Shown here piece by piece: positions 1 to 50,466 of a stretch of 50,466 nt of DNA (within the stretch, counting starts at the first letter, position 1; each line of letters starts with the position of its first letter). The notes below the pieces were generated by a model. It saw nothing but the letters and a program-made list of their open reading frames with translations, ran no database searches and was not told the origin of the DNA. A program made the position numbers and the translations under genes. The stretch is from contig JAITHJ010000016.1 of NCBI GenBank assembly GCA_031280035.1, positions 1 through 50,466 of the forward strand. The letters are read 5' to 3'. Source of the stretch: Spirochaetaceae bacterium (GTDB lineage Bacteria; Spirochaetota; Spirochaetia; Treponematales; Breznakiellaceae).

Positions 1-1404
1 ACCGGCCCGCTGACTGAAGGCTTTGACTTTAATACAACGCCGTCCAACTCGTCCAACACGGTCTTTGATATGGATAACTCGACATGGGCGGATGAAGGCG
101 AGCCGCCGATTAAGAACGAATACTGGACGCTCAAAGTGGTTGAACAGCCGGTAACTTATTTTCTTGTCCGCAGAAAAGGCGCCTATGGCGATCTGGTCCA
201 GACGATTACCGTAGGCGGCCCCGCGGCGAGTCTAGTTACGCAATATGGGCCGGGCTTCTGGTTTGACGGTTCGGATTTATACGGCGAAGACGATGGTTAT
301 TGTTATGCCGGCTTTGAGGTCAGAACCGATGACTTTGACATGATGTTTGACGGCGGTAAGAAGTATTTTACGCTCAAGATAAGCGAAGAAGGCCATGCCA
401 GCGTAACGGTTCATGTAACCATCGTTTCCGCGCCGGATTTAAGCGTAGGCACGGCGGTCTTCCGCGTCTCAAGGACGCTGGCGGCGGTAGGCATCAACGA
501 CGGTATGAGCGCGGCGCAAGCCGAGAACTGGGCGCGTTCCGGCACACTGGAGCGAATTCCGATAAAAAAAATAGTCCATGGAAATATGAGCGCTCCCTAC
601 AGTAGTTGGGATACTACTAATACCGGCTCACGCGCGTTGGACGCAATTGCGTGGATAGACCAAAACGCCGGCGTATGCGAGGAATATCTTATCCGCGTAG
701 AAAAAGACGAGAAACTCCCGCGTATTCTTCTATGCAGAAATTCCGGCGTTACCATTCGGCTGCGCGGCGCAGCGAATGGCGAGAAAACGCTTTCCTTTAA
801 TGAAATTGGAGACGAAACGCTTGAAAACACCTATATGTGTCCGAATCCAACGGAATCTTATTCTCAACAAAAAACGCTGGGCGGCTTTTTTCAAATCCTG
901 AATAAAGGAAACGTTGCAATTCCGTTTAAGCTTTCCCTAGAGAAAAACATTACGCTCAAAGGCTATACGCCCTCTCCTACCATGAATACCATGAGAGGAA
1001 TGGTAGCTTTGGCTGGTCGCGGCTGCGTCTTTATCATGCTGAACGGATCAAAAATAACCGGTATGAACGCAAAAACACCAGGATACGGCGCGGTTCATAT
1101 TTACTTTGACTACGAAACCCTGACGTATCAAAGCAGATTCTGGATGTTCGGCGGTCTGATAACGGAAAACCAGAATGATGTCCTGCCGATAAACGGAAAA
1201 CCCGCCGTGATAAATCTTGACTGGGTAGTCTACTCGCCGGAAGGGGGACATTTTGTAAAAAAAGGCGGCGCCATTACCAAAAACCGCAACTTTCTTGGCG
1301 TATACGATAAAGACGCTGACTCACTGTCCTATACAGGGTTAGACAACAAAGCCAAACTCCGGTGGCTGGGAGACGGCGCGGATTTCTACTTTATACCAGA
1401 CTAA
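1..1404 (+). CDS. Large surface-type protein, 3' part only
   Basis: The reading frame is open from the first base of the window to the TAA at 1402-1404, so this is the C-terminal 467 residues of a longer protein. The first ATG (position 70) has no ribosome binding site and is internal. I recognise no enzyme family. The N-terminal part of the fragment is rich in Gly, Asp, Tyr and Phe, with a stretch ending in a VTVHVTIV strand that resembles an extracellular beta-sandwich repeat. The C-terminal part has short segments such as GGLITEN and GGAITKNR, of the kind that line up as rungs in right-handed beta-helix surface proteins. No membrane anchor is visible. A secreted or outer-surface protein is the best guess, but this is inference from composition. 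Confidence 0.6.
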   Translation, partial: TGPLTEGFDFNTTPSNSSNTVFDMDNSTWADEGEPPIKNEYWTLKVVEQPVTYFLVRRKGAYGDLVQTITVGGPAASLVTQYGPGFWFDGSDLYGEDDGYCYAGFEVRTDDFDMMFDGGKKYFTLKISEEGHASVTVHVTIVSAPDLSVGTAVFRVSRTLAAVGINDGMSAAQAENWARSGTLERIPIKKIVHGNMSAPYSSWDTTNTGSRALDAIAWIDQNAGVCEEYLIRVEKDEKLPRILLCRNSGVTIRLRGAANGEKTLSFNEIGDETLENTYMCPNPTESYSQQKTLGGFFQILNKGNVAIPFKLSLEKNITLKGYTPSPTMNTMRGMVALAGRGCVFIMLNGSKITGMNAKTPGYGAVHIYFDYETLTYQSRFWMFGGLITENQNDVLPINGKPAVINLDWVVYSPEGGHFVKKGGAITKNRNFLGVYDKDADSLSYTGLDNKAKLRWLGDGADFYFIPD

Positions 1405-1410
1405 CCGTTT

Positions 1411-1565
1411 TGCGTCCGCCTTGCGCGGGCGCAACTGGATATAAAATATATATCAGCGCCATAGACAACAACGGCGGTTTATTCCCCGCTTTTGAATATG
1501 CGGTAAAAAACTACCCCGCTGTGGAATATTACAACTACCCAATAGCTTATGTAGCCGTTCCCTGA
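1411..1565 (+). pseudogene. Coding-like remnant after the surface protein gene
   Basis: Directly behind the stop of the preceding gene, another reading frame encodes a peptide with normal-looking codons, including GATGYKIYISAIDNNGG and ending in PIAYVAVP before a TGA. It has no start codon of its own with a ribosome binding site. Its composition (Tyr/Gly/Asn-rich, beta-type) resembles the preceding protein. It could be the leftover 3' end of a related tandem gene, or the original C-terminus of the upstream gene cut off by a frameshift. Both readings are inference. Confidence 0.3.
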
Positions 1566-1650
1566 CAGCTTTCTTTAGGTTTGATTATTCTGTTTCTTAT
1601 GTGATCGTTATAAAAATTGGTTCAGATCAATTATGACGCAACGCGGGTGA

Positions 1651-1679
1651 TTGACAAAATTACATATTTTATGCACAAT
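1651..1679 (+). promoter_or_regulatory. Sigma-70-type promoter for the zinc-ribbon/rpsT/HU/lnt run
   Basis: TTGACA at 1651-1656, 17-nt spacer, CACAAT at 1674-1679. The -35 is perfect and the -10 matches 4 of 6. The start codon of the small protein follows at 1699 with GAGGAG upstream, so this would give a short normal leader. Confidence 0.5.
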
Positions 1680-1698
1680 GAATTATTGAGGAGTTATT

Positions 1699-1869
1699 AT
1701 GGCAGTAGCAAGCAAGAATGCAAGAACAACCAGTTCAACGCAGAAATTTTTTTGTTCATGTGGCGGCGAAGTAAAAATGAAAACCATGTTCGAAAACGGC
1801 AAGGTTAAGAACATGGCTGAGTGTGAAAAATGCAAAAGAACAGAGCGCCGTCCATCAGACTTTAATTAA
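1699..1869 (+). CDS. Small zinc-ribbon-like protein (56 aa)
   Basis: A 56-residue protein starts at an ATG preceded by GAGGAG (1688-1693) and ends at TAA 1867-1869. It holds a CSCGG knuckle near residue 19 and a second CEKC pair about 24 residues later, separated by a basic stretch with MKTMFENGK. Two Cys pairs at this spacing suggest one small zinc-binding ribbon, and the many Lys/Arg residues suggest nucleic-acid or ribosome contact. It sits 21 nt upstream of rpsT and shares its promoter, so a ribosome-linked role is plausible but unproven. No database function can be named from the sequence. Confidence 0.7.
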   Translation: MAVASKNARTTSSTQKFFCSCGGEVKMKTMFENGKVKNMAECEKCKRTERRPSDFN

Positions 1870-1890
1870 TAATACTTTTGGAGGTGCAAT

Positions 1891-2166
1891 TTGGCAAATA
1901 AAAAAGATTCCGCAGCGAAGCGGCATAGACAGAGTGAAGAACGCCGTATCCGCAATAAATCAGTAAAAACGTCGATAAAGACGGCGGTAAGAAAATTTAT
2001 CACGTTTATTCAAAAAAAAGAGCAGGATAACGCTGAACAAGCGTTGAGAGAAATGGCAAAAAAGATTGATACGGCTGCGCGGAAAGGTATAATTAAAAAA
2101 AATGCCGCCGCACGGAAAAAATCCAGAATGCAAAAACGGTTTAATCTATTGAAACCGGCTCAATAG
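1891..2166 (+). CDS. rpsT: 30S ribosomal protein S20
   Basis: A 91-residue, very basic, helical protein of normal S20 length. It has the expected N-terminus (ANKKDSAAKRHRQSEERR) and the RKFITFIQKKEQDNAEQAL and KKNAAARKKSRMQKR segments of the family. S20 binds 16S rRNA near the 5' domain and helps assemble the small subunit. It starts at TTG (1891), supported by GGAGGTG at 1880-1886, so the start codon is weak but the ribosome binding site is strong. It lies between the zinc-ribbon micro-protein and the HU gene, an order I recall from Treponema pallidum. Confidence 0.95.
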   Translation: MANKKDSAAKRHRQSEERRIRNKSVKTSIKTAVRKFITFIQKKEQDNAEQALREMAKKIDTAARKGIIKKNAAARKKSRMQKRFNLLKPAQ

Positions 2167-2222
2167 AGATTTTCAGTAGATCATTATGGATATGCAGTAC
2201 TATTTTTTAAAGTGACGATATA

Positions 2223-2555
2223 ATGCCTGATATAAAACAGACAAAATCTGATATATTGGATGCAGTATACATTAAAACGAAGCTTAATAGAAATACTGCT
2301 AAATCCGCATATAATATTATTTTTTCAGAAATAAGCGATGCCCTTATTAAAGGCAAAATTGTAGAGCTGAGGGGATTTGGAACTTTTGAGCTAAAGGTCA
2401 GAAAAGCGCGAAAAAATGCCCGTAATCCGCGTACCGGAGAGATGGTATCATGTCACCAGCATAAAATTGTCAAATTCCGAGCGGGACAAGACCTAAAACT
2501 TGCCGTATGGAACATTGATGAAACTGCGCCAAACTCAGCAAATGAAGAAACCTAA
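2223..2555 (+). CDS. HU/IHF-family DNA-binding protein
   Basis: A 110-residue histone-like protein. The dimerisation helices (residues 1-45) are followed by the signature VELRGFGTFELKVRKARKNA, the beta-arm with RNPRTGEMV (residues 62-72), and a closing strand HKIVKFRAGQDLK. Arm proline and arginines are present, so it should bend DNA as a dimer. It is about 15 residues longer than E. coli HU because of an acidic tail (NIDETAPNSANEET). The gene overlaps the start of lnt by 38 nt, so the two are probably translationally coupled. HU and IHF-like subtypes cannot be separated here. Confidence 0.92.
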   Translation: MPDIKQTKSDILDAVYIKTKLNRNTAKSAYNIIFSEISDALIKGKIVELRGFGTFELKVRKARKNARNPRTGEMVSCHQHKIVKFRAGQDLKLAVWNIDETAPNSANEET

Positions 2556-4191
2556 ATTTGAACGCAGCGCCGCCGCAGTAAAAAATAATATCACGAGATT
2601 TTTATTTTATTCTATTATACTTCTTATTATATCCGCCTTTTTATACGCATTGGCGTTCCCGAATCCTGTCTTCGAGCTGGGGATTCCTGCGGCGGCATGG
2701 GTTGCGTATACCGGAGTTTTTTTTGCTATTGCGCGCGCGCGGCTTTGGCAAACACCACTCTTGGGTTTTTTCTTTGGCGCATTATCCGTTACGCTGCATA
2801 ATTATTGGCTCTCATATTTCCATCCGCTGGCCGGAATTATTGCCGCCGTACTGTTCGCCGTTTATTATGCGGCGTTTTTTTTCACGCTTAAATGCGCGGC
2901 AAAACTTTTTCCACGCTGGGGTTTTATTATACAATGGGCGCTCTGGACAGGCTTTGAATATATTCGAACGATGGGATTTCTTGGTTACTCATACGGAATT
3001 ATCGCATATTCGCAATGGACGGTACTTCCGCTGATAAAAGCAGCTGGTATCGCCGGCGTATGGATTATCTCCGCACTTATTCTATTCCCGCAAGCTTTTT
3101 TAGGTAATCTTCTTGCCGGATTAACAGAATTTATCAAACAGAAGACAGAAAAGCGTTTTCTTTTGCCATTTATTCCCGTTTTTATATGGGCGGCGGCGTT
3201 GATTTTAGCATTATTCTATGGGTTTACATCAAAAACTGATTATTCAACGGCGCGTAAAGTAAAAATCGCGCTTTTACAACCCAATTCTGATCCATGGAAA
3301 TCCAATGTTAATGAATTCCGCAAAGAGCTTGAAACATTGCAGCAGCTTTCTGATATTGCATTAAGCGAAGTACCGCCGCCTGATATTATAGTATGGCCGG
3401 AAACAGCTTTTGTTCCAAGTATTTATTATCATGAACGTTACCGTGAAGACGCATCATCATGGCTGCTTGTACGAGATGCGCAAGAGTATTTCGCATCAAA
3501 AAACATCCCGTTTGTTATAGGCAATAACGAAGGACGCCGTGTTTACGGTTTGGATGGAAAGGAAACCACCGTTTCTTATAATGCAGCGCTGCTTTTTGAC
3601 AAGGGAAAAAACGCCGGACATTACTACAAAACAAAACTTGTGCCGTTTACAGAATATTTTCCTTACAAGGAACAGTTCCCCTCGTTTTATAATATATTGC
3701 TCAAGGCTGATACGCATTTTTGGGAACCGGGAGTACAGCCGGTTGTTTTTAATGCGGCGGGGGTAAAATTTTCTACACCGATATGTTTTGAGGATACGTT
3801 TGGCTCAATAACACGTGAATTTGCTAAATATGGTGCGGAGATTTTTGTTAATATATCGAATGATTCGTGGTCTCACAGCATTACCGCACAATATCAGCAT
3901 CTATCTGCAGCTGTATTTCGTGCAGTCGAGACCGGACGAGCTGTAGTTCGTTCAACAGTATCGGGACAAACCTGCGCAATATCCCCAGACGGCGCTATTT
4001 TAGCGATGGCCGAACCGTTACTACAAACAACAATCTCAGTGGAAGTCCCTGTTTTAGACAAAACAACCTTTTATACACACTTTGGAGACTGGCTGCCTAT
4101 AACGCTTTTAGTCTTTTCCGCGCTTGGATTTCTTGTTGGCGGCGTAATCCGTATCTTCAATATTACCCGTATTACCCGTTCAAGTCTGTGA
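2518..4191 (+). CDS. lnt: Apolipoprotein N-acyltransferase
   Basis: This inner-membrane enzyme transfers a third acyl chain to the N-terminal Cys of lipoproteins. The first ~240 residues carry six or more hydrophobic helices (for example RFLFYSIILLIISAFLYAL). A periplasmic nitrilase-type domain follows, with the catalytic triad visible: Glu295 in WPETAF, Lys371 in YYKTKLVPFTEY and Cys423 in PICFEDTF. A last helix lies near residue 525. The ATG at 2518 is chosen because GGAA lies 6 nt upstream; ATGs at 2500 and 2542 are also possible. It overlaps the HU gene. Several lipoproteins encoded in this window would be its substrates. Confidence 0.93.
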   Translation: MKLRQTQQMKKPKFERSAAAVKNNITRFLFYSIILLIISAFLYALAFPNPVFELGIPAAAWVAYTGVFFAIARARLWQTPLLGFFFGALSVTLHNYWLSYFHPLAGIIAAVLFAVYYAAFFFTLKCAAKLFPRWGFIIQWALWTGFEYIRTMGFLGYSYGIIAYSQWTVLPLIKAAGIAGVWIISALILFPQAFLGNLLAGLTEFIKQKTEKRFLLPFIPVFIWAAALILALFYGFTSKTDYSTARKVKIALLQPNSDPWKSNVNEFRKELETLQQLSDIALSEVPPPDIIVWPETAFVPSIYYHERYREDASSWLLVRDAQEYFASKNIPFVIGNNEGRRVYGLDGKETTVSYNAALLFDKGKNAGHYYKTKLVPFTEYFPYKEQFPSFYNILLKADTHFWEPGVQPVVFNAAGVKFSTPICFEDTFGSITREFAKYGAEIFVNISNDSWSHSITAQYQHLSAAVFRAVETGRAVVRSTVSGQTCAISPDGAILAMAEPLLQTTISVEVPVLDKTTFYTHFGDWLPITLLVFSALGFLVGGVIRIFNITRITRSSL

Positions 4192-4213
4192 TCAATTCGA
4201 CAGATACTTTAAC

Positions 4214-5062
4214 CTAAATATTTCGCGCGGCGCGTAATTCCGATGTTTCATTTTTGTAATCTTCATTTAGATCAACAAGATGCCGGCATAATGATTTCAT
4301 ATCTTCCCATGCAAGCGTTTTCTGGCTTTCATCACGCAAAAGATAGCTTGGATGAAAAACTGGTAAAAGAGGTATACCACAGTATTCCTTCCAAATTCCG
4401 CGAATACGCGTTATTTGCACTGTTGTTTGAAGCAATGCAGATGCGGAAATACGTCCGGCGCTAAGTACTACAAGCGGTTTTAACAATTTTATCTGACGCT
4501 GAATAAAACCGGCGCAAGCGGCAATCTCATCAGGACTGGGATCACGATTGCGCGGCGGTCTGCATTTTACTATGTTTGCTATAAAGCAGTTCTTTTCACG
4601 GGATAATCCTATACTTGCAAGCATTTTATCAAGTAATTGACCGGCTCTACCGACAAACGGCCTCCCGGTTTGATCTTCATCCGCGCCAGGCCCTTCGCCG
4701 GCAACAAGTACAAGCGGACGCGGCACGCCTTCTCCAGGGACGGCATTCTTCCGTTCTTCGCAAAGCCGGCACGCATGACAGGAATGTACCTCCAAAGCGA
4801 TTTTTTCAAGTGTATCCGGCAAATTTTGCTGGTGTATATCAGATTGAGATTTTAATGTTTCAACATCATGCGTAAATTTGTCAGATTGCGGCGCGGATTC
4901 AGAACCGGCAGATTTTTCAGCAGAAATCCCGGCAATGAATGACGGCTGTATATTCCTGTTATATACGTAACGGTCAGTTTTTTCCATTAAATAACCGCCG
5001 GAAAGATAGGCGGCAGCCATATCAAGAAAGTCCCTTATTTGTTCTTTCTGATCATTCATCAT
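4214..5062 (-). CDS. Uracil-DNA glycosylase, family 4 (Fe-S type)
   Basis: A 282-residue protein with a ~90-residue low-conservation N-terminal extension and then a family-4 uracil-DNA glycosylase domain. Visible motifs are CHACRLC (first Cys pair of the 4Fe-4S cluster), GEGPGADEDQTGRPFVGRAG (uracil-binding loop), FIANIVKCRPPRNRDP with a further cluster Cys, and HPSYLLR (catalytic loop 2). It removes uracil from DNA as the first step of base-excision repair. The N-terminal extension resembles the non-conserved tail in SPO1-polymerase-related members of the family. Its start overlaps the stop of the upstream PLP-enzyme gene, so the pair forms one transcript. It converges on lnt. Confidence 0.9.
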   Translation of the reverse strand: MMNDQKEQIRDFLDMAAAYLSGGYLMEKTDRYVYNRNIQPSFIAGISAEKSAGSESAPQSDKFTHDVETLKSQSDIHQQNLPDTLEKIALEVHSCHACRLCEERKNAVPGEGVPRPLVLVAGEGPGADEDQTGRPFVGRAGQLLDKMLASIGLSREKNCFIANIVKCRPPRNRDPSPDEIAACAGFIQRQIKLLKPLVVLSAGRISASALLQTTVQITRIRGIWKEYCGIPLLPVFHPSYLLRDESQKTLAWEDMKSLCRHLVDLNEDYKNETSELRAARNI

Positions 5063-6198
5063 GATTGATTTAAAGCGCAGTCAAAATCGTTAATTAAATC
5101 ACCGGCATCTTCTAGTCCTATTGACAGCCGGATAAGCGTATCCGTTATACCAAGCCTCTCCCGCTCATCAACAGGAACTCCTGCATGACTCATACGTACA
5201 GGATATGATGCTATAGTTTCAACGCCGCCAAGACTCACCGCAGGAGCCGCCAGACTGATTTTGGCAAAGAAGGCCGCCGCCGCTTCTTTTGTCTTTACCT
5301 TAAATGATAATACCGCTCCCGCACCGGCAGCCTGCTTAAAATGCGTATCCCGTCCAGGATGACTATCCAGTCCAGGATAATATACCGAATCGACATTCTT
5401 ATGACCGCAAAGCCATGCGGCAATTACGGCGGCGGATTTTTGCGAAGTTTCAAGCCGTGTTTTTAACGTCTTTATTCCTCTAAGAACAAGAAACACATCC
5501 CAAGGACCAGGAATAGCGCCAAATCCGTTTTGTACGGCATAGATAAGCTTGCCAATTTTTTCTGTACGGGCAACGGCAAGGCCAGATAAGACATCGCTGT
5601 GTCCGCCAAGAAATTTAGTACCGGAATGTACTACTATATCTGCTCCAAGTTCAATCGGCCGCTGAAGGAGCGGCGTCATAAATGTATTATCAACTATTGA
5701 AATCAAATCATGTTCACGCGCAAAATTCAGCGCTGTATTAAGGTCGGTGATTTTAAGCAACGGATTAGACGGTGTTTCAAGAAAAATCGCTTTTGTATTA
5801 GATTTTATCGCTTTTTTTATAGTATCAATATTGGATGTATCACATGCAGTATGTTCTAATCCCCAGCGCTTATAAAAAGTGTTAAGAATCCGGTACGTTC
5901 CACCGTAAACATCTTCTGAAACAATGATATGACTGCCCGTATCAAAAATCCCCAAAACAGAAGCAATTGCACCCATACCGCTGCCAAACGCATATCCGGC
6001 TGCTCCATTCTCAAGCAGCGCAATAGTATCTTCCAGCGCCTTCCGCGTTGGATTTCCGGACCGAGAATAGTCAAATTCCTGTCCGGCATTTACGTCAGTC
6101 TGCACAAAAGTTGAAGTCTGAAAAACCGGTACGCCAAGCGCGCCAGTTGTCTTATCACATTCATGCCCATTATGAATAAGAAGCGTATCAAATTTCAT
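5059..6198 (-). CDS. Cys/Met metabolism PLP enzyme (cystathionine gamma-synthase/beta-lyase type)
   Basis: A 379-residue fold-type-I PLP enzyme. EFDYSRSGNPTRKALE (about 41-56), FGSGMGAI (71-78), ETPSNP (141-146), DNTFMTP (170-176) and the Schiff-base lysine K195 in HSGTKFLGGHSDV are all present. The family includes cystathionine gamma-synthase, cystathionine beta-/gamma-lyase and O-acetylhomoserine sulfhydrylase; the sequence does not settle which. The ATG at 6198 is preferred over one at 6219, because the family begins near KFDTLLIHNG and a TATAAT box (6211-6216) lies just upstream. No Shine-Dalgarno is present, which suggests a very short leader. It is co-transcribed with the glycosylase gene by a 4-nt overlap. 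Confidence 0.9.
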   Translation of the reverse strand: MKFDTLLIHNGHECDKTTGALGVPVFQTSTFVQTDVNAGQEFDYSRSGNPTRKALEDTIALLENGAAGYAFGSGMGAIASVLGIFDTGSHIIVSEDVYGGTYRILNTFYKRWGLEHTACDTSNIDTIKKAIKSNTKAIFLETPSNPLLKITDLNTALNFAREHDLISIVDNTFMTPLLQRPIELGADIVVHSGTKFLGGHSDVLSGLAVARTEKIGKLIYAVQNGFGAIPGPWDVFLVLRGIKTLKTRLETSQKSAAVIAAWLCGHKNVDSVYYPGLDSHPGRDTHFKQAAGAGAVLSFKVKTKEAAAAFFAKISLAAPAVSLGGVETIASYPVRMSHAGVPVDERERLGITDTLIRLSIGLEDAGDLINDFDCALNQS

Positions 6199-6210
6199 GA
6201 TTATATAAAT

Positions 6211-6239
6211 ATTATACAATAGAATAATCGATAAAATAA
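6211..6239 (-). promoter_or_regulatory. Promoter of the PLP-enzyme gene, close to the start codon
   Basis: On the minus strand a perfect TATAAT (6211-6216) lies 12 nt before the ATG at 6198. A poor -35 (TTATTT, 6234-6239) sits 17 nt upstream. The expected transcript start near 6204 leaves a leader of about 6 nt. Confidence 0.4.
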
Positions 6240-6298
6240 GTCCCCTAACAGAGGTTAATCAGGACTTTTTTTACTGGTACGGATTCCAGATATAAGAG

Positions 6299-6327
6299 TT
6301 GACATAACACAAAATTTTCAGGATAAT
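6299..6327 (+). promoter_or_regulatory. Promoter of the tRNA(CAU)/BatD-like unit
   Basis: TTGACA at 6299-6304, 17-nt spacer, GATAAT at 6322-6327. The predicted start near 6334 is just before the tRNA 5' end at 6336. Confidence 0.65.
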
Positions 6328-6335
6328 AAATCGTC

Positions 6336-6409
6336 GGGCCTATAGCTCAGTTGGTCAGAGCTGCGGACTCATAATCCGTAGGTCCCTGGTTCAAGTCCAG
6401 GTGGGCCCA
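6336..6409 (+). tRNA. tRNA with CAU anticodon (probably Ile2; Met not excluded)
   Basis: Full cloverleaf. The acceptor GGGCCTA pairs with TGGGCCC (one U-G), the D arm is GCTC/GAGC, the anticodon stem is GCGGA/TCCGT with loop CTCATAA, the T arm is CCTGG/CCAGG, and the discriminator is A. CCA is not encoded. The anticodon CAU fits Met, fMet or lysidine-modified Ile2. The variable loop and T arm (AGGTCCCTGGTTCAAGTCC) resemble E. coli tRNA-Ile2 more than elongator Met, and the acceptor is fully paired, which excludes an initiator. A second CAU tRNA at 12776 would then be elongator Met. A protein gene starts 20 nt behind it. Confidence 0.9.
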
Positions 6410-6428
6410 AAGCGGGGTTTGTTCCGGT

Positions 6429-7892
6429 ATGATACAGCAGCAAAATTGTTGCAAAATATTTTCGGCTTTCGTGTTATCCATCTTTTTTTTTACCGATGCT
6501 GCAAAAATAACGGCTCAGGAGAACAAGCGCGTTCCTCTTAAAGCCCTTGTTGAAATAACAACCGATATCATAATCGAAACTAAGCCGTTTACCGTAGTTA
6601 TTTTTATAAATTACCCAAATCCAGAAGAAGTCGTACTGGAGCTTCCTGACTTTAATAATGAATTCGCATTGGAACGCTTACGTTCATCGATTCATATTGC
6701 AAATAGTGACGGAACAACTCATAGAAGCACGGACGATGACGGTGATAAATGGACAAAAATTGAACTTTCACTTTTACCGGCGGAGCAAGGTTCATTCATT
6801 ATAGACGGATTCATTATCTCGTCTCCGGAAGAAACAATACTCACCACTCCTTTGCGAATTATTGTAGCTCCAGATAAAACAAAGACAGACAATATTTCTC
6901 TTATATGGACAGAACCGCGGGGCATTCGTCTTGGAGATACAGGCGAAGCGTTACTTAAAATCTACGGACAGACAGAATACAACAGTTTGTATTCTGAAAT
7001 AGATATAGATCTTCAATCGCCTCAGAACGCAATACTTGAAAAAGTCAAGCTTTCTGCATCAGACAAAGCGAGCGGAGCAATTCTTCGGCTTAGAATAAAA
7101 CCAATAGAAGGAAAAGAAGTTTTATTAGACAGAAAAATGTTCCGGCATCAAAATCAGAAAATCGAGGTACCCGAATTAAGGATTCCCATATTAAACGCAG
7201 CGTATCATTTAGAAAAAACAGAACCTGTTTTTACTACCGATGAATTTACGCGAACATCAAAAATTATAGTAAAGAATAATAACGCTTTATTCCCTTTCAA
7301 ACATGATGCTTTGGGTGCGCTCACTCTTTTGGATGGTGAGAAATGCAAAAAGTTAATTGCCGATGCACAAAGCTGCTGGAACGAACGCGATTACACTGCA
7401 TCCCTTGCGCTGTTACGTTCCGGTGAACGCGATTTTATTTCAGGTTTGGAATTCAGGCGGTTTAGAAAATCAGTGGAGATGACGTTAGGCATAGCTTCTA
7501 TGCCTGATGAACCTTGGACGCCTCTACGTCTTTTTTTCTTTCTTTCATTGTTTAGCCTGCTGTGGGCAGCAGCAACTATCTGTTATTTTATTTACCGGCG
7601 TTTTATAAAAAAATACCGCTGTCAATTCGCAGTAAAGTGGTTTTTACCAGCCTTTCTGATTTTTTTACTGTGCGAAGGGAGCTATATCAACGGAAGGCTG
7701 AGGCAGGGCAAAAGCGCCGTGCTGCAATCAAGTCCTATATACAACGTACCGGAATTTTCTCAGTACGATTTTCTTTTTTTTGACGAAGGCACTCCGGCAA
7801 AAATAAAAATAAGCGCAGAGTTATGGCTCTATGTTGAATCAGAAACTGGCTCCGCAGGGTGGATTCCTAAAAACAAGACCTCAATTTATTAA
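6429..7892 (+). CDS. BatD-like membrane protein with C-terminal SH3-like segment
   Basis: A 487-residue envelope protein. It has an N-terminal signal peptide (hydrophobic FSAFVLSIFFF, cleavage near TAQ), a long extracytoplasmic beta-rich region, and a repeat-like helical piece around residues 300-350 (SCWNERDYTASLALLRSG). Two membrane helices follow (about 365-387 and 404-420), and a ~50-residue tail ends in LWLYVESETGSAGWIPK, which looks like a bacterial SH3 domain. This mixture resembles BatD/BatE proteins of spirochaetal Bat operons, but no batA/batB gene is nearby. It begins 20 nt after the tRNA with no clear ribosome binding site, so it probably shares the tRNA promoter. The family call is tentative. 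Confidence 0.55.
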   Translation: MIQQQNCCKIFSAFVLSIFFFTDAAKITAQENKRVPLKALVEITTDIIIETKPFTVVIFINYPNPEEVVLELPDFNNEFALERLRSSIHIANSDGTTHRSTDDDGDKWTKIELSLLPAEQGSFIIDGFIISSPEETILTTPLRIIVAPDKTKTDNISLIWTEPRGIRLGDTGEALLKIYGQTEYNSLYSEIDIDLQSPQNAILEKVKLSASDKASGAILRLRIKPIEGKEVLLDRKMFRHQNQKIEVPELRIPILNAAYHLEKTEPVFTTDEFTRTSKIIVKNNNALFPFKHDALGALTLLDGEKCKKLIADAQSCWNERDYTASLALLRSGERDFISGLEFRRFRKSVEMTLGIASMPDEPWTPLRLFFFLSLFSLLWAAATICYFIYRRFIKKYRCQFAVKWFLPAFLIFLLCEGSYINGRLRQGKSAVLQSSPIYNVPEFSQYDFLFFDEGTPAKIKISAELWLYVESETGSAGWIPKNKTSIY

Positions 7893-7939
7893 AACTGATT
7901 TTCCAGCTTAAACGTCTTGTGATAAAATTACACGGCTGT

Positions 7940-9145
7940 CTATCTAATAAGTTTTTCGGCAACTGTATCGATAAATTCCCACGAATTCATTGAATAAGAC
8001 GGTGGTAAATCGGCGACAGCGGTAAGGTCAGCGGTCATATTTCCGGATTCTATCGACGAAATTACCGCGTTTTTAAGCTGTTCAGCAAAGCAACCAAGCA
8101 AAGCCGTTCCATCAAGTTCAGCTCGTTTAGACAGCGCTCCTACCCACGCGAATATCAGTGCCGAAGGATTTGTACTTGTTTTTTCACCATATTTCTTCCA
8201 GCGGGAATAATGCCGCTGTACTGTACCATGCATCGCTTCATATCCGTAAACACCGTAGGGCGATACCAGTACACTGGTCATCATCGCCGTACTTCCGGTG
8301 GCGCTTGCCAGCATACTGCTCATCACATCGCCGTCATAATTTTTACACGCCCAAATTATGCCGCCTTCACTTTTCATTATTTTTGAGACGGCATCATCAA
8401 TCAGCATATATGTATACGCAACGCCCAAATTTTTGTATTCTTCATTATAGATACGTTCAAAAATCGCTTTAAATCTGCCGTCGTATGTTTTTGACAAGGT
8501 ATCCTTTGCTGCAAACCAGAGCGGCATTTTCTCATCCACTGCAAGTTTGAAGCAGCACCGCGCAAAATTCTCAATTGAGACATCAAGATTATATACACTT
8601 TGAATGACGCCTGGTCCCGGCAGTTCAGTAACGGTAATCCGTTTTTCCAGTCCTCGTCTGGAAGTCCACACTAATTCGACCTTACCTGCGCCAGGAATCA
8701 GCATTTCCGAATTCTTATACATATTACCGTACATATGGCGGGCTATAATAATAGATTTTTTCCAATTAGCAACAGGCGCTTTTATACCGTTCACGATTAT
8801 TGGTTTACGAAATACTGTTCCATCTAAAATAGAACATATTGTAGCATTTGGACTTGGATAAAGGTTTTTAAGATTATATTCAATTTTACGTTCTTTATTT
8901 GCCGTTATAGTCGCGCACTTCACGCCAACACCGTGTTTAATAATCGCGTGCGCCGCTTCTAAAGTTATTTCATCTTTTGTTTTCTCACGATTAACAATAC
9001 TCAAGTCATAATATTCACTCTTCAAATCTACAAACGGCAGAATCAATTTTTCTTTGACAAGTTCCCAAAGAACATGGCTCATTTCATCCCCGTCGATTTC
9101 AACAAGAGGATTTTTCATCTCAATTTTTGTCATGATATTATTCAC
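7940..9145 (-). CDS. NADP-type isocitrate dehydrogenase homologue with altered active site
   Basis: A 401-residue protein collinear with the eukaryotic/Thermotoga-type NADP-isocitrate dehydrogenases. It contains NPLVEIDGDEM, VGVKCATIT, SPNATI, LDGTVFRK, KSEGGIIWACKNYDGDV, HGTVQRHY and KTSTNP. This enzyme normally makes 2-oxoglutarate. Two usual ligands are missing: the Arg equivalent to human IDH1 R100 is Cys104 (in NATICSIL), and the metal-binding Asp equivalent to D279 is Ser277 (in DGDVMSSML). Equivalents of R109, R132, Y139, K212 and D275 are kept (R113, R136, Y143, K214, D273). The GTG start overlaps the ricT stop (TAGTG), so it is coupled to that gene; an ATG at 9133 is the alternative. 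Activity or substrate may differ. Confidence 0.85.
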   Translation of the reverse strand: MNNIMTKIEMKNPLVEIDGDEMSHVLWELVKEKLILPFVDLKSEYYDLSIVNREKTKDEITLEAAHAIIKHGVGVKCATITANKERKIEYNLKNLYPSPNATICSILDGTVFRKPIIVNGIKAPVANWKKSIIIARHMYGNMYKNSEMLIPGAGKVELVWTSRRGLEKRITVTELPGPGVIQSVYNLDVSIENFARCCFKLAVDEKMPLWFAAKDTLSKTYDGRFKAIFERIYNEEYKNLGVAYTYMLIDDAVSKIMKSEGGIIWACKNYDGDVMSSMLASATGSTAMMTSVLVSPYGVYGYEAMHGTVQRHYSRWKKYGEKTSTNPSALIFAWVGALSKRAELDGTALLGCFAEQLKNAVISSIESGNMTADLTAVADLPPSYSMNSWEFIDTVAEKLIR

Positions 9146-10086
9146 TACAGTCTATCAATTATACGCCATTGGTTGTTTTCACTCTTTTCAAATCTTTTAT
9201 TGGGAAGTTTTAACTGCCTGTCATCTTCGGAATCCAATGTTACCAGCCCAAGAATAACGTTTATTTCTCGAACGCGCCAAACTGTTTTATCCCAATTTAT
9301 TTTACAGCCTTCAGGCGGATAAAGTTTTCTCTGCTCAGCGTAAAAACAATGTTCGTAAGCAAGACAACAAAGTAGCCGTCCACAAGAACCTGATATTTTC
9401 ATTGAATTAAGTGAAAGATTCTGTTCTTTTGCCATTTTTATTGAGACCGGCTTTAATTTATCAGAAATTGAATGACAGCAATACTGTCTACCGCAAATTC
9501 CAAAGCCTCCTATAATACGCGATTCATCACGAATCCCAATTTGCCGCAACTCAATCCTCATTTTAAAAATAGCAACAAGATCCTTTACAAGCTCACGAAA
9601 ATCAACGCGGTTGTTTGCAGTAAAAAAAAACAAAATTTTAGCTTCTTCCAGCAAATAATGAACTCGAATCAATTTCATTTGTAAATTATGCAGTTTTATT
9701 TTTTCTTTACAAACCTCAAAAGCTGATATCTCATTTTCTTTATTGCATTTTGCCTTTTCCATATCTGCCGGCGTTGCTATACGCTCAACCTGCGCAATTC
9801 TTAATGGCTGCGCTTGCTGGACATTTTTAACAAAACCAAAAACTTCCGCTAAATCTTTGCCATAACGCGTAGGTACAATTACTGAACTGCCCACGTTTAG
9901 CTGTTCGTTGCCGTCATATATCGCAAAAAAAGCTTCATGCGAATAATTAAGCTGAAGATGATAAATAATTGTATCGGCAGGCAGTGATTCAGTAATAGAA
10001 GTTGTTATTATACTTAATTCTTCCAATAAACCGGCATTTTTTTCAAGAGAATCCAGATCGTCTAAATTATCTTTCGAACTGTCCAT
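9145..10086 (-). CDS. ricT: PSP1-domain protein of the RicT/YaaT family
   Basis: A 313-residue protein. After a short acidic N-terminus it has the PSP1 core (VGSSVIVPTRYGKDLAEVFGFV about residue 86) and the Cys-rich signature CGRQYCC ... SCGRLLCCLAYEHC around residues 197-245. In Bacillus RicT these cysteines bind an iron-sulfur cluster in a complex that acts with RNase Y on mRNA maturation. The gene lies 64 nt downstream of a yaaR-type gene, as in the Bacillus yaaR-holB-yaaT region. It is followed by the isocitrate dehydrogenase gene with a 1-nt overlap. The family is clear; the RNA-processing role is transferred from Bacillus. Confidence 0.85.
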   Translation of the reverse strand: MDSSKDNLDDLDSLEKNAGLLEELSIITTSITESLPADTIIYHLQLNYSHEAFFAIYDGNEQLNVGSSVIVPTRYGKDLAEVFGFVKNVQQAQPLRIAQVERIATPADMEKAKCNKENEISAFEVCKEKIKLHNLQMKLIRVHYLLEEAKILFFFTANNRVDFRELVKDLVAIFKMRIELRQIGIRDESRIIGGFGICGRQYCCHSISDKLKPVSIKMAKEQNLSLNSMKISGSCGRLLCCLAYEHCFYAEQRKLYPPEGCKINWDKTVWRVREINVILGLVTLDSEDDRQLKLPNKRFEKSENNQWRIIDRL

Positions 10087-10150
10087 TTATAAACAACACC
10101 TACCATTCAAATCAAATACAGGAACATTTATAATACACCTATAACTTAGG

Positions 10151-10780
10151 TTAGTTTAATAAGTCTATAATCATACCATTGATTTCGTCAATATTCGCAA
10201 GAAACTTCAACTGCTCCGACTGTCCTGCAAGGATGCCTGCCGCCATGTTCTCCAGTTTTTGATCAATAACAGTAATGATTTTATATTTGTTTCTTTTATT
10301 GCGTTCTTCCGGCTTTCGGTTCTTATATTGAGGTTTATATATGTTAAGAATCCCTTCACTATCTTTGATAGTAAAACTGTTTTTGACAACAAAACAGACA
10401 AATTTTTTAACCGCTTTTTTATAACGATAAATTTCATCAGGAAGCGGATGCTTTTTTAACTCATCGCCGGCGCTGTGTACTTCATCAAGCAATTCCGAAA
10501 GTCCGACGCCTTCTTCTAATTGTACTTCTCCAGTTTTTTCGGTATTCTGAACCTCAAACGTTTTTATTTTTAAAACTGAAGAAAAAGAAGGTTTTCCGGA
10601 TTTCAGTGATCTTTGACCATCTCTTGCCTTTTTTATATCTTTCATATTGGCAAGAGCCAGTGCATTTTGCATCGCAAGCGGATTGAAACTTTGAAACCGC
10701 GCTGCATCAATATCAGACAACTGCAATACCTCTGCTGGAAAGAGTTTTTTTGATCCCACTCGCATCCTGATATTCAGCAA
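10151..10780 (-). CDS. YaaR-family protein (DUF327)
   Basis: A 209-residue basic, helical protein. The C-terminal ~130 residues (LLDEVHSAGDELKKHPLPDEI ... YKKAVKKFVCFVVKNSF ... KIITVIDQKLENMAAGIL) match the YaaR/DUF327 pattern, and the N-terminal 60 residues are low-complexity. The molecular function is unknown; in Firmicutes the gene accompanies the ric/yaaT genes, as here. The start used overlaps the bactofilin gene by 68 nt. A downstream start at 10765 would shorten that only slightly, so the long overlap may be genuine. It is part of the M23-bactofilin-YaaR-RicT transcript. Confidence 0.75.
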   Translation of the reverse strand: MLNIRMRVGSKKLFPAEVLQLSDIDAARFQSFNPLAMQNALALANMKDIKKARDGQRSLKSGKPSFSSVLKIKTFEVQNTEKTGEVQLEEGVGLSELLDEVHSAGDELKKHPLPDEIYRYKKAVKKFVCFVVKNSFTIKDSEGILNIYKPQYKNRKPEERNKRNKYKIITVIDQKLENMAAGILAGQSEQLKFLANIDEINGMIIDLLN

Positions 10781-11147
10781 TTACACGTTCCCACTGGGCA
10801 TCGTCCCTACAAACTATTATTTTCCCATGAACAATACAACCGTCATCTGCCTGAAACCGTCGTGTAATAATATCGCCTATAATAAGGCCGGTTGATAAAA
10901 CTATTAGTTGTTCATTGGCAATAATATTCCCGTAAACAACGCCCCCTACCGTCAGAACAGCTCCTGTTATATTACTTTTCACGCGGGCGCGCTCACCAAT
11001 AACCATCTGACCTTTAGCGTCTATATCGCCATGTATTGTACCGTCTATTCGGATAAATCCGACTGCGGTCATATTACCCCATACTTCCGCATGAGTCCCA
11101 ATAATAGTATTTTCAGAGAAGTCTTTCCGGCTAGCTTTTTCCGGCAT
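10713..11147 (-). CDS. Bactofilin
   Basis: A 144-residue polymer-forming cytoskeletal protein. The central ~95 residues form the repeated beta-helix rungs of bactofilins (IIGTHAEVWGNM, FIRIDGTIHGDIDAKGQ, VIGERARVKSNITG, LTVGGVVYGNI, IVLSTGLIIGDI). Hydrophobic residues alternate with turns and there are no predicted helices. The C-terminal tail is charged. Bactofilins assemble into filaments at the inner membrane and scaffold cell-wall enzymes. The gene overlaps the preceding M23 peptidase gene by 17 nt, a pairing known from other bacteria where the two determine cell shape. A role in the helical cell body is inference. Confidence 0.9.
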   Translation of the reverse strand: MPEKASRKDFSENTIIGTHAEVWGNMTAVGFIRIDGTIHGDIDAKGQMVIGERARVKSNITGAVLTVGGVVYGNIIANEQLIVLSTGLIIGDIITRRFQADDGCIVHGKIIVCRDDAQWERVIAEYQDASGIKKTLSSRGIAVV

Positions 11148-12174
11148 TCAAATCTACCCTACCGGCCATTGAGCTGACGTTCAAGAATTTATATGGATCC
11201 ACAACATCTGATCCAATATGCACTTCATAATGTACATGAGGACCGGTTGAAAGTCCCGTATTTCCTACATAGCCAATTATTTCGCCTTGCTGTACACGCT
11301 GGCCGGTACGTACTTTAAACGACTGCATATGTCCATAACGAGTATAAAAACCATGTTTATGACGAATAATAATATAATTACCAAATCCGGTCGCATCATA
11401 ATCAACGGTAACAACCTGACCATCCGCTGTAGATACTATCGGATCGCCGTATCTGAATGTAGAAATATCTATGCCTCGGTGAACGTATATTTGACCTGTA
11501 AACGGATTTTCATTTTCACCAAAAAACATTGAAATATGTCCTTTGCCGTCTTTTATGGGCCAAATATTAGGCACCTCAGTAAGCATCGATGTTTGAGTTT
11601 CAAGAAGTTTTCCCAGGTTTTCTATTTTTCCGTTTGTTTCGGCAAGCCATGCCGCAAGACTTTTTATTTCATCAGCTTCGCGGAGCTGTCCCTCGGCGGT
11701 ATCTCTCAGATCAAAGAAAGAAGAAAGATCGCCGGATTGAGTTCTACGGCTTGAATCTTCCACCGTGTTCACTCCTATAGAGGAAAGCACACCGGAAAGC
11801 GTCGTTTGAAAATTTCTCGCCTCTTTCCAGAGCGTTCCCACGCTATCCCTAAGCTGATCCAAGCTGGCCTGTGCATTTTTAAGGTTTTTCTCCTTATTCT
11901 CTAGCGCAGCCTTCCCTATATTATAGGAATTTCCGTACCAGAAAAATGCTGAAATCATACCGGCAAAAACAACCGCAAAGCAAATAAGTGCAAAAAATGT
12001 AACTTGAAGATTATAAATTCTCTTTTCATTATGAGGAACAAGGACAAGAGTATAACGCCTATTCAAAATACATCCCACCATCTCACAAAACCTGCTTAAA
12101 GATTTTATGCAGACATGGAATGCATTTTTGAGCTTTTTGACAAAATTATTCTCAATCCGTTTATACTCATACAT
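11131..12174 (-). CDS. M23 (LytM-type) cell-wall endopeptidase, membrane anchored
   Basis: About 347 residues. It has a cytoplasmic basic stretch with RRYTLVLVPHNEKRIYNLQ, one transmembrane helix (FALICFAVVFAGMISAFFW), and a periplasmic coiled coil (ENKEKNLKNAQASLDQLRD onward). The C-terminal M23 domain carries the zinc ligands: HRGIDIS (His and Asp), GFYTRYGHM and HVHYEVHIG. It should cleave peptidoglycan cross-links, probably positioned by the bactofilin encoded next. An in-frame GTG at 12252 is rejected because it overlaps the promoter -10 box; the ATG at 12174 is the first likely start, without a well-placed ribosome binding site. It is first in its operon. Confidence 0.88.
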   Translation of the reverse strand: MYEYKRIENNFVKKLKNAFHVCIKSLSRFCEMVGCILNRRYTLVLVPHNEKRIYNLQVTFFALICFAVVFAGMISAFFWYGNSYNIGKAALENKEKNLKNAQASLDQLRDSVGTLWKEARNFQTTLSGVLSSIGVNTVEDSSRRTQSGDLSSFFDLRDTAEGQLREADEIKSLAAWLAETNGKIENLGKLLETQTSMLTEVPNIWPIKDGKGHISMFFGENENPFTGQIYVHRGIDISTFRYGDPIVSTADGQVVTVDYDATGFGNYIIIRHKHGFYTRYGHMQSFKVRTGQRVQQGEIIGYVGNTGLSTGPHVHYEVHIGSDVVDPYKFLNVSSMAGRVDLNAGKS

Positions 12175-12242
12175 TTGAGCTAACTTATACCTCTTGTTTA
12201 CTTTATCGGCAAAAACTAATAATTTATTAACACTATTCTTAT

Positions 12243-12271
12243 ATTTTAACACAAATGGGAAAAAATGTCAA
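12243..12271 (-). promoter_or_regulatory. Promoter of the M23-bactofilin operon
   Basis: Minus strand: TTGACA (12266-12271), 17-nt spacer, TAAAAT (12243-12248). The predicted start near 12236 gives a ~60-nt leader to the ATG at 12174. Confidence 0.65.
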
Positions 12272-12736
12272 TCAGGTAGTTGGACAGCACACAGTCAAGT
12301 CCGTCAGGCCATGACTCTTTAGAGAAGAGTATTTTACACAAAAATTTAAATTTATACTAGGAGCGCTGATGAAACGCTTTTCCCTTTACATTATTCAGTA
12401 TAGCTAAAAACTAAGCCGTCTGTATTTAACAAGAATATTTCACTTCGTCTTAGCATTTTGCAATACAGACATTTTGATATTTCTCAGTGAATTTGAAAAA
12501 TTTGTTGAAAATACACTGGTATCGATGCCGTTTACATTTCTAATTCTTCGCAGTGAACCGGACTTTATAATCATCTACACTATACTACGTTGTATACAAA
12601 AAAAACAAACTACATTATGACAACAAGTCTTCGTACTCAGATTACCTCTATATTATGATCGCAAGTGCAACGTTAAATAATTTTAGAAGGTCGCGGCAGA
12701 TTAAGATAAAAAAATCACATCATAAAAAAAATACTA
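12272..12736. other. AT-rich intergenic stretch without a recognised gene
   Basis: About 465 bp with no convincing reading frame on either strand. A small stem (ACTCTT/AAGAGT around 12310-12330) followed by ATTTT could be a weak terminator. I saw no tmRNA, 6S, RNase P or SRP RNA core motif that I could defend. The rest is divergent promoter space between the M23 operon and the tRNA-purH unit. Confidence 0.4.
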
Positions 12737-12765
12737 TTGACAACGCATACTATACCTGATATATT
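12737..12765 (+). promoter_or_regulatory. Promoter of the tRNA-Met/purH unit
   Basis: TTGACA at 12737-12742, 17-nt spacer, TATATT at 12760-12765. The predicted start near 12772 is four bases before the tRNA. No other promoter is visible before purH. Confidence 0.7.
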
Positions 12766-12775
12766 TTAAACGCAA

Positions 12776-12848
12776 GGCGGCGTAGCTCAGTTGGCAGAGC
12801 AAACGGCTCATATCCGTTATGTCATAGGTTCAAGCCCTATCGCCGCTA
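12776..12848 (+). tRNA. tRNA-Met (CAU), elongator type
   Basis: The acceptor GGCGGCG pairs with CGCCGCT (G1-U72), the D arm is GCTC/GAGC, the anticodon stem is AACGG/CCGTT with loop CTCATAT, the T arm is ATAGG/CCTAT, and the discriminator is A. CCA is not encoded. It lacks the unpaired 1-72 of initiators. With the CAU tRNA at 6336 looking like Ile2, this one is best read as elongator Met. The purH start codon lies 15 nt after its 3' end. Confidence 0.9.
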
Positions 12849-12862
12849 TAAAACCATGTACT

Positions 12863-14440
12863 ATGAAAACCGCCCTTATTAGCGTATATAACAAAGATAA
12901 TATAGAGAAGCTGGCCCATTTTCTGATGGATTTTGGATGGAATATTATTTCCACAGGCGGAACAGCGGAATTTCTGCGTAAAAACCAAATAACAGTTACG
13001 GATGTTTCAGAAATAACGCGCTTTCCAGATTGTCTTGACGGCCGTGTAAAAACGCTTCATCCAGCAGTCCACGCGGGTATTCTTGCGCGGCGGACGAAAA
13101 AGGCGCATATAGATGCACTAAACGCCCTTAATATTGGGACGATTGATCTTGTATGCGTAAATCTTTATCCATTTTTCGAAAAATCTCAGTTGGACATTTC
13201 TGATGATAAGCTAACGGAATTTATCGATATAGGCGGACCGGCAATGCTGAGGGCTGCGGCAAAAAATTGGCGGGATGTAATTGTTCTTTGTGATACAGCC
13301 GATTACCAAAGCGTAATAGACAGCCTGAGTTCCGGCACAATCGATCAAGAATTTTTAAGAAAGCTTGCCGGAAAAGCGTTCAATCTTACTGCTGCGTATG
13401 ACGGAGCAATATCGGATTTTTTGCTTAAGGATGAATTTCCTGAATACTGGACGCCATCTCTAAAAAAAAAGCAGGAACTCCGTTACGGAGAAAACTCCCA
13501 TCAAAAAGCCACGCTTTACACCAGTACCGGAAACACAGGAATATTTTCATCAATAGAAATACTCGGCGGCAAAGAACTTTCGTATAATAATATCCGTGAT
13601 CTTGATCTTGCATGGAAATGTGTATGCGCGTTCGGACTTCCCGAAAACAAAATTCCGCCTTTAGGCGCAAACGATGTTAAACGGCTCTTACCTGACATTA
13701 CCGATGGGCCTGTTCCGGTTTGCACTGCCGTAAAGCATAATACGCCTTGCGGCACTGCCAGAGGCGTTACTGCTGTTCATGCATTTAAGAGAGCGTATAA
13801 ATGTGATCCCTTATCGATCTTTGGCGGCATTGTTGCCTTCAATGTTCCAGTAACAACGGATACGGCGCAAGCGATGGCTGAACTCTTTCTTGAAATAGTT
13901 GTTGCGCCGGATTACGAAAAAGACGCTCTTGCAATACTGCGAAAAAAGAAAAATCTAAGAATTATACAGATAAAACGCCCGCCAGAAGAACCGCTCGAAA
14001 CAGTAAGCATTGACGGCGGGCTTTTAGTGCAGCACACAAACCGCCGTTTGATTGAAAATTGGAATGTCGTTACCTGCAAAAGCATTGAGACAGCGCTTAT
14101 TCCTGACATTATTTTTGGGTTACGCACGGTAAATTTTGTTAAATCCAATGGCATTGTTATTATCGAAAACGGCATGACAACCGGCATAGGCGGCGGCGAA
14201 ACAAGCCGAATATCCGCGGCGGAATTAGCGTTAAACCGGGCCGCAGGCTATACAGGTACGAAGATCCTCGTATCAGATGCATTCTTTCCATTCCCTGATA
14301 TTGTTGAAGCTGCCGCGCACAGGGGAATCAGTGCAATAGCGCAAAGCGGCGGTGCAGACGGCGATAGTAAATCAATAGAGGCCTGCAACAAATACGGTAT
14401 ACCGATGGTTTTTACCGGCGTCCGTTACTTCAAACACTAA
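12863..14440 (+). CDS. purH: Bifunctional AICAR transformylase/IMP cyclohydrolase
   Basis: A 525-residue protein catalysing the last two steps of de novo IMP synthesis. The N-terminal cyclohydrolase half (residues 1-~195) shows ALISVYNKDNIEKL, STGGTAEFL, GRVKTLHPAVHAGIL and IDIGGPAMLRAAAKN. The transformylase half shows LRYGENSHQKA, KELSYNNIRDLDLAW, the catalytic TAVKHNTPCG (Lys-His), SIFGGIVAFN and the closing DAFFPFPD and SGGADGDSKSIEACN. The ATG at 12863 begins the canonical MKTALISVYNK, and upstream in-frame codons run into the tRNA. There is no Shine-Dalgarno. It ends convergently with the J-domain gene, overlapping by 11 nt. Confidence 0.95.
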   Translation: MKTALISVYNKDNIEKLAHFLMDFGWNIISTGGTAEFLRKNQITVTDVSEITRFPDCLDGRVKTLHPAVHAGILARRTKKAHIDALNALNIGTIDLVCVNLYPFFEKSQLDISDDKLTEFIDIGGPAMLRAAAKNWRDVIVLCDTADYQSVIDSLSSGTIDQEFLRKLAGKAFNLTAAYDGAISDFLLKDEFPEYWTPSLKKKQELRYGENSHQKATLYTSTGNTGIFSSIEILGGKELSYNNIRDLDLAWKCVCAFGLPENKIPPLGANDVKRLLPDITDGPVPVCTAVKHNTPCGTARGVTAVHAFKRAYKCDPLSIFGGIVAFNVPVTTDTAQAMAELFLEIVVAPDYEKDALAILRKKKNLRIIQIKRPPEEPLETVSIDGGLLVQHTNRRLIENWNVVTCKSIETALIPDIIFGLRTVNFVKSNGIVIIENGMTTGIGGGETSRISAAELALNRAAGYTGTKILVSDAFFPFPDIVEAAAHRGISAIAQSGGADGDSKSIEACNKYGIPMVFTGVRYFKH

Positions 14441-15251
14441 AGCTCTCTCCACAAACACCCTCGCGCACGGCAGTTTCCCATTCTCCCGCCATTTTTTTGG
14501 GCAGTGTAATTTTAATATCTCGCTGTCTGGCTTTTGCAAATGCTGTAAAAGCGCCGCGCCTATCGCCTAGTTTGTAAAGCGTTTCGGCAATGGATTTAAG
14601 CCAACGCGCCTCTTCTTTAGGTGAAAAGCCCAGCTTCAGCATAATTTGCATACATGAAATCCATGTCTCATCCGAAACAGCGCGATGCAGTTTTAATCTG
14701 ACAATGTCTTTTAATAGAATCTCAACGTCCAGTGTAAAATGCTTAAAATACGGCTTTTTACGTTCCTCAAAAAGCAATTGGGTTATAAGTAAAAAAGCTT
14801 CATAAACAAAACCGTTTCGTTCCAATTCTTCGGATAAAACAAAACCACAATCCATCCAATCTTCTCGATCAAGAAATCTCTCCAGAGGGAAATTAATACC
14901 ACCTGCCGCCTGCCAAACTGCGACAGCCTCTTTCTCCTCAAAATTAAACAAATCAAAAAAAATCAGTTTTGCTTGATATTCTGGTTCTGAACCGTGTTCC
15001 CGAAGAAACGTCCGGTAATCAAATTCCGTTTTACGAGAACTATTTTTAGGATGAAATGTTCTATCATACCGAAACCGCTGCTCGTTATCAGAAAGCACTT
15101 TATAAGCTTCCAAAAGACGGCGCATAGCCTGCGATACTGGCGAACCAGTAATATCAGGATGGAGCATCTTAACTTTCTCACGAAAAGCGCGCTTTATTTC
15201 ACTGAGGGACGCGCCCTCATCAACGCCTAAAACATCATAATGATTAACCAT
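14430..15251 (-). CDS. J-domain protein
   Basis: A 273-residue protein with an N-terminal J domain (residues 1-67: NHYDVLGVDEGASLSEIKRA, the HPD tripeptide in KMLHPDITG, then LLEAYKVLSDNEQRFRYD). It should stimulate the ATPase of a DnaK partner. There is no Gly/Phe linker or Cys-rich zinc domain, so it is not DnaJ itself. The remaining ~200 residues are helical with paired-helix spacing, perhaps a TPR-like substrate arm (LSEELERNGFVYEAFLLITQ, ETLYKLGDRRGAFTAFAKAR). A TAAAAT lies 18 nt upstream of the ATG. The client is unknown. Confidence 0.85.
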   Translation of the reverse strand: MVNHYDVLGVDEGASLSEIKRAFREKVKMLHPDITGSPVSQAMRRLLEAYKVLSDNEQRFRYDRTFHPKNSSRKTEFDYRTFLREHGSEPEYQAKLIFFDLFNFEEKEAVAVWQAAGGINFPLERFLDREDWMDCGFVLSEELERNGFVYEAFLLITQLLFEERKKPYFKHFTLDVEILLKDIVRLKLHRAVSDETWISCMQIMLKLGFSPKEEARWLKSIAETLYKLGDRRGAFTAFAKARQRDIKITLPKKMAGEWETAVREGVCGESFSV

Positions 15252-15478
15252 TGCCCGGCTGCCGTGTATATTTTACTTATGACCACAATTCCGGTCTCTA
15301 TTGCGCCTTTGCCTAAAATTTCCCATAACACAGTCTTAAGACTTATAGTACTCCGGTACTATTCGTTTCTTTGCAGAATTTTCCTTCCAGCAGAATCGCC
15401 TCCCGCACTGTAAGCAAACCAGCTTAAACGCCGGCAGCAACTCTACAGCACAGAACTCAGATAAAACCTAAATAAACA

Positions 15479-15509
15479 CAAAAAGCGCAGGAAACATCCG
15501 TCCCTGCGC
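15479..15509 (-). terminator. Intrinsic terminator after the V-ATPase operon
   Basis: On the minus strand GCGCAGG (15503-15509) and CCTGCGC (15485-15491) form a 7-bp GC-rich stem followed by TTTTT (15480-15484). It lies 27 nt after the stop of the K subunit gene. Confidence 0.75.
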
Positions 15510-15535
15510 AAAGAGAAGAAGCAGTAAGAGTAAAA

Positions 15536-15973
15536 TTACCCGGCAATAAGCATTGAAAAAACCATCACAAAGAGCGCGACGGTTTCGCAGAGACCGATTA
15601 CGAGCATATAATTACCAAAACCCTGACCGGTTTCTCCATAAGCATCAGACGCGGCGGCAGAACAATTACCTTGCGCCAACGCCGAAGCGCCCATTGCTAC
15701 ACCCGCAAAGAGCCCAATACCCAGAAGTTGAAATCCGGTAAGCGTTGTTGAGGTGTTAAGAGTCTGCATTAAAATAAACCCGTAAATCGTCTGTGTCAAA
15801 GGCGCTCCGGCAAAAGCCACCAAAATGAACGGTACAGGCTTATTCTGCACAAAGCACTTTTTCCACGCGCCAATTGCCGACATACCGGCGACACCTGCGC
15901 CTGCGGCTGAGCCTACAGCAGCCAACCCAAGGCAGGCTCCAATTCCAATCTGTCCAACAAGTCCAGCATCCAT
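15536..15973 (-). CDS. atpK: V-type ATPase subunit K (rotor ring)
   Basis: A 145-residue hydrophobic protein with four membrane helices in two hairpins, the duplicated V-type proteolipid that forms the ion-carrying ring. The ion-binding carboxylate is Glu130 (LCETVALFVM). Thr60 and Gln61 (APLTQTIYGF), Tyr64 and Gln101 (ALAQGNCSA) line up with the Na+ ligands T64, Q65, Y68 and Q110 of Enterococcus hirae NtpK. This suggests a sodium-binding ring; that is inference from alignment by eye. The ATG at 15973 is chosen because AAGGAG lies 6 nt upstream. It is the last gene of the operon, followed by a terminator. Confidence 0.93.
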   Translation of the reverse strand: MDAGLVGQIGIGACLGLAAVGSAAGAGVAGMSAIGAWKKCFVQNKPVPFILVAFAGAPLTQTIYGFILMQTLNTSTTLTGFQLLGIGLFAGVAMGASALAQGNCSAAASDAYGETGQGFGNYMLVIGLCETVALFVMVFSMLIAG

Positions 15974-16003
15974 ATTATTCTCCTTAAAAAACAATGTGTT
16001 TTT

Positions 16004-17902
16004 TTATTTTTTGTCCTTTCGCAAGAGCGCAAAAGGTTTATACGCATAACCCGACCATTCCATTCCCAAATGGTTTCCTGCATATTCCAGCAAATTAAGA
16101 CGAACCCCATGTACAACAACGGAAAGCGCATTCATCACCATGTTAAGGCTGTGTCCAAAAACTAAAATCAACACAGCCGCAAAAGTTTTAAGCGCAACGT
16201 CCGCTATAGTCCCATTTATGCCGCCCACACCGGACATAGCATTAAAGCTTTGTGCAATTGAAGAACCTGCAAGTCCTACAGCAAAAAGTCTAATATAACT
16301 TATAATATCCGCAAAACTACTCACCGCATTGAGAAATGTCGGTAAAAAATTCGAAAAACTCTTAAATACATTGATAATAACGTTTCCACCGGTCTGGTTT
16401 GCGAAAACAAAATACATACCAAGTCCTATACCAATAAAATATACAGAAAATGACGGTAATGGCACTTTCAAGAGCATAAACAACACAAGGAAATAGAGAC
16501 CTATCATCATAACAAGCCAGCCCAATTGAGCTAACGCAACTGCAGACGGCAGCAGCTTTTTAATATTTTTGATATGCGAATAAACAAGCTGAATAACCGC
16601 CACGGTAAAACAGAGAAACTGAATATTCCACTGAGCAGGATTTGACGGCAGTTCAGGCGGCAGTTTAAATAATTTGGCAAGTATACCAGGAAATTCGCTA
16701 AGATTAACTAATACATTAAATTGAGGAAGTACAAGAGCCTGTAATGACGCAGGTAAATTCTCATAAGGGACGGCAAACCACGAACCGGTAACAGCGCCCC
16801 ACCCTATAGTACATAACGCCAGCAATCCAAACAGCTTTATAGCATCCGGCAATTTGCCCGTTTTGACTTTAATTGAAATACCTGCAATCGACACGATGAG
16901 AAGTATTATACTTCCATAGGCTGCATCCCCAAATATCATCGCAAAAAACAAACAGAAAAATATAAGATAAGAGGGACTTATATCATATTCACGGTAACCG
17001 GGTACAGTTCCCAAAAAGTCAAACAGTGGTTTAATAATCCGGACAAAAGCATTGTTTTTTGTCAACGTCGGTGGTTTATCATCAGTATCCGGATCACAGG
17101 CGTAAAGCGCCCAGCCATTTTCAGCGGATGCCCGTTTAAGCACTCCAAGCTCAGAAGCCGGTACAAAGCCTGAAATCCACGACACGGTAAGCGGACCAGG
17201 AACATCGTCAGCTTTATCCATGCTAACCTGCGCCGTCTCAAATTCAATATCATGAGCAAGCACGGCTGCTTCTTCATCAAGCTTAGCGGAAAAACTCGAA
17301 AATGCCGTAAGTTTTTCTTCAATCGCCGTAACTTCAAATTTAAGACGAGTACCGGCAAGCTGTAAATCAGCAAGAGATTTTTCAGGCAAAACAAACGGCG
17401 ATTCGCCTTCAAGCGGTGTGCCTACGGCAACGCAAAAAACCGCAGCCTTGTCTTTTCCTAAGACAATTACCTTTTGATCACCCAGAGCCGCATAAGAAGC
17501 CGCCGGAATTTCATAAGGATAAAGAACAACGCCTTTTTCAGAAAGGTATTTTATATCTTCTGGCTCAAAACCGCCCCATTTTTCAATACGAGAAATTTCT
17601 TTAGTATTAGAAAACACAGCGTCCTGAGCCATTTTACGTTTTTCAAAAAGGTCCAAAACAAATGCCGCAATATCCGCAGGAATTTGAGATGGAGCCGGAA
17701 CATTCTTTTTAGGCGCAAAACTACGCAAAACGCCTGACGCTGTTTCAAGAATTCGTTTGCGTTCAAGCATAGCGACAAGTTTTTCAGAAGAAACATCCTT
17801 TTTCTCCAAATGGACAATACCTATCTCGCGTAATTTTTCAAGAGATGCCGTTTTCGATTTATCCATTACAACAAGGGATACTTTTTTCATTTTTTCTATC
17901 AT
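16004..17902 (-). CDS. atpI: V-type ATPase subunit I (membrane stator)
   Basis: A 632-residue protein, the normal size of the a/I-type subunit. The N-terminal ~300 residues are cytoplasmic, alpha/beta and coiled coil (MKKVSLVVMDKSKTASLEKL onward). From about residue 315 there are seven or eight hydrophobic helices, beginning SYLIFFCLFFAMIFGDAAYG. The helix FADIISYIRLFAVGLAGSSI contains the conserved Arg thought to sit in the ion half-channels opposite the ring Glu. Its start overlaps the D subunit stop by 4 nt (ATGA). It forms the ion channel interface and peripheral stalk anchor. Confidence 0.93.
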   Translation of the reverse strand: MIEKMKKVSLVVMDKSKTASLEKLREIGIVHLEKKDVSSEKLVAMLERKRILETASGVLRSFAPKKNVPAPSQIPADIAAFVLDLFEKRKMAQDAVFSNTKEISRIEKWGGFEPEDIKYLSEKGVVLYPYEIPAASYAALGDQKVIVLGKDKAAVFCVAVGTPLEGESPFVLPEKSLADLQLAGTRLKFEVTAIEEKLTAFSSFSAKLDEEAAVLAHDIEFETAQVSMDKADDVPGPLTVSWISGFVPASELGVLKRASAENGWALYACDPDTDDKPPTLTKNNAFVRIIKPLFDFLGTVPGYREYDISPSYLIFFCLFFAMIFGDAAYGSIILLIVSIAGISIKVKTGKLPDAIKLFGLLALCTIGWGAVTGSWFAVPYENLPASLQALVLPQFNVLVNLSEFPGILAKLFKLPPELPSNPAQWNIQFLCFTVAVIQLVYSHIKNIKKLLPSAVALAQLGWLVMMIGLYFLVLFMLLKVPLPSFSVYFIGIGLGMYFVFANQTGGNVIINVFKSFSNFLPTFLNAVSSFADIISYIRLFAVGLAGSSIAQSFNAMSGVGGINGTIADVALKTFAAVLILVFGHSLNMVMNALSVVVHGVRLNLLEYAGNHLGMEWSGYAYKPFALLRKDKK

Positions 17903-18501
17903 ACGGCTGTTTTCTCCATTGCACGTTTTGATATTTTACCGCGTACTACGGCCGCTGTTTGTTCATCGCCCAAATAAACCTGAATCTTTTTTATATTACG
18001 CTTAGACTCAGGTATTTTAACCTTTTCAAACAAATTCACTCTCTGCGTCGTAGTTCGCAGTTCTTTTTCCAGTCTTCGCTGCTGTTCTTCCATAATTTCG
18101 GCTTCAAGATCGATAAGAAGCACACGTTTCATATTTTCAACAGCGGCATCAAGCCAGAGCGGTTTTTCAAGAAAGCTGTAAGGCTCAATTTCAAATTCCG
18201 CGCCTTTAAAAATTGGAATGGGCACACCAGCGATATTTCCTTCCGAAGTAACGAGCTTTGTAATTCTCAGAATACCCGGCGTCCACACGCCCCGCTCGCC
18301 AAAAACGCTTATCCACGCCTTAAAACTTTCATCCACTTGTTCTTTTTCAATGCGCAGTTCTTTTACACGCAGTTCTACCGAACGAATTTCCGCCTGTAAC
18401 TGCTGTTTTTTTAACATCAGTGTAGGAAGATAACGCTTAAACATCTTAAGCGCATCTTTTTGCTTTTTAAGCTCGTTCTTCGTCAGTTTTAGCTTTGCCA
18501 T
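17899..18501 (-). CDS. atpD: V-type ATPase subunit D (central stalk)
   Basis: A 200-residue, strongly charged, two-helix coiled-coil protein typical of the V-type D subunit that turns inside the A3B3 hexamer. The N-terminal signature KLKLTKNELKKQKDALKMF and a C-terminal helix with EAEIMEEQQRRLEKELRTTT are present; a variable middle domain includes the EIEPYSFLEKPLWLD segment. An F subunit, its usual partner in archaeal and Enterococcus V-ATPases, is not encoded in this operon. It overlaps atpI by 4 nt and lies 58 nt after atpB. Confidence 0.92.
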   Translation of the reverse strand: MAKLKLTKNELKKQKDALKMFKRYLPTLMLKKQQLQAEIRSVELRVKELRIEKEQVDESFKAWISVFGERGVWTPGILRITKLVTSEGNIAGVPIPIFKGAEFEIEPYSFLEKPLWLDAAVENMKRVLLIDLEAEIMEEQQRRLEKELRTTTQRVNLFEKVKIPESKRNIKKIQVYLGDEQTAAVVRGKISKRAMEKTAV

Positions 18502-18559
18502 TTTTTATTTCCCTAAAATGAAGCGCGTTAAATTATTCTATAGTTTAACGCACGCCGTA

Positions 18560-19855
18560 TTATTTCTTTGGCCAGAATTCGTCGATAAGCTCGGTACGAA
18601 GCCCAGTCTCTTCCGGCGTAAAGCAGTCAGCCAGAATTTCCCATCCCAGATCAAGCGCTTTCTCAAGTGGAATATTAACCGAAAGCTCCATCATCTCTTT
18701 TTCAAAACGCACACCGTATTTTAAGAGTTTATCGTCCCACGCGCTCATCATAAAACCCATCGATTTTTTTTCAAGGGTTTCTTTATAATACGAATAGAGC
18801 TTAATCATGCCGTCCATAATCGCGCGATGATCCTTGCGGGTTTTTCCGTTTACCATCTGCTTCAAGCGAGAAAGAGAACCAAACGGTTCAATACGTCCGC
18901 CTTTAAGATAATATTGGCCTTCAGTAATATATCCAGTATTGTCCGGCACAGGATGCGTTACGTCATCACCGGGCATTGTTGTTACGCCAAGAACAGTAAT
19001 TGAACCGGCAGTCTCAAAATCAACGGCTTTTTCGTAGCGGGCTGCAAGCTGACTGTAAAGATCGCCTGGATAACCGCGATTCGAGGGCACCTGCTCCTGC
19101 GAAATAGCAATTTCCTTCATTGCGTCGGCAAAACTCGTCATATCCGTAAGAAGCACAAGCACATTTTTATTTTGTAACGCAAACTGTTCCGCAACGGCAA
19201 GCGCTATATCCGGCACCATAAGACATTCAACAGTAGGATCTGACGCGGTATGTATGAACATTACGGTACGTGAAAGCGCCCCGCCTGACTCAAGTGTATT
19301 TTTAAAAAAGATATAATCGTCAAATTTAAGCCCCATACCGCCTAAAATGATTACATCAACTTCGGCTTGCATCGCTATACGAGCAAGCAATTCATTGTAA
19401 GGCTCCCCTGAAATCGAAAAAATCGGCAACTTCTGCGATACAACAAGCGTATTGAATACGTCTATCATCGGAATACCGGTACGAATCATATTACGCGGAA
19501 CAATGCGCTCAGCTGGATTTACTGAGGGACCGCCAATATTTATAAGATTTTCATGAAGCTCCGGCCCGTTATCACGCGGTTTTCCCGAACCGGTAAATAC
19601 ACGCCCCATCAGATTTTCAGAAAACGACACCTCCATAGGATGCCCCAAAAAGCGCACGGTATCGCCTGTAGAAATACCGCGGCCGCCCGCAAATACCTGC
19701 AACGAAACAAGATCTCCGGACAATCTGTTTACCTCAGCAAGTGAAGTACCAAAAGACGTGTCAACTTCCGCTAAATCACCGTAGCGGACATCTTCTGCCC
19801 GGACGGTAATAACGTTTCCTGTAATTGATTCTATTTTACTATAAACTTTTTTCAT
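18560..19855 (-). CDS. atpB: V-type ATPase subunit B (non-catalytic)
   Basis: A 431-residue protein homologous to V/A-type B subunits. It has the beta-barrel N-terminus with [21 protein letters not shown], the [19 protein letters not shown] segment, [17 protein letters not shown] in place of a true Walker A P-loop, and [20 protein letters not shown] for the Walker B strand. [20 protein letters not shown] follows. The altered P-loop fits a regulatory, non-hydrolysing subunit. It follows atpA after 11 nt, consistent with equal expression of A and B. Confidence 0.95.
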
Positions 19856-19866
19856 CGTGCCCGTCC

Positions 19867-21627
19867 CTATGCCAATAATTTTTCCGCTTCGGCGTCTATT
19901 CCGGCGGACGATTCTTTAATATTATTCATCATATCATTCTCTAAAGTCTTAAATCGATCACCTTTAAACTCTGAGAAGTTATAATCTATAAACTGCTGCC
20001 GCAGTTTTGCAAACCACGACCGCGCAGTATCCTTTTCCTTAAAGGTAAATTTCGCGCCTAAAATACGCATCAAAATATCAAACACATATTTTTGCCGATC
20101 GGGACTTGCCGCCTGATCAACTTCATCAAACGAATTCTGCTGAAGATAAACTGAATCAAGCAAATCACCTTTAAGATAAATCATATAGTCTTCTATACTC
20201 GTACCTTCTTCACCAACGACCTTCATCATCTGTTCAACTTCCGTACCTCGTGTTAAAAACCGCCGTGCGTAGGCCACGCGCTCTGGATCAATAATACCGC
20301 CGTATTTCGACCATGATTCTAATGGATGAATCGCCGGATACTTACGCGCATCAGAACGCTCGCGCGATAAACCGTGAAACGCGCCCACAACTTTTAATGT
20401 AGCCTGTGTAACCGGCTCCTCAAAGTTACCGCCAGCAGGCGATACGGTGCCGCCTATCGTTACCGAACCCTTAGACCCGTCACGTAACCTTACAACGCCG
20501 GCACGTTCGTAGAACGATGCGATTGTTGACTCAAGATAGGCGGGAAAGGCCTCTTCACCAGGTATTTCTTCCAAACGCCCCGACATCTCGCGCAAGGCCT
20601 GCGCCCAGCGGGATGTCGAATCGGCAAGCAGCAGAACATTAAGGCCCATCTGCCTGTAATATTCGCCCAGCGTTACAGACGTATAAAGCGATGCCTCGCG
20701 CGCGGCGACCGGCATCGATGACGTATTACAAATGATAACAGTACGTTCCATAAGCGAGCGTCCTGTTTTTGGATCGATTAGTTCAGGAAACTCTTTTAGA
20801 ACTTCAACTACTTCGCCCGCGCGCTCACCGCAGGCGGCTATAATAACGATGTCAACTTCAGCGTTACGTGACGTACAATGCTGCAATACCGTTTTTCCCG
20901 CGCCAAATGGGCCCGGTATACAATAAGTACCGCCAAGCGCCACAGGGAAAAACGTATCAACAAGCCTAAGCTGGGTAACCATCGGTTTTTCAGGTCTATA
21001 GCGTTCCTCAAAACAATCAATAGCGCGCTTTACAGGCCAGAAAAAACTCAAGCTAAGGCTGGTTTCCTCGCCGGATTCATCGGCAACTACGGCAACTGTA
21101 TCGCGCAGCTTATAATTTCCCGCTCCTTTTATTGACTTGACCGTGTATGTTTTATACATATTGAACGGAACCATAATCCGGTGAGTAAAAATACCTTCCG
21201 GCACCGTACCTAGCGCATCACCGCGCCTTACAGTCTGGCCAACACTTGCTACAGGCGTAAACGCCCATTCCTTATCAAGAGGAAGCGGATCAAGATACAC
21301 ACCACGCTCAAGAAAGTAACCCGTCTTCTTTGCAAGGTCTGGAAGCGGATTTTGCAATCCGTCAAAAACTTGTCCCAGAAGTCCCGGCCCAAGTTCAATA
21401 GCAAGCATATTCCCGCTAAATTCCACTGAGTCGCCAATACTAATACCGCGTGTCATCTCGAATACTTGCAGGGAACAGAGATCCCCTTTAATGCGGATAA
21501 CTTCGCTCTTCAATTTTTTGTCGCCGAGTTGTATGTAACCGACCTCGTTCATGGACACCTGTCCGTCAAAACGAACATTGACCATATTTCCGTTCACTGC
21601 GGCAACAACACCTTTTGTTCCAATCAT
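19867..21627 (-). CDS. atpA: V-type ATPase subunit A (catalytic)
   Basis: A 586-residue catalytic subunit of usual length. It has an N-terminal barrel ([17 protein letters not shown]), the ~90-residue non-homologous insertion typical of V-type A subunits (around residues 110-200), the Walker [22 protein letters not shown] with the catalytic Glu, and [17 protein letters not shown]. It hydrolyses or makes ATP in complex with B. The gene follows the DUF2764 gene after 12 nt. The operon could serve as an ATP-driven pump or as a synthase; the sequence does not decide. Confidence 0.96.
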
Positions 21628-21639
21628 TTCGGTTCTCCG

Positions 21640-22191
21640 TTAGACGCCCGCTTTTGGGGCATTCTCAATTATTCCGGCGTATAACGCCTTATATTCAGCG
21701 AAACCTTCTTCCACTTTGAAAGAAGACCATCGCTCCATGAGCCTGAGTTTAAGAAGGTACGCATAAATCGTATTAACGCCAAAGTAGTCTGTTCCAACAA
21801 GACTTTCAACGGCATTCCAACGCCCTCTATCTATAAAAAGCTCCGCCTCAAGAGGATTCTCCATTGCAAATGCGGCTTTGGCCTGAACCTCCGCATCCGC
21901 CGGATCATGGGAAACCTCAAGAGGTGCATCACGTTTCTGCTTCGCAGACCGGGACCACGCCAGCGACAACGCAAGAGTCCGCTCCCGTTGCAGCCATTCA
22001 TTGATAAAAACAGATTTTGTACGTGGAATTTCTTCAAAATCACAAATACCAAATGCGCAATAGGGAAGCAATGCCGCATCGTCTTTGCTCAAAGAACTGC
22101 CGCATAACTCCAAGAAAGCCCCTGACGTAACAGGCGGCTGCTGTCCGTACGTAAGATACGGAAGCTGCGATACAAGAAAATAGTACGCCAC
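21640..22191 (-). CDS. DUF2764-family protein in the V-ATPase operon
   Basis: A 183-residue soluble, mostly helical protein with an aromatic N-terminus (MAYYFLVSQLPYL) typical of DUF2764 proteins, which are found between subunits E and A in spirochaete, Chlamydia and Bacteroidetes V-ATPase operons. LLKLRLMERWSSFKVEEGFAEY near the C-terminus resembles the helix ends of archaeal C (d-type) subunits. No canonical C, F or H/G gene is present in the operon. A stand-in for subunit C, linking the ring to the central stalk, is therefore a reasonable inference. It lies 3 nt downstream of atpE. Confidence 0.75.
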   Translation of the reverse strand: MAYYFLVSQLPYLTYGQQPPVTSGAFLELCGSSLSKDDAALLPYCAFGICDFEEIPRTKSVFINEWLQRERTLALSLAWSRSAKQKRDAPLEVSHDPADAEVQAKAAFAMENPLEAELFIDRGRWNAVESLVGTDYFGVNTIYAYLLKLRLMERWSSFKVEEGFAEYKALYAGIIENAPKAGV

Positions 22192-22194
22192 GTC

Positions 22195-22806
22195 CTATAT
22201 TCCTTTAGCCGCTGATTTTAAGGTCTCAGCAAGACGGGGATTAACATAACCTGAAAGAAGTTCCGCAACCGATTCTGCGGAAAAATCATAGTAGGCAGAA
22301 CCATCCTTTTCACCAATCCTAAAACCGCCGGCAAGGTTTTTTCCCGCCTTAAGTTCAACGCCTCTACTTATCTCTGTAGAAAGCGCCGATTTCGACCATT
22401 CTTCAAGTGTTTTAAGCTGAGACTCGCCCAAAATAACGTTAAGACCGCCTTTTTCTTGAGACCACTTCCTAACAACTTCGGGAATTACCGATTTCAAAAC
22501 TTCACCATCGTAGGCTTTTGACGTTTCTCTAGCGATAATTTTGCTTAAAAGCCCTTCAATTTCCGTTTTGAAGGCCAAAATAAGATTCCGCGAAGCCTGC
22601 TCAACAGCGGCTATACCAGCTTTTTCCGTGCGTTCAGCATCAGCTTTACCTTTAGACACAATGTCGGCAGCCTCTTTATTGGCGGCGTCAATAATACGTT
22701 TAGCGTCTGACTCGGCGGCGCTCTTTATCCGCGCTGCTTCTTCACTTGCGGACTCAATACCGTCCTTCTTTATTTTTTCAATTAGTTCCTGAAGTTGGAT
22801 ATCCAT
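22195..22806 (-). CDS. atpE: V-type ATPase subunit E (peripheral stalk)
   Basis: A 203-residue protein with a long N-terminal amphipathic helix rich in Ala, Glu and Lys (EEAARIKSAAESDAKRIIDA onward to residue ~75). The globular C-terminal domain contains LNVILGESQLKTLEEW and LAGGFRIGEKDGSAYYDFS, the pattern of V/A-type E subunits. It connects the A3B3 head to subunit I. No separate H/G partner gene is seen here. It is first in the operon; GAGGAG lies 3 nt before the ATG and a promoter lies at 22825-22854. Confidence 0.9.
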   Translation of the reverse strand: MDIQLQELIEKIKKDGIESASEEAARIKSAAESDAKRIIDAANKEAADIVSKGKADAERTEKAGIAAVEQASRNLILAFKTEIEGLLSKIIARETSKAYDGEVLKSVIPEVVRKWSQEKGGLNVILGESQLKTLEEWSKSALSTEISRGVELKAGKNLAGGFRIGEKDGSAYYDFSAESVAELLSGYVNPRLAETLKSAAKGI

Positions 22807-22824
22807 AAGCTCCTCGTTTTTTTT

Positions 22825-22854
22825 ATGTTATCACAAATTACCGAAATAATGCAA
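22825..22854 (-). promoter_or_regulatory. Promoter of the V-ATPase operon
   Basis: Minus strand: TTGCAT (22849-22854), 18-nt spacer, TAACAT (22825-22830), 18 nt before the atpE start. It matches the consensus moderately. Confidence 0.5.
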
Positions 22855-22994
22855 GCCCCCTAACACGACCCGGCAAAGATGCTCCGCCGCATATTAAAGA
22901 TACCCGCAACAACGGTTTATAATGATTCTATCGCATATTAAAATTTATGTCAATATTCCTAAACTGAAAGCCGTTACCGCGCAAACTGCGCCGC

Positions 22995-24239
22995 CTACGG
23001 AAATATTCCACGGCTTTTTTTTGCTTTGCTTAACCGGTAAAGCGCCTGCATATTTGCAGCCAGTCTGAACGAAACTTTTTGTTCTTTAACGATCCGCAAA
23101 ATCTGATTAAAGCTGCGCACCATAACGTTTCTCAGCGTTTCATTGACCTGATCTTCATCCCAAATAAGATTTTGGATATTCTGCACCCATTCAAAATACG
23201 AGACGATCACACCGCCGGCATTGGCGAGAATATCGGGAATTACGGTAACGCCGTTTTTATCAAGGATGGCGTCAGCTTCGACAGATGTAGGGCCGTTAGC
23301 GCCTTCGACAATCAGCTTTGCTTTTACGGCAGCGGCGTTACCGGCGGTAATTTGATTCTGAAGGGCGCACGGAACGAGGATATCACAGGCGCAGGTAAGC
23401 AGTTCGGCATTGCCGATCTTTTTTGCGCCTGTTTCGGAATAATCGTCGAGATGCTTGGCTTTCTGAAGCAGCGCGGGAACGTCAAGACCGCTTTCTTTAT
23501 AGAAGCCGCCGGTACTTCCGCTTACAGCGACTACCTTGTAACCGGCCTCGTGGAAAAGCCGTGCAGCGATGCCGCCGACATTACCCAAGCCTTGCACGGC
23601 GATACGAAGATTTGAGGCGTCGATTTGCAGGTATTTCACGGCCTCGTCCGTAACAATGCATACGCCGCGTCCTGTGGCCTCAGTTCTGCCAAGAGAGCCG
23701 CCTATCTCAAGCGGCTTACCGGTAACAACGCCATGGACGCTGTACCCTTTGAAGATGCTGTACGTATCCATGATCCAACCCATGATTTCAGGGCCTGTAT
23801 TAACGTCTGGAGCGGGAATATCCCGTTCCGGCCCGATGATGGGGAGAATCATTGCGGTAAAGCGGCGGGTAAGCCGTTCTAGTTCATCTTTTGAGAGCTC
23901 CGCCGGATCGACTTTTACGGCGCCTTTCGCACCGCCGTAGGGTATATCAACAACAGCGCACTTCAAGCTCATCCATGCGGCGAGTGCTTTTACCTCATCC
24001 ATATCAACGTCAGGATGATAGCGGATACCGCCTTTACACGGCCCGCGCGAGCTTGAATGCTGGACGCGGTAGCCTTCGAATACTTTAATTTTGCCGTCAT
24101 CCATTTTGACAGGAACAGCGACTTTCAATTCACGTTCAGGATATTTTATAGCTTCGTAATCATTCTGCTGAAGACCAAGTTTCCGCGCGGCGGCCTCAAG
24201 AACTTCAAGCATATTTTCATACGGATTATAAGCACACAT
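22995..24239 (-). CDS. gdhA: Glutamate dehydrogenase (Glu/Leu/Phe/Val dehydrogenase family)
   Basis: A 414-residue enzyme interconverting glutamate and 2-oxoglutarate plus ammonia. Substrate-side motifs are GPCKGGIRYHPDVDMDEVKA and VVDIPYGGAKGAV (catalytic lysines), then PAPDVNTGPEIMGW. The Rossmann nucleotide site is GLGNVGGIAARLF, and the C-terminal EGANGPTSVEAD and ILANAGGVIVSYFEW are typical. Length and motifs fit the hexameric ~420-residue class; the cofactor cannot be assigned with certainty. Two starts are equally well supplied with ribosome binding sites: the ATG at 24239 (GGAGG 5 nt upstream) and a GTG at 24251 (AAGGAGG upstream). The former is given. Confidence 0.94.
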   Translation of the reverse strand: MCAYNPYENMLEVLEAAARKLGLQQNDYEAIKYPERELKVAVPVKMDDGKIKVFEGYRVQHSSSRGPCKGGIRYHPDVDMDEVKALAAWMSLKCAVVDIPYGGAKGAVKVDPAELSKDELERLTRRFTAMILPIIGPERDIPAPDVNTGPEIMGWIMDTYSIFKGYSVHGVVTGKPLEIGGSLGRTEATGRGVCIVTDEAVKYLQIDASNLRIAVQGLGNVGGIAARLFHEAGYKVVAVSGSTGGFYKESGLDVPALLQKAKHLDDYSETGAKKIGNAELLTCACDILVPCALQNQITAGNAAAVKAKLIVEGANGPTSVEADAILDKNGVTVIPDILANAGGVIVSYFEWVQNIQNLIWDEDQVNETLRNVMVRSFNQILRIVKEQKVSFRLAANMQALYRLSKAKKSRGIFP

Positions 24240-24420
24240 AAATGCCTCCACATTAACTCCTCCTTTATATCGGCACAATGGGCGCAATGGTTTTGCATGA
24301 GTTACAGGCGCAGGGGATATTTATACAGTTGGATTTATCGTTTAGGGCGGAACTAACCGCATAACGCATAAATTTGTATTGCGCCCCGCAACGCCCCAGC
24401 CGGACTCCGCAGCGGCGGGC

Positions 24421-24714
24421 GGAGGATATGATGTGATTTATTGTGAATAAAGGTATTTTACTTGTGGACAACTTGTGATTTCAGCAGAACTGCACGCCAT
24501 CCGTGCTCTATTTGCCGCCGCGCGCCGCCGTCTGAACACAGCCTGTAATAGCCTGAATACCGCTCGAAACAGGCTGAATACAGCTTGAAAAGACATTCGC
24601 GCCGTCCGTTCTGGACAAGCTGTGATTTGCTGTGAACAACTCCCGTCTTGCTGTGGACGGCTGGTTCTTCCTTGTGGATAACCTGTGATTTCCTGTAGCC
24701 GGCACGCGGCGAAC
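24421..24714. repeat. 21-bp-periodic degenerate tandem array (14 units)
   Basis: Starting at 24421, units of exactly 21 bp follow one another to 24714. The best-preserved begin at 24442, 24463, 24610, 24631, 24652 and 24673 and read TGTGgACAAc followed by tTGTGATTTc, so each unit is itself two similar ~10-bp halves. A middle block (24526-24588) has a diverged form with CTGAATACaGC. One unit contains TGTGGATAA (24673-24681), identical to the complement of a DnaA box, and others differ by one base. No reading frame with a ribosome binding site fits the array. It lies between gdhA and the glycine-rich lipoprotein gene. Confidence 0.75.
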
Positions 24715-24749
24715 AGCCGCATTTCAGCGCGCTGTTCGCCGCGCCGCTT

Positions 24750-26201
24750 TCAGAGCGAAAACGGCAGGCGGACGATAACCACGCCCGACCCGCCGGCATG
24801 ACCGTTATCGCTCGTGCCTGTCGCGCCGGCGCCGCCGCCGCCTGTTCCCGCCGCGCCGTCATATTTTGTCGCGCCGCCGCCATGAGAGGCCGTCCCGTGT
24901 TTTGACGGAACATTATAGCTGCTATTGCCGCCGCCCGCGCCTGTTGCGCCGCCGCCGCCGTAACCTTTTGGCGCGCCGGAAATGCCGAGCGTTACGCCCG
25001 CGCCGCCATTTCCGGCCATACCGTCTCCGATAGCCGCCGCAGCCGGAGAAGACGCGCCCGCGCCGCCGCCGCCTGTCGCCTTGGCGCTGCCGGCGGCGCC
25101 TGAGGGATTACCTTGTCTCGGCGTAACGTTTTTTGCAGGGCCTGCCGCCGCGACAATCCACGAGCCGCCGCCGCTGCCGCCTTCGCCGCCGGTATGTACG
25201 CCGCTCCCCAAATTGCCGCCGCCGCCCCCGCCGCCGTAAGCAGTCAGCGTTTCGCCTGCCGGCCCGAACTCCGAATTAACGCCTGCGCCGCCGCTCCAAC
25301 CGGCAGTTGTATTCACGCCGCCTTTGCCGGCCTTCACCGCGTATGCGATTTCCGGCAGGAACGTGAAGCTTTCTCCGGCTCTGGTAAAGTTTGCGGGCGA
25401 ATCAACCGGCGGCCGTCCGTAATAGATAACGCCGCCCGCGCCACCGCCCGCCGCCCAGTTGCCGGTCTCGTTATTTATATCGCCGCCGGCGCCGCCGCCT
25501 GCCACAATAAGGAGTTCGCCGTCCCCGCCGCAGTCCTCGTTCACCGTAAAGGTGTACGCGGTCTGCCCGCCGGTATCCGCCGCCGGCTTGTACTCAAACG
25601 TGTGTATTTCATCATGGGTCGCGCCGTCAAACGTAATCTCGCCGCCTTGCGCCATAGTCTTATTCCACAACGTTATCGTATAGACGGACTTCTTCGTTCC
25701 GTCAGCGTTGGATACGGTTACTTTCTTTAGAATCTTTTCTCCAAGTACGGCGGGGATTGGGGCGCAAGGAACGCCGCCGGTTATTTCAACGGAGGACGGG
25801 TCTTCGTCCCCGAGGTCCGCGCCGCCTTCAGGTCCGCCGTCCCAGTCCGTCATCACGACCGAAAAACCTGCCGCCGCCGCCGCGCTTATCACGAAATCCG
25901 CGCCGCCGGTATAATCGTAGCCGGGAACAGCCGCCGTGTAATCCATTATATTGGAAGCAAAGCGCGGCGAAATCAGGTTGTCGCCGCCGGCGCTGACCGA
26001 AAACGCGCTCAAAACGACTCCGGGCGTGGGTTTTCGCGCAGGTTTGGGCGCATCGCCTTCCGATTCGCCGGCAATCGTACAAGCCGCCGCCATCCAAACT
26101 GCCGCCGCGCCAAGGAGCGCGAAAGCCGCCGCGCGGCCCCGCACCGCCCGCTTCGGCGCAGCCGTTCCGTCCGCACATGCGAATTCTTGGTGATTATTCA
26201 T
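24750..26201 (-). CDS. Glycine-rich lipoprotein
   Basis: A 483-residue putative lipoprotein. The basic N-terminus is followed by AAAFALLGAAAVWMAAAC with a lipobox-like AAAC, then a Ser/Glu/Asp spacer. A domain around residues 50-180 has FSVSAGGDNLISPRF and AYTFTV-type strands; the C-terminal ~250 residues are extremely Gly/Ala-rich (LLIVAGGGAGGD, GYGGGGATGAGGG) and end in GGSGVVIVRLPFSL, a common terminus of glycine-rich phage-tail and surface domains. GC content is far above neighbouring genes. The ATG at 26201 has GAGAGGA 6 nt upstream; the frame stays open upstream through repeats, but that extension is not protein-like. It is probably exposed on the cell surface. Confidence 0.7.
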   Translation of the reverse strand: MNNHQEFACADGTAAPKRAVRGRAAAFALLGAAAVWMAAACTIAGESEGDAPKPARKPTPGVVLSAFSVSAGGDNLISPRFASNIMDYTAAVPGYDYTGGADFVISAAAAAGFSVVMTDWDGGPEGGADLGDEDPSSVEITGGVPCAPIPAVLGEKILKKVTVSNADGTKKSVYTITLWNKTMAQGGEITFDGATHDEIHTFEYKPAADTGGQTAYTFTVNEDCGGDGELLIVAGGGAGGDINNETGNWAAGGGAGGVIYYGRPPVDSPANFTRAGESFTFLPEIAYAVKAGKGGVNTTAGWSGGAGVNSEFGPAGETLTAYGGGGGGGNLGSGVHTGGEGGSGGGSWIVAAAGPAKNVTPRQGNPSGAAGSAKATGGGGAGASSPAAAAIGDGMAGNGGAGVTLGISGAPKGYGGGGATGAGGGNSSYNVPSKHGTASHGGGATKYDGAAGTGGGGAGATGTSDNGHAGGSGVVIVRLPFSL

Positions 26202-26335
26202 AGTCAATCCTCTCTTGCTATTAGAAAATATACGCATAGTATCGGTGAAAAGCAGGCGCGTTTCAAGTCTTCGCCGCGCCGCAGATACCGCAGTGGGCGC
26301 GGCTTTCGCGCCGTGCGTATCTGCTGAAAACTTCG

Positions 26336-26464
26336 CCCAGAGATTTGGAAAAATCTCCCGCATCTCGTGAAAAAATCTCCCGCATCTCCTTCTCACGAGA
26401 TGCGCATCTCGTGAGAAGATCTCCCAATGATTTTGCAAAACCGCCCAGTGATTTTGCCGCGCCG
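26336..26464. repeat. 21-22 bp tandem repeats with an embedded 30-bp perfect palindrome
   Basis: Units beginning CCC start at 26336, 26357, 26379, 26423 and 26444 (lengths 21, 22, 44, 21, 21). Two carry CCCGCATCTC and two carry CCCARTGATTTTGC. Inside the double-length unit, 26389-26418 is a perfect palindrome whose half is CTTCTCACGAGATGC; the same CATCTCGTGA word recurs at 26361-26370. The palindrome could fold into a strong cruciform or hairpin. There is no T tract, so it is not a usual terminator. Confidence 0.75.
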
Positions 26465-26491
26465 TGCGGCGAGCCGAAGACCGCCTACACA

Positions 26492-26613
26492 GCGCGCGTG
26501 TAAAAAGCGGCGTGCGGTCAGCGGGCGGCCGTGGCTTGTGATGACGCGCGCTTTGGCGTGGCCGTACTTGACGCACGCCGATGCCGCCCGCACGCCGCTT
26601 TTCACACGCGCGC
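26492..26613. repeat. 26-bp near-perfect inverted repeat, 122 bp overall
   Basis: The left arm 26492-26517 (starting GCGCGCGTGTAAAAAGCGGC) and right arm 26588-26613 are reverse complements at 25 of 26 positions, separated by 70 bp. Weaker complementarity continues outside the arms (GAAGACCGCC against GCCGTCTTC). No transposase and no clear target-site duplication is visible. It could be a MITE-like remnant or an RNA-forming hairpin. Confidence 0.65.
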
Positions 26614-26660
26614 CCCGCCGTCTTCCCGCGCCGCCGTGCGATGCCGCCATTCGCCCCAGA

Positions 26661-26751
26661 CTTCCGGCCATTCTTCCCTGACAACTGATAACCGGCAACT
26701 GACAACTGTCCACTGTCCACTGCCCACTACCCATTCTTCCCTGAAATCTGG
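26661..26751. repeat. 7-bp tandem (heptamer) array
   Basis: From 26661 the sequence divides into consecutive heptamers: CTTCCGG, CCATTCT, TCCCTGA, CAACTGA, TAACCGG, CAACTGA, CAACTGT, CCACTGT, CCACTGC, CCACTAC, CCATTCT, TCCCTGA, AATCTGG. The 14-mer CCATTCTTCCCTGA occurs twice, exactly 63 bp (nine units) apart. It resembles the heptanucleotide STRR arrays described in cyanobacteria, from memory. Confidence 0.75.
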
Positions 26752-26834
26752 AATTGCAAATTCCTGCGCATAATGATACGATAGCGGCGGACGGCGGGTT
26801 TGCCGCTCGGCGTTGAATTATAAAAGGAGTTTTT

Positions 26835-28115
26835 ATGAGTGATGTAAAGAACAAGGGTTTTTTAGGCTGGTATTTTAACTGTAATCTGCTCTACCGGATT
26901 CTGACGGGGCTGGTAATCGGCGCGGTTCTGGGGCTGGTTTTTAAGGAAGAAATACTATGGATTTCGCCTTTCGGCGATTTATTCGTCCGGCTGCTCAAAA
27001 TGGTTATGATGCCGATTATTCTTTCTACGATGATAACCGGAGCTTCCTCGGTCAGTCCGGCGAATCTTGGCAGAGTCGGTGTCCGAATCGTTGCAATCTA
27101 TATGCTAACGTCGGTATTCGCCGTGCTTATCGGTTTAGGGATGGGCTTTCTGTTTCATCCCGCGGCGGAACTGTCGAATTACGCTGACGCTGCGGAACAG
27201 GCGGCGCAGACTCCCTCTGTCGTCAAAACGCTGCTCGCTATCGTTCCGGCGAACTTTGCGGACGCCGTGGTTAAAGAATCGATACTCGCCGTAATCTTCT
27301 TCGCGCTCGCGTTCGGCATAAGTCTCTCGTTTCTTCGCATCTCGGACAACGAGCGGATAAAAAACGCCGCCGATACGTTGTTCCACGTCTTCGAAGCGGT
27401 CTCTGAGGCGATGATGCTGCTGGTGCGCGGCGTCATGGAATACGCCCCTATCGGCGTACTGGCTCTCGTGGCGACCGTCTTTGCAACAAACGGCTCCAAA
27501 GCGATAGGTTCGCTCGGCATGGTAATTGCCGCGGCCTTTACCGGCTACGCGATTCATATCATCATCGTATACTTCGGCATCATAAAACTTTCAGGTTTAA
27601 GTCTGCGCCGGTTCATAAAAGAAGCGAAAAACCCATTCATCACAGGATTCGTAACAAGAAGCTCCAACGGCACGCTGCCCGTTACCATACAAGCGGCAAA
27701 CAACCTCGGCATTCCGCGCGAGGTATACTCGTTTTCACTGCCGCTGGGCGCGACAATCAATATGGACGGCACGGCGGTGTATCAGGGCGTCTGCGCGACG
27801 TTCATCGCGCTCTCCGTCTGGGGACACGGCTTCTCTCCCGAACAAATGGGCGTCATCGTACTGACCGCTTCCCTCGCGTCAATCGGAACAGCCGGCCTTC
27901 CGGGCGCCGGCGTTATCATGCTCTTGATGGTTCTTGACTCCGTTGGCATTCCGATTACCTCAGGAAGCATGGCCGCCGGCGCGTACGCAATGATTCTCGG
28001 CATTGACGCAATCCTCGACATGGGACGAACCGCCCTGAACGTTACCGGAGACCTCACCTCCACAGCCGTAGTCGCAAAAAGCATGAAGCTGCTCGGCCCA
28101 GACAAACAAACATAG
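26835..28115 (+). CDS. Sodium/proton:dicarboxylate or glutamate symporter (DAACS family)
   Basis: A 426-residue membrane transporter of the GltPh/EAAT fold. Visible elements are the first re-entrant hairpin RSSNGTLPV (in place of the usual TSSSAATLP), the TM7 motif NMDGTA, the second hairpin ASIGTAGLPGAGV, and TM8 DMGRTALNVTGD. The TM8 Asp, Arg, Thr and Asn correspond to D394, R397, T398 and N401 of GltPh. The Arg indicates an acidic substrate such as glutamate, aspartate or a C4-dicarboxylate. AAAGGAG precedes the ATG. With gdhA across the repeat block it suggests glutamate uptake, though the hairpin-1 change could shift substrate preference. The coupling ion cannot be read directly. Confidence 0.9.
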   Translation: MSDVKNKGFLGWYFNCNLLYRILTGLVIGAVLGLVFKEEILWISPFGDLFVRLLKMVMMPIILSTMITGASSVSPANLGRVGVRIVAIYMLTSVFAVLIGLGMGFLFHPAAELSNYADAAEQAAQTPSVVKTLLAIVPANFADAVVKESILAVIFFALAFGISLSFLRISDNERIKNAADTLFHVFEAVSEAMMLLVRGVMEYAPIGVLALVATVFATNGSKAIGSLGMVIAAAFTGYAIHIIIVYFGIIKLSGLSLRRFIKEAKNPFITGFVTRSSNGTLPVTIQAANNLGIPREVYSFSLPLGATINMDGTAVYQGVCATFIALSVWGHGFSPEQMGVIVLTASLASIGTAGLPGAGVIMLLMVLDSVGIPITSGSMAAGAYAMILGIDAILDMGRTALNVTGDLTSTAVVAKSMKLLGPDKQT

Positions 28116-28124
28116 CGTACAAAG

Positions 28125-28178
28125 CCACAGGCGCGTTTCAATCCGGCGGCGGGCGCGCTCCCCGGAACGCGCCTGTGG
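28125..28178. repeat. 13-bp perfect inverted repeat after the symporter gene
   Basis: CCACAGGCGCGTT (28125-28137) and AACGCGCCTGTGG (28166-28178) are perfect complements around a GC-rich 28-nt loop. There is no following T run, so this is either a Rho-type or mRNA-protecting hairpin, or a REP-like element. Confidence 0.6.
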
Positions 28179-28221
28179 AATACGCCTTTGAGATAATCTT
28201 AAGAAAGCCGCCCGCCCCCTC

Positions 28222-28250
28222 TTGACAACGCCCCCCCGTTAAAATAAAGT
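28222..28250 (+). promoter_or_regulatory. Promoter directly upstream of the 28260 gene (leaderless arrangement)
   Basis: TTGACA at 28222-28227, 17-nt spacer, TAAAGT at 28245-28250. The ATG follows only 9 nt after the -10, with no Shine-Dalgarno, so the leader would be about 3 nt. Confidence 0.6.
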
Positions 28251-28259
28251 ACCCGCACT

Positions 28260-29621
28260 ATGAAAAAACTAAAGATATTGATGCTCTTATCAGCATTGTG
28301 TTTGCCGGCAACCCTGCTTTATTCTCAGGCAGATGCCGCTAAGGAGTCCAAAACCGAAGAAACCGGTGAGGACGCAAAGAAAAAGGAGTCCTCTTTCAAA
28401 TGGCCGTCTTTCATGACGACTGAAGGCGCGGACGTTTCAACGGGATTTAGGCGGCAGCGTCTCTTTGAATTGAGTTTTTCCCAAGTCGATCTGGGAATCT
28501 CCAATTCGTGGTTCGGCATATCTGAGCTAATGGATGTGGCCGGCGGCATAACCGGCACCAGCGACAAAGAGTTCAGCATAGATACCTACCTGAAGCGAGG
28601 CGATTTATCTTTCGAGCTTGGTATTTTTGTAAATCCCGTAAGCGTAAGAACACGAATAGGAAGCCTTATCACGCTTGATTTGGGTACAAGTTTCGATTCA
28701 AACATATACTTTCATACGTCCGATGACACAATCAGCTCACTCAAGAAAATGACTGAACTGGGCAATAGCCTCAGCGAATTCAGTTCGCTTGGCAGCTTAA
28801 AAGGCGACTTCATCGTAGCGGCAAGCGCGTTCGGCGCAATAACCGCCGGCGTTGAAAAGAAATTCCTCAACGATAAGCTCTGGGTAAGAGCGGCGCCTTC
28901 CGCATACGTACCTGTCCTTTATATGCCCAAAGACGACAGCAAACTGGAGGGAGGTTATACTGACGGCAGAAAATGGTATGAGCTTAAAGGAAGCGCTAAT
29001 ATGGAAGCGTGGTACGCAGACCTCAGCAATATGGCCGCCGGTCTTGACCTTGCGCTCGAAGGCCGTTATGCACTATGGCCTGTATTTGATGCGGGCGCGT
29101 CTGTCGAGAATATTCCCGTTGTTCCGGCCTTTATGCACAAACGAAAAGGATACGAACTTACCGTAGATTTCAAGCTGCCCAATCCAGACCCCGTCGTCTG
29201 GGGTCCAACGCCGCCGGATCCCGGTAGTATAACAATGGATTACTCGTTTAAGGACAAAGACGGCCATGATGCAAAAAAAGCTGTTTTACGTCCGACACGG
29301 TTTAATTTTTATGGAATAGTAAAGCCGTTCAAAAGCAAATTCGTAATTATAAGGCCGGACGTTGGCTTCTCGGTCAATACGGTTGCCGCCGCCGCTACTT
29401 TTAACTGGGGGCTTGGAGGGCAAGTCAACCTGCCGTTGATTCTTTCGGTAGCCGCAGGCACCAAACTCTTTGAAGAAGTCTGGAGCAATTATCTCTCGCT
29501 GATATTTGATCTGGGCCTATTTGAAGTCGATGTAGGCGCTGCATTACGCGGCACTACCTTTGTCAGCAGTTGGGTGGGCAGAGGCGCAGAATTCTCTGTA
29601 GGATTCAAAAGCGGCTTGTAA
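28260..29621 (+). CDS. Predicted outer-membrane beta-barrel protein
   Basis: A 453-residue exported protein. The signal peptide MKKLKILMLLSALCLPATLL has cleavage near YSQA. A charged linker (KESKTEETGEDAKKKESS) follows, and then alternating amphipathic strands over the whole length (FELSFSQVDLGIS, SLITLDLGTSFDSNIYF, FEVDVGAALRGTTFV). The last strand ends GAEFSVGFKSGL rather than in a C-terminal Phe. The pattern fits a treponemal outer-membrane barrel or porin-like protein, but no named family is recognised. It is monocistronic, with its own promoter at 28222 and a terminator at 29641. The reading frame begins within a few bases of the predicted transcript start. Confidence 0.65.
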   Translation: MKKLKILMLLSALCLPATLLYSQADAAKESKTEETGEDAKKKESSFKWPSFMTTEGADVSTGFRRQRLFELSFSQVDLGISNSWFGISELMDVAGGITGTSDKEFSIDTYLKRGDLSFELGIFVNPVSVRTRIGSLITLDLGTSFDSNIYFHTSDDTISSLKKMTELGNSLSEFSSLGSLKGDFIVAASAFGAITAGVEKKFLNDKLWVRAAPSAYVPVLYMPKDDSKLEGGYTDGRKWYELKGSANMEAWYADLSNMAAGLDLALEGRYALWPVFDAGASVENIPVVPAFMHKRKGYELTVDFKLPNPDPVVWGPTPPDPGSITMDYSFKDKDGHDAKKAVLRPTRFNFYGIVKPFKSKFVIIRPDVGFSVNTVAAAATFNWGLGGQVNLPLILSVAAGTKLFEEVWSNYLSLIFDLGLFEVDVGAALRGTTFVSSWVGRGAEFSVGFKSGL

Positions 29622-29640
29622 ACGCATATCCAAAAAACCA

Positions 29641-29672
29641 AAAAAAATCCCGCTTTTTGCGGGATTTTTTTT
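29641..29672. terminator. Bidirectional intrinsic terminator
   Basis: The stem ATCCCGC (29647-29653)/GCGGGAT (29659-29665) has a TTTTT loop, with runs of A before and T after. It serves the barrel gene on the plus strand and the small lipoprotein gene on the minus strand. Confidence 0.85.
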
Positions 29673-29684
29673 AACGGTTTTATT

Positions 29685-30044
29685 TTAGAACGGTTCTAAT
29701 AATGGATCGCCGGCAAAATAAGAAGACGCTTTAAAATTTTGTCTGTTATTGAATATCATAAAATCAACAACCTGAGAACGCTTTTTTCCGTAAGTTACCG
29801 AAACCGAATGTCTGCCATTGGAAAGCCTCCATCCAAATTTCCCGCCGGGCGGAAGTTTACCGCGTTTTCGTCCATCAACAAAAACATACATTGACCCGGA
29901 TAAACCATCAATTCTGGTAACAATTACCGCGCTAATGTTGCTGTTTTCAAACAAGTCCCCGCCTCCTGCTGAAGAACAATCACTCAGCAAGAAAACAAAA
30001 AACAAACTCAATACCGCAATAAACGGCAATTTCTTTAACACCAC
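29685..30044 (-). CDS. Small lipoprotein with PEGA-like domain
   Basis: A 119-residue exported protein. The hydrophobic signal FIAVLSLFFVFLL is followed by SDCSS, a relaxed spirochaetal lipobox with the modified Cys near residue 23. The mature part has a single ~70-residue beta domain with MYVFVDGRKRGKLPPGGK and GRHSVSVTYGKK, which resembles a PEGA repeat (surface-layer-associated beta-sandwich). It starts at GTG 30044, with AAGAGG upstream. It lies 78 nt downstream of efp, in the same direction, so the two may be co-transcribed. Function unknown. Confidence 0.65.
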   Translation of the reverse strand: MVLKKLPFIAVLSLFFVFLLSDCSSAGGGDLFENSNISAVIVTRIDGLSGSMYVFVDGRKRGKLPPGGKFGWRLSNGRHSVSVTYGKKRSQVVDFMIFNNRQNFKASSYFAGDPLLEPF

Positions 30045-30122
30045 CGAACCTCTTTATTAAAATAACATTATTCAATTTTCGGCATTCTTTACCAAAAACT
30101 GTAAAAAACAGACTTGAACCCG

Positions 30123-30686
30123 TTAGGTATTTACACGCTCAACATATTCATTGGTTTCTGTATTGACAAGAATCTTTTCGCCCTGTTTTATAAAAAGCGG
30201 TACGCGCACAACAAGCCCCGTTTCTGTTGTAACGGGTTTTGTCGCGCCGGAGACCGTATCGCCTTTTACATAATTTTCGCTTTCAGCAACGGTAAAAACC
30301 ACTTTATACGGTATCTTAATATCAATAACCTTATCTTCCCAAATAGTAAGTTCGTAATTATGTTCTTCCTGAAGATAAAGCTTTTTATCTTCCATGTCCG
30401 CTATAAGCACTTCATATTGATCATAAGACTCGTTGTCCATAAAATGATACGCATTTTGGTCGGCGTATTGATACTGACACACCCGCATATCAACCTGAGC
30501 ATCCTCAACTTCTTGCTGAGTAGGTATTGTCAAATTTAAAACCGAACCGTCTTTTATACTTTTCATCTTGACACGCGCAATAGCCGTTCCTTTACCCGGT
30601 GTATGAAATTCCCGTTCTACAACAAGAAAGGGCTGTCCCTTTTGCAGTAAACACGTTCCTTTTACAATATCAACGCCTCGAATCAT
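30123..30686 (-). CDS. efp: Elongation factor P
   Basis: A 187-residue, three-domain protein of normal EF-P length. The N-terminal KOW-like domain carries the loop HTPGKGTA with Lys32, the residue that is beta-lysylated or otherwise modified in many bacteria. The OB domains contain the IPTQQEVEDAQVD, YQYADQNAYHFMDNE and GLVVRVPLFIKQGEKI segments, the last being the C-terminal signature. EF-P rescues ribosomes stalled on poly-proline. GAGGA precedes the ATG. No EpmA/B-type modification gene is in the window. Confidence 0.95.
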   Translation of the reverse strand: MIRGVDIVKGTCLLQKGQPFLVVEREFHTPGKGTAIARVKMKSIKDGSVLNLTIPTQQEVEDAQVDMRVCQYQYADQNAYHFMDNESYDQYEVLIADMEDKKLYLQEEHNYELTIWEDKVIDIKIPYKVVFTVAESENYVKGDTVSGATKPVTTETGLVVRVPLFIKQGEKILVNTETNEYVERVNT

Positions 30687-30765
30687 ATTTTCCTCGCTTG
30701 CTATTGATATAACTTTTCAATTACTTTGTCAAGACAGACTCTAAACGAACTCTAACAAAGGCTGT

Positions 30766-30793
30766 TGACTATAACGCGCTTGAGGCTTAATAT
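30766..30793 (+). promoter_or_regulatory. fliM promoter ending 6 nt before the ATG (leaderless)
   Basis: TTGACT at 30766-30771, 16-nt spacer, TAATAT at 30788-30793. The fliM ATG is at 30800, the position where transcription should begin. No Shine-Dalgarno is present. Confidence 0.6.
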
Positions 30794-30799
30794 AAGAGT

Positions 30800-31831
30800 A
30801 TGACTGAAGTTCTTTCGCAGGATGAAATAGACCAGCTTTTAACCGCGATAAATGCGGGTGAAACAGAGACCGAGGAATTTAAACCCGCGGCTGATACTCG
30901 CAAGATAAAAATATACGACTTCAAACGGCCTGATAAGTTCTCGAAAGAACAAATCCGCACCGTTCAAATTATGCATGAAACTTTTGCGCGCCTTACTACA
31001 ACAGCGCTCTCGGCTAATTTGCGGAGCATGGTACACGTTCATGTCGCATCCGTAGACCAGCTTACTTACGAGGAATTTATACGCTCTATTCCTACGCCGA
31101 CAACGCTGGCCATTATCAACATGGATCCATTAAAAGGCAACTCCGTTCTGGAAATTGATCCGGCAATAACGTTTTCCATTATTGACAGGCTTTTTGGCGG
31201 TACAGGCGAGGGAACAAAAACCCAGCACGAACTTACCGATATTGAACAATCGGTAATGGAAGGCATCATCGTGCGTATTCTTGGTAATATGAGAGAAGCA
31301 TGGGCGCAGGTTATTGATCTTCGACCGCGTCTTGGGCAAATCGACACGAATCCTCAATTTGCCCAGATTGTACCGCCGACAGAAATGGTCGTGCTCGTTA
31401 CACTGGAAACTAAAGTTGGTGAAGTCGAAGGCATGATGAATTTCTGTATTCCCTATCTTACTATTGAGCCAATTATTGGCAAGCTTTCGGCGCAGTTCTG
31501 GTATTCATCGGCACGACAGACGGCAAACACTGAAAACTTGAATGTACTCAAGGATAAACTCTACACTGTCGATGTAAACGTAACAGCAGAGATTGGGAAA
31601 ATACAAGTTCCTGTACGCGACGTGCTTGCGCTCAGGGCGGGAGATGTGGTTCAATTATATAATGTACGAGTCGGAGACCCGTTCTCTGTAAATGTTGGTA
31701 GTAAGCCAAAATTTCTATGCCGGCCCGGTGTTGTCGGCAAGAAAATGGCTGTTCAAATAATAAAAAAAATGGCGGACATCGAGCAAGAAGACATCGAAGA
31801 GTTCGTTGCTGAAGGGGAGGAATTATTATGA
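30800..31831 (+). CDS. fliM: Flagellar motor switch protein FliM
   Basis: A 343-residue C-ring protein. The N-terminal EVLSQDEIDQLLTAI is the CheY-P binding peptide. The CheC-like middle domain includes MDPLKGNSVLEIDPAITF, IIDRLFGGTGEG and LRPRLGQIDTNPQFAQIVPP. The C-terminal SpoA domain (about 255-330) has LYTVDVNVTAEIGKIQVPVRD and LRAGDVVQL. It transmits CheY-P signals to motor direction. It overlaps fliY by 4 nt. Its own promoter sits immediately before the start codon. Confidence 0.96.
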   Translation: MTEVLSQDEIDQLLTAINAGETETEEFKPAADTRKIKIYDFKRPDKFSKEQIRTVQIMHETFARLTTTALSANLRSMVHVHVASVDQLTYEEFIRSIPTPTTLAIINMDPLKGNSVLEIDPAITFSIIDRLFGGTGEGTKTQHELTDIEQSVMEGIIVRILGNMREAWAQVIDLRPRLGQIDTNPQFAQIVPPTEMVVLVTLETKVGEVEGMMNFCIPYLTIEPIIGKLSAQFWYSSARQTANTENLNVLKDKLYTVDVNVTAEIGKIQVPVRDVLALRAGDVVQLYNVRVGDPFSVNVGSKPKFLCRPGVVGKKMAVQIIKKMADIEQEDIEEFVAEGEELL

Positions 31832-32880
31832 GTGACGGCGCTCTTTCTCAGGCCGAAATCGACGCGCTGCTATCCGGCGGTAGTTCAGGAGGCGGCGGGG
31901 CTGCTCCAACAAACGGTAATGGAGCAAAAGTAATAGAAGGATTTCTTACCAGTACGGTAGATTCTCTTTCATCGAATCTTTCAATGATGACCGGTGGAAC
32001 GGTAACGTTTTCCGCGCCGGTAGTCAAAAGCACTGACCGCGATACTTTTTTAGGCGAATTGCCTGATACGGTAACCGCAATAAAAATCGATTTTACGGCA
32101 GGTTTTCCCGGTGAACATTGTTTCTTGATGCCGGAAGAATTTGCCAAAGGCATTGCCAGCCTTATGAATAAAGAAGAAAACATAACTTTAGATGAGATGG
32201 CAATGTCTGTAATTGGTGAAGTTGTTTCACAAATATCCGGTACACTGATTACCGCGCTTACAAATAAAACAGGGAATAAATCTATAGCGGTAAATCCACC
32301 GGAAGCGGCCAATTTACCAAAAGCCGCTGCGGCATTGCCGGCAACTATGGCTGTTGCCGCTTATAAAATTAACCTTGGCGAGGCTGAACATACAGTCTGG
32401 GAAGTATTTGGTCCGGCTGTTTCAACAGGTATAATACAGGCGCTGTCATCTACACCCTCTGGGGGAAGCGCAGGAGCAGGCATGGGCATTCCGCCGCTTA
32501 GTTCGATGGGAGGCATGGTCGGCGGTCAGGGCAGCATAATGAGCGGCGTAAATGCAACAACTCCCAATATGCAATCAGTCCAGTTCCCAAATCTAAACAG
32601 CACCATGACGCCTCATGAACAGGGAAATATCGGTCTTTTAATGGATGTATTCATGGAAATGACCGTCGAACTTGGCAGGACGCGCAAACTTATAAAAGAA
32701 ATTTTACTTATGGGTGAAGGCACAATTATAGAGCTAGATAAACTTGCGGGTGAACCTGTTGACATACTTGTAAACCATAAGCTCATTGCCAAAGGTGAAG
32801 TTGTTGTTATTGATGAAAATTTTGGTGTGCGTGTAACGGAAATCGTCTCTCCAGCGGAACGTATGCCTAATATGAGCTGA
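31828..32880 (+). CDS. fliY: Flagellar motor switch protein FliY (CheC-like plus FliN domain)
   Basis: A 350-residue protein. It has a FliM-like N-terminal peptide (ALSQAEIDALLSGG), a CheC-like domain with a single recognisable phosphatase-like helix (NITLDEMAMSVIGEVVSQIS), a flexible Gly/Met/Ser linker (about 205-260), and a C-terminal FliN/SpoA domain (GNIGLLMDVFMEMTVELGRT to VRVTEIVSPAERM). Spirochaetes and Bacillus use FliY where enterics use FliN. The usual CheC Asn is Gln here (VVSQIS), so phosphatase activity is uncertain. The ATG overlaps the fliM stop; a bidirectional terminator follows. Confidence 0.93.
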   Translation: MSDGALSQAEIDALLSGGSSGGGGAAPTNGNGAKVIEGFLTSTVDSLSSNLSMMTGGTVTFSAPVVKSTDRDTFLGELPDTVTAIKIDFTAGFPGEHCFLMPEEFAKGIASLMNKEENITLDEMAMSVIGEVVSQISGTLITALTNKTGNKSIAVNPPEAANLPKAAAALPATMAVAAYKINLGEAEHTVWEVFGPAVSTGIIQALSSTPSGGSAGAGMGIPPLSSMGGMVGGQGSIMSGVNATTPNMQSVQFPNLNSTMTPHEQGNIGLLMDVFMEMTVELGRTRKLIKEILLMGEGTIIELDKLAGEPVDILVNHKLIAKGEVVVIDENFGVRVTEIVSPAERMPNMS

Positions 32881-32910
32881 TTTTCTCTTTTGTTTTATTG
32901 TTACGCACAT

Positions 32911-32942
32911 AAAAAAAACCGCCATCTTGGCGGTTTTTTTTA
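32911..32942. terminator. Bidirectional intrinsic terminator between fliY and flaA
   Basis: AACCGCC (32917-32923)/GGCGGTT (32929-32935), with A8 before and T8 after the stem. Confidence 0.85.
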
Positions 32943-32949
32943 TGTTGTT

Positions 32950-32971
32950 AAGATGGCGATACCGCCATCTT
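32950..32971. repeat. Second hairpin sharing sequence with the terminator
   Basis: AAGATGGCG (32950-32958) pairs with CGCCATCTT (32963-32971). The same GCCATCTT word also lies inside the terminator at 32921-32928, so the first copy could pair with 32950-32957 instead and disrupt the terminator stem. Confidence 0.55.
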
Positions 32972-32976
32972 TTATC

Positions 32977-33696
32977 CTACCAGTCGTCCTTAGGATCATC
33001 AGGATCACGATTGCCTTCCGCAAAAAGATCGGTAATCGCACGTAAATCATCCAAATATACGTAATAAGAACCATAAGCTTCCATCGGATCAACATCAATT
33101 CTAAAACCTATAACGTTGACTCCTCCATTGGAACTATAATGATAATCATTCTGGATTATGCCGTTATCACCATTGGCCTGCTGCGGCGGAATTGAAACCG
33201 ACATTTTTTTCCAGCCTTGAAAGTTCAGCCTTCCCATATATAGTTCGAAATAGCGGCCCCTTGAATCCGTAATTAAAAGACTAAGCCTATGATTATAGTT
33301 ACGTCCCGCAATCCATACGGAAATAGTCTTTGAAATTCCCTCAACAGGAATTGGGCGTACTGAGTTTATATAAATACTCGAATGACCTCTGCGAAGAAAG
33401 TCTACTCTAACGCCATAAACTTTATCATCATTTAAATTAAGCGCCTCTTCACCTGGTATAGGCTGTTTTGCCAAAGGACCGCCGTTAAAAAGCTTTCCCA
33501 TAGAAAATCCAGAGTCGGTAGAAATGTACACATTCCAATAACCCTCTTGTTCAAATTTATCTATAGAAACTTCCCGCAACGCTTGTTGAGGAAGGCCGCC
33601 AGCCACACTGGAATCTGGCGAACCGATTTCAGGCGTTTGCGCCGAAACCAAACTTACGCTAACCAACGTAAAAATAATAGCTAAACACTTTTTCAT
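32977..33696 (-). CDS. FlaA-type flagellar filament sheath protein (second gene)
   Basis: A 239-residue exported protein with signal peptide MKKCLAIIFTLVSVSLVSA. The mature region has FlaA-family features: VSIDKFEQEGYWNVYISTDS, KTISVWIAGRNYNHRLSLL, LNFQGWKKMSVSIPP, and the C-terminal GSYYVYLDDLRAITDLF followed by an acidic Asp/Pro tail. FlaA proteins coat the periplasmic flagellar core filament of spirochaetes. It has an AGGAGG ribosome binding site and lies 17 nt downstream of the other flaA-like gene, so they share the consensus promoter at 34557-34585. Confidence 0.88.
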   Translation of the reverse strand: MKKCLAIIFTLVSVSLVSAQTPEIGSPDSSVAGGLPQQALREVSIDKFEQEGYWNVYISTDSGFSMGKLFNGGPLAKQPIPGEEALNLNDDKVYGVRVDFLRRGHSSIYINSVRPIPVEGISKTISVWIAGRNYNHRLSLLITDSRGRYFELYMGRLNFQGWKKMSVSIPPQQANGDNGIIQNDYHYSSNGGVNVIGFRIDVDPMEAYGSYYVYLDDLRAITDLFAEGNRDPDDPKDDW

Positions 33697-33712
33697 TTAT
33701 CTGCCTCCTGCC

Positions 33713-34525
33713 TTATTGATTAGCCGTGCCCGACCATAGTTTTGTCGTGTTCTTCGGATCAGCCAGTTCATCGCCATCATAAATTGTCTCGTAAACATCG
33801 GAAAGTACTTTCAACTGAGTAAGATACACATAGAAAGGGACAATTTTTGTTATTTTCCCAGCCTTATCTCTTTCAATATCAACATACGTGCGTTCACGAG
33901 GATCAGTCCAAAGCCTGAATTTTACAAAAGTTGATGCATGGGTTGAACGCGGAATAATATTGGATACCATTGGAATACCCGATGGAATTGCACTGCGAAG
34001 ATTTCTCCAGCCGGTGAATTTAAGATTACCCATTGAAATCGTGTGAATTACCCCCCGGTTATCACGGATATACGCTTCCAATGTGTAATTCAGGTTGGAT
34101 CCCCATACCCAAATGTCGATAAAACGAGTCCGCCCTAAAAGCGGAATCTCCGCCGGATTCCCGTCAGGATCATCAGTGAGCGTTGGATAAATATCTATCC
34201 AGTTAAAACCCTGCCTATCAAAGGCTCCCTGAATACCAAGACTCTTCGCCCCAGCTTCACCGGCGGCGCGGGTAAGCGCCATCGGGGCAGAACTAATCAC
34301 ATTAACCACAGGAAAACTTTGGTCAGCGATTTTTGTAATAAACCTACTCGCCACAGTTTTCCACGTGTAGTGATATTCCTCACCGTCCACCACATACGGA
34401 GTTCCATCGAATTTCTCAAGAATTCTGGACGACATTTCTACGGTACTGCCATCGCCAAAGGCCGGCAGAATTATCAAATTTGCCAAGACAACAAGGAAAA
34501 TGACTTGCAAACTCCCTTTTTTCAT
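33713..34525 (-). CDS. FlaA-type flagellar filament sheath protein (first gene)
   Basis: A 270-residue exported protein with signal peptide MKKGSLQVIFLVVLANLIIL, cleavage after AFG. It has the FlaA elements EFL/RFIDIWVWGSNLNYTLEAY, MGNLKFTGWRNLRSAIPSG and PFYVYLTQLKVLSDVYE, parallel to the neighbouring paralogue but only weakly similar. The pair resembles the two adjacent flaA genes of T. pallidum (from memory). The ATG at 34525 has AGAGGAGA upstream; an open frame extends to 34633 but crosses the promoter. Confidence 0.88.
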   Translation of the reverse strand: MKKGSLQVIFLVVLANLIILPAFGDGSTVEMSSRILEKFDGTPYVVDGEEYHYTWKTVASRFITKIADQSFPVVNVISSAPMALTRAAGEAGAKSLGIQGAFDRQGFNWIDIYPTLTDDPDGNPAEIPLLGRTRFIDIWVWGSNLNYTLEAYIRDNRGVIHTISMGNLKFTGWRNLRSAIPSGIPMVSNIIPRSTHASTFVKFRLWTDPRERTYVDIERDKAGKITKIVPFYVYLTQLKVLSDVYETIYDGDELADPKNTTKLWSGTANQ

Positions 34526-34556
34526 ATGAGTCTCCTCTCTACTCTCAATCAAGAAA

Positions 34557-34585
34557 ATTATAGTAGAATACAATAATTTTGTCAA
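34557..34585 (-). promoter_or_regulatory. Perfect sigma-70 promoter of the flaA pair
   Basis: Minus strand: TTGACA (34580-34585), 17-nt spacer, TATAAT (34557-34562). This is an exact consensus, as expected for an abundant structural protein. It gives a ~25-nt leader with a good ribosome binding site. Confidence 0.85.
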
Positions 34586-34720
34586 ACCCTCAATTCTTTG
34601 AGAGTATGCCCAAATTACTTGATTATCGGCCAAAAAGAAAAAAAGATAAAGTATCTTTAATAAATTATTTGAAAAAAGATTTTTTGTGAGATGATGACCG
34701 CGTGCAATACGGCAGCGTAC

Positions 34721-34750
34721 TTGTCAACGTACTCTATATCCGTTTATCAT
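34721..34750 (+). promoter_or_regulatory. recO promoter 8 nt before the GTG start
   Basis: TTGTCA at 34721-34726, 18-nt spacer, TATCAT at 34745-34750. The GTG start is at 34759, so the leader would be about 2 nt. Confidence 0.5.
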
Positions 34751-34758
34751 AGAAGAAA

Positions 34759-35403
34759 GTGAACAGATTTAAAACGGACTCGGCGCTGGTATTGCGTACG
34801 AAACATACGGGCGAATCTAACCGTGAAGCGTATTTTCTTACGAGCAGCGCAGGTATTATACGCGCTGTGGTTTATGGAGGCCCCAAAAGCAAACTTCGTT
34901 CCTTCGTATCGCTCTTTCACTCAGGAGTACTCTATCTTTATCACGACCCTGTACGGGATAGTTATAAAGTTACCGATTTTGACGTTGAAGTATGGCGGCC
35001 AGGAATACGTGAAAGCTACGAACGTACAATAACCGGCGCGGCAATAGCCGAAACAATTCTTGCCGGACATGGCGGCGGCGTAAGCTGGCGGGAGGCGCTG
35101 GTCATGGCAAATACATCTCTTAACGCACTGGAAATAGCGGATACAACAGTAACAAACCGTATCTTTGTACATTTTCTCTGGAAATGGGCTGAAATTCTTG
35201 GCGTACGCCCTGAAAACAGCAGTGAAATCACACTGCGGCATCCAGGCGCACTGCAATGGTTGAATAAAGCTGATTTACTGGAGCCTTCAATGATGATTCA
35301 TCACGAATCAGATGAATTATCTTTACGCTATGCAAAAAAGATCTGCACAGAAATTCTAACGTCCGCGCTGGGAAGGAAATTGTCGGGTTGGACTGCACTA
35401 TGA
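34759..35403 (+). CDS. recO: DNA repair protein RecO, zinc-less form
   Basis: A 214-residue recombination mediator that helps load RecA in the RecFOR pathway. The N-terminal OB fold is recognisable from MNRFKTDSALVLRTKHTGESNREAYFLTSSAGIIRAV and GGPKSKLRSFVSLFHSGVLYL. The C-terminal helical domain follows. The four-Cys zinc cluster common in RecO is absent: the only Cys lies near the C-terminus (KKICTEIL), and the protein is ~25 residues short. It starts at GTG 34759, with only a promoter and no ribosome binding site in front. Its TGA overlaps the ATG of the next gene. Confidence 0.85.
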   Translation: MNRFKTDSALVLRTKHTGESNREAYFLTSSAGIIRAVVYGGPKSKLRSFVSLFHSGVLYLYHDPVRDSYKVTDFDVEVWRPGIRESYERTITGAAIAETILAGHGGGVSWREALVMANTSLNALEIADTTVTNRIFVHFLWKWAEILGVRPENSSEITLRHPGALQWLNKADLLEPSMMIHHESDELSLRYAKKICTEILTSALGRKLSGWTAL

Positions 35404-36296
35404 ATCGCCGCACAATAACTCCGTTTTTAATAGCGGCTATTTTATCCGTATCTTGCGCGACAGGTCCAAAAAATTTTAAAAAGCAGCTTTCTGGAACGCT
35501 AACCGAATTCGGTCTTTTCCAGCAAGACGCATTGTGCTACGGTTATATCAAGAAAACAACCGGTAAGGAAATGTGGGATTCATTCCTTTCAGATTTTCAT
35601 TTCAATGAAAATATTAAACGTTTTGTAATTGATAAAACGAATGAAATTTTCTATGCGGTTTACAAAGATGAAGACAGGTACAGCCTGTCACTCTTGCTGC
35701 GCGGGAAAGGTTATCCTGCGTTGAAAATATCTACGGCGCTTAACTTTAGTTCAGAATGGCGCAAAATTAAAACAAAAAAAGCCGGTGCGTATTGGAAATC
35801 AAAAACCAATAACAGCGCGATCGCTGTAAGAAGCAATGCGCTGCTCATCTTATTCGGTAACATACCGGATGACTGCGAATACGCAAAAATGCCGCCAGAT
35901 TTTGAGGAATTTCAAAAAAATGCAGCGGCGGCGGGATGGATGCCATCGGATTCTCTGCTCAACAACACTTTGCGGGAATTCAATGTTCCGTTAAAACTTC
36001 CCATGCAGAATATGTCATTCGCCGTATTTCGCCGTGAACGGGGATTTGAAACGATTTTCAAAATTGACGCCCCAAATGAATCCCAAGCAAAACTTATTGC
36101 AAGTATTTTTACCATCATGCGCAATAATAAGGATTCGATGTCTTCTTTACTGGCGGACTATTTTCTTGCAAATCCGGCGCAGATAACCGGAAAATCAGTA
36201 ATTATCACCACTGCCCCAATGAGTGCAGAACACGCTACTGGACTTATGAACCTATTTTTGTTAGAATCAGGCATCGGTTTATATGCGGAGAAATAA
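35400..36296 (+). CDS. Predicted lipoprotein, unknown function
   Basis: A 298-residue protein with an N-terminal RRTITPFLIAAILSVSC lipoprotein signal (lipobox SVSC). The mature region is mixed alpha/beta, with LCYGYIKKTTGKEMWDSF, YKDEDRYSLSLLLRGKGYP and a repeat-like second half that restates the first (LKLPMQNMSFAVFRRERGFE). It is likely anchored on the outer face of the inner membrane or in the outer membrane. It is translationally coupled to recO (ATGA overlap), although there is no obvious functional link. No family is recognised. Confidence 0.65.
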   Translation: MNRRTITPFLIAAILSVSCATGPKNFKKQLSGTLTEFGLFQQDALCYGYIKKTTGKEMWDSFLSDFHFNENIKRFVIDKTNEIFYAVYKDEDRYSLSLLLRGKGYPALKISTALNFSSEWRKIKTKKAGAYWKSKTNNSAIAVRSNALLILFGNIPDDCEYAKMPPDFEEFQKNAAAAGWMPSDSLLNNTLREFNVPLKLPMQNMSFAVFRRERGFETIFKIDAPNESQAKLIASIFTIMRNNKDSMSSLLADYFLANPAQITGKSVIITTAPMSAEHATGLMNLFLLESGIGLYAEK

Positions 36297-36370
36297 ATTC
36301 AGTAAAACTGAAATCGAATCAATCCTGCGGCAAACCACTATATTAAAAAGAAAAATGACAGGAAATCAGT

Positions 36371-36649
36371 ATGCCTACGTATGAATACGAATGTGAAAAA
36401 TGCGCTCAGACATTTGAAGCGTTTCAAAGCATGAATGACGCGCCAATTGAAACCTGCCCAAAATGTAATGGCAAAGTGCGGCGAATTGTATCCGGCGGGG
36501 CTGGCATCATCTACAAAGGGAAAGGGTTTTACACAACCGATAAAACATCAAACGAAAAAAAAGAAGCCGCGGAAAAAAAAGAAGCCGCGCCTTGCCCTGC
36601 AAAAGACTCAAAACCCGCCTGCGCCCATTGTCCTTCGGCAGCCCACTGA
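36371..36649 (+). CDS. FmdB-family zinc-ribbon regulatory protein
   Basis: A 92-residue protein beginning MPTYEYECEKCAQTFEAFQS, the hallmark of the FmdB/CxxC_CxxC_SSSS family. Two CxxC pairs (Cys8/Cys11 and the TCPKC pair near 30/33) make one zinc ribbon, followed by GKVRRIVSGGAG. A Lys/Glu-rich tail ends in a further set of cysteines (PACAHCPSAAH). The family's role is unclear; some members are linked to transcription. AGGAA precedes the ATG. Confidence 0.85.
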   Translation: MPTYEYECEKCAQTFEAFQSMNDAPIETCPKCNGKVRRIVSGGAGIIYKGKGFYTTDKTSNEKKEAAEKKEAAPCPAKDSKPACAHCPSAAH

Positions 36650-36681
36650 AAATCTAGCGGCCGCTTTAGTTTCTAAAGACG

Positions 36682-36993
36682 ATGAAAAACGGGATTCAAA
36701 AGAAACCGCGTTTCTTTTGCAATAACTGCGGGACGGAAGTCGCCTCAAACACAAATAGATGCCCTACGTGCGGCAGATATTTCTCTGCCGTACGCTGTCC
36801 AAAATGCGGTTTTTCTGGAGATGATTCTACCTTTACGAACGGCTGTCCCTCCTGCGGATATTCACGGCAACGCCCCGCAACAGAAAGAGCCGGATCGTCC
36901 CACAAAAAAACTGATCCTGCCCCTTGGCTCTATATTGCAGCCACAGGACTCTTAATATTACTACTCAGCATTCTGCTTTTCAGTATTCGCTAA
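36682..36993 (+). CDS. Double zinc-ribbon protein with C-terminal membrane helix
   Basis: A 103-residue protein. It has four CxxC motifs (CNNC, CPTC, CPKC, CPSC) in residues 13-59, which would make two zinc ribbons. A Lys/Arg/Pro linker is followed by one transmembrane helix at the very C-terminus (WLYIAATGLLILLLSILLF), giving a tail-anchored topology with the zinc ribbons in the cytoplasm. It follows the FmdB gene by 32 nt, with a 10-bp palindrome AGCGGCCGCT between them. Function unknown. Confidence 0.75.
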   Translation: MKNGIQKKPRFFCNNCGTEVASNTNRCPTCGRYFSAVRCPKCGFSGDDSTFTNGCPSCGYSRQRPATERAGSSHKKTDPAPWLYIAATGLLILLLSILLFSIR

Positions 36994-36995
36994 GC

Positions 36996-37295
36996 CTAAT
37001 CGTGTCCTGGATTCGCGCCAACCCGCTTAATCGCCGTACTTACCACGCTTTTAAGCTGAGCGGCATACTTAGGATCACTAACACCATCAGACTGATATAT
37101 GCTTCCCAAAAGAGAACAACGATAACGCGGCTGAAGCGCGTTCAACGCCATTGCCGCCATGTCAAGAACGCAGTCGTTGCAAACGCATATCTGTTGTTCA
37201 TGCTCCGACAGCTGACGGCCAAGTTCCTCAATTACAAGCCGACGGCCCTCGTCAACGAGAAACTCAAAATCATAGTTATTTATATCAAATTCCAT
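36996..37295 (-). CDS. ComFB-family protein (possible c-di-GMP binder)
   Basis: A 99-residue protein. After MEFDINNYDFEFLVDEGRR come the ComFB signature VIEELGRQL, a Cys-rich turn CVCNDCVLDMAAMALNALQP and RYRCSLLGSIY. ComFB domains are small helical dimers first seen in late-competence operons; in cyanobacteria they have been reported as cyclic-di-GMP receptors. With the HD-GYP gene at 44480 this fits c-di-GMP signalling, but ligand binding here is inference. AAGGAG precedes the ATG at 37295, and a perfect 12-bp palindrome CGGCATATGCCG (37318-37329) lies in the 5' leader. Confidence 0.8.
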   Translation of the reverse strand: MEFDINNYDFEFLVDEGRRLVIEELGRQLSEHEQQICVCNDCVLDMAAMALNALQPRYRCSLLGSIYQSDGVSDPKYAAQLKSVVSTAIKRVGANPGHD

Positions 37296-37346
37296 AGTAA
37301 GCTCCTTCATTAGATAACGGCATATGCCGCATTTCGTATAAATTTT

Positions 37347-37374
37347 ATTATACCCGCCGAAAATCATTAGTCAA
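37347..37374 (-). promoter_or_regulatory. Promoter of the ComFB gene
   Basis: Minus strand: TTGACT (37369-37374), 16-nt spacer, TATAAT (37347-37352). The palindrome CGGCATATGCCG at 37318-37329 lies downstream of the predicted start and could be an operator or hairpin. Confidence 0.65.
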
Positions 37375-37448
37375 CAGCCCTGCGAAAAAAACATGCGCCG
37401 GTTTTGCCGGACAGTCAATTGTCCGCGTTTTGCCAGATGCAGTACAGA

Positions 37449-37477
37449 TTGATTTTTTTGCGTATCCGGTTTATAGT
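37449..37477 (+). promoter_or_regulatory. Promoter ending 5 nt before the 37483 ATG (leaderless)
   Basis: TTGATT at 37449-37454, 17-nt spacer, TATAGT at 37472-37477, then five T residues and the ATG. No ribosome binding site is possible in that space. Confidence 0.55.
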
Positions 37478-37482
37478 TTTTT

Positions 37483-38301
37483 ATGCGATACGCCTATCAA
37501 ATACCTGACGAACGAATTTATCATTACACATGCCGTAAAACGCCATTGCCGGTTACTATCGACGGCAATTTGGACAAACCGGTGTGGCAAGCCGCCGAAA
37601 AATCCCGCGCATTTGTAGATCTTGTAACCGGAGAAACTGCTTTCTTAGATACGCGAATGGCCGGCCTTTGGGACAATGAAAATCTTTACATTGCATTCTG
37701 GCTGCAAGAACCGGACATACGCGCGGTTCTGACCAAACGTGATTCTTTTATTTGGTACGAAAATGACGCTGAAGTTTTCATCGCAGGAGATGACTGCTAT
37801 TACGAATTTGAAATAAACGCGCTGAATACGATTTATGAAGTTATGTTCATTTATCAAGATGCGCTAAAACGAGGCAGCCGGTTTGATACGCCGGAATTTG
37901 ATCTTTATAACCGTAATATTGATGTATTGAGCGGATTTCAGGATCCTTCAAGATACGGCAAGCACTGCCGCGGCAAGCGCTGGGCTTTTATGGATTACGA
38001 TTTTCCAGGACTTAAAACGGCGGTACGCATAGACGGCAAACTGAATGACAGTTCTGTTATAGATAAAGGCTGGACAATAGAACTTGCTTTCCCATGGAAG
38101 GGCATAGAAAAGATGTTTGCCTCCCGCGGTTTTCCGCCAAAAGAAGGAGACATCCTCAGAGCTGCGTTCTTCCGGTTTGAAACTCTTCATTTTCATGGTA
38201 AAACGCTGCCGGAAAGTGTCGGTTGGGCATTAAATGAACATGGATCTTATGATTCACATATCCCTGAAAATTTTTCCTGTTTGCATTTCACTGAAAACTA
38301 A
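37483..38301 (+). CDS. CBM9/DOMON-like carbohydrate-binding protein
   Basis: A 272-residue protein with a carbohydrate-binding module family 9-like fold. LPVTIDGNLDKPVWQAAEKS begins the typical domain, then LWDNENLYIAFWLQEPDIRA, the paired WYENDAEVFIAGDDCYYEFEIN strand and the later KGWTIELAFPWKGIE. The domain fills nearly the whole protein. No signal peptide or catalytic module is seen, which is unusual for a sugar-binding module; a cytoplasmic sensor or binding role is possible. Its promoter is set directly against the start codon. Confidence 0.75.
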   Translation: MRYAYQIPDERIYHYTCRKTPLPVTIDGNLDKPVWQAAEKSRAFVDLVTGETAFLDTRMAGLWDNENLYIAFWLQEPDIRAVLTKRDSFIWYENDAEVFIAGDDCYYEFEINALNTIYEVMFIYQDALKRGSRFDTPEFDLYNRNIDVLSGFQDPSRYGKHCRGKRWAFMDYDFPGLKTAVRIDGKLNDSSVIDKGWTIELAFPWKGIEKMFASRGFPPKEGDILRAAFFRFETLHFHGKTLPESVGWALNEHGSYDSHIPENFSCLHFTEN

Positions 38302-38338
38302 AAATGGCGCTTTGCGCCGCCTTCCGTACAACTTAATC

Positions 38339-39160
38339 TTAGTGTGTCGGGCGGTAAATATCGCCGCTGCCGCCGCCGCCGCCGCCTTTTTGTTTATTAC
38401 CGCGTCCCCAAATATTGCTTAAATTAAAAGACGATGAAGGCAGACTGTAATCCGTAAAATGATAACCTATCGCTATAACAAGTTTTCCTCCGCCTCCGAA
38501 TCCCGAAGCGTCTTTAAAATCATAGTTGTTTGCTTGAAGTCTTCTTATCAGTTCAGCTTCACGAGCCGTATTTAATTTAATGCCAAATGTGAGCTCCGAA
38601 CGTATAAACCACGCTTCTCCCATGTGCAAATCCATTCCGGCACCGATTCTAAACCAGAATGCGCTCCAATCTGAGGCGTTTCCCATAAGACTATCGCCGC
38701 GCTTTTGGTGATCAAATTCCGTATCTTCGGTAAGCCTCATTGAAATACACCGGCGGTACTCTATGCCAAGCAGCGGATAAATATCAAAAAACCCCAAATC
38801 AAACGGATATTTCCCTGATAATGAAAAATGAAGAGTAGCTCCACTGCAAGAAAGATTTGCCCAATCAGCGCCTGTAGTACCTGATAAAGTTAAATTTGAC
38901 TTTATTTTATTAAAAAGCCCTGCAAACCCAAATGAAAAATCAACATAGCGAATATCAAAAAACGTAAACCAGCCAAAAGAAAAAATTGAATAGTTTGTTT
39001 CTCCGTGAAAGTCTTCTTGACTGACGCTTTTTGCTCCATAAGTAGTAATATTATAATCAACAAAAGTCCCAATACCCGCAATAACCGGAATTTCCAGCGC
39101 GGAAACAGAGGAAGATAATACAACAAAAGCGGCAAGCAACGACAGCAGTTTTTTCTTCAA
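38339..39160 (-). CDS. Predicted outer-membrane beta-barrel protein
   Basis: A 273-residue exported protein. The signal peptide KKKLLSLLAAFVVLSSSVSA precedes a chain of amphipathic strands with aromatic girdle residues (FSFGWFTFFDIRYVDFSFGF, LHFSLSGKYPFDLGFFDIYP, GKLVIAIGYHFTDYSL). A Gly/Ser-rich C-terminal tail (KQKGGGGGGSGDIYRP) follows. It fits the small outer-membrane barrel proteins common in treponemes. The start is TTG at 39160, with GAGGGA 5 nt upstream. It converges with the CBM9-like gene. Family not assigned. Confidence 0.65.
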   Translation of the reverse strand: MKKKLLSLLAAFVVLSSSVSALEIPVIAGIGTFVDYNITTYGAKSVSQEDFHGETNYSIFSFGWFTFFDIRYVDFSFGFAGLFNKIKSNLTLSGTTGADWANLSCSGATLHFSLSGKYPFDLGFFDIYPLLGIEYRRCISMRLTEDTEFDHQKRGDSLMGNASDWSAFWFRIGAGMDLHMGEAWFIRSELTFGIKLNTAREAELIRRLQANNYDFKDASGFGGGGKLVIAIGYHFTDYSLPSSSFNLSNIWGRGNKQKGGGGGGSGDIYRPTH

Positions 39161-39424
39161 AAATTTCCCTCAATCAAACAATTATTAAAAGGCGCTAAGC
39201 AAAATCCCATGGTTTCACGCCGCTTTTTCACGTAGAAAAAGCTATATATATTTCATATCTATAATTATCGGCAGGTATAGGATAAATCTTTATTAAAGTC
39301 TTTTTCCAGTAAATAAGAGGGCTTTCATACATAAAGAGGACTGCTGTTCCGTATAACTTGGGAAGAACCGGTTCTTCCGGTTGTGAAATAAACGTTTTGC
39401 CCAACAACAGGTTTTGTAAGGCAC

Positions 39425-39453
39425 TTGCACAATAAAAATAATTGTTGTATATA
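39425..39453 (+). promoter_or_regulatory. Promoter of the RsbW/STAS/tsaD run
   Basis: TTGCAC at 39425-39430, 17-nt spacer, TATATA at 39448-39453, followed by a ~30-nt leader carrying GGAGG. Confidence 0.5.
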
Positions 39454-39490
39454 TTAACCAATTTATGAAAAAAATATTGCCGGAGGAAAA

Positions 39491-39916
39491 ATGAACACCG
39501 GAGAAATAATATTAGACGCCCAGACCGAGCGTTTGGAAGATGCAATAAGCTTCATAAGAGCGGAGCTTACCGCTGCTTCCTGCCCGGATGATATTGTAAT
39601 GCAAATAGAATTAGCAATGGAAGAGATTTTTATGAATGTTGCCAGCTATGCATACGACGATAAGGATAAAAAAGGAAAAATTAAAATATGCGTAAATATG
39701 ACCGAAAAAGGAGGCCAAACTACCATGATGATAGCCGTATGCGATACAGGGAAGCCGTTTAATCTTTTAGAACATAAGGATCCTGATACAACGATTCCAC
39801 TTGAAGAACGTGAAATTGGGGGGCTTGGTATTCTTTTGGTTAAAAAAGTTATGAATTCTGTAACTTACACATATAAAGACGGTTACAATCACGTTATGAT
39901 GAGTAAAACTTGGTAA
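39491..39916 (+). CDS. RsbW-like serine kinase/anti-sigma factor (GHKL ATPase)
   Basis: A 141-residue HATPase_c domain protein. The N box is IELAMEEIFMNVASYAYDD, with the conserved Glu and Asn, followed by VCDTGKPFNLLE (G1) and EIGGLGILLVKKVMNSVTY (G2 loop). It should phosphorylate a STAS antagonist and/or sequester a sigma factor. The STAS gene follows 13 nt downstream, the usual kinase/antagonist pair. No sigma factor is encoded nearby. GGAGG precedes the ATG. Confidence 0.9.
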   Translation: MNTGEIILDAQTERLEDAISFIRAELTAASCPDDIVMQIELAMEEIFMNVASYAYDDKDKKGKIKICVNMTEKGGQTTMMIAVCDTGKPFNLLEHKDPDTTIPLEEREIGGLGILLVKKVMNSVTYTYKDGYNHVMMSKTW

Positions 39917-39929
39917 AATTGGAGGAATT

Positions 39930-40793
39930 ATGACTATTACCGTACAAACAAGGGCATATACAGACACTATTACTCTTGAAGGCAGGCTTGATGCAATCGG
40001 GGCGACTGAGCTTGAAAAACATTTTCAGCAAATAAACCCGATTACAAAAGTCGTCATTATCGACATGGCAAAATTAAGCTATATCTCTAGCATGGGTTTG
40101 CGTGCGATATTGCAAGCGTATAAAACTCTTGCAAAGTACCACAAAAAACTAAATATCGTTAATATTCCTCCAAATATCCGCCAGATTTTTGAAATGAGCG
40201 GATTCATTCAAGCATTTGTTCATGAAGAAAAATTCGTCATTATTGAAAAAGAACAAAGTGATTTGAACTGTATTTATTCTGTTGCAGGTATTCTTGATAT
40301 AGAAACGATAGGCTCGCTGGAAGCTCTTACCAGAAAAGTACGGGATGAAAAGATAACAAATATCAATATCTTGTGTGAAGGCCTCAAGTCAATCAGCTTT
40401 GTTGGGTGTGAAGCGCTAAAAAATCTAAGGGATATGCTTTCCACACGGAACGGTTTTCTTACAATGGAAAACATTCCGCAGCCTGTCTTGGAAGAAATAA
40501 AAAAAATCGGCTGCGATGATTTTATCAAATCTGTAGCAATCCAAACAAAGAAAAACACAGATACGGCAGGCAACGACGGTCTTGAGATTGAGCAGTATGT
40601 ATTTACTGGAGCGTGGGGAAGTTTTGAACTTCCCAAATTCGATGCGGCATGGAAGCAAATGCACAAACTTACTCAAACTGTTGTAATAGATGTAAAAGGC
40701 GTATCCGGGTTAAATCAGGAAGCTTTTGCATCTCTTATGGCGTTAAAAGAAAGCGGAACGAAACAAAATATCACGGTAGATCTTTCAATGTAA
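39930..40793 (+). CDS. STAS-domain anti-sigma-factor antagonist, three tandem STAS-like units
   Basis: A 287-residue protein. The first STAS domain (1-~105) is canonical, with IDMAKLSYISSMGLRAI carrying the phosphorylatable Ser of anti-anti-sigma factors. A second unit (~108-205) follows the same strand/helix order (CIYSVAGILDIETIGSLEAL, CEGLKSISFVGCEALKNL) with Gly-Cys in place of Ser-Met, and a third (~218-287) has VVIDVKGVSGLNQEAFASLM. Single-domain antagonists are ~110 residues, so this is a fused array with probably one regulated site. It is partnered with the kinase upstream; its TAA abuts the tsaD ATG. Confidence 0.82.
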   Translation: MTITVQTRAYTDTITLEGRLDAIGATELEKHFQQINPITKVVIIDMAKLSYISSMGLRAILQAYKTLAKYHKKLNIVNIPPNIRQIFEMSGFIQAFVHEEKFVIIEKEQSDLNCIYSVAGILDIETIGSLEALTRKVRDEKITNINILCEGLKSISFVGCEALKNLRDMLSTRNGFLTMENIPQPVLEEIKKIGCDDFIKSVAIQTKKNTDTAGNDGLEIEQYVFTGAWGSFELPKFDAAWKQMHKLTQTVVIDVKGVSGLNQEAFASLMALKESGTKQNITVDLSM

Positions 40794-41801
40794 ATGATAG
40801 TTCTTGGTATTGAAAGTTCCTGTGATGAATGTTCGTCGGCGCTGGTTGAGAACGGAAAGCATATTCTTTCCAATGTAGTTGCAACACAAATCCCGTTTCA
40901 CGAGCCGTGGGGAGGAGTTGTGCCGGAGATTGCGAGCCGTAAACACGCCGAATGGATTTCCAGTGTTGTAAGCGAATCATTCCGGCAGGCAGGCTTGTCA
41001 TTCAGTAACATTCACGGCGTCGCGGTAACATCACGGCCTGGTCTTATGGGCGCGCTTCTTGTTGGACTTAACTTTGCCAAAGCCTTTGCTTATGCGCGGC
41101 GGCTGCCATTCATTGCCTGCGACCATATTCTTGCTCATATTTATGCAGCGCGCCTTTCTGGATCAACACCGCCTTATCCGTTTTTAGCTCTACTAGTATC
41201 AGGCGGACATACGCTGATTTGCAAGATGGACGATTTTGATACGATAACGGTTCTTGGCTCCACCGTAGATGATTCAGCCGGCGAAGCGTTTGATAAAGTA
41301 TCCAAACACTTTGGCTGGGGGTATCCGGGCGGCAAATACATAGACGCTCTTTCACGGCAAGGCGATCCCAATGCCTTTGCATTTCCGGTATCGGTTTTGC
41401 ATAAAAAAGGATACTGCGACGTCTCTTATTCCGGTCTTAAAACCGCGGTAATTCATCAGCGTGATCTTTTTAAAAAAAAAGATGCTCCAAGTGATGCGGA
41501 TATAGCCGCTTCATTTCAGAAGGCGGCTATTGAAACAATTGTACGTGCAGTACGCGCCGCTGCGGAACAATCTGAAATGACATCGATAACGGCGGCGGGC
41601 GGCGTTGCAGCGAACTCATGTCTGCGGGACGCGCTTGCCAAGGAAAGCCGGCTTCGCTGCACATTCCCCTCTGTAGAACTTTGTGGAGATAACGGCGCAA
41701 TGATTGCAGGTCTAGGATATGAATATCTGACACGCGGCGTTACATCGCCGCTGAACATAGGCGCAAACGCACGAGTACCCGCGTTTAAGCGCGCTGGATG
41801 A
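40794..41801 (+). CDS. tsaD: tRNA N6-adenosine threonylcarbamoyltransferase
   Basis: A 335-residue ASKHA-fold enzyme that completes the t6A37 modification of ANN-decoding tRNAs, including the CAU tRNAs of this window. The N-terminus is MIVLGIESSCDECSSALVEN (family GIETSCDET). Metal ligands are H111 and H115 in DHILAHIYAA, with SGGHTLI, DDSAGEAFDKV, GGVAANSCLR and CGDNGAMI also present. The start codon follows the STAS stop with no gap, so translation is coupled. The C-terminus is of normal length. Confidence 0.95.
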   Translation: MIVLGIESSCDECSSALVENGKHILSNVVATQIPFHEPWGGVVPEIASRKHAEWISSVVSESFRQAGLSFSNIHGVAVTSRPGLMGALLVGLNFAKAFAYARRLPFIACDHILAHIYAARLSGSTPPYPFLALLVSGGHTLICKMDDFDTITVLGSTVDDSAGEAFDKVSKHFGWGYPGGKYIDALSRQGDPNAFAFPVSVLHKKGYCDVSYSGLKTAVIHQRDLFKKKDAPSDADIAASFQKAAIETIVRAVRAAAEQSEMTSITAAGGVAANSCLRDALAKESRLRCTFPSVELCGDNGAMIAGLGYEYLTRGVTSPLNIGANARVPAFKRAG

Positions 41802-41874
41802 TGACAATCCGCTGCCGGTTCTTCTAAAATCCGCAGCGCTTTTTCTGTGCAGCGGCTGTGTTGGCGGCTTAGTC

Positions 41875-41904
41875 TTGTATCCGTAAGCCGTGCAGTGCTA
41901 TTAT
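41875..41904 (+). promoter_or_regulatory. trpD promoter ending 9 nt before the ATG
   Basis: TTGTAT at 41875-41880, 18-nt spacer, TATTAT at 41899-41904. The ATG at 41914 leaves a ~3-nt leader and no ribosome binding site. Confidence 0.45.
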
Positions 41905-41913
41905 TCTTCATCT

Positions 41914-42927
41914 ATGATAAAAGAAGCTATTATAAAAGCGTCACAGCGGCAAAATTTAAGCTATGCTGAAGTAGAAGAAGTAATGGATGAAATCATGATT
42001 GGCGCAGCATCCGGTATTCAAATGTCGGCATTTCTTACAGCAATGGCCGTAAAAGGCGAAACTATCGAAGAAATTACTGCGGCGGCGGCAGGAATGCGAA
42101 AGCACTGCATACGTCTGCTTCATGACATGGACGTACTTGAAATCGTAGGTACGGGAGGAGACCATTCAAACTCGTTTAATATCTCTTCTACGGCCGCCCT
42201 GATAACCTCCGCAGCAGGAATTCCCGTTGCAAAACACGGCAACAGAGCCGCTTCAAGCCGTTCCGGAGCCGCAGATCTCTTTGAAGCGCTTGGCGTCAAT
42301 ATCAATATCCCGCCGGAAGTGAGCCTTCATATCCTCAAGGAAATTGGATTGTGTTTCCTATTCGCGCAGAATTATCATATTTCAATGAAATATGTCGCGC
42401 CGGTACGCAAAGAACTTGGCATACGGACAATATTCAATATATTGGGGCCACTGGCAAATCCTGCCGGCGCAACAATGCAATTGCTTGGCGTTTATGAAGA
42501 ACAGTTAATTGAGCCTATGGCTAAAGTACTGGAAAATCTGGGCGTTCATAACGCTCTTGTTGTTTGGGGACAAGACGGCCTTGACGAAATTTCCTTGTCT
42601 GCACCGACAAGCGTCTGTGAAGTACGAGGAAAAACCCATAAATCTTATATTATTGAACCTGAATATTTCGGATTTAAACGATGCCGGAAAGAAGAATTAA
42701 CCGGAGGCTCTTCCGAAGAAAACGCGCGCATCACTCGTGAAATACTTGACGGTAAAAACGGCCCTCAACGTGATATTGTGGTCTTGAACTCGGCGGCGGC
42801 AATCTTTACGGCTAAATCGGAACTTACCATGCAGGATGCAATAAAAATCGCTGAAGACACAATAGATTCAGGAAAAGCAAAAAAACAGTTGGAAAAATTC
42901 ATAAAATTATCGGGAAACGCGGTTTAA
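41914..42927 (+). CDS. trpD: Anthranilate phosphoribosyltransferase-like enzyme
   Basis: A 337-residue protein with the complete family pattern: [20 protein letters not shown] (PRPP loop), [50 protein letters not shown] and [10 protein letters not shown]. It would join anthranilate and PRPP for tryptophan synthesis. No other trp gene is in the window, so it is either an isolated pathway member or a TrpD2/thymidine-phosphorylase-like relative with another base substrate; the anthranilate-binding NHR region is close to canonical. An in-frame GTG at 41890 is rejected because it lies within the promoter. Confidence 0.87.
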
Positions 42928-42947
42928 TACGGACACGAAAAACATAT

Positions 42948-43775
42948 ATGAAAAATGTATTTTTATTGAGCATAGGCCTGATGGCCATTTCATGTACAAG
43001 GTCTGAACCGCGCACCGCGGAAAACATAACCATAAACAAAACTACACCGCTGGAAGCCAGTCCTGAATTGTTACAGGAAAAAGAGAAACTTAGACTTGTC
43101 CTTGAAAAAGCAGAAATTCCAAACGCACTATCTCAAAAAATTATGAACGATTATCAAAATGAATTTATGCCAATGCTTTTTGCCGCATTAGAAGGAGATC
43201 CTTATCTACGGCTTCTCGTTGATAAAAAACATCCAATCTTCCCATTAGAATACACGCCGGATGACCTTGTAAAACTTACCGGTAACGGAGCATTTCATAT
43301 CTCTCGTGCTAATATGATGCTTAGAGATCCTGCAAAGACTGCTCTTGAAGAAATGGCGCAGTTGGCTCAAAACGAAGGAATTACACTGACAGTTTCATCC
43401 GCTTACCGTTCATATGATTATCAAACAGAGGTGTACAACAGAAATGTCCGCCAGAACGGACAAGCAACAGCCGACCGTGAATCAGCAAGACCCGGTTACA
43501 GTCAGCATCAGCTTGGCATGGTAATTGACTTTGGTTCTATAACGGATGACTTTGCTGGTACACCCGCAGGAAAGTGGCTTACCGGTCATGCCGCAGAATT
43601 TGGCTGGTCTCTTTCGTTCCCTCAAGGGTACGAAAGCATAACAGGATACCGCTGGGAATGCTGGCATTACCGTTATGTCGGAAAACCTATCGTGCGTTTT
43701 GCTTCAAAATGGTTTGATGGGATTCAGCAATACGCCCTTCAATTTCTTCATGAATGGGAATGCCTCAAGGATTAA
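42948..43775 (+). CDS. VanY-type D-Ala-D-Ala carboxypeptidase, lipoprotein
   Basis: A 275-residue protein with a lipoprotein signal (LLSIGLMAISC). A ~120-residue helical linker is followed by a LAS-family zinc carboxypeptidase domain: LTVSSAYRSYDYQTEVYNRN, the SQHQLGMVIDFG motif (His and Asp zinc ligands) and WECWHYRYVG (third His). It trims the terminal D-Ala of peptidoglycan stems or is an LD/DD-carboxypeptidase of related type. It begins 21 nt after trpD without a strong ribosome binding site. Its end overlaps the convergent ABC gene by 11 nt. Confidence 0.88.
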   Translation: MKNVFLLSIGLMAISCTRSEPRTAENITINKTTPLEASPELLQEKEKLRLVLEKAEIPNALSQKIMNDYQNEFMPMLFAALEGDPYLRLLVDKKHPIFPLEYTPDDLVKLTGNGAFHISRANMMLRDPAKTALEEMAQLAQNEGITLTVSSAYRSYDYQTEVYNRNVRQNGQATADRESARPGYSQHQLGMVIDFGSITDDFAGTPAGKWLTGHAAEFGWSLSFPQGYESITGYRWECWHYRYVGKPIVRFASKWFDGIQQYALQFLHEWECLKD

Positions 43776-44478
43776 CCACAGAAAAAAATCCGGCGGCAAA
43801 CTGCGTTCTGGGGCGCGCAAGCATTTCACTTACTACGCCCGTTTCGATAATTTTTCCGTGGTTAAATAATGCAATCCTATCACCAAGTAAAGCGGCATCC
43901 TCCATATTATGAGTAACAAAAATCCACGGCGCGGAAGTTTTTTTTCTAATCACAGCAAATTGCGCGGCAAGCTCGCGCCGAAGCGGGGCATCAAGACCAG
44001 AAAAAGGTTCGTCAAAAAGCAAAACATCAGGATTTATCGCAAGCGCACGAGCTATCGCAACGCGCTGTTTTTCACCGCCAGAAAGCGTTTCTATCTGTCT
44101 CTTTTCAAAACCTGAAAGATTAACGATCTTAAGCATTTCCGTTATTATACGCCGGCGTTCTTTTTTTTCTATTCTGCGGATTTTTAATCCGTATTCCACA
44201 TTACCCATAACATTCAAATGGGGAAAAAGCGCCAAATCCTGAAAGACTATCGCCATATTGCGTTTCCACGCCGGCAAATACGCGGCATCTTTTCCATTTA
44301 TAAGTACTTCGCCGCATTCCATTGGAATAAGACCAAGCAAAAGATTAAGAAGAGTTGTTTTCCCGCTGCCCGAAGGGCCTGCAACAACAAGAGTTTCGCC
44401 GGAATTTACGTAAAAACTTACGTTAAATATAAATGTTCCGAATGTTTTTTTTAAATTATTTACTTGTAGAAAATTCAC
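43765..44478 (-). CDS. Orphan ABC-transporter ATPase
   Basis: A 237-residue nucleotide-binding subunit with Walker A GPSGSGKTT, Q loop FQDLALFPHLNV, signature LSGGEKQRVAIARAL, Walker B VLLFDEPFSGLD and H loop THNMED. Similarity is greatest to importers of the thiamine/iron/sulfate/spermidine group (ThiQ-like length, no C-terminal TOBE domain). Neither a permease nor a binding-protein gene is next to it, so its partner is elsewhere or the system is incomplete. It lies 1 nt downstream of the HD-GYP gene at the end of the rpsP operon. Confidence 0.85.
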   Translation of the reverse strand: MNFLQVNNLKKTFGTFIFNVSFYVNSGETLVVAGPSGSGKTTLLNLLLGLIPMECGEVLINGKDAAYLPAWKRNMAIVFQDLALFPHLNVMGNVEYGLKIRRIEKKERRRIITEMLKIVNLSGFEKRQIETLSGGEKQRVAIARALAINPDVLLFDEPFSGLDAPLRRELAAQFAVIRKKTSAPWIFVTHNMEDAALLGDRIALFNHGKIIETGVVSEMLARPRTQFAAGFFSVVNP

Positions 44479-44479
44479 G

Positions 44480-45754
44480 TTAAAAACTACTTATATCCAA
44501 TGCCTGAGTTATGTAAAACTGTTTTTGAACAAGAAGATCTATAACTTCTCCATCTTCCAATTTTCGCGCTCCTTTTTCCGCGATAATCTTAACTGTCGGG
44601 CGAAGAGGAGCTTCCGGCTTTACATCAACAATCTTTGCAATTCTGCCGTCATTAAGCGTAACGCCAGAACCAATAGGATACATTCCGATAATCTTAACAA
44701 AGGTCTGTAATACAGAAGGCGAAAAATGAGCGGCGGTTTCTGAAACAAGATTTTTCATCGCCATATAACCTGTCAATGAAGCGCGGTACGGCTTGCTGCA
44801 AATCATAGCCTCAAAAGAATCGGCTACGCTTACAATATGCGCTCCCATATCAATTGCGTTTCCAACAAGACGGCGCGGATAACCTGTTCCGTCCCAGCGT
44901 TCATGATGCTGAAGGGCAATAATCGCAACGGCCGGAGTGCATGATAACTCTTTTGTTATAATTTGATAAGAAATATTTGTATGTGAACGCATAATACCCG
45001 CTTCTTCCGGTGAAAGGGCGGTTTTCTTTCTTAAAATTTCAGCAGGGAGTCTAAGCATACCTACATCATGAAGCAATGCGCCAACGACAACCTCTGGAAT
45101 TTTCCGCGCATCGAATTTAAGCTCCTGCATTACAAAAATCGATAAGATAGCCGTATTGACAGCGCTCTTAGCTAAATAAAAATTACTTAATGCGCCGGAA
45201 AGAATAAAGTCAAGGCATTTGCTTTTTCCCTCTTTGGCTACACGGAATGTTTCTGATGATATTGCCGTTAATTGGCGCACAAACGTATTTACCGCAGCCT
45301 GATTCTTCCCTGCATGACCGGAAACTTCTTTGAAAATTTGATAGAGTTGTTTAATAAGCGTTTCAATTTTCCCATAAACAGCATTTTTTACAGCCGGCGC
45401 GTCCTGTACGGACGGAGGCGTATTTTCAGACCGCAATATCGCTGGAGCGGCCGTTTGCGTTGCCGTCTTTATATTTGGAGCAAGTTTTATCGAAGCGGAA
45501 GGTTTTACAGTTTCTGTATCTGGCTGCTTAATAGCGGGAGCGGAATTAAATACAAACGCTTCAGCCGGCGCGGACGTCCCTACAAGCAAGAAACCGTCTG
45601 TATACACTTCCGTAACACCAAGCGATTTTAGAAAATCAATATCTTTCTTACGTAACGGCGCTTCAGCGGGAATCAAGAGGTTATCTTCATCTATAAACAC
45701 AGACTCTGAATAACGCTGCCCTTCTTCCAGTTGAGAAATATTAAGTTTGTTCAC
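44480..45754 (-). CDS. HD-GYP domain cyclic-di-GMP phosphodiesterase
   Basis: A 424-residue protein. An N-terminal regulatory piece typical of DUF3391-containing HD-GYP proteins ([20 protein letters not shown]) is followed by a Pro/Ala/Thr-rich linker (~75-125). The HD-GYP domain shows [11 protein letters not shown] (HD), [11 protein letters not shown] and [16 protein letters not shown] (GYP). It should hydrolyse c-di-GMP. The final ~70 residues ([20 protein letters not shown]) form a small beta domain. It starts at GTG 45754, overlapping the rplS end by 14 nt; AAGGA touches the start codon, so ribosome positioning is unusual and translational coupling likely. Confidence 0.88.
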
Positions 45755-46172
45755 TCCTTCCCCCAGCGACTTGTGCAGTTACGCTGTCGCCAGTCGAAGA
45801 CGCTGTAGCCGGCGCGCGAAACGCCTTCGCTCCGAGAAGCTCTTTAATTTTTGCCGCTTTTCCAATCTTTTCACGTATGTAATAAAGTTTTGCACGGCGT
45901 ACTTTACCGGCACGGACAACCTCAACTCTAGCAATACGCGGTGAATGTATAGGGAAAATGCGCTCAACTCCTACGCCATACGAATTCTTACGCACGGTAA
46001 AAGTCCTGCCGACACGAGAATTTTTCATCGCTATCACGAGTCCTTCATAAATCTGAATACGCTCTGTTTTGCCCTCGACTATTTTGAAATGAACCTTAAC
46101 CGTATCGCCAATCCTGAATTCGTCCAGACTTTCTTTCATCTGGGACGCTTCAAGCGCTTTTATCTCATTCAT
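45741..46172 (-). CDS. rplS: 50S ribosomal protein L19
   Basis: A 143-residue protein with the L19 core: [53 protein letters not shown] and [22 protein letters not shown]19 sits at the subunit interface. It is ~25 residues longer than E. coli L19 because of an Ala/Thr/Gly/Ser-rich tail. Its start overlaps the trmD end by 8 nt, the conserved trmD-rplS arrangement. Confidence 0.95.
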
Positions 46173-46983
46173 AACTTACTCCTTTCTGCGTCTCCCGCAT
46201 TTTTTTTATTATATCAACGGTCTCTTTATCGAAGAGACCTGTCTTTATACCTTTATCCAACAAATCGGGTCTGTTAAGCATAGTCTTTTCCACGCGCCAT
46301 TCCAGCCGGCTGCGGCGGATACGCTCGTGATGACCTGACAGCAACACTTCTGGTACATTCATAGTATCAAAGATTTCAGGTCTTGTCCACTGAGGGTATT
46401 CGAGGAGTCCGCCGGTAAAACTTTCCTCATCAAGGGACTCCCGGGTAATAACGCCGGCAATCAAACGGTGAACCGCATCAATTACGGCTAACGCGGCAAT
46501 TTCACCGGAGGACAGCACATAATCGCCTATTGAAATTTCTTCATCAACATAGAGATCGACGATGCGTTTATCGATGCCTTCATAGCGTCCGCAGATAAGT
46601 ACGAGTTCTTTGCAACGGGCGAATTCCGCGGCCTTATTCTGGTCAAAAGGCGTGCCTGAAGGAGAAAGATACACCGTTTTGATACGGCCGTTTTCATTAC
46701 AAAAACTGTTTTCTGGAATATGGTTTCCTGTGTTTTTTTTACGGACACCTGCCGCTTCAAGAGCACGGGCAAGCGGCGCGGCAAGCAGCACCATTCCTGC
46801 GCCGCCGCCGTAGGGAGCATCATCACAAGTTTTATGTTTATCGAGAGCAAAATCACGAATATTCAGAGAACGATACCGTATAAGTCCGCGCTCAAGAGCT
46901 TTTGCGGCTATTGAAGCGGAAAAATACGCATTGATTACATCAGGAAACAGCGATAATACAGTGAATTTTATTCCAGAATCCAT
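46165..46983 (-). CDS. trmD: tRNA (guanine-37-N1)-methyltransferase
   Basis: A 272-residue SPOUT methyltransferase making m1G37 in tRNAs with G36. Visible are [32 protein letters not shown], the knot loop [35 protein letters not shown] and the C-terminal [21 protein letters not shown] ~20-residue insertion around residues 80-100 ([19 protein letters not shown]) is longer than in E. coli. Its start overlaps the rimM end by 16 nt. Fourth gene of the rpsP operon. Confidence 0.95.
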
Positions 46984-47468
46984 GTTTTAAGCAGTACGGC
47001 AAATCCTTTTTTTACGCAAACCTCGCCAATAAATTCTTTTCTGAACGGCACAAGCCGTGTTTCACCGCTATTCAGGCGTATTTCCAAAAGAAAACCGCCG
47101 CCGCCTTCGATAACGTCTTCAATACGCCCCAACGAACGATTATCATTTACAAGATTTAGGCTTTTAAGATCTTCAATATAGTATTCGTCTTTCAAAAGCG
47201 GCGCGGCGGCGGTGCGTTCAACAAGAATTTCCATACCGCAAAGCGGCTTGGCGTCTTCGCAATTATTTATCCCCTTGAATTTGAGGGCGGTTCCCGCTCC
47301 ATTTTGCAGGACGTCTTCGATCTCAAAAACTGATTCTCTGCCTTCCCGCCGTCCTTTTACGGATGTAAGTTTCAGTATATGATCAACTTCGCCTGAGAGG
47401 GCTTTGATACGAACAAAGCCGTTTACTCCGACTGGCCGCGTAACCAGCGCTGTAACAAAGATACTCAG
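46968..47468 (-). CDS. rimM: 16S rRNA processing protein RimM with a non-canonical CTG start
   Basis: A 166-residue protein. The N-terminal barrel starts SIFVTALVTRPVGVNGFVRI, the usual RimM beginning, and the PRC-barrel C-terminal half contains YYIEDLKSLNLVNDNRSLGR, GGGGFLLEIRL and VPFRKEFIGEVCVKK. RimM assists 30S head assembly with S19. There is no ATG, GTG or TTG in frame between an upstream stop inside khpA and the ATG at 47234, which would discard the entire N-terminal domain. The likeliest start is CTG at 47468, which overlaps the khpA stop as CTGA, analogous to ATGA coupling; ATC at 47462 is the alternative. Confidence 0.85.
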   Translation of the reverse strand: MSIFVTALVTRPVGVNGFVRIKALSGEVDHILKLTSVKGRREGRESVFEIEDVLQNGAGTALKFKGINNCEDAKPLCGMEILVERTAAAPLLKDEYYIEDLKSLNLVNDNRSLGRIEDVIEGGGGFLLEIRLNSGETRLVPFRKEFIGEVCVKKGFAVLLKTWILE

Positions 47469-47698
47469 CCTATAATTTCCAACGCAAACCGCCGGCCTGA
47501 TTTGGACGATGCGGCTTGAAGTACAGTTCGCATTGCCTTTGCCATACTTCCGCCCTTGCCTATAATTCTGCCTTCATCACCCTTGCCGACGCGGAGCTCC
47601 AAAACTTTTGTCTTCTCACCATCAATCAGATCCACGCGTACGGCTTCGGGGTCATCCACAAGATGCGTAACGATATATTTAATCAGATCTTGTTCCAC
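47465..47698 (-). CDS. khpA: KH-domain RNA-binding protein KhpA
   Basis: A 77-residue single KH domain with LIKYIVTHLVDDPEAVRVDL, the GKGGSMAKAMRTVLQAA segment around the RIIGKGG nucleotide-binding loop, and a C-terminal strand RRFALEIIG. It is normal in size for KhpA, which pairs with KhpB/Jag to bind many RNAs. It lies 2 nt downstream of rpsP, the standard position. Confidence 0.93.
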   Translation of the reverse strand: MEQDLIKYIVTHLVDDPEAVRVDLIDGEKTKVLELRVGKGDEGRIIGKGGSMAKAMRTVLQAASSKSGRRFALEIIG

Positions 47699-47700
47699 TA

Positions 47701-47964
47701 TCAGCTCCCGCTGCTGTGCAGGTAGACGCCTTTTTTATTAAGGAGTCTGCGCACGGTATCGGTTACGGTAGCTCCGCAATCGAGCCATTTACGCACTTTT
47801 TCCGCGTTAAATAAAACCTGTTTTTCTTCGCACTCAATAGGATGATAATACCCTAGTTCTTCTATGGTCCGGCCGTCTCTCGGTTCGCGTTTATCCATGA
47901 CAACAATACGGTAAAACGGTCTTTTTTTTGTTCCAAATTTTTTCAGCCTTATTCTGGCGCTCAT
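47701..47964 (-). CDS. rpsP: 30S ribosomal protein S16
   Basis: An 87-residue protein beginning MSARIRLKKFGTKKRPFYRIV, with DKREPRDGRTIEELGYYHP and EKVRKWLDCGATVTDTVRRL, the full S16 pattern. It is a primary-binding small-subunit protein. AGGAGG sits 6 nt before the ATG. It is the first gene of rpsP-khpA-rimM-trmD-rplS, extended here by an HD-GYP and an ABC gene; every junction overlaps or is within 3 nt. Confidence 0.96.
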   Translation of the reverse strand: MSARIRLKKFGTKKRPFYRIVVMDKREPRDGRTIEELGYYHPIECEEKQVLFNAEKVRKWLDCGATVTDTVRRLLNKKGVYLHSSGS

Positions 47965-47985
47965 AAATCCTCCTAGATTCGTTTA

Positions 47986-48014
47986 AGCTTAGAAAGTATT
48001 GATTTATTTGTCAA
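47986..48014 (-). promoter_or_regulatory. Promoter of the rpsP operon
   Basis: Minus strand: TTGACA (48009-48014), 17-nt spacer, TAAGCT (47986-47991). The -35 is perfect and the -10 is weak. Confidence 0.5.
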
Positions 48015-48211
48015 TCACGCTAAAGAGCGCTGTATGACGGCGGCGCAAAGACGGCGCAGCGAATAACGCGCAGGCTGGTACCGCCAATACCTATTGCCCC
48101 AGCGCCTGCTGCCATCCCCCATTTGTGCCTCCTGCCGGTCTTTCATCGGGAAAACCACTGTATACATCTTCAGCGGGTTCATTGTCATCCGGTTGTCCAT
48201 TTACGTAACCA

Positions 48212-48922
48212 TTACGCGATAAGCCGCGACACAATCGGGCAATACGGCCCATCCTGATTCCGCGGTGTCTGCCAGCACGCCGAAGTAAAAAACTCCATGC
48301 CTATATCCGCAAGGTTGAACGGCAGCGTGTTGCTCCGCCGTCCCGATGAAAAATGCTGGGGCAGGTCTTCCGCCCGCACCGGCTGCCGGGTCAAGAGCCG
48401 CCCGTCTGCCGCCGCTTCTTCCAGCGTTGCCCACCGCCCTACGGGTTTGAGACCCCACTTGCAGAAAAAGTGGTTCGCGCTCCGTATATCCGAAGGCTCC
48501 GCGTCTCGAAACAGCTTTACCAGTATCCCGTGTCCGTCCGTGTTGTGCAGCGAAAGCGCCGGAACCACATCGCAGGGCGCAATGGGAGTCGGCGTGCCGT
48601 CGTGAACCGGCAAAAGAAGCGACACCAGTTCATCATTCGTGCGCGGCGGAGCGTTAAAAAAATTTGATTTAAGGAATTGCATGGTCAGCGCCAGATTGTG
48701 GAACAGAAAGCGGCACTGCTCGGTGATCACTTTGGTACGCCCGCCGGACCTAACCTCCGCAAGTATCGCAGCCGCCGCCGTTTTCTGGGTCTTGAACTCC
48801 GTAATCTTGTCCACAGGCACGCCCCACGCCGCGCCCTTGGCGTCAAGCTGGGTCTCCCAGTCGTCAGCCATGTGAATAATGTCATCCCGCCGTGAGGGAA
48901 ACCATCCCGTATAATGCGCCAT
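48212..48922 (-). CDS. Hypothetical protein of the accessory tail
   Basis: A 236-residue protein. MAHYTGWFPSRRDDIIHMADDW begins a helical region (to ~95); PVHDGTPTPIAPCDVVPALS marks a Pro-rich hinge. A beta-type C-terminal domain (~125-236) has HNTDGHGILVKLFRD, FFCKWGLKPVG and LPFNLADIGMEFFTSACWQT. There is no signal peptide. The helical-plus-Ig-like layout resembles large families of unknown proteins in gut treponemes and Bacteroidetes (from memory, not verified). AAGGAGG precedes the ATG at 48922. GC content is higher than in the neighbouring rpsP operon, which suggests different ancestry. Confidence 0.65.
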   Translation of the reverse strand: MAHYTGWFPSRRDDIIHMADDWETQLDAKGAAWGVPVDKITEFKTQKTAAAAILAEVRSGGRTKVITEQCRFLFHNLALTMQFLKSNFFNAPPRTNDELVSLLLPVHDGTPTPIAPCDVVPALSLHNTDGHGILVKLFRDAEPSDIRSANHFFCKWGLKPVGRWATLEEAAADGRLLTRQPVRAEDLPQHFSSGRRSNTLPFNLADIGMEFFTSACWQTPRNQDGPYCPIVSRLIA

Positions 48923-49035
48923 TATGTATCCTCCTTCGTATCCGCCCAAAGCCGCGCGTCCGTAAAGCGGAGGCGGGTCTTTTTTGGCACGATATGCTTG
49001 TAGTTGGGTTATATCCAGTTATATTTGAGTCAAAC

Positions 49036-49414
49036 ACGGCTGTAGCTGTGGTATAAGCGCTTACTTCCGCAATCAACGTAAGTATCGCCGGTTCACGGAC
49101 AGTTACCTTTGGTATATCAGTAGCTACTTCTACTTCAAAAGTAGCTACCTTTGGTATACCGGTAGTTACTTCTGTTTCAAAAGTAGTTACCTTTAGTGTA
49201 TCGGTAGTTACTTCTGATTCAAAAGTAGTTACCTTTGATATATCGGTAGTTACTTCTGCTTCAAAAGTAGTTACCTTTAGTGTATCGGTAGTTACTTCTG
49301 AGTTAAAAGCAACTGAATTTGGAGTGGAAACAGCCGCCTCTATGCCAAAAGCAGCTGTCGTTGGACGGTACGTAAGCGCGTTTTGGGCAGCGTTATGCCT
49401 ACAAAAAGCGCTCA
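49036..49414. repeat. 21-bp tandem array (about 18 units)
   Basis: Units of exactly 21 bp, best conserved from 49099 to 49308, begin with GTAGTTAC or GTAGCTAC and alternate between two endings (CTTTagTgTATCG and TTCTgaTTCAAAA), so a 42-bp double unit is also visible. Flanking units are progressively degenerate on both sides. Both strands are open: the minus strand would read heptapeptides such as EVTTDTL/KVTTFEA within a 198-codon frame (48882-49478) that lacks a ribosome binding site, and the plus strand would read KVVTFSVSVVTS. Coding status is doubtful. Confidence 0.85.
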
Positions 49415-49520
49415 ACCGGGCGTTTTGAGCGGAGATAGGTGAATAGTACGCGCCGGCGGTTTTTGTTCCGTATTTCATGGTACGCTCACGGTATCATGTT
49501 TTATATTACGTGCCAAGCCC

Positions 49521-50045
49521 TTAAAACGCTCTGGGTTTGACGAACGGCTCCGTTACCGTTATGTTCTCGCCGGATAGCTCGATAACGTAGAATCCCTGTT
49601 TCAGCGCGAATGTCCTCGTATCCTCGTTTATCACCGCCGCGGCCACCGCCGCGTAAAACTTCCTCTTATCTCCGTGTAACGCGGCGTATTTACGCAGTTT
49701 CTCCATGCGCGTAATGTGATCTTTTACGTCTTCCACGCTGAGGTTCACCTTCACTTCTACAGCCATGGCGCAGTCCCCGTTCTCCAGCAGCGCGTCAATC
49801 TCCATGATAATATCATTCACGAAGTCCTTGATCTTGTTGTTCCGGCTCATCTTGCTGAAGTCATACCCGAACTTGGCGACAAGATCGGGAACCATCAGGC
49901 TCTCCATAATGTCGCCGAGCCTGTTGCCCAGTCTGCGGTCTATCAAGGCCTGCGGTCTTTCGATGGCAAGCCACATGTCCTCAAAAGTAGTTTTCTTAGC
50001 GGGTTTAGCCTGAGTTTTTTTTGTCGTTACGGTTGTTTTAGGCAT
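49521..50045 (-). CDS. PD-(D/E)XK nuclease-like protein
   Basis: A 174-residue protein. The Lys/Thr-rich basic N-terminus (residues 1-20) is followed by a helical region with RPQALIDRRLGNRLGDIMES. The core matches the PD-(D/E)XK fold: IIMEIDALLENGDCAMAVEVK supplies the Asp and the ExK pair at the expected spacing, followed by a helix VEDVKDHITRMEKLRKYAA and strands KFYAAVAAAVI and FYVIELSG. Family members of this type (DUF3782-like) are common in treponemes and cyanobacteria and their targets are unknown. A CAGGAGA ribosome binding site lies 10 nt before the ATG. Nuclease activity is inferred. Confidence 0.7.
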   Translation of the reverse strand: MPKTTVTTKKTQAKPAKKTTFEDMWLAIERPQALIDRRLGNRLGDIMESLMVPDLVAKFGYDFSKMSRNNKIKDFVNDIIMEIDALLENGDCAMAVEVKVNLSVEDVKDHITRMEKLRKYAALHGDKRKFYAAVAAAVINEDTRTFALKQGFYVIELSGENITVTEPFVKPRAF

Positions 50046-50094
50046 CTTCGCTTATCTCCTGTTTGTAAAACATATCCTGTTTGGCGGTAACAAA

Positions 50095-50247
50095 TCAAGC
50101 TCCGGCGTTTGATTTACGCAGTGTTTTATAAGCCGCGGCTATGGATAAATCCCCGGACTTAATTTTGTCGATTATATCCGCCGGCGCGTTTTGAGCTATT
50201 TTCTGGGCTTTGTAATACAAGGCCGCGCAAAGATGGTGTACCACACG
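50095..50247 (-). pseudogene. Fragment of a HTH/ParB-like or plasmid-type DNA-binding protein
   Basis: A 49-codon frame from a GTG at 50244 ends at TGA 50095-50097. The peptide includes YYKAQKIAQNAPADIIDKIK and SGDLSIAAAYKTLR, the pattern A-x-I-A-x-x-A-P ... GxLS-x-xxAY-x-x-L that usually closes a ParB-like or phage-type DNA-binding domain. The rest of such a protein is absent upstream, where a stop interrupts the frame, and there is no good ribosome binding site. It is probably a decayed 3' end. Confidence 0.45.
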
Positions 50248-50466
50248 CTATCTTTGCAACGCCGTGTATCGTCTTTACTACCCTGCATTTAGCCTTTACT
50301 GTGCGCAGAAGCGTCAGCAATTATGAAGCGTATCGTGCCGTCATTGCCGCAGGAATTTTATTGAAGCTTTACTCTGCTTGATATTAAAAACAGATTCACG
50401 GCAGCACACTTTAACAATGAAACAAATCCGAATATATTTAAAAGGATGACCATAGCGGAATTTTCT
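50248..50466. other. Window end, no gene recognised
   Basis: No convincing frame on either strand. A short sequence AAAAGGATGACCATAGCG near 50441-50458 could be the very start of a plus-strand gene cut by the window edge, but AAGG directly abuts the ATG, so this is not claimed. Confidence 0.3.

Follow-up and report, generated by a model that had tools for sequence, protein, structure and literature searches.

An intergenic array of diverged 21-bp repeats beside gdhA in a spirochete draft genome, and a class of arrays that share its period

What kind of sequence is the worn run of 21-bp repeats at positions 24421-24714, which lies in the intergenic space between a lipoprotein gene and gdhA in the genome of an uncultured, probably termite-gut spirochete? 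The window analysed here (50,466 nt) is one contig, C60, of a 1.43-Mb draft genome that is 64% complete. An earlier note, written from the letters alone, had proposed either a phased protein-binding array, for DnaA or a nucleoid protein, or a decayed minisatellite. We consider it likely that the array is an old non-coding minisatellite within a lineage class of intergenic 21-bp arrays whose units are mostly unrelated. Its immediate surroundings are as follows.

22995-24242, minus strand: gdhA (glutamate dehydrogenase), the downstream neighbour of the array
24705-24743, minus strand: inverted repeat of 13 bp without mismatch, immediately past the stop codon of the lipoprotein gene
24750-26201, minus strand: glycine-rich lipoprotein gene (Gly_rich_2, PF21722), the upstream neighbour of the array

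A V-type-ATPase-like gene lies farther along. The inverted repeat is probably the 3' end hairpin of the lipoprotein gene and partly overlaps the array end. Searching Rfam at E up to 1 returned a single match, which lies outside the array and scores below the gathering cut-off. Beyond the lipoprotein gene, at 26380-26760, is an intergenic element of dispersed type: it has inverted arms rich in GC, contains the words AAAATCACTGGGCGGTTTTGCAAAATCATTGGGAG and TCTCACGAGATGCGGGAGATTTT, and recurs in at least five further copies on other contigs (L235-L238, L240). Its exact unit is missing from 199 other genomes of the family.

Autocorrelation of the array rises well above shuffled background. Self-identity at lag 21 over 24421-24714 was 0.443, against 0.249 ± 0.027 in 500 dinucleotide shuffles (z 7.2), and none of the 500 reached 0.443 over all lags from 5 to 69. 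Lags 42 (z 5.9), 63 (3.5), 189 (5.5) and 210 (5.5) were also raised in this region, and lags 84 and 126 were not. Folded at 21 columns, the array held 11.8 bits, against 3.5 ± 0.6 and a maximum of 5.8 in 2000 shuffles. It comprises 14 units of 21 bp, within the 10-100 bp range of tandem minisatellite units, and Tandem Repeats Finder missed it at the usual threshold, which shows how advanced its decay is. The fourteen in-register units described in the earlier note are thus real as a periodicity, but they are not copies of one decayed unit: a unit-by-unit identity matrix revealed a patchwork, with A-type units at both ends, a central run of three M-type units, and two B-type units.

24421-24483, plus strand: block A, three A-type units, GGAGGATATGATGTGATTTAT / TGTGAATAAAGGTATTTTACT / TGTGGACAACTTGTGATTTCA
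24484-24504, plus strand: B-type unit GCAGAACTGCACGCCATCCGT
24526-24588, plus strand: block M, three units (24526, 24547, 24568) with the word CTGAAYAC(A/C)GC
24589-24609, plus strand: second B-type unit, AAAGACATTCGCGCCGTCCGT
24610-24693, plus strand: block A', four A-type units
24694-24714, plus strand: last row, the most degenerate 21-bp unit (TGTAGCC...)

The 3' part of this last row overlaps the hairpin at the neighbouring gene's 3' end. The two B-type units (24484, 24589) are identical at 14 of 21 positions and stand 105 bp apart, and block A' is in register with block A at spacings of 147, 189 and 210. The claim that shared words recur at multiples of 21 therefore holds for the A-type words, but only about 7 of the 14 units carry the words TGTGGAYAAC/TGTGATTTC, and the M-type word (CTGAATACAGC) sits 7 bp out of phase with them. 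Likewise, the proposed division of each unit into two halves of ~10.5 bp is visible as internal similarity in block M and weakly over the whole array (z 3.6 at 10 bp, 2.9 at 11 bp), but it is absent from the sampled intergenic DNA of this genome (z 0.8 and 0.3), and as a general rule the half-unit was rejected. At lags 7 and 14 the identity of the array was 0.265 and 0.236, which indicates no 7-bp period.

The minus strand of the array is open for ORFs of 94, 151 and 65 aa, since stop codons are rare in the repeat when it is read in that direction. Seven codons make 21 bp, and the array could be read as a degenerate coding heptapeptide repeat, a reading that draws on the open stretches of 94 and 151 codons and on other, coding arrays of the genome (L134 15477-17339, L131). 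The codon scores speak against it: log-odds per codon for the three ORFs were -0.24, -0.07 and -0.07, like those of off-frame DNA (-0.12) or lower, whereas predicted genes cut into 94-codon chunks had a mean of +0.12 and a 5th percentile of +0.04. By codon score, the array is non-coding. Neither the 94- nor the 151-codon ORF matched Pfam, and an 82-aa translation of the array found one weak match in 199 other genomes of the family (30% identity, three stops), in a genome that has no comparable array at that site. Several other intergenic arrays, moreover, have stops in all six frames. A conserved protein gene, the outcome against which the earlier note had set its reading, is not what these scores and searches describe, and we find the heptapeptide interpretation hardly credible. 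Coding arrays of period 21 do exist in the genome, where 11 of the 465 genes examined gave a lag-21 signal; the predicted gene at L134 15067-17532 contains long 21-bp coding arrays with PETGLDD-type heptapeptides, near intergenic 21-bp arrays of the same contig.

The note had also reported the complement of a DnaA box in one unit, and this is present.

24673-24681, minus strand: the only perfect DnaA box in the array, TTATCCACA (complement TGTGGATAA)

Two one-base variants, TTATTCACA (24442-24450) and TTGTCCACA (24463-24471), accompany it, rather than the several that had been claimed, and TTWTNCACA sites likewise number two in the 294 bp. The perfect box and the two variants are in phase, which is consistent with a DnaA-binding array, for titration or as an origin-like element, in which TTATCCACA-like sites would be phased at two helical turns. 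Clusters elsewhere in the family lend this interpretation some support: TGTGGATAAC boxes ~11 bp apart are found at three loci in relatives (L046 4800-5700, L043, L078), at the first of them upstream of a gene that, judged from its translation, reads as a putative dnaN, and some GTDB and viral matches to our search pattern have TGTGGATAA beside TGTGATTT in ~11-bp steps. The three TGTGGATAAC clusters are probable replication origins. Four viral contigs (L115, L116, L118, L120) have a common cluster of DnaA-like boxes (GTGAATAACTTGTGATCTCGCTGTGGATAAGCTGTGATTTC) at 11/22-bp spacing. At our locus, however, about half of the half-units are TGTGATTTC, which is no DnaA box and alternates with A-type words; the neighbours are gdhA, the lipoprotein gene and, farther on, the V-type-ATPase-like gene; relatives are without the array; and most other arrays of the genome share the period but not DnaA-like words. 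The GC-skew analysis suggested in the note as a check for origin nearness gave no switch at the array; neither dnaA nor dnaN was found, which says little in an assembly that is 64% complete. The phased DnaA or nucleoid-protein array put forward in the note thus fares poorly on box number, conservation and comparison with the other arrays. Judged by its motifs, the array is probably not a DnaA-binding site, and a titration or origin-like role appears very unlikely. Compared with known systems, it shares with DnaA-box clusters (oriC, datA-like) a perfect TTATCCACA accompanied by near matches in the same phase, but it differs in having few good boxes, the wrong neighbourhood for an origin and no conservation. 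The iteron arrays of plasmids, which repeat every 17-22 bp and come with DnaA boxes, resemble it in a period of ~21 bp and a nearby DnaA box, while our array lies among housekeeping genes, neither of its two immediate neighbours is a replication initiator gene, and its units are strongly diverged.

Searches of related genomes for the array consensus, which the note had proposed, showed that a homologous array is absent from the 199 other genomes of the family, compared at one genome per species. The array DNA had no second copy in its own genome or in relatives, and inspection of synteny upstream of gdhA orthologues in relatives showed no array there. A sequence model of the A-type units (R1), run over 200 family genomes, recovered its own locus and one weak match elsewhere, which is an 11-bp DnaA-box cluster. 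The pattern TGTGRAYAASNTGTGATTTS gave 32 matches in 84,980 species, about the number estimated for chance, and none of 39 GTDB and viral pattern matches lay inside a strong 21-bp array.

A search for paralogues of the lipoprotein gene led to another contig, where the flanking DNA carries a second, unrelated 21-bp array, and for this reason we sampled the genome more widely (559 kb, 39% of the draft genome, with genes called by a simple codon-score finder). We counted 126-bp stretches, none overlapping another, whose self-identity at a given lag was 50% or more: lag 21 had 30 of them, lag 42 had 23, lag 63 had 21 and lag 7 had 17, and any other lag had at most 8. The density at lag 21 was 53.7 per Mb, whereas lags not divisible by 7 had a median of 1.8, which makes 21 bp the commonest period by a wide margin. 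Summed autocorrelation of intergenic DNA gave z values of 17.0, 10.8, 8.2, 5.6 and 6.3 at lags 21, 42, 63, 84 and 105, and we regard 42, 63, 84 and 105 bp as higher-order periods of the class. Among 188 intergenic segments with a length of 150 bp or more, 18 contained a stretch of 105 bp whose z at lag 21 exceeded 5; two of the 18, L179 (mainly a 23-bp array) and L186 14471-14759, are marginal, both at z 5.1, and some are heptamer arrays. Most of the listed arrays have unrelated units, such as AAATGACTGGGCGGTTTTCTA, CTCTAGCCGCCGAGGCCACGG, TCAGAGACCTCCCCAAATCGC, CCGCCTGTTGGCAAATTCACT and GAAGTCTTGAGACTTGAACGT; the similar units TACCATGGTACCAGACCTTGG (L175) and GATGATTTTGCCGGCAATGGT (L180) overlap predicted ORFs of weak score. 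Segments with the lag-21 signal are longer than the rest (median 597 vs 263 bp) and GC-richer (0.54 vs 0.42), and they are found in tandem, divergent and convergent gene settings with no visible preference. The array at 24421-24714 is a member of this class: it is non-coding, has a 21-bp period and has a unit of its own. In the same window, a stronger 21/42-bp array (GTAGTTACCTTTGATATATCGGTAGTTACTTCTGATTCAAA) occupies 48986-49416; it leaves one minus-strand frame open (EVTTDTLKVTTFEA), whose codon score is marginal.

The period extends to relatives, with other units. It was seen in G001, G005, G007, G029 and G033, and weakly in G004, the G005 array being a heptamer repeat, and 21 was the top intergenic lag of the pooled relatives (8 segments). 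Samples of 100-110 kb from each of four closed relative genomes contained no 21-bp intergenic arrays. In the genome under study, three loci carry intergenic 23-bp arrays (L142 6010-6190, L174 11455-11638, L179 12060-12340), two of which (L142 and L179) fold much better than their column permutations; given these three loci, 21 is not a strict rule.

How could one step length arise with so many units? One candidate is that arrays start as 7-bp simple repeats, with 21 bp as three heptamers and also seven codons. In its favour, intergenic DNA shows an excess at lags 7 and 14 (z 6.5 and 5.5), lag 7 is found in 12 intergenic segments, and heptamer mixtures resembling the known LSVISYQ-coding repeats (PMC4679880) occur in the window and elsewhere; on the other side, the summed intergenic lags 28, 35, 49 and 56 are weak or absent while 42, 63, 84 and 105 are strong, and the 7-bp sub-period missing from our array is also missing, on average, from the unit consensus of 16 arrays (-0.024 ± 0.025), which has no mean sub-period of 10 either. 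These 16 comprise 12 intergenic or weakly predicted arrays from the genome itself, one in the open frame at 49.1 kb and three from relatives, and their lack of both sub-periods argues against a heptamer origin and against helical half-units as general rules. As a general rule the heptamer origin is thus not supported, and as the source of our array we consider it rather unlikely. A second candidate is selection for helical phasing, in which a period of two 10.5-bp turns would favour sequence-independent binding of a nucleoid-associated protein. Two turns of B-DNA do make 21 bp, multiples of 21 fall on the same face, and similar periods with different units recur at many loci, but the missing 10/11-bp signal genome-wide, the presence of 23-bp arrays and the lack of a visible gene-orientation preference make this most improbable.

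The explanation we favour is growth by slippage and subsequent decay. A local 21-bp stretch would be duplicated, either by slippage during replication or by unequal recombination, arrays would re-expand in steps of one or more units, and point mutation, which preserves register, would then wear them down; self-complementary units may form lagging-strand hairpins that promote slippage. The DnaA-like words would be a by-product of this array's own unit, and the array would probably have no sequence-specific function. That the array is non-coding, free of indels in its register, highly diverged and one of 18 such segments supports the note's second option, a decayed minisatellite. Across the class, the self-complementarity of the units exceeded that of random intergenic 21-mers set in tandem (mean z -1.8 vs 0.0; p ~2e-6 for the full set of 19 arrays, and 2.6e-5 when only the 16 arrays of period 21 were compared). 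For the array at 24421-24714 itself the advantage in folding over its column permutations is slight (z -0.67), and ordinary intergenic DNA from the genome had a mean z of -1.77 in the same test, which makes the hairpin argument weak. Slippage and decay also have to accommodate the A-type words, whose pattern is stricter than decay alone would need.

Among classes already described, heptamer arrays come closest. Intergenic heptamer repeats are known in bacteria, with TAACTGA in Beggiatoaceae, Cyanobacteria and Bacteroidetes (PMC4679880) and GGGAATC/GGGGAYT in Xanthomonas and Nostoc (PMC4692102). Like these and the Calothrix STRR, the arrays described here are intergenic, tandem, lineage-specific and present at many loci per genome, and this genome also has heptamer arrays; the 21-bp arrays differ in their basic period and in having units that are mostly unrelated and mostly without 7-bp substructure. 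With bacterial minisatellites and VNTRs they share head-to-tail units, a mostly intergenic position and species specificity, but here one period is common to unrelated units. The open-access literature, to which the search was confined, yielded no description of arrays that have a 21-bp period in common but unrelated units, and a recent Breznakiellaceae genome paper contained none of the repeat-related terms looked for.

Tandem arrays within one bacterial genome usually share a unit, spread by copying, or differ in period. A shared period with mostly unrelated units suggests instead that the length of the step is itself constrained. It is possible, though doubtful, that a lineage-specific process repeatedly makes intergenic arrays with a fixed 21-bp step, regardless of the local sequence; behind it could stand a machinery for slippage or copying that has escaped notice, or a constraint, independent of sequence, that imposes 21-bp spacing on the chromosome. 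If confirmed in complete genomes, these arrays would offer a bacterial, experimentally open counterpart to the question of why satellite repeats favour certain lengths.

What the first reader, a model, noticed from the sequence alone, without database searches (positions are those of the whole stretch)
49036..49414. Second 21-bp array, alternating A/B units, at the accessory tail
About 18 units of 21 bp with core GTAGTTAC/GTAGCTAC; the central ten are nearly identical and the flanks decay symmetrically, as expected for ongoing expansion in the middle. The 42-bp double unit has two alternating halves. Either strand could encode heptapeptide repeats. Copy number is likely to vary between strains.
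Basis: seen in the sequence. Interest (0 to 1): 0.5.

Follow-up and report, generated by a model that had tools for sequence, protein, structure and literature searches.

The report
Repeat-bearing leader gene beside FN3-like gene
The 21-base repeats look like the stretchable middle of a small gene that sits directly in front of an undescribed gene family in Treponema-type spirochaetes; related copies mostly carry the same kind of repeats in different letters, a third of them with slippery tracts, which suggests a switchable two-gene unit.

Summary
The array is real: nine clear 21-bp units alternating A/B (49107-49295, minus strand), with degenerate heptads on both sides. It lies inside a minus-strand ORF (ORF1, 49478-48882) that overlaps the SD-preceded start of a 236-aa gene ("P2", 48922-48212; predicted three-helix bundle plus FN3-like domain; no database family found). 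P2 occurs in 89 of 195 family genomes, often in several copies. Directly upstream of P2 copies the dominant period is a multiple of 21 in 58 of 78, against 1 of 81 downstream. Units differ between loci; many share one plan: imperfect 14-bp palindrome plus 7-bp spacer, the dyad between codon positions 1 and 2 of the open frame (20 of 24 testable). In 27 related loci a poly-C/G, 7-bp or 8-bp tract lies upstream, usually before the array; 21 of 27 then keep a sense frame open towards P2 (antisense 6). That is a contingency-locus signature, though the window's copy lacks the tract. Codons show no synonymous bias, so the frame looks kept more than the peptide. Best reading: translated, hypervariable leader cistron of a dispersed two-gene unit, phase-variable in many copies. 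Switching, coupling and P2's function are inferred, not shown.

The parts
49107..49295 (-). Nine clear 21-bp units, alternating A/B (42-bp double unit); heptads VTTDTLK / VTTFEAE
49296..49400 (-). Degenerate heptad units on the 5' side of the array (down to background level)
49002..49106 (-). Degenerate heptad units on the 3' side of the array
48882..49478 (-). ORF1 (P0001, 198 aa): the open frame that reads the whole array; overlaps the start of P2 by 41 bp
49511..49516 (-). Candidate -35 (TTGGCA) of a weak sigma70-like promoter, 17 bp from the -10
   Evidence: score 8.5, weak; sequence
49488..49493 (-). Candidate -10 (TACCGT), 9 nt before the ATG of ORF1; a leaderless start is possible
48930..48935 (-). 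Shine-Dalgarno AGGAGG of P2, 7 nt before its ATG
48212..48922 (-). P2 gene (236 aa): three-helix bundle + FN3-like domain, multicopy family without a database name found

Best explanation
The array is the repetitive, fast-evolving coding part of ORF1, the first cistron of a two-gene unit ORF1-P2 that is dispersed in several copies through genomes of one Treponema-type family. Shown: the array-P2 linkage, the sense bias of the open frame, its register with the palindromes, and tracts of 1, 7 or 8 bp units upstream of many P2 copies. Inferred: ORF1 is translated from a start close to its promoter; in copies with a tract, slippage puts the array in or out of frame; ribosomes that cross the array end close to the P2 start and so favour P2 expression, by coupling or by protection from polarity. 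The 21-bp units expand, contract and are homogenised. In the window's copy there is no tract and ORF1 is uninterrupted, so it would be constitutively 'on'. What P2 does is unknown; I think most likely that it is a variable interaction protein (FN3-like domain), one of a repertoire expressed in varying subsets.
For: Linkage: best period a multiple of 21 in the last 500 bp upstream of P2 in 58 of 78 copies versus 1 of 81 downstream. In the window's own genome (547 kb of 1.43 Mb examined) 5 of 5 P2 copies with an N-terminal end have a 21-family array just upstream (one array, L222, has only 2.3 copies; one copy, L236, is a broken gene). Open frame: a sense frame is open over -400..-30 in 44 of 86 copies, antisense 22 of 86, downstream control 12 of 85 sense and 9 of 85 antisense. 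Register: palindrome dyad between codon positions 1 and 2 in 20 of 24 arrays with one open sense frame and z>=1 (16 of 19 at z>=1.64, 6 of 8 at z>=3); about 0.34 expected in simulation. Tracts: 29 of 87 upstream regions versus 1 of 87 downstream; the 27 tracts have units of 1, 7 or 8 bp, and 21 of these 27 loci stay open in sense from the tract to 40 nt before P2, 6 of 27 in antisense. Promoter followed 4-9 nt later by a start codon: score >=10.5 in 13 of 87 upstream versus 2 of 87 downstream (>=9: 20 versus 10). ORF1 stops between -60 and +80 of the P2 start in 46 of 64 loci (no null run). When 35 arrays in the 1|2 register are aligned by dyad and frame, a loose common heptad pattern appears (no null run).
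Against: No synonymous bias in arrays or in the stretch between tract and array (pN/pS 0.92 over 6 non-independent pairs; substitutions 79/70/68 by codon position). Arrays with at least one open sense frame are only modestly above column shuffles (46 of 62 versus 39.5 +/- 3.2; 8 of 300 shuffles reach it). About half of the copies (42 of 86) have no open sense frame over 370 nt. At lower redundancy the strand bias shrinks: 11 versus 7 of 23 at <60% P2 identity, 7 versus 6 of 16 at <50%. The window's copy has no tract and only a weak promoter match. The window's ORF1 is predicted disordered (pLDDT 36, single sequence). 17 of 22 21-family arrays in the own-genome sample have no P2 start nearby (some lie inside long ORFs or have two copies). 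Some P2 copies or remnants have no array found by TRF (for example L187, L171, L177, L178). No expression data.
Confidence: 0.55

Rival explanations
1. The array is non-coding regulatory DNA: palindromic operator sites at two helical turns (21 bp), in phase on one face, binding a dimeric regulator upstream of P2. The open frame is incidental.
For: Palindromicity above column shuffles: mean z 1.86, 35 of 62 arrays z>1.64. G-T and A-C mismatches are equal (467 each), as expected of double-stranded DNA sites, not RNA. No synonymous bias.
Against: Core sequences differ between most loci, which one regulator would hardly tolerate; arrays are long (up to about 700 bp, L084); frame-dyad register, tracts with an open sense frame and sense over antisense are not explained.
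Confidence: 0.17
2. The array is a neutral minisatellite: slippage and gene conversion expand a 21-bp seed and hairpin-templated repair makes it palindromic; it hitchhikes with a dispersed P2 gene.
For: Flat codon positions; 17 of 22 21-family arrays in the own-genome sample are not next to a P2 start; decay at both edges.
Against: 58 of 78 versus 1 of 81 flank asymmetry; tracts are found upstream of P2 in 29 of 87 but near only 1 of 24 arrays without P2; period held at 21 across differing sequences.
Confidence: 0.18
3. RNA attenuator: untranslated array transcripts fold into hairpins that shut off P2; translation of ORF1 opens them.
For: Window array RNA folds at -38.0 against -17.5 +/- 4.9 kcal/mol for column shuffles; mean z over 62 arrays -1.54.
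Against: The antisense strand folds as well (mean z -1.44; sense stronger in 28 of 62); no excess of G-U over A-C pairs, so no sign of selection on RNA.
Confidence: 0.1

Closest known systems
Contingency (phase-variable) loci with simple sequence repeats, as reviewed in PMC11868660 (two passages seen); Haemophilus and Neisseria examples in PMC2651432 and PMC5084427 (search listing with abstract starts only)
   Same: Short perfect tracts with unit lengths not divisible by three in or before an ORF, followed by an open frame in one phase (general features partly recalled)
   Different: Here the tract lies in a separate upstream ORF with a 21-bp palindromic array, in front of an SD-preceded second gene; the window's copy has no tract; switching has not been seen
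TAACTGA 7-bp intergenic direct repeats of Beggiatoaceae (PMC4679880, search listing and abstract start only)
   Same: 7-bp direct repeats with a proposed regulatory role
   Different: Other sequence and organisms; no 21-bp palindromic coding array and no linked gene family in what I saw
Fibronectin type III fold
   Same: The C-terminal half of P2 matches FN3 domains by structure (Foldseek E down to 6.6e-05)
   Different: No FN3 model among the Pfam hits up to E 0.1; joined to an N-terminal three-helix bundle
Plasmid iterons (recalled, no call)
   Same: Direct repeats of about 20 bp just upstream of a gene, differing between relatives
   Different: P2's predicted fold is no replication initiator that I know of; no match in 72,556 plasmid records

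Membership tests
SSR-mediated phase-variable locus | Perfect tract with unit length not a multiple of 3 inside or before the ORF | tested here: met
   Met in relatives: 29 of 87 upstream regions versus 1 of 87 downstream; NOT met in the window's own copy
SSR-mediated phase-variable locus | One phase after the tract gives a long open frame | tested here: met
   In relatives, 21 of 27 sense versus 6 of 27 antisense
SSR-mediated phase-variable locus | Tract length varies within a population and switches expression | not testable with these tools
   One genome per species; no reads or RNA data
Ordinary repeat protein under purifying selection | Synonymous bias between units in the coding frame | tested here: not met
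   0.310/0.299/0.280 by codon position, 35 arrays
Coiled-coil heptad protein | Hydrophobic a/d positions and predicted helix | tested here: inconclusive
   Hydrophobic share 0.57 at h2 and 0.41 at h5, spaced 3/4, but N, S, P and G frequent at h5-h7; single-sequence model disordered
Fibronectin type III domain (C-terminal half of P2) | FN3 beta-sandwich fold | tested here: met
   AlphaFold2 pLDDT 93.4; best PDB matches are mostly FN3 or FN3-containing receptors, several with target-normalised TM 0.60-0.76. By predicted fold only, not by sequence
Known RNA family (riboswitch, leader RNA and the like) | Rfam match at gathering score | tested here: not met
   Only two tRNAs in the window
Phage or plasmid gene | P2 homologue in phage or plasmid records | tested here: not met
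   No tblastn match in 50,697 phage records or 72,556 plasmid records

The most novel reading that the evidence does not exclude
A leader ORF selected for being translatable rather than for its sequence: hypervariable, inversion-tolerant repeats (palindromes in codon register 1|2, so both strands encode alike heptads) through which ribosomes must pass to express a paralogous FN3-like gene, with slippery tracts as the switch. It would be a self-diversifying, genome-wide switchboard of up to about a dozen P2 genes per cell.
Probability: 0.25. Interest if true: 0.78.

Novelty: new variant of a known kind. Interest (0 to 1): 0.58.

Why it matters
If right, these spirochaetes carry a large, so far undescribed (as far as my searches reach) repertoire of phase-variable two-gene units, and the 21-bp arrays are a kept architecture with little kept sequence: a natural test of what selection on reading frame without selection on peptide looks like. 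It also warns that such loci break assemblies (in 6 loci the tract sits at a contig end).

Tried and rejected
Ordinary repeat protein: no synonymous bias. RNA-hairpin selection: no G-U excess and no strand difference in folding. Arrays exclusive to P2: rejected; 21-family arrays also occur elsewhere (G040 sample of 245 kb: 8 such arrays, 1 upstream of an intact P2; G000 sample), with mixed neighbours (22 arrays looked at), mostly without tracts (1 of 24). Named protein family for P2: only weak hits to single or few members (best Pfam E 0.026, NCBIfam PQLLE E 0.0021 in 2 of 50, PHROGs E 0.011), no PADLOC hit, no PDB sequence hit. Viral contigs: an exact window-array pattern gave 0; the alignment could not be used there. 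Papers: searches gave 0 papers; searches listed nothing that describes this unit in the titles and abstract starts shown (one search showed 12 of 39, 8 of 9). This is not proof that it is unpublished: the library lacks most subscription journals. Rows dropped: one search left out stretches shorter than 220 nt; one search used 62 of the 63 arrays (one 7-bp array left out; arrays under 3 units would also be); one search counts only arrays with exactly one open sense frame and z>=1 (24 of 62); one search uses only the 35 arrays that allow the 1|2 register; needs the tract at least 150 nt before P2, and 6 of the tracts lie at a contig end, where assembly may be wrong. Copies are related, so counts are not independent; L005 and L066 are the same contig and both count.

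Full report
What is there. The window ends in a 21-bp tandem array. TRF gives 49101-49300, period 42, 4.8 copies. Unit by unit there are nine clear units at 49107-49295 that alternate between two halves, then degenerate heptads on both sides. Chance is excluded. No other 21-bp array was found in the window. On the minus strand ORF 49478-48882 (198 aa, P0001) reads the whole array as VTTDTLK/VTTFEAE heptads. One plus-strand frame is also free of stops over the array and encodes similar heptads (P0001 finds it at E 5.4e-12, that match holding one TAA), because the units are imperfect palindromes.

The neighbour gene. ORF1 overlaps by 41 bp the start of the next minus-strand gene, P2 (48922-48212, 236 aa), which has its own AGGAGG 7 nt before the ATG. 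89 of 195 family genomes match P2, some with 14 places (the number scored per genome was capped); the window's own genome has 12 places at E <= 0.01, fragments included. In 394 genomes drawn from the class only 6 match, the own genome included, all of the same family. No library names it convincingly. AlphaFold2 predicts a three-helix bundle and an FN3-like domain (pLDDT 93.4; Foldseek). The two nearest named records are titled Spirochaetaceae bacterium and Treponema sp.; a termite-gut origin would be my guess, no call says it.

Arrays belong to P2 loci. I fetched 80 stretches around P2 copies and compared 500 bp on either side: the best period is a multiple of 21 in 58 of 78 upstream and 1 of 81 downstream. 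TRF finds any tandem repeat within 1500 bp in 75 of 86 upstream and 26 of 86 downstream. In 547 kb of the own genome all 5 P2 copies with an N-terminal end have a 21-family array just upstream (one of only 2.3 copies, one before a broken gene), while 17 of 22 21-family arrays lie elsewhere. In a 245-kb sample of another genome, 1 of 8 such arrays stands before an intact P2, and a second, fragmented P2 has none. The nearest relative of the window's P2 (69% identity) has a 42-bp array of different sequence; the next (66-67%) has an 8-bp tract. In the first, KVRAFGS-type heptads stand where the window has KVTTFES: one plan, other letters.

Plan of the units. Over 62 arrays palindromicity (two arms of 7) exceeds column shuffles with mean z 1.86; 35 of 62 are above 1.64, the other 27 are not. 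In the palindromic ones the unit is an imperfect 14-bp palindrome plus a 7-bp spacer. In the window itself the excess is modest (z 1.33, 2.3 for even axes). G-T and A-C mismatches are equal, so the symmetry looks like a property of DNA, not of RNA. Yet the dyad is tied to the reading frame: between codon positions 1 and 2 in 20 of 24 arrays that have one open sense frame and z>=1; simulated palindromic arrays give about 0.34. Related arrays are not independent.

ORF1. A sense frame is open across -400..-30 of P2 in 44 of 86 copies, antisense in 22 of 86, downstream control 12 of 85; at lower redundancy the difference is small (11 versus 7 of 23; 7 versus 6 of 16). Upstream of many P2 copies lies a perfect tract: 29 of 87 upstream versus 1 of 87 downstream. 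In the 27 usable tract loci (14 poly-C/G of 11-23, 11 with 7-bp and 2 with 8-bp units) 21 keep a sense frame open from the tract to 40 nt before P2, 6 antisense. The tract usually lies before the array, but not always (in L070, L098 and L136 it lies between array and P2). In ten of these loci a promoter-like pair is followed 6-9 nt later by an ATG and then by the tract; from that ATG the present tract length leads through to P2 in five (L066, L079, L119, L133, L142) and not in the other five (L080, L101, L122, L124, L146). Other tract loci gave only weak promoter matches or had the tract at a contig end. This is what contingency loci look like. ORF1's stop lies within -60..+80 of the P2 start in 46 of 64 loci, compatible with coupling, but I ran no null for that count.

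What speaks against a conventional protein. Units vary evenly over codon positions, and so does the stretch between tract and array (79/70/68; pN/pS 0.92; 6 pairs). The excess of open frames over shuffles is modest (46 of 62 versus 39.5 +/- 3.2). The window's ORF1 is predicted disordered. So either the peptide is hypervariable, or only the passage of ribosomes matters, or the frame is partly incidental.

Dispersal and turnover. Among loci whose genome I had noted and with at least 500 bp downstream, 16 same-genome P2 pairs have 80% identity or more; 13 of 16 share no 200-bp match downstream, and 8 of these 13 do share 86-315 bp upstream (three of the other five involve copies at a contig end, with 152 bp or less upstream). 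The unit of ORF1, array and P2 thus seems to be copied to new places. L107 and L117 (different genomes, 1336 bp of downstream DNA at 85%) have at least 14 and 7-9 units with diverged sequence. Some arrays are followed by P2 remnants (L010, L012, and weakly L021).

Conclusion. Linkage and architecture are well supported; translation is likely; phase switching holds for tract-bearing relatives by signature only, and not for the window's copy; coupling and P2's role are inference.

Noticed in passing
window 49521-50045 (-): Small gene ahead of ORF1 (174 aa, P0003), weakly like PADLOC HEC-02B (E 0.0084) and Pfam DUF6997 (E 0.099, below its cut-off).
   Followed up: no
L181-L200 (G040) and L201-L240 (G000): Other tandem arrays of 22-24 bp, several with internal palindromes as read by eye, e.g. 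L185 15906-16026, L198 12626-12727, L215 6035-6188, L227 11462-11638.
   Followed up: no
L020 787-2223 (G006:C3): A 62-copy 21-bp array open on both strands (563 and 521 codons), no P2 found beside it.
   Followed up: no
L010 1763-2909 (G040:C59): An array followed by an 88-aa P2 with an internal deletion and by three further pieces matching only the C-terminal end of P2.
   Followed up: partly
L028 around 1595-1805 (G126:C170): An array without P2 flanked by an inverted repeat on either side, as read by eye in the sequence.
   Followed up: no
L098 -136 and L136 -134 relative to P2: Here the poly-C tract (14 C) lies between array and P2, not before the array.
   Followed up: no
window 26391-26475; L207 3553-3727: Possibly one dispersed repeat with CCCAGT(G/C)ATTTT-like cores, in tandem at L207.
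   Followed up: no
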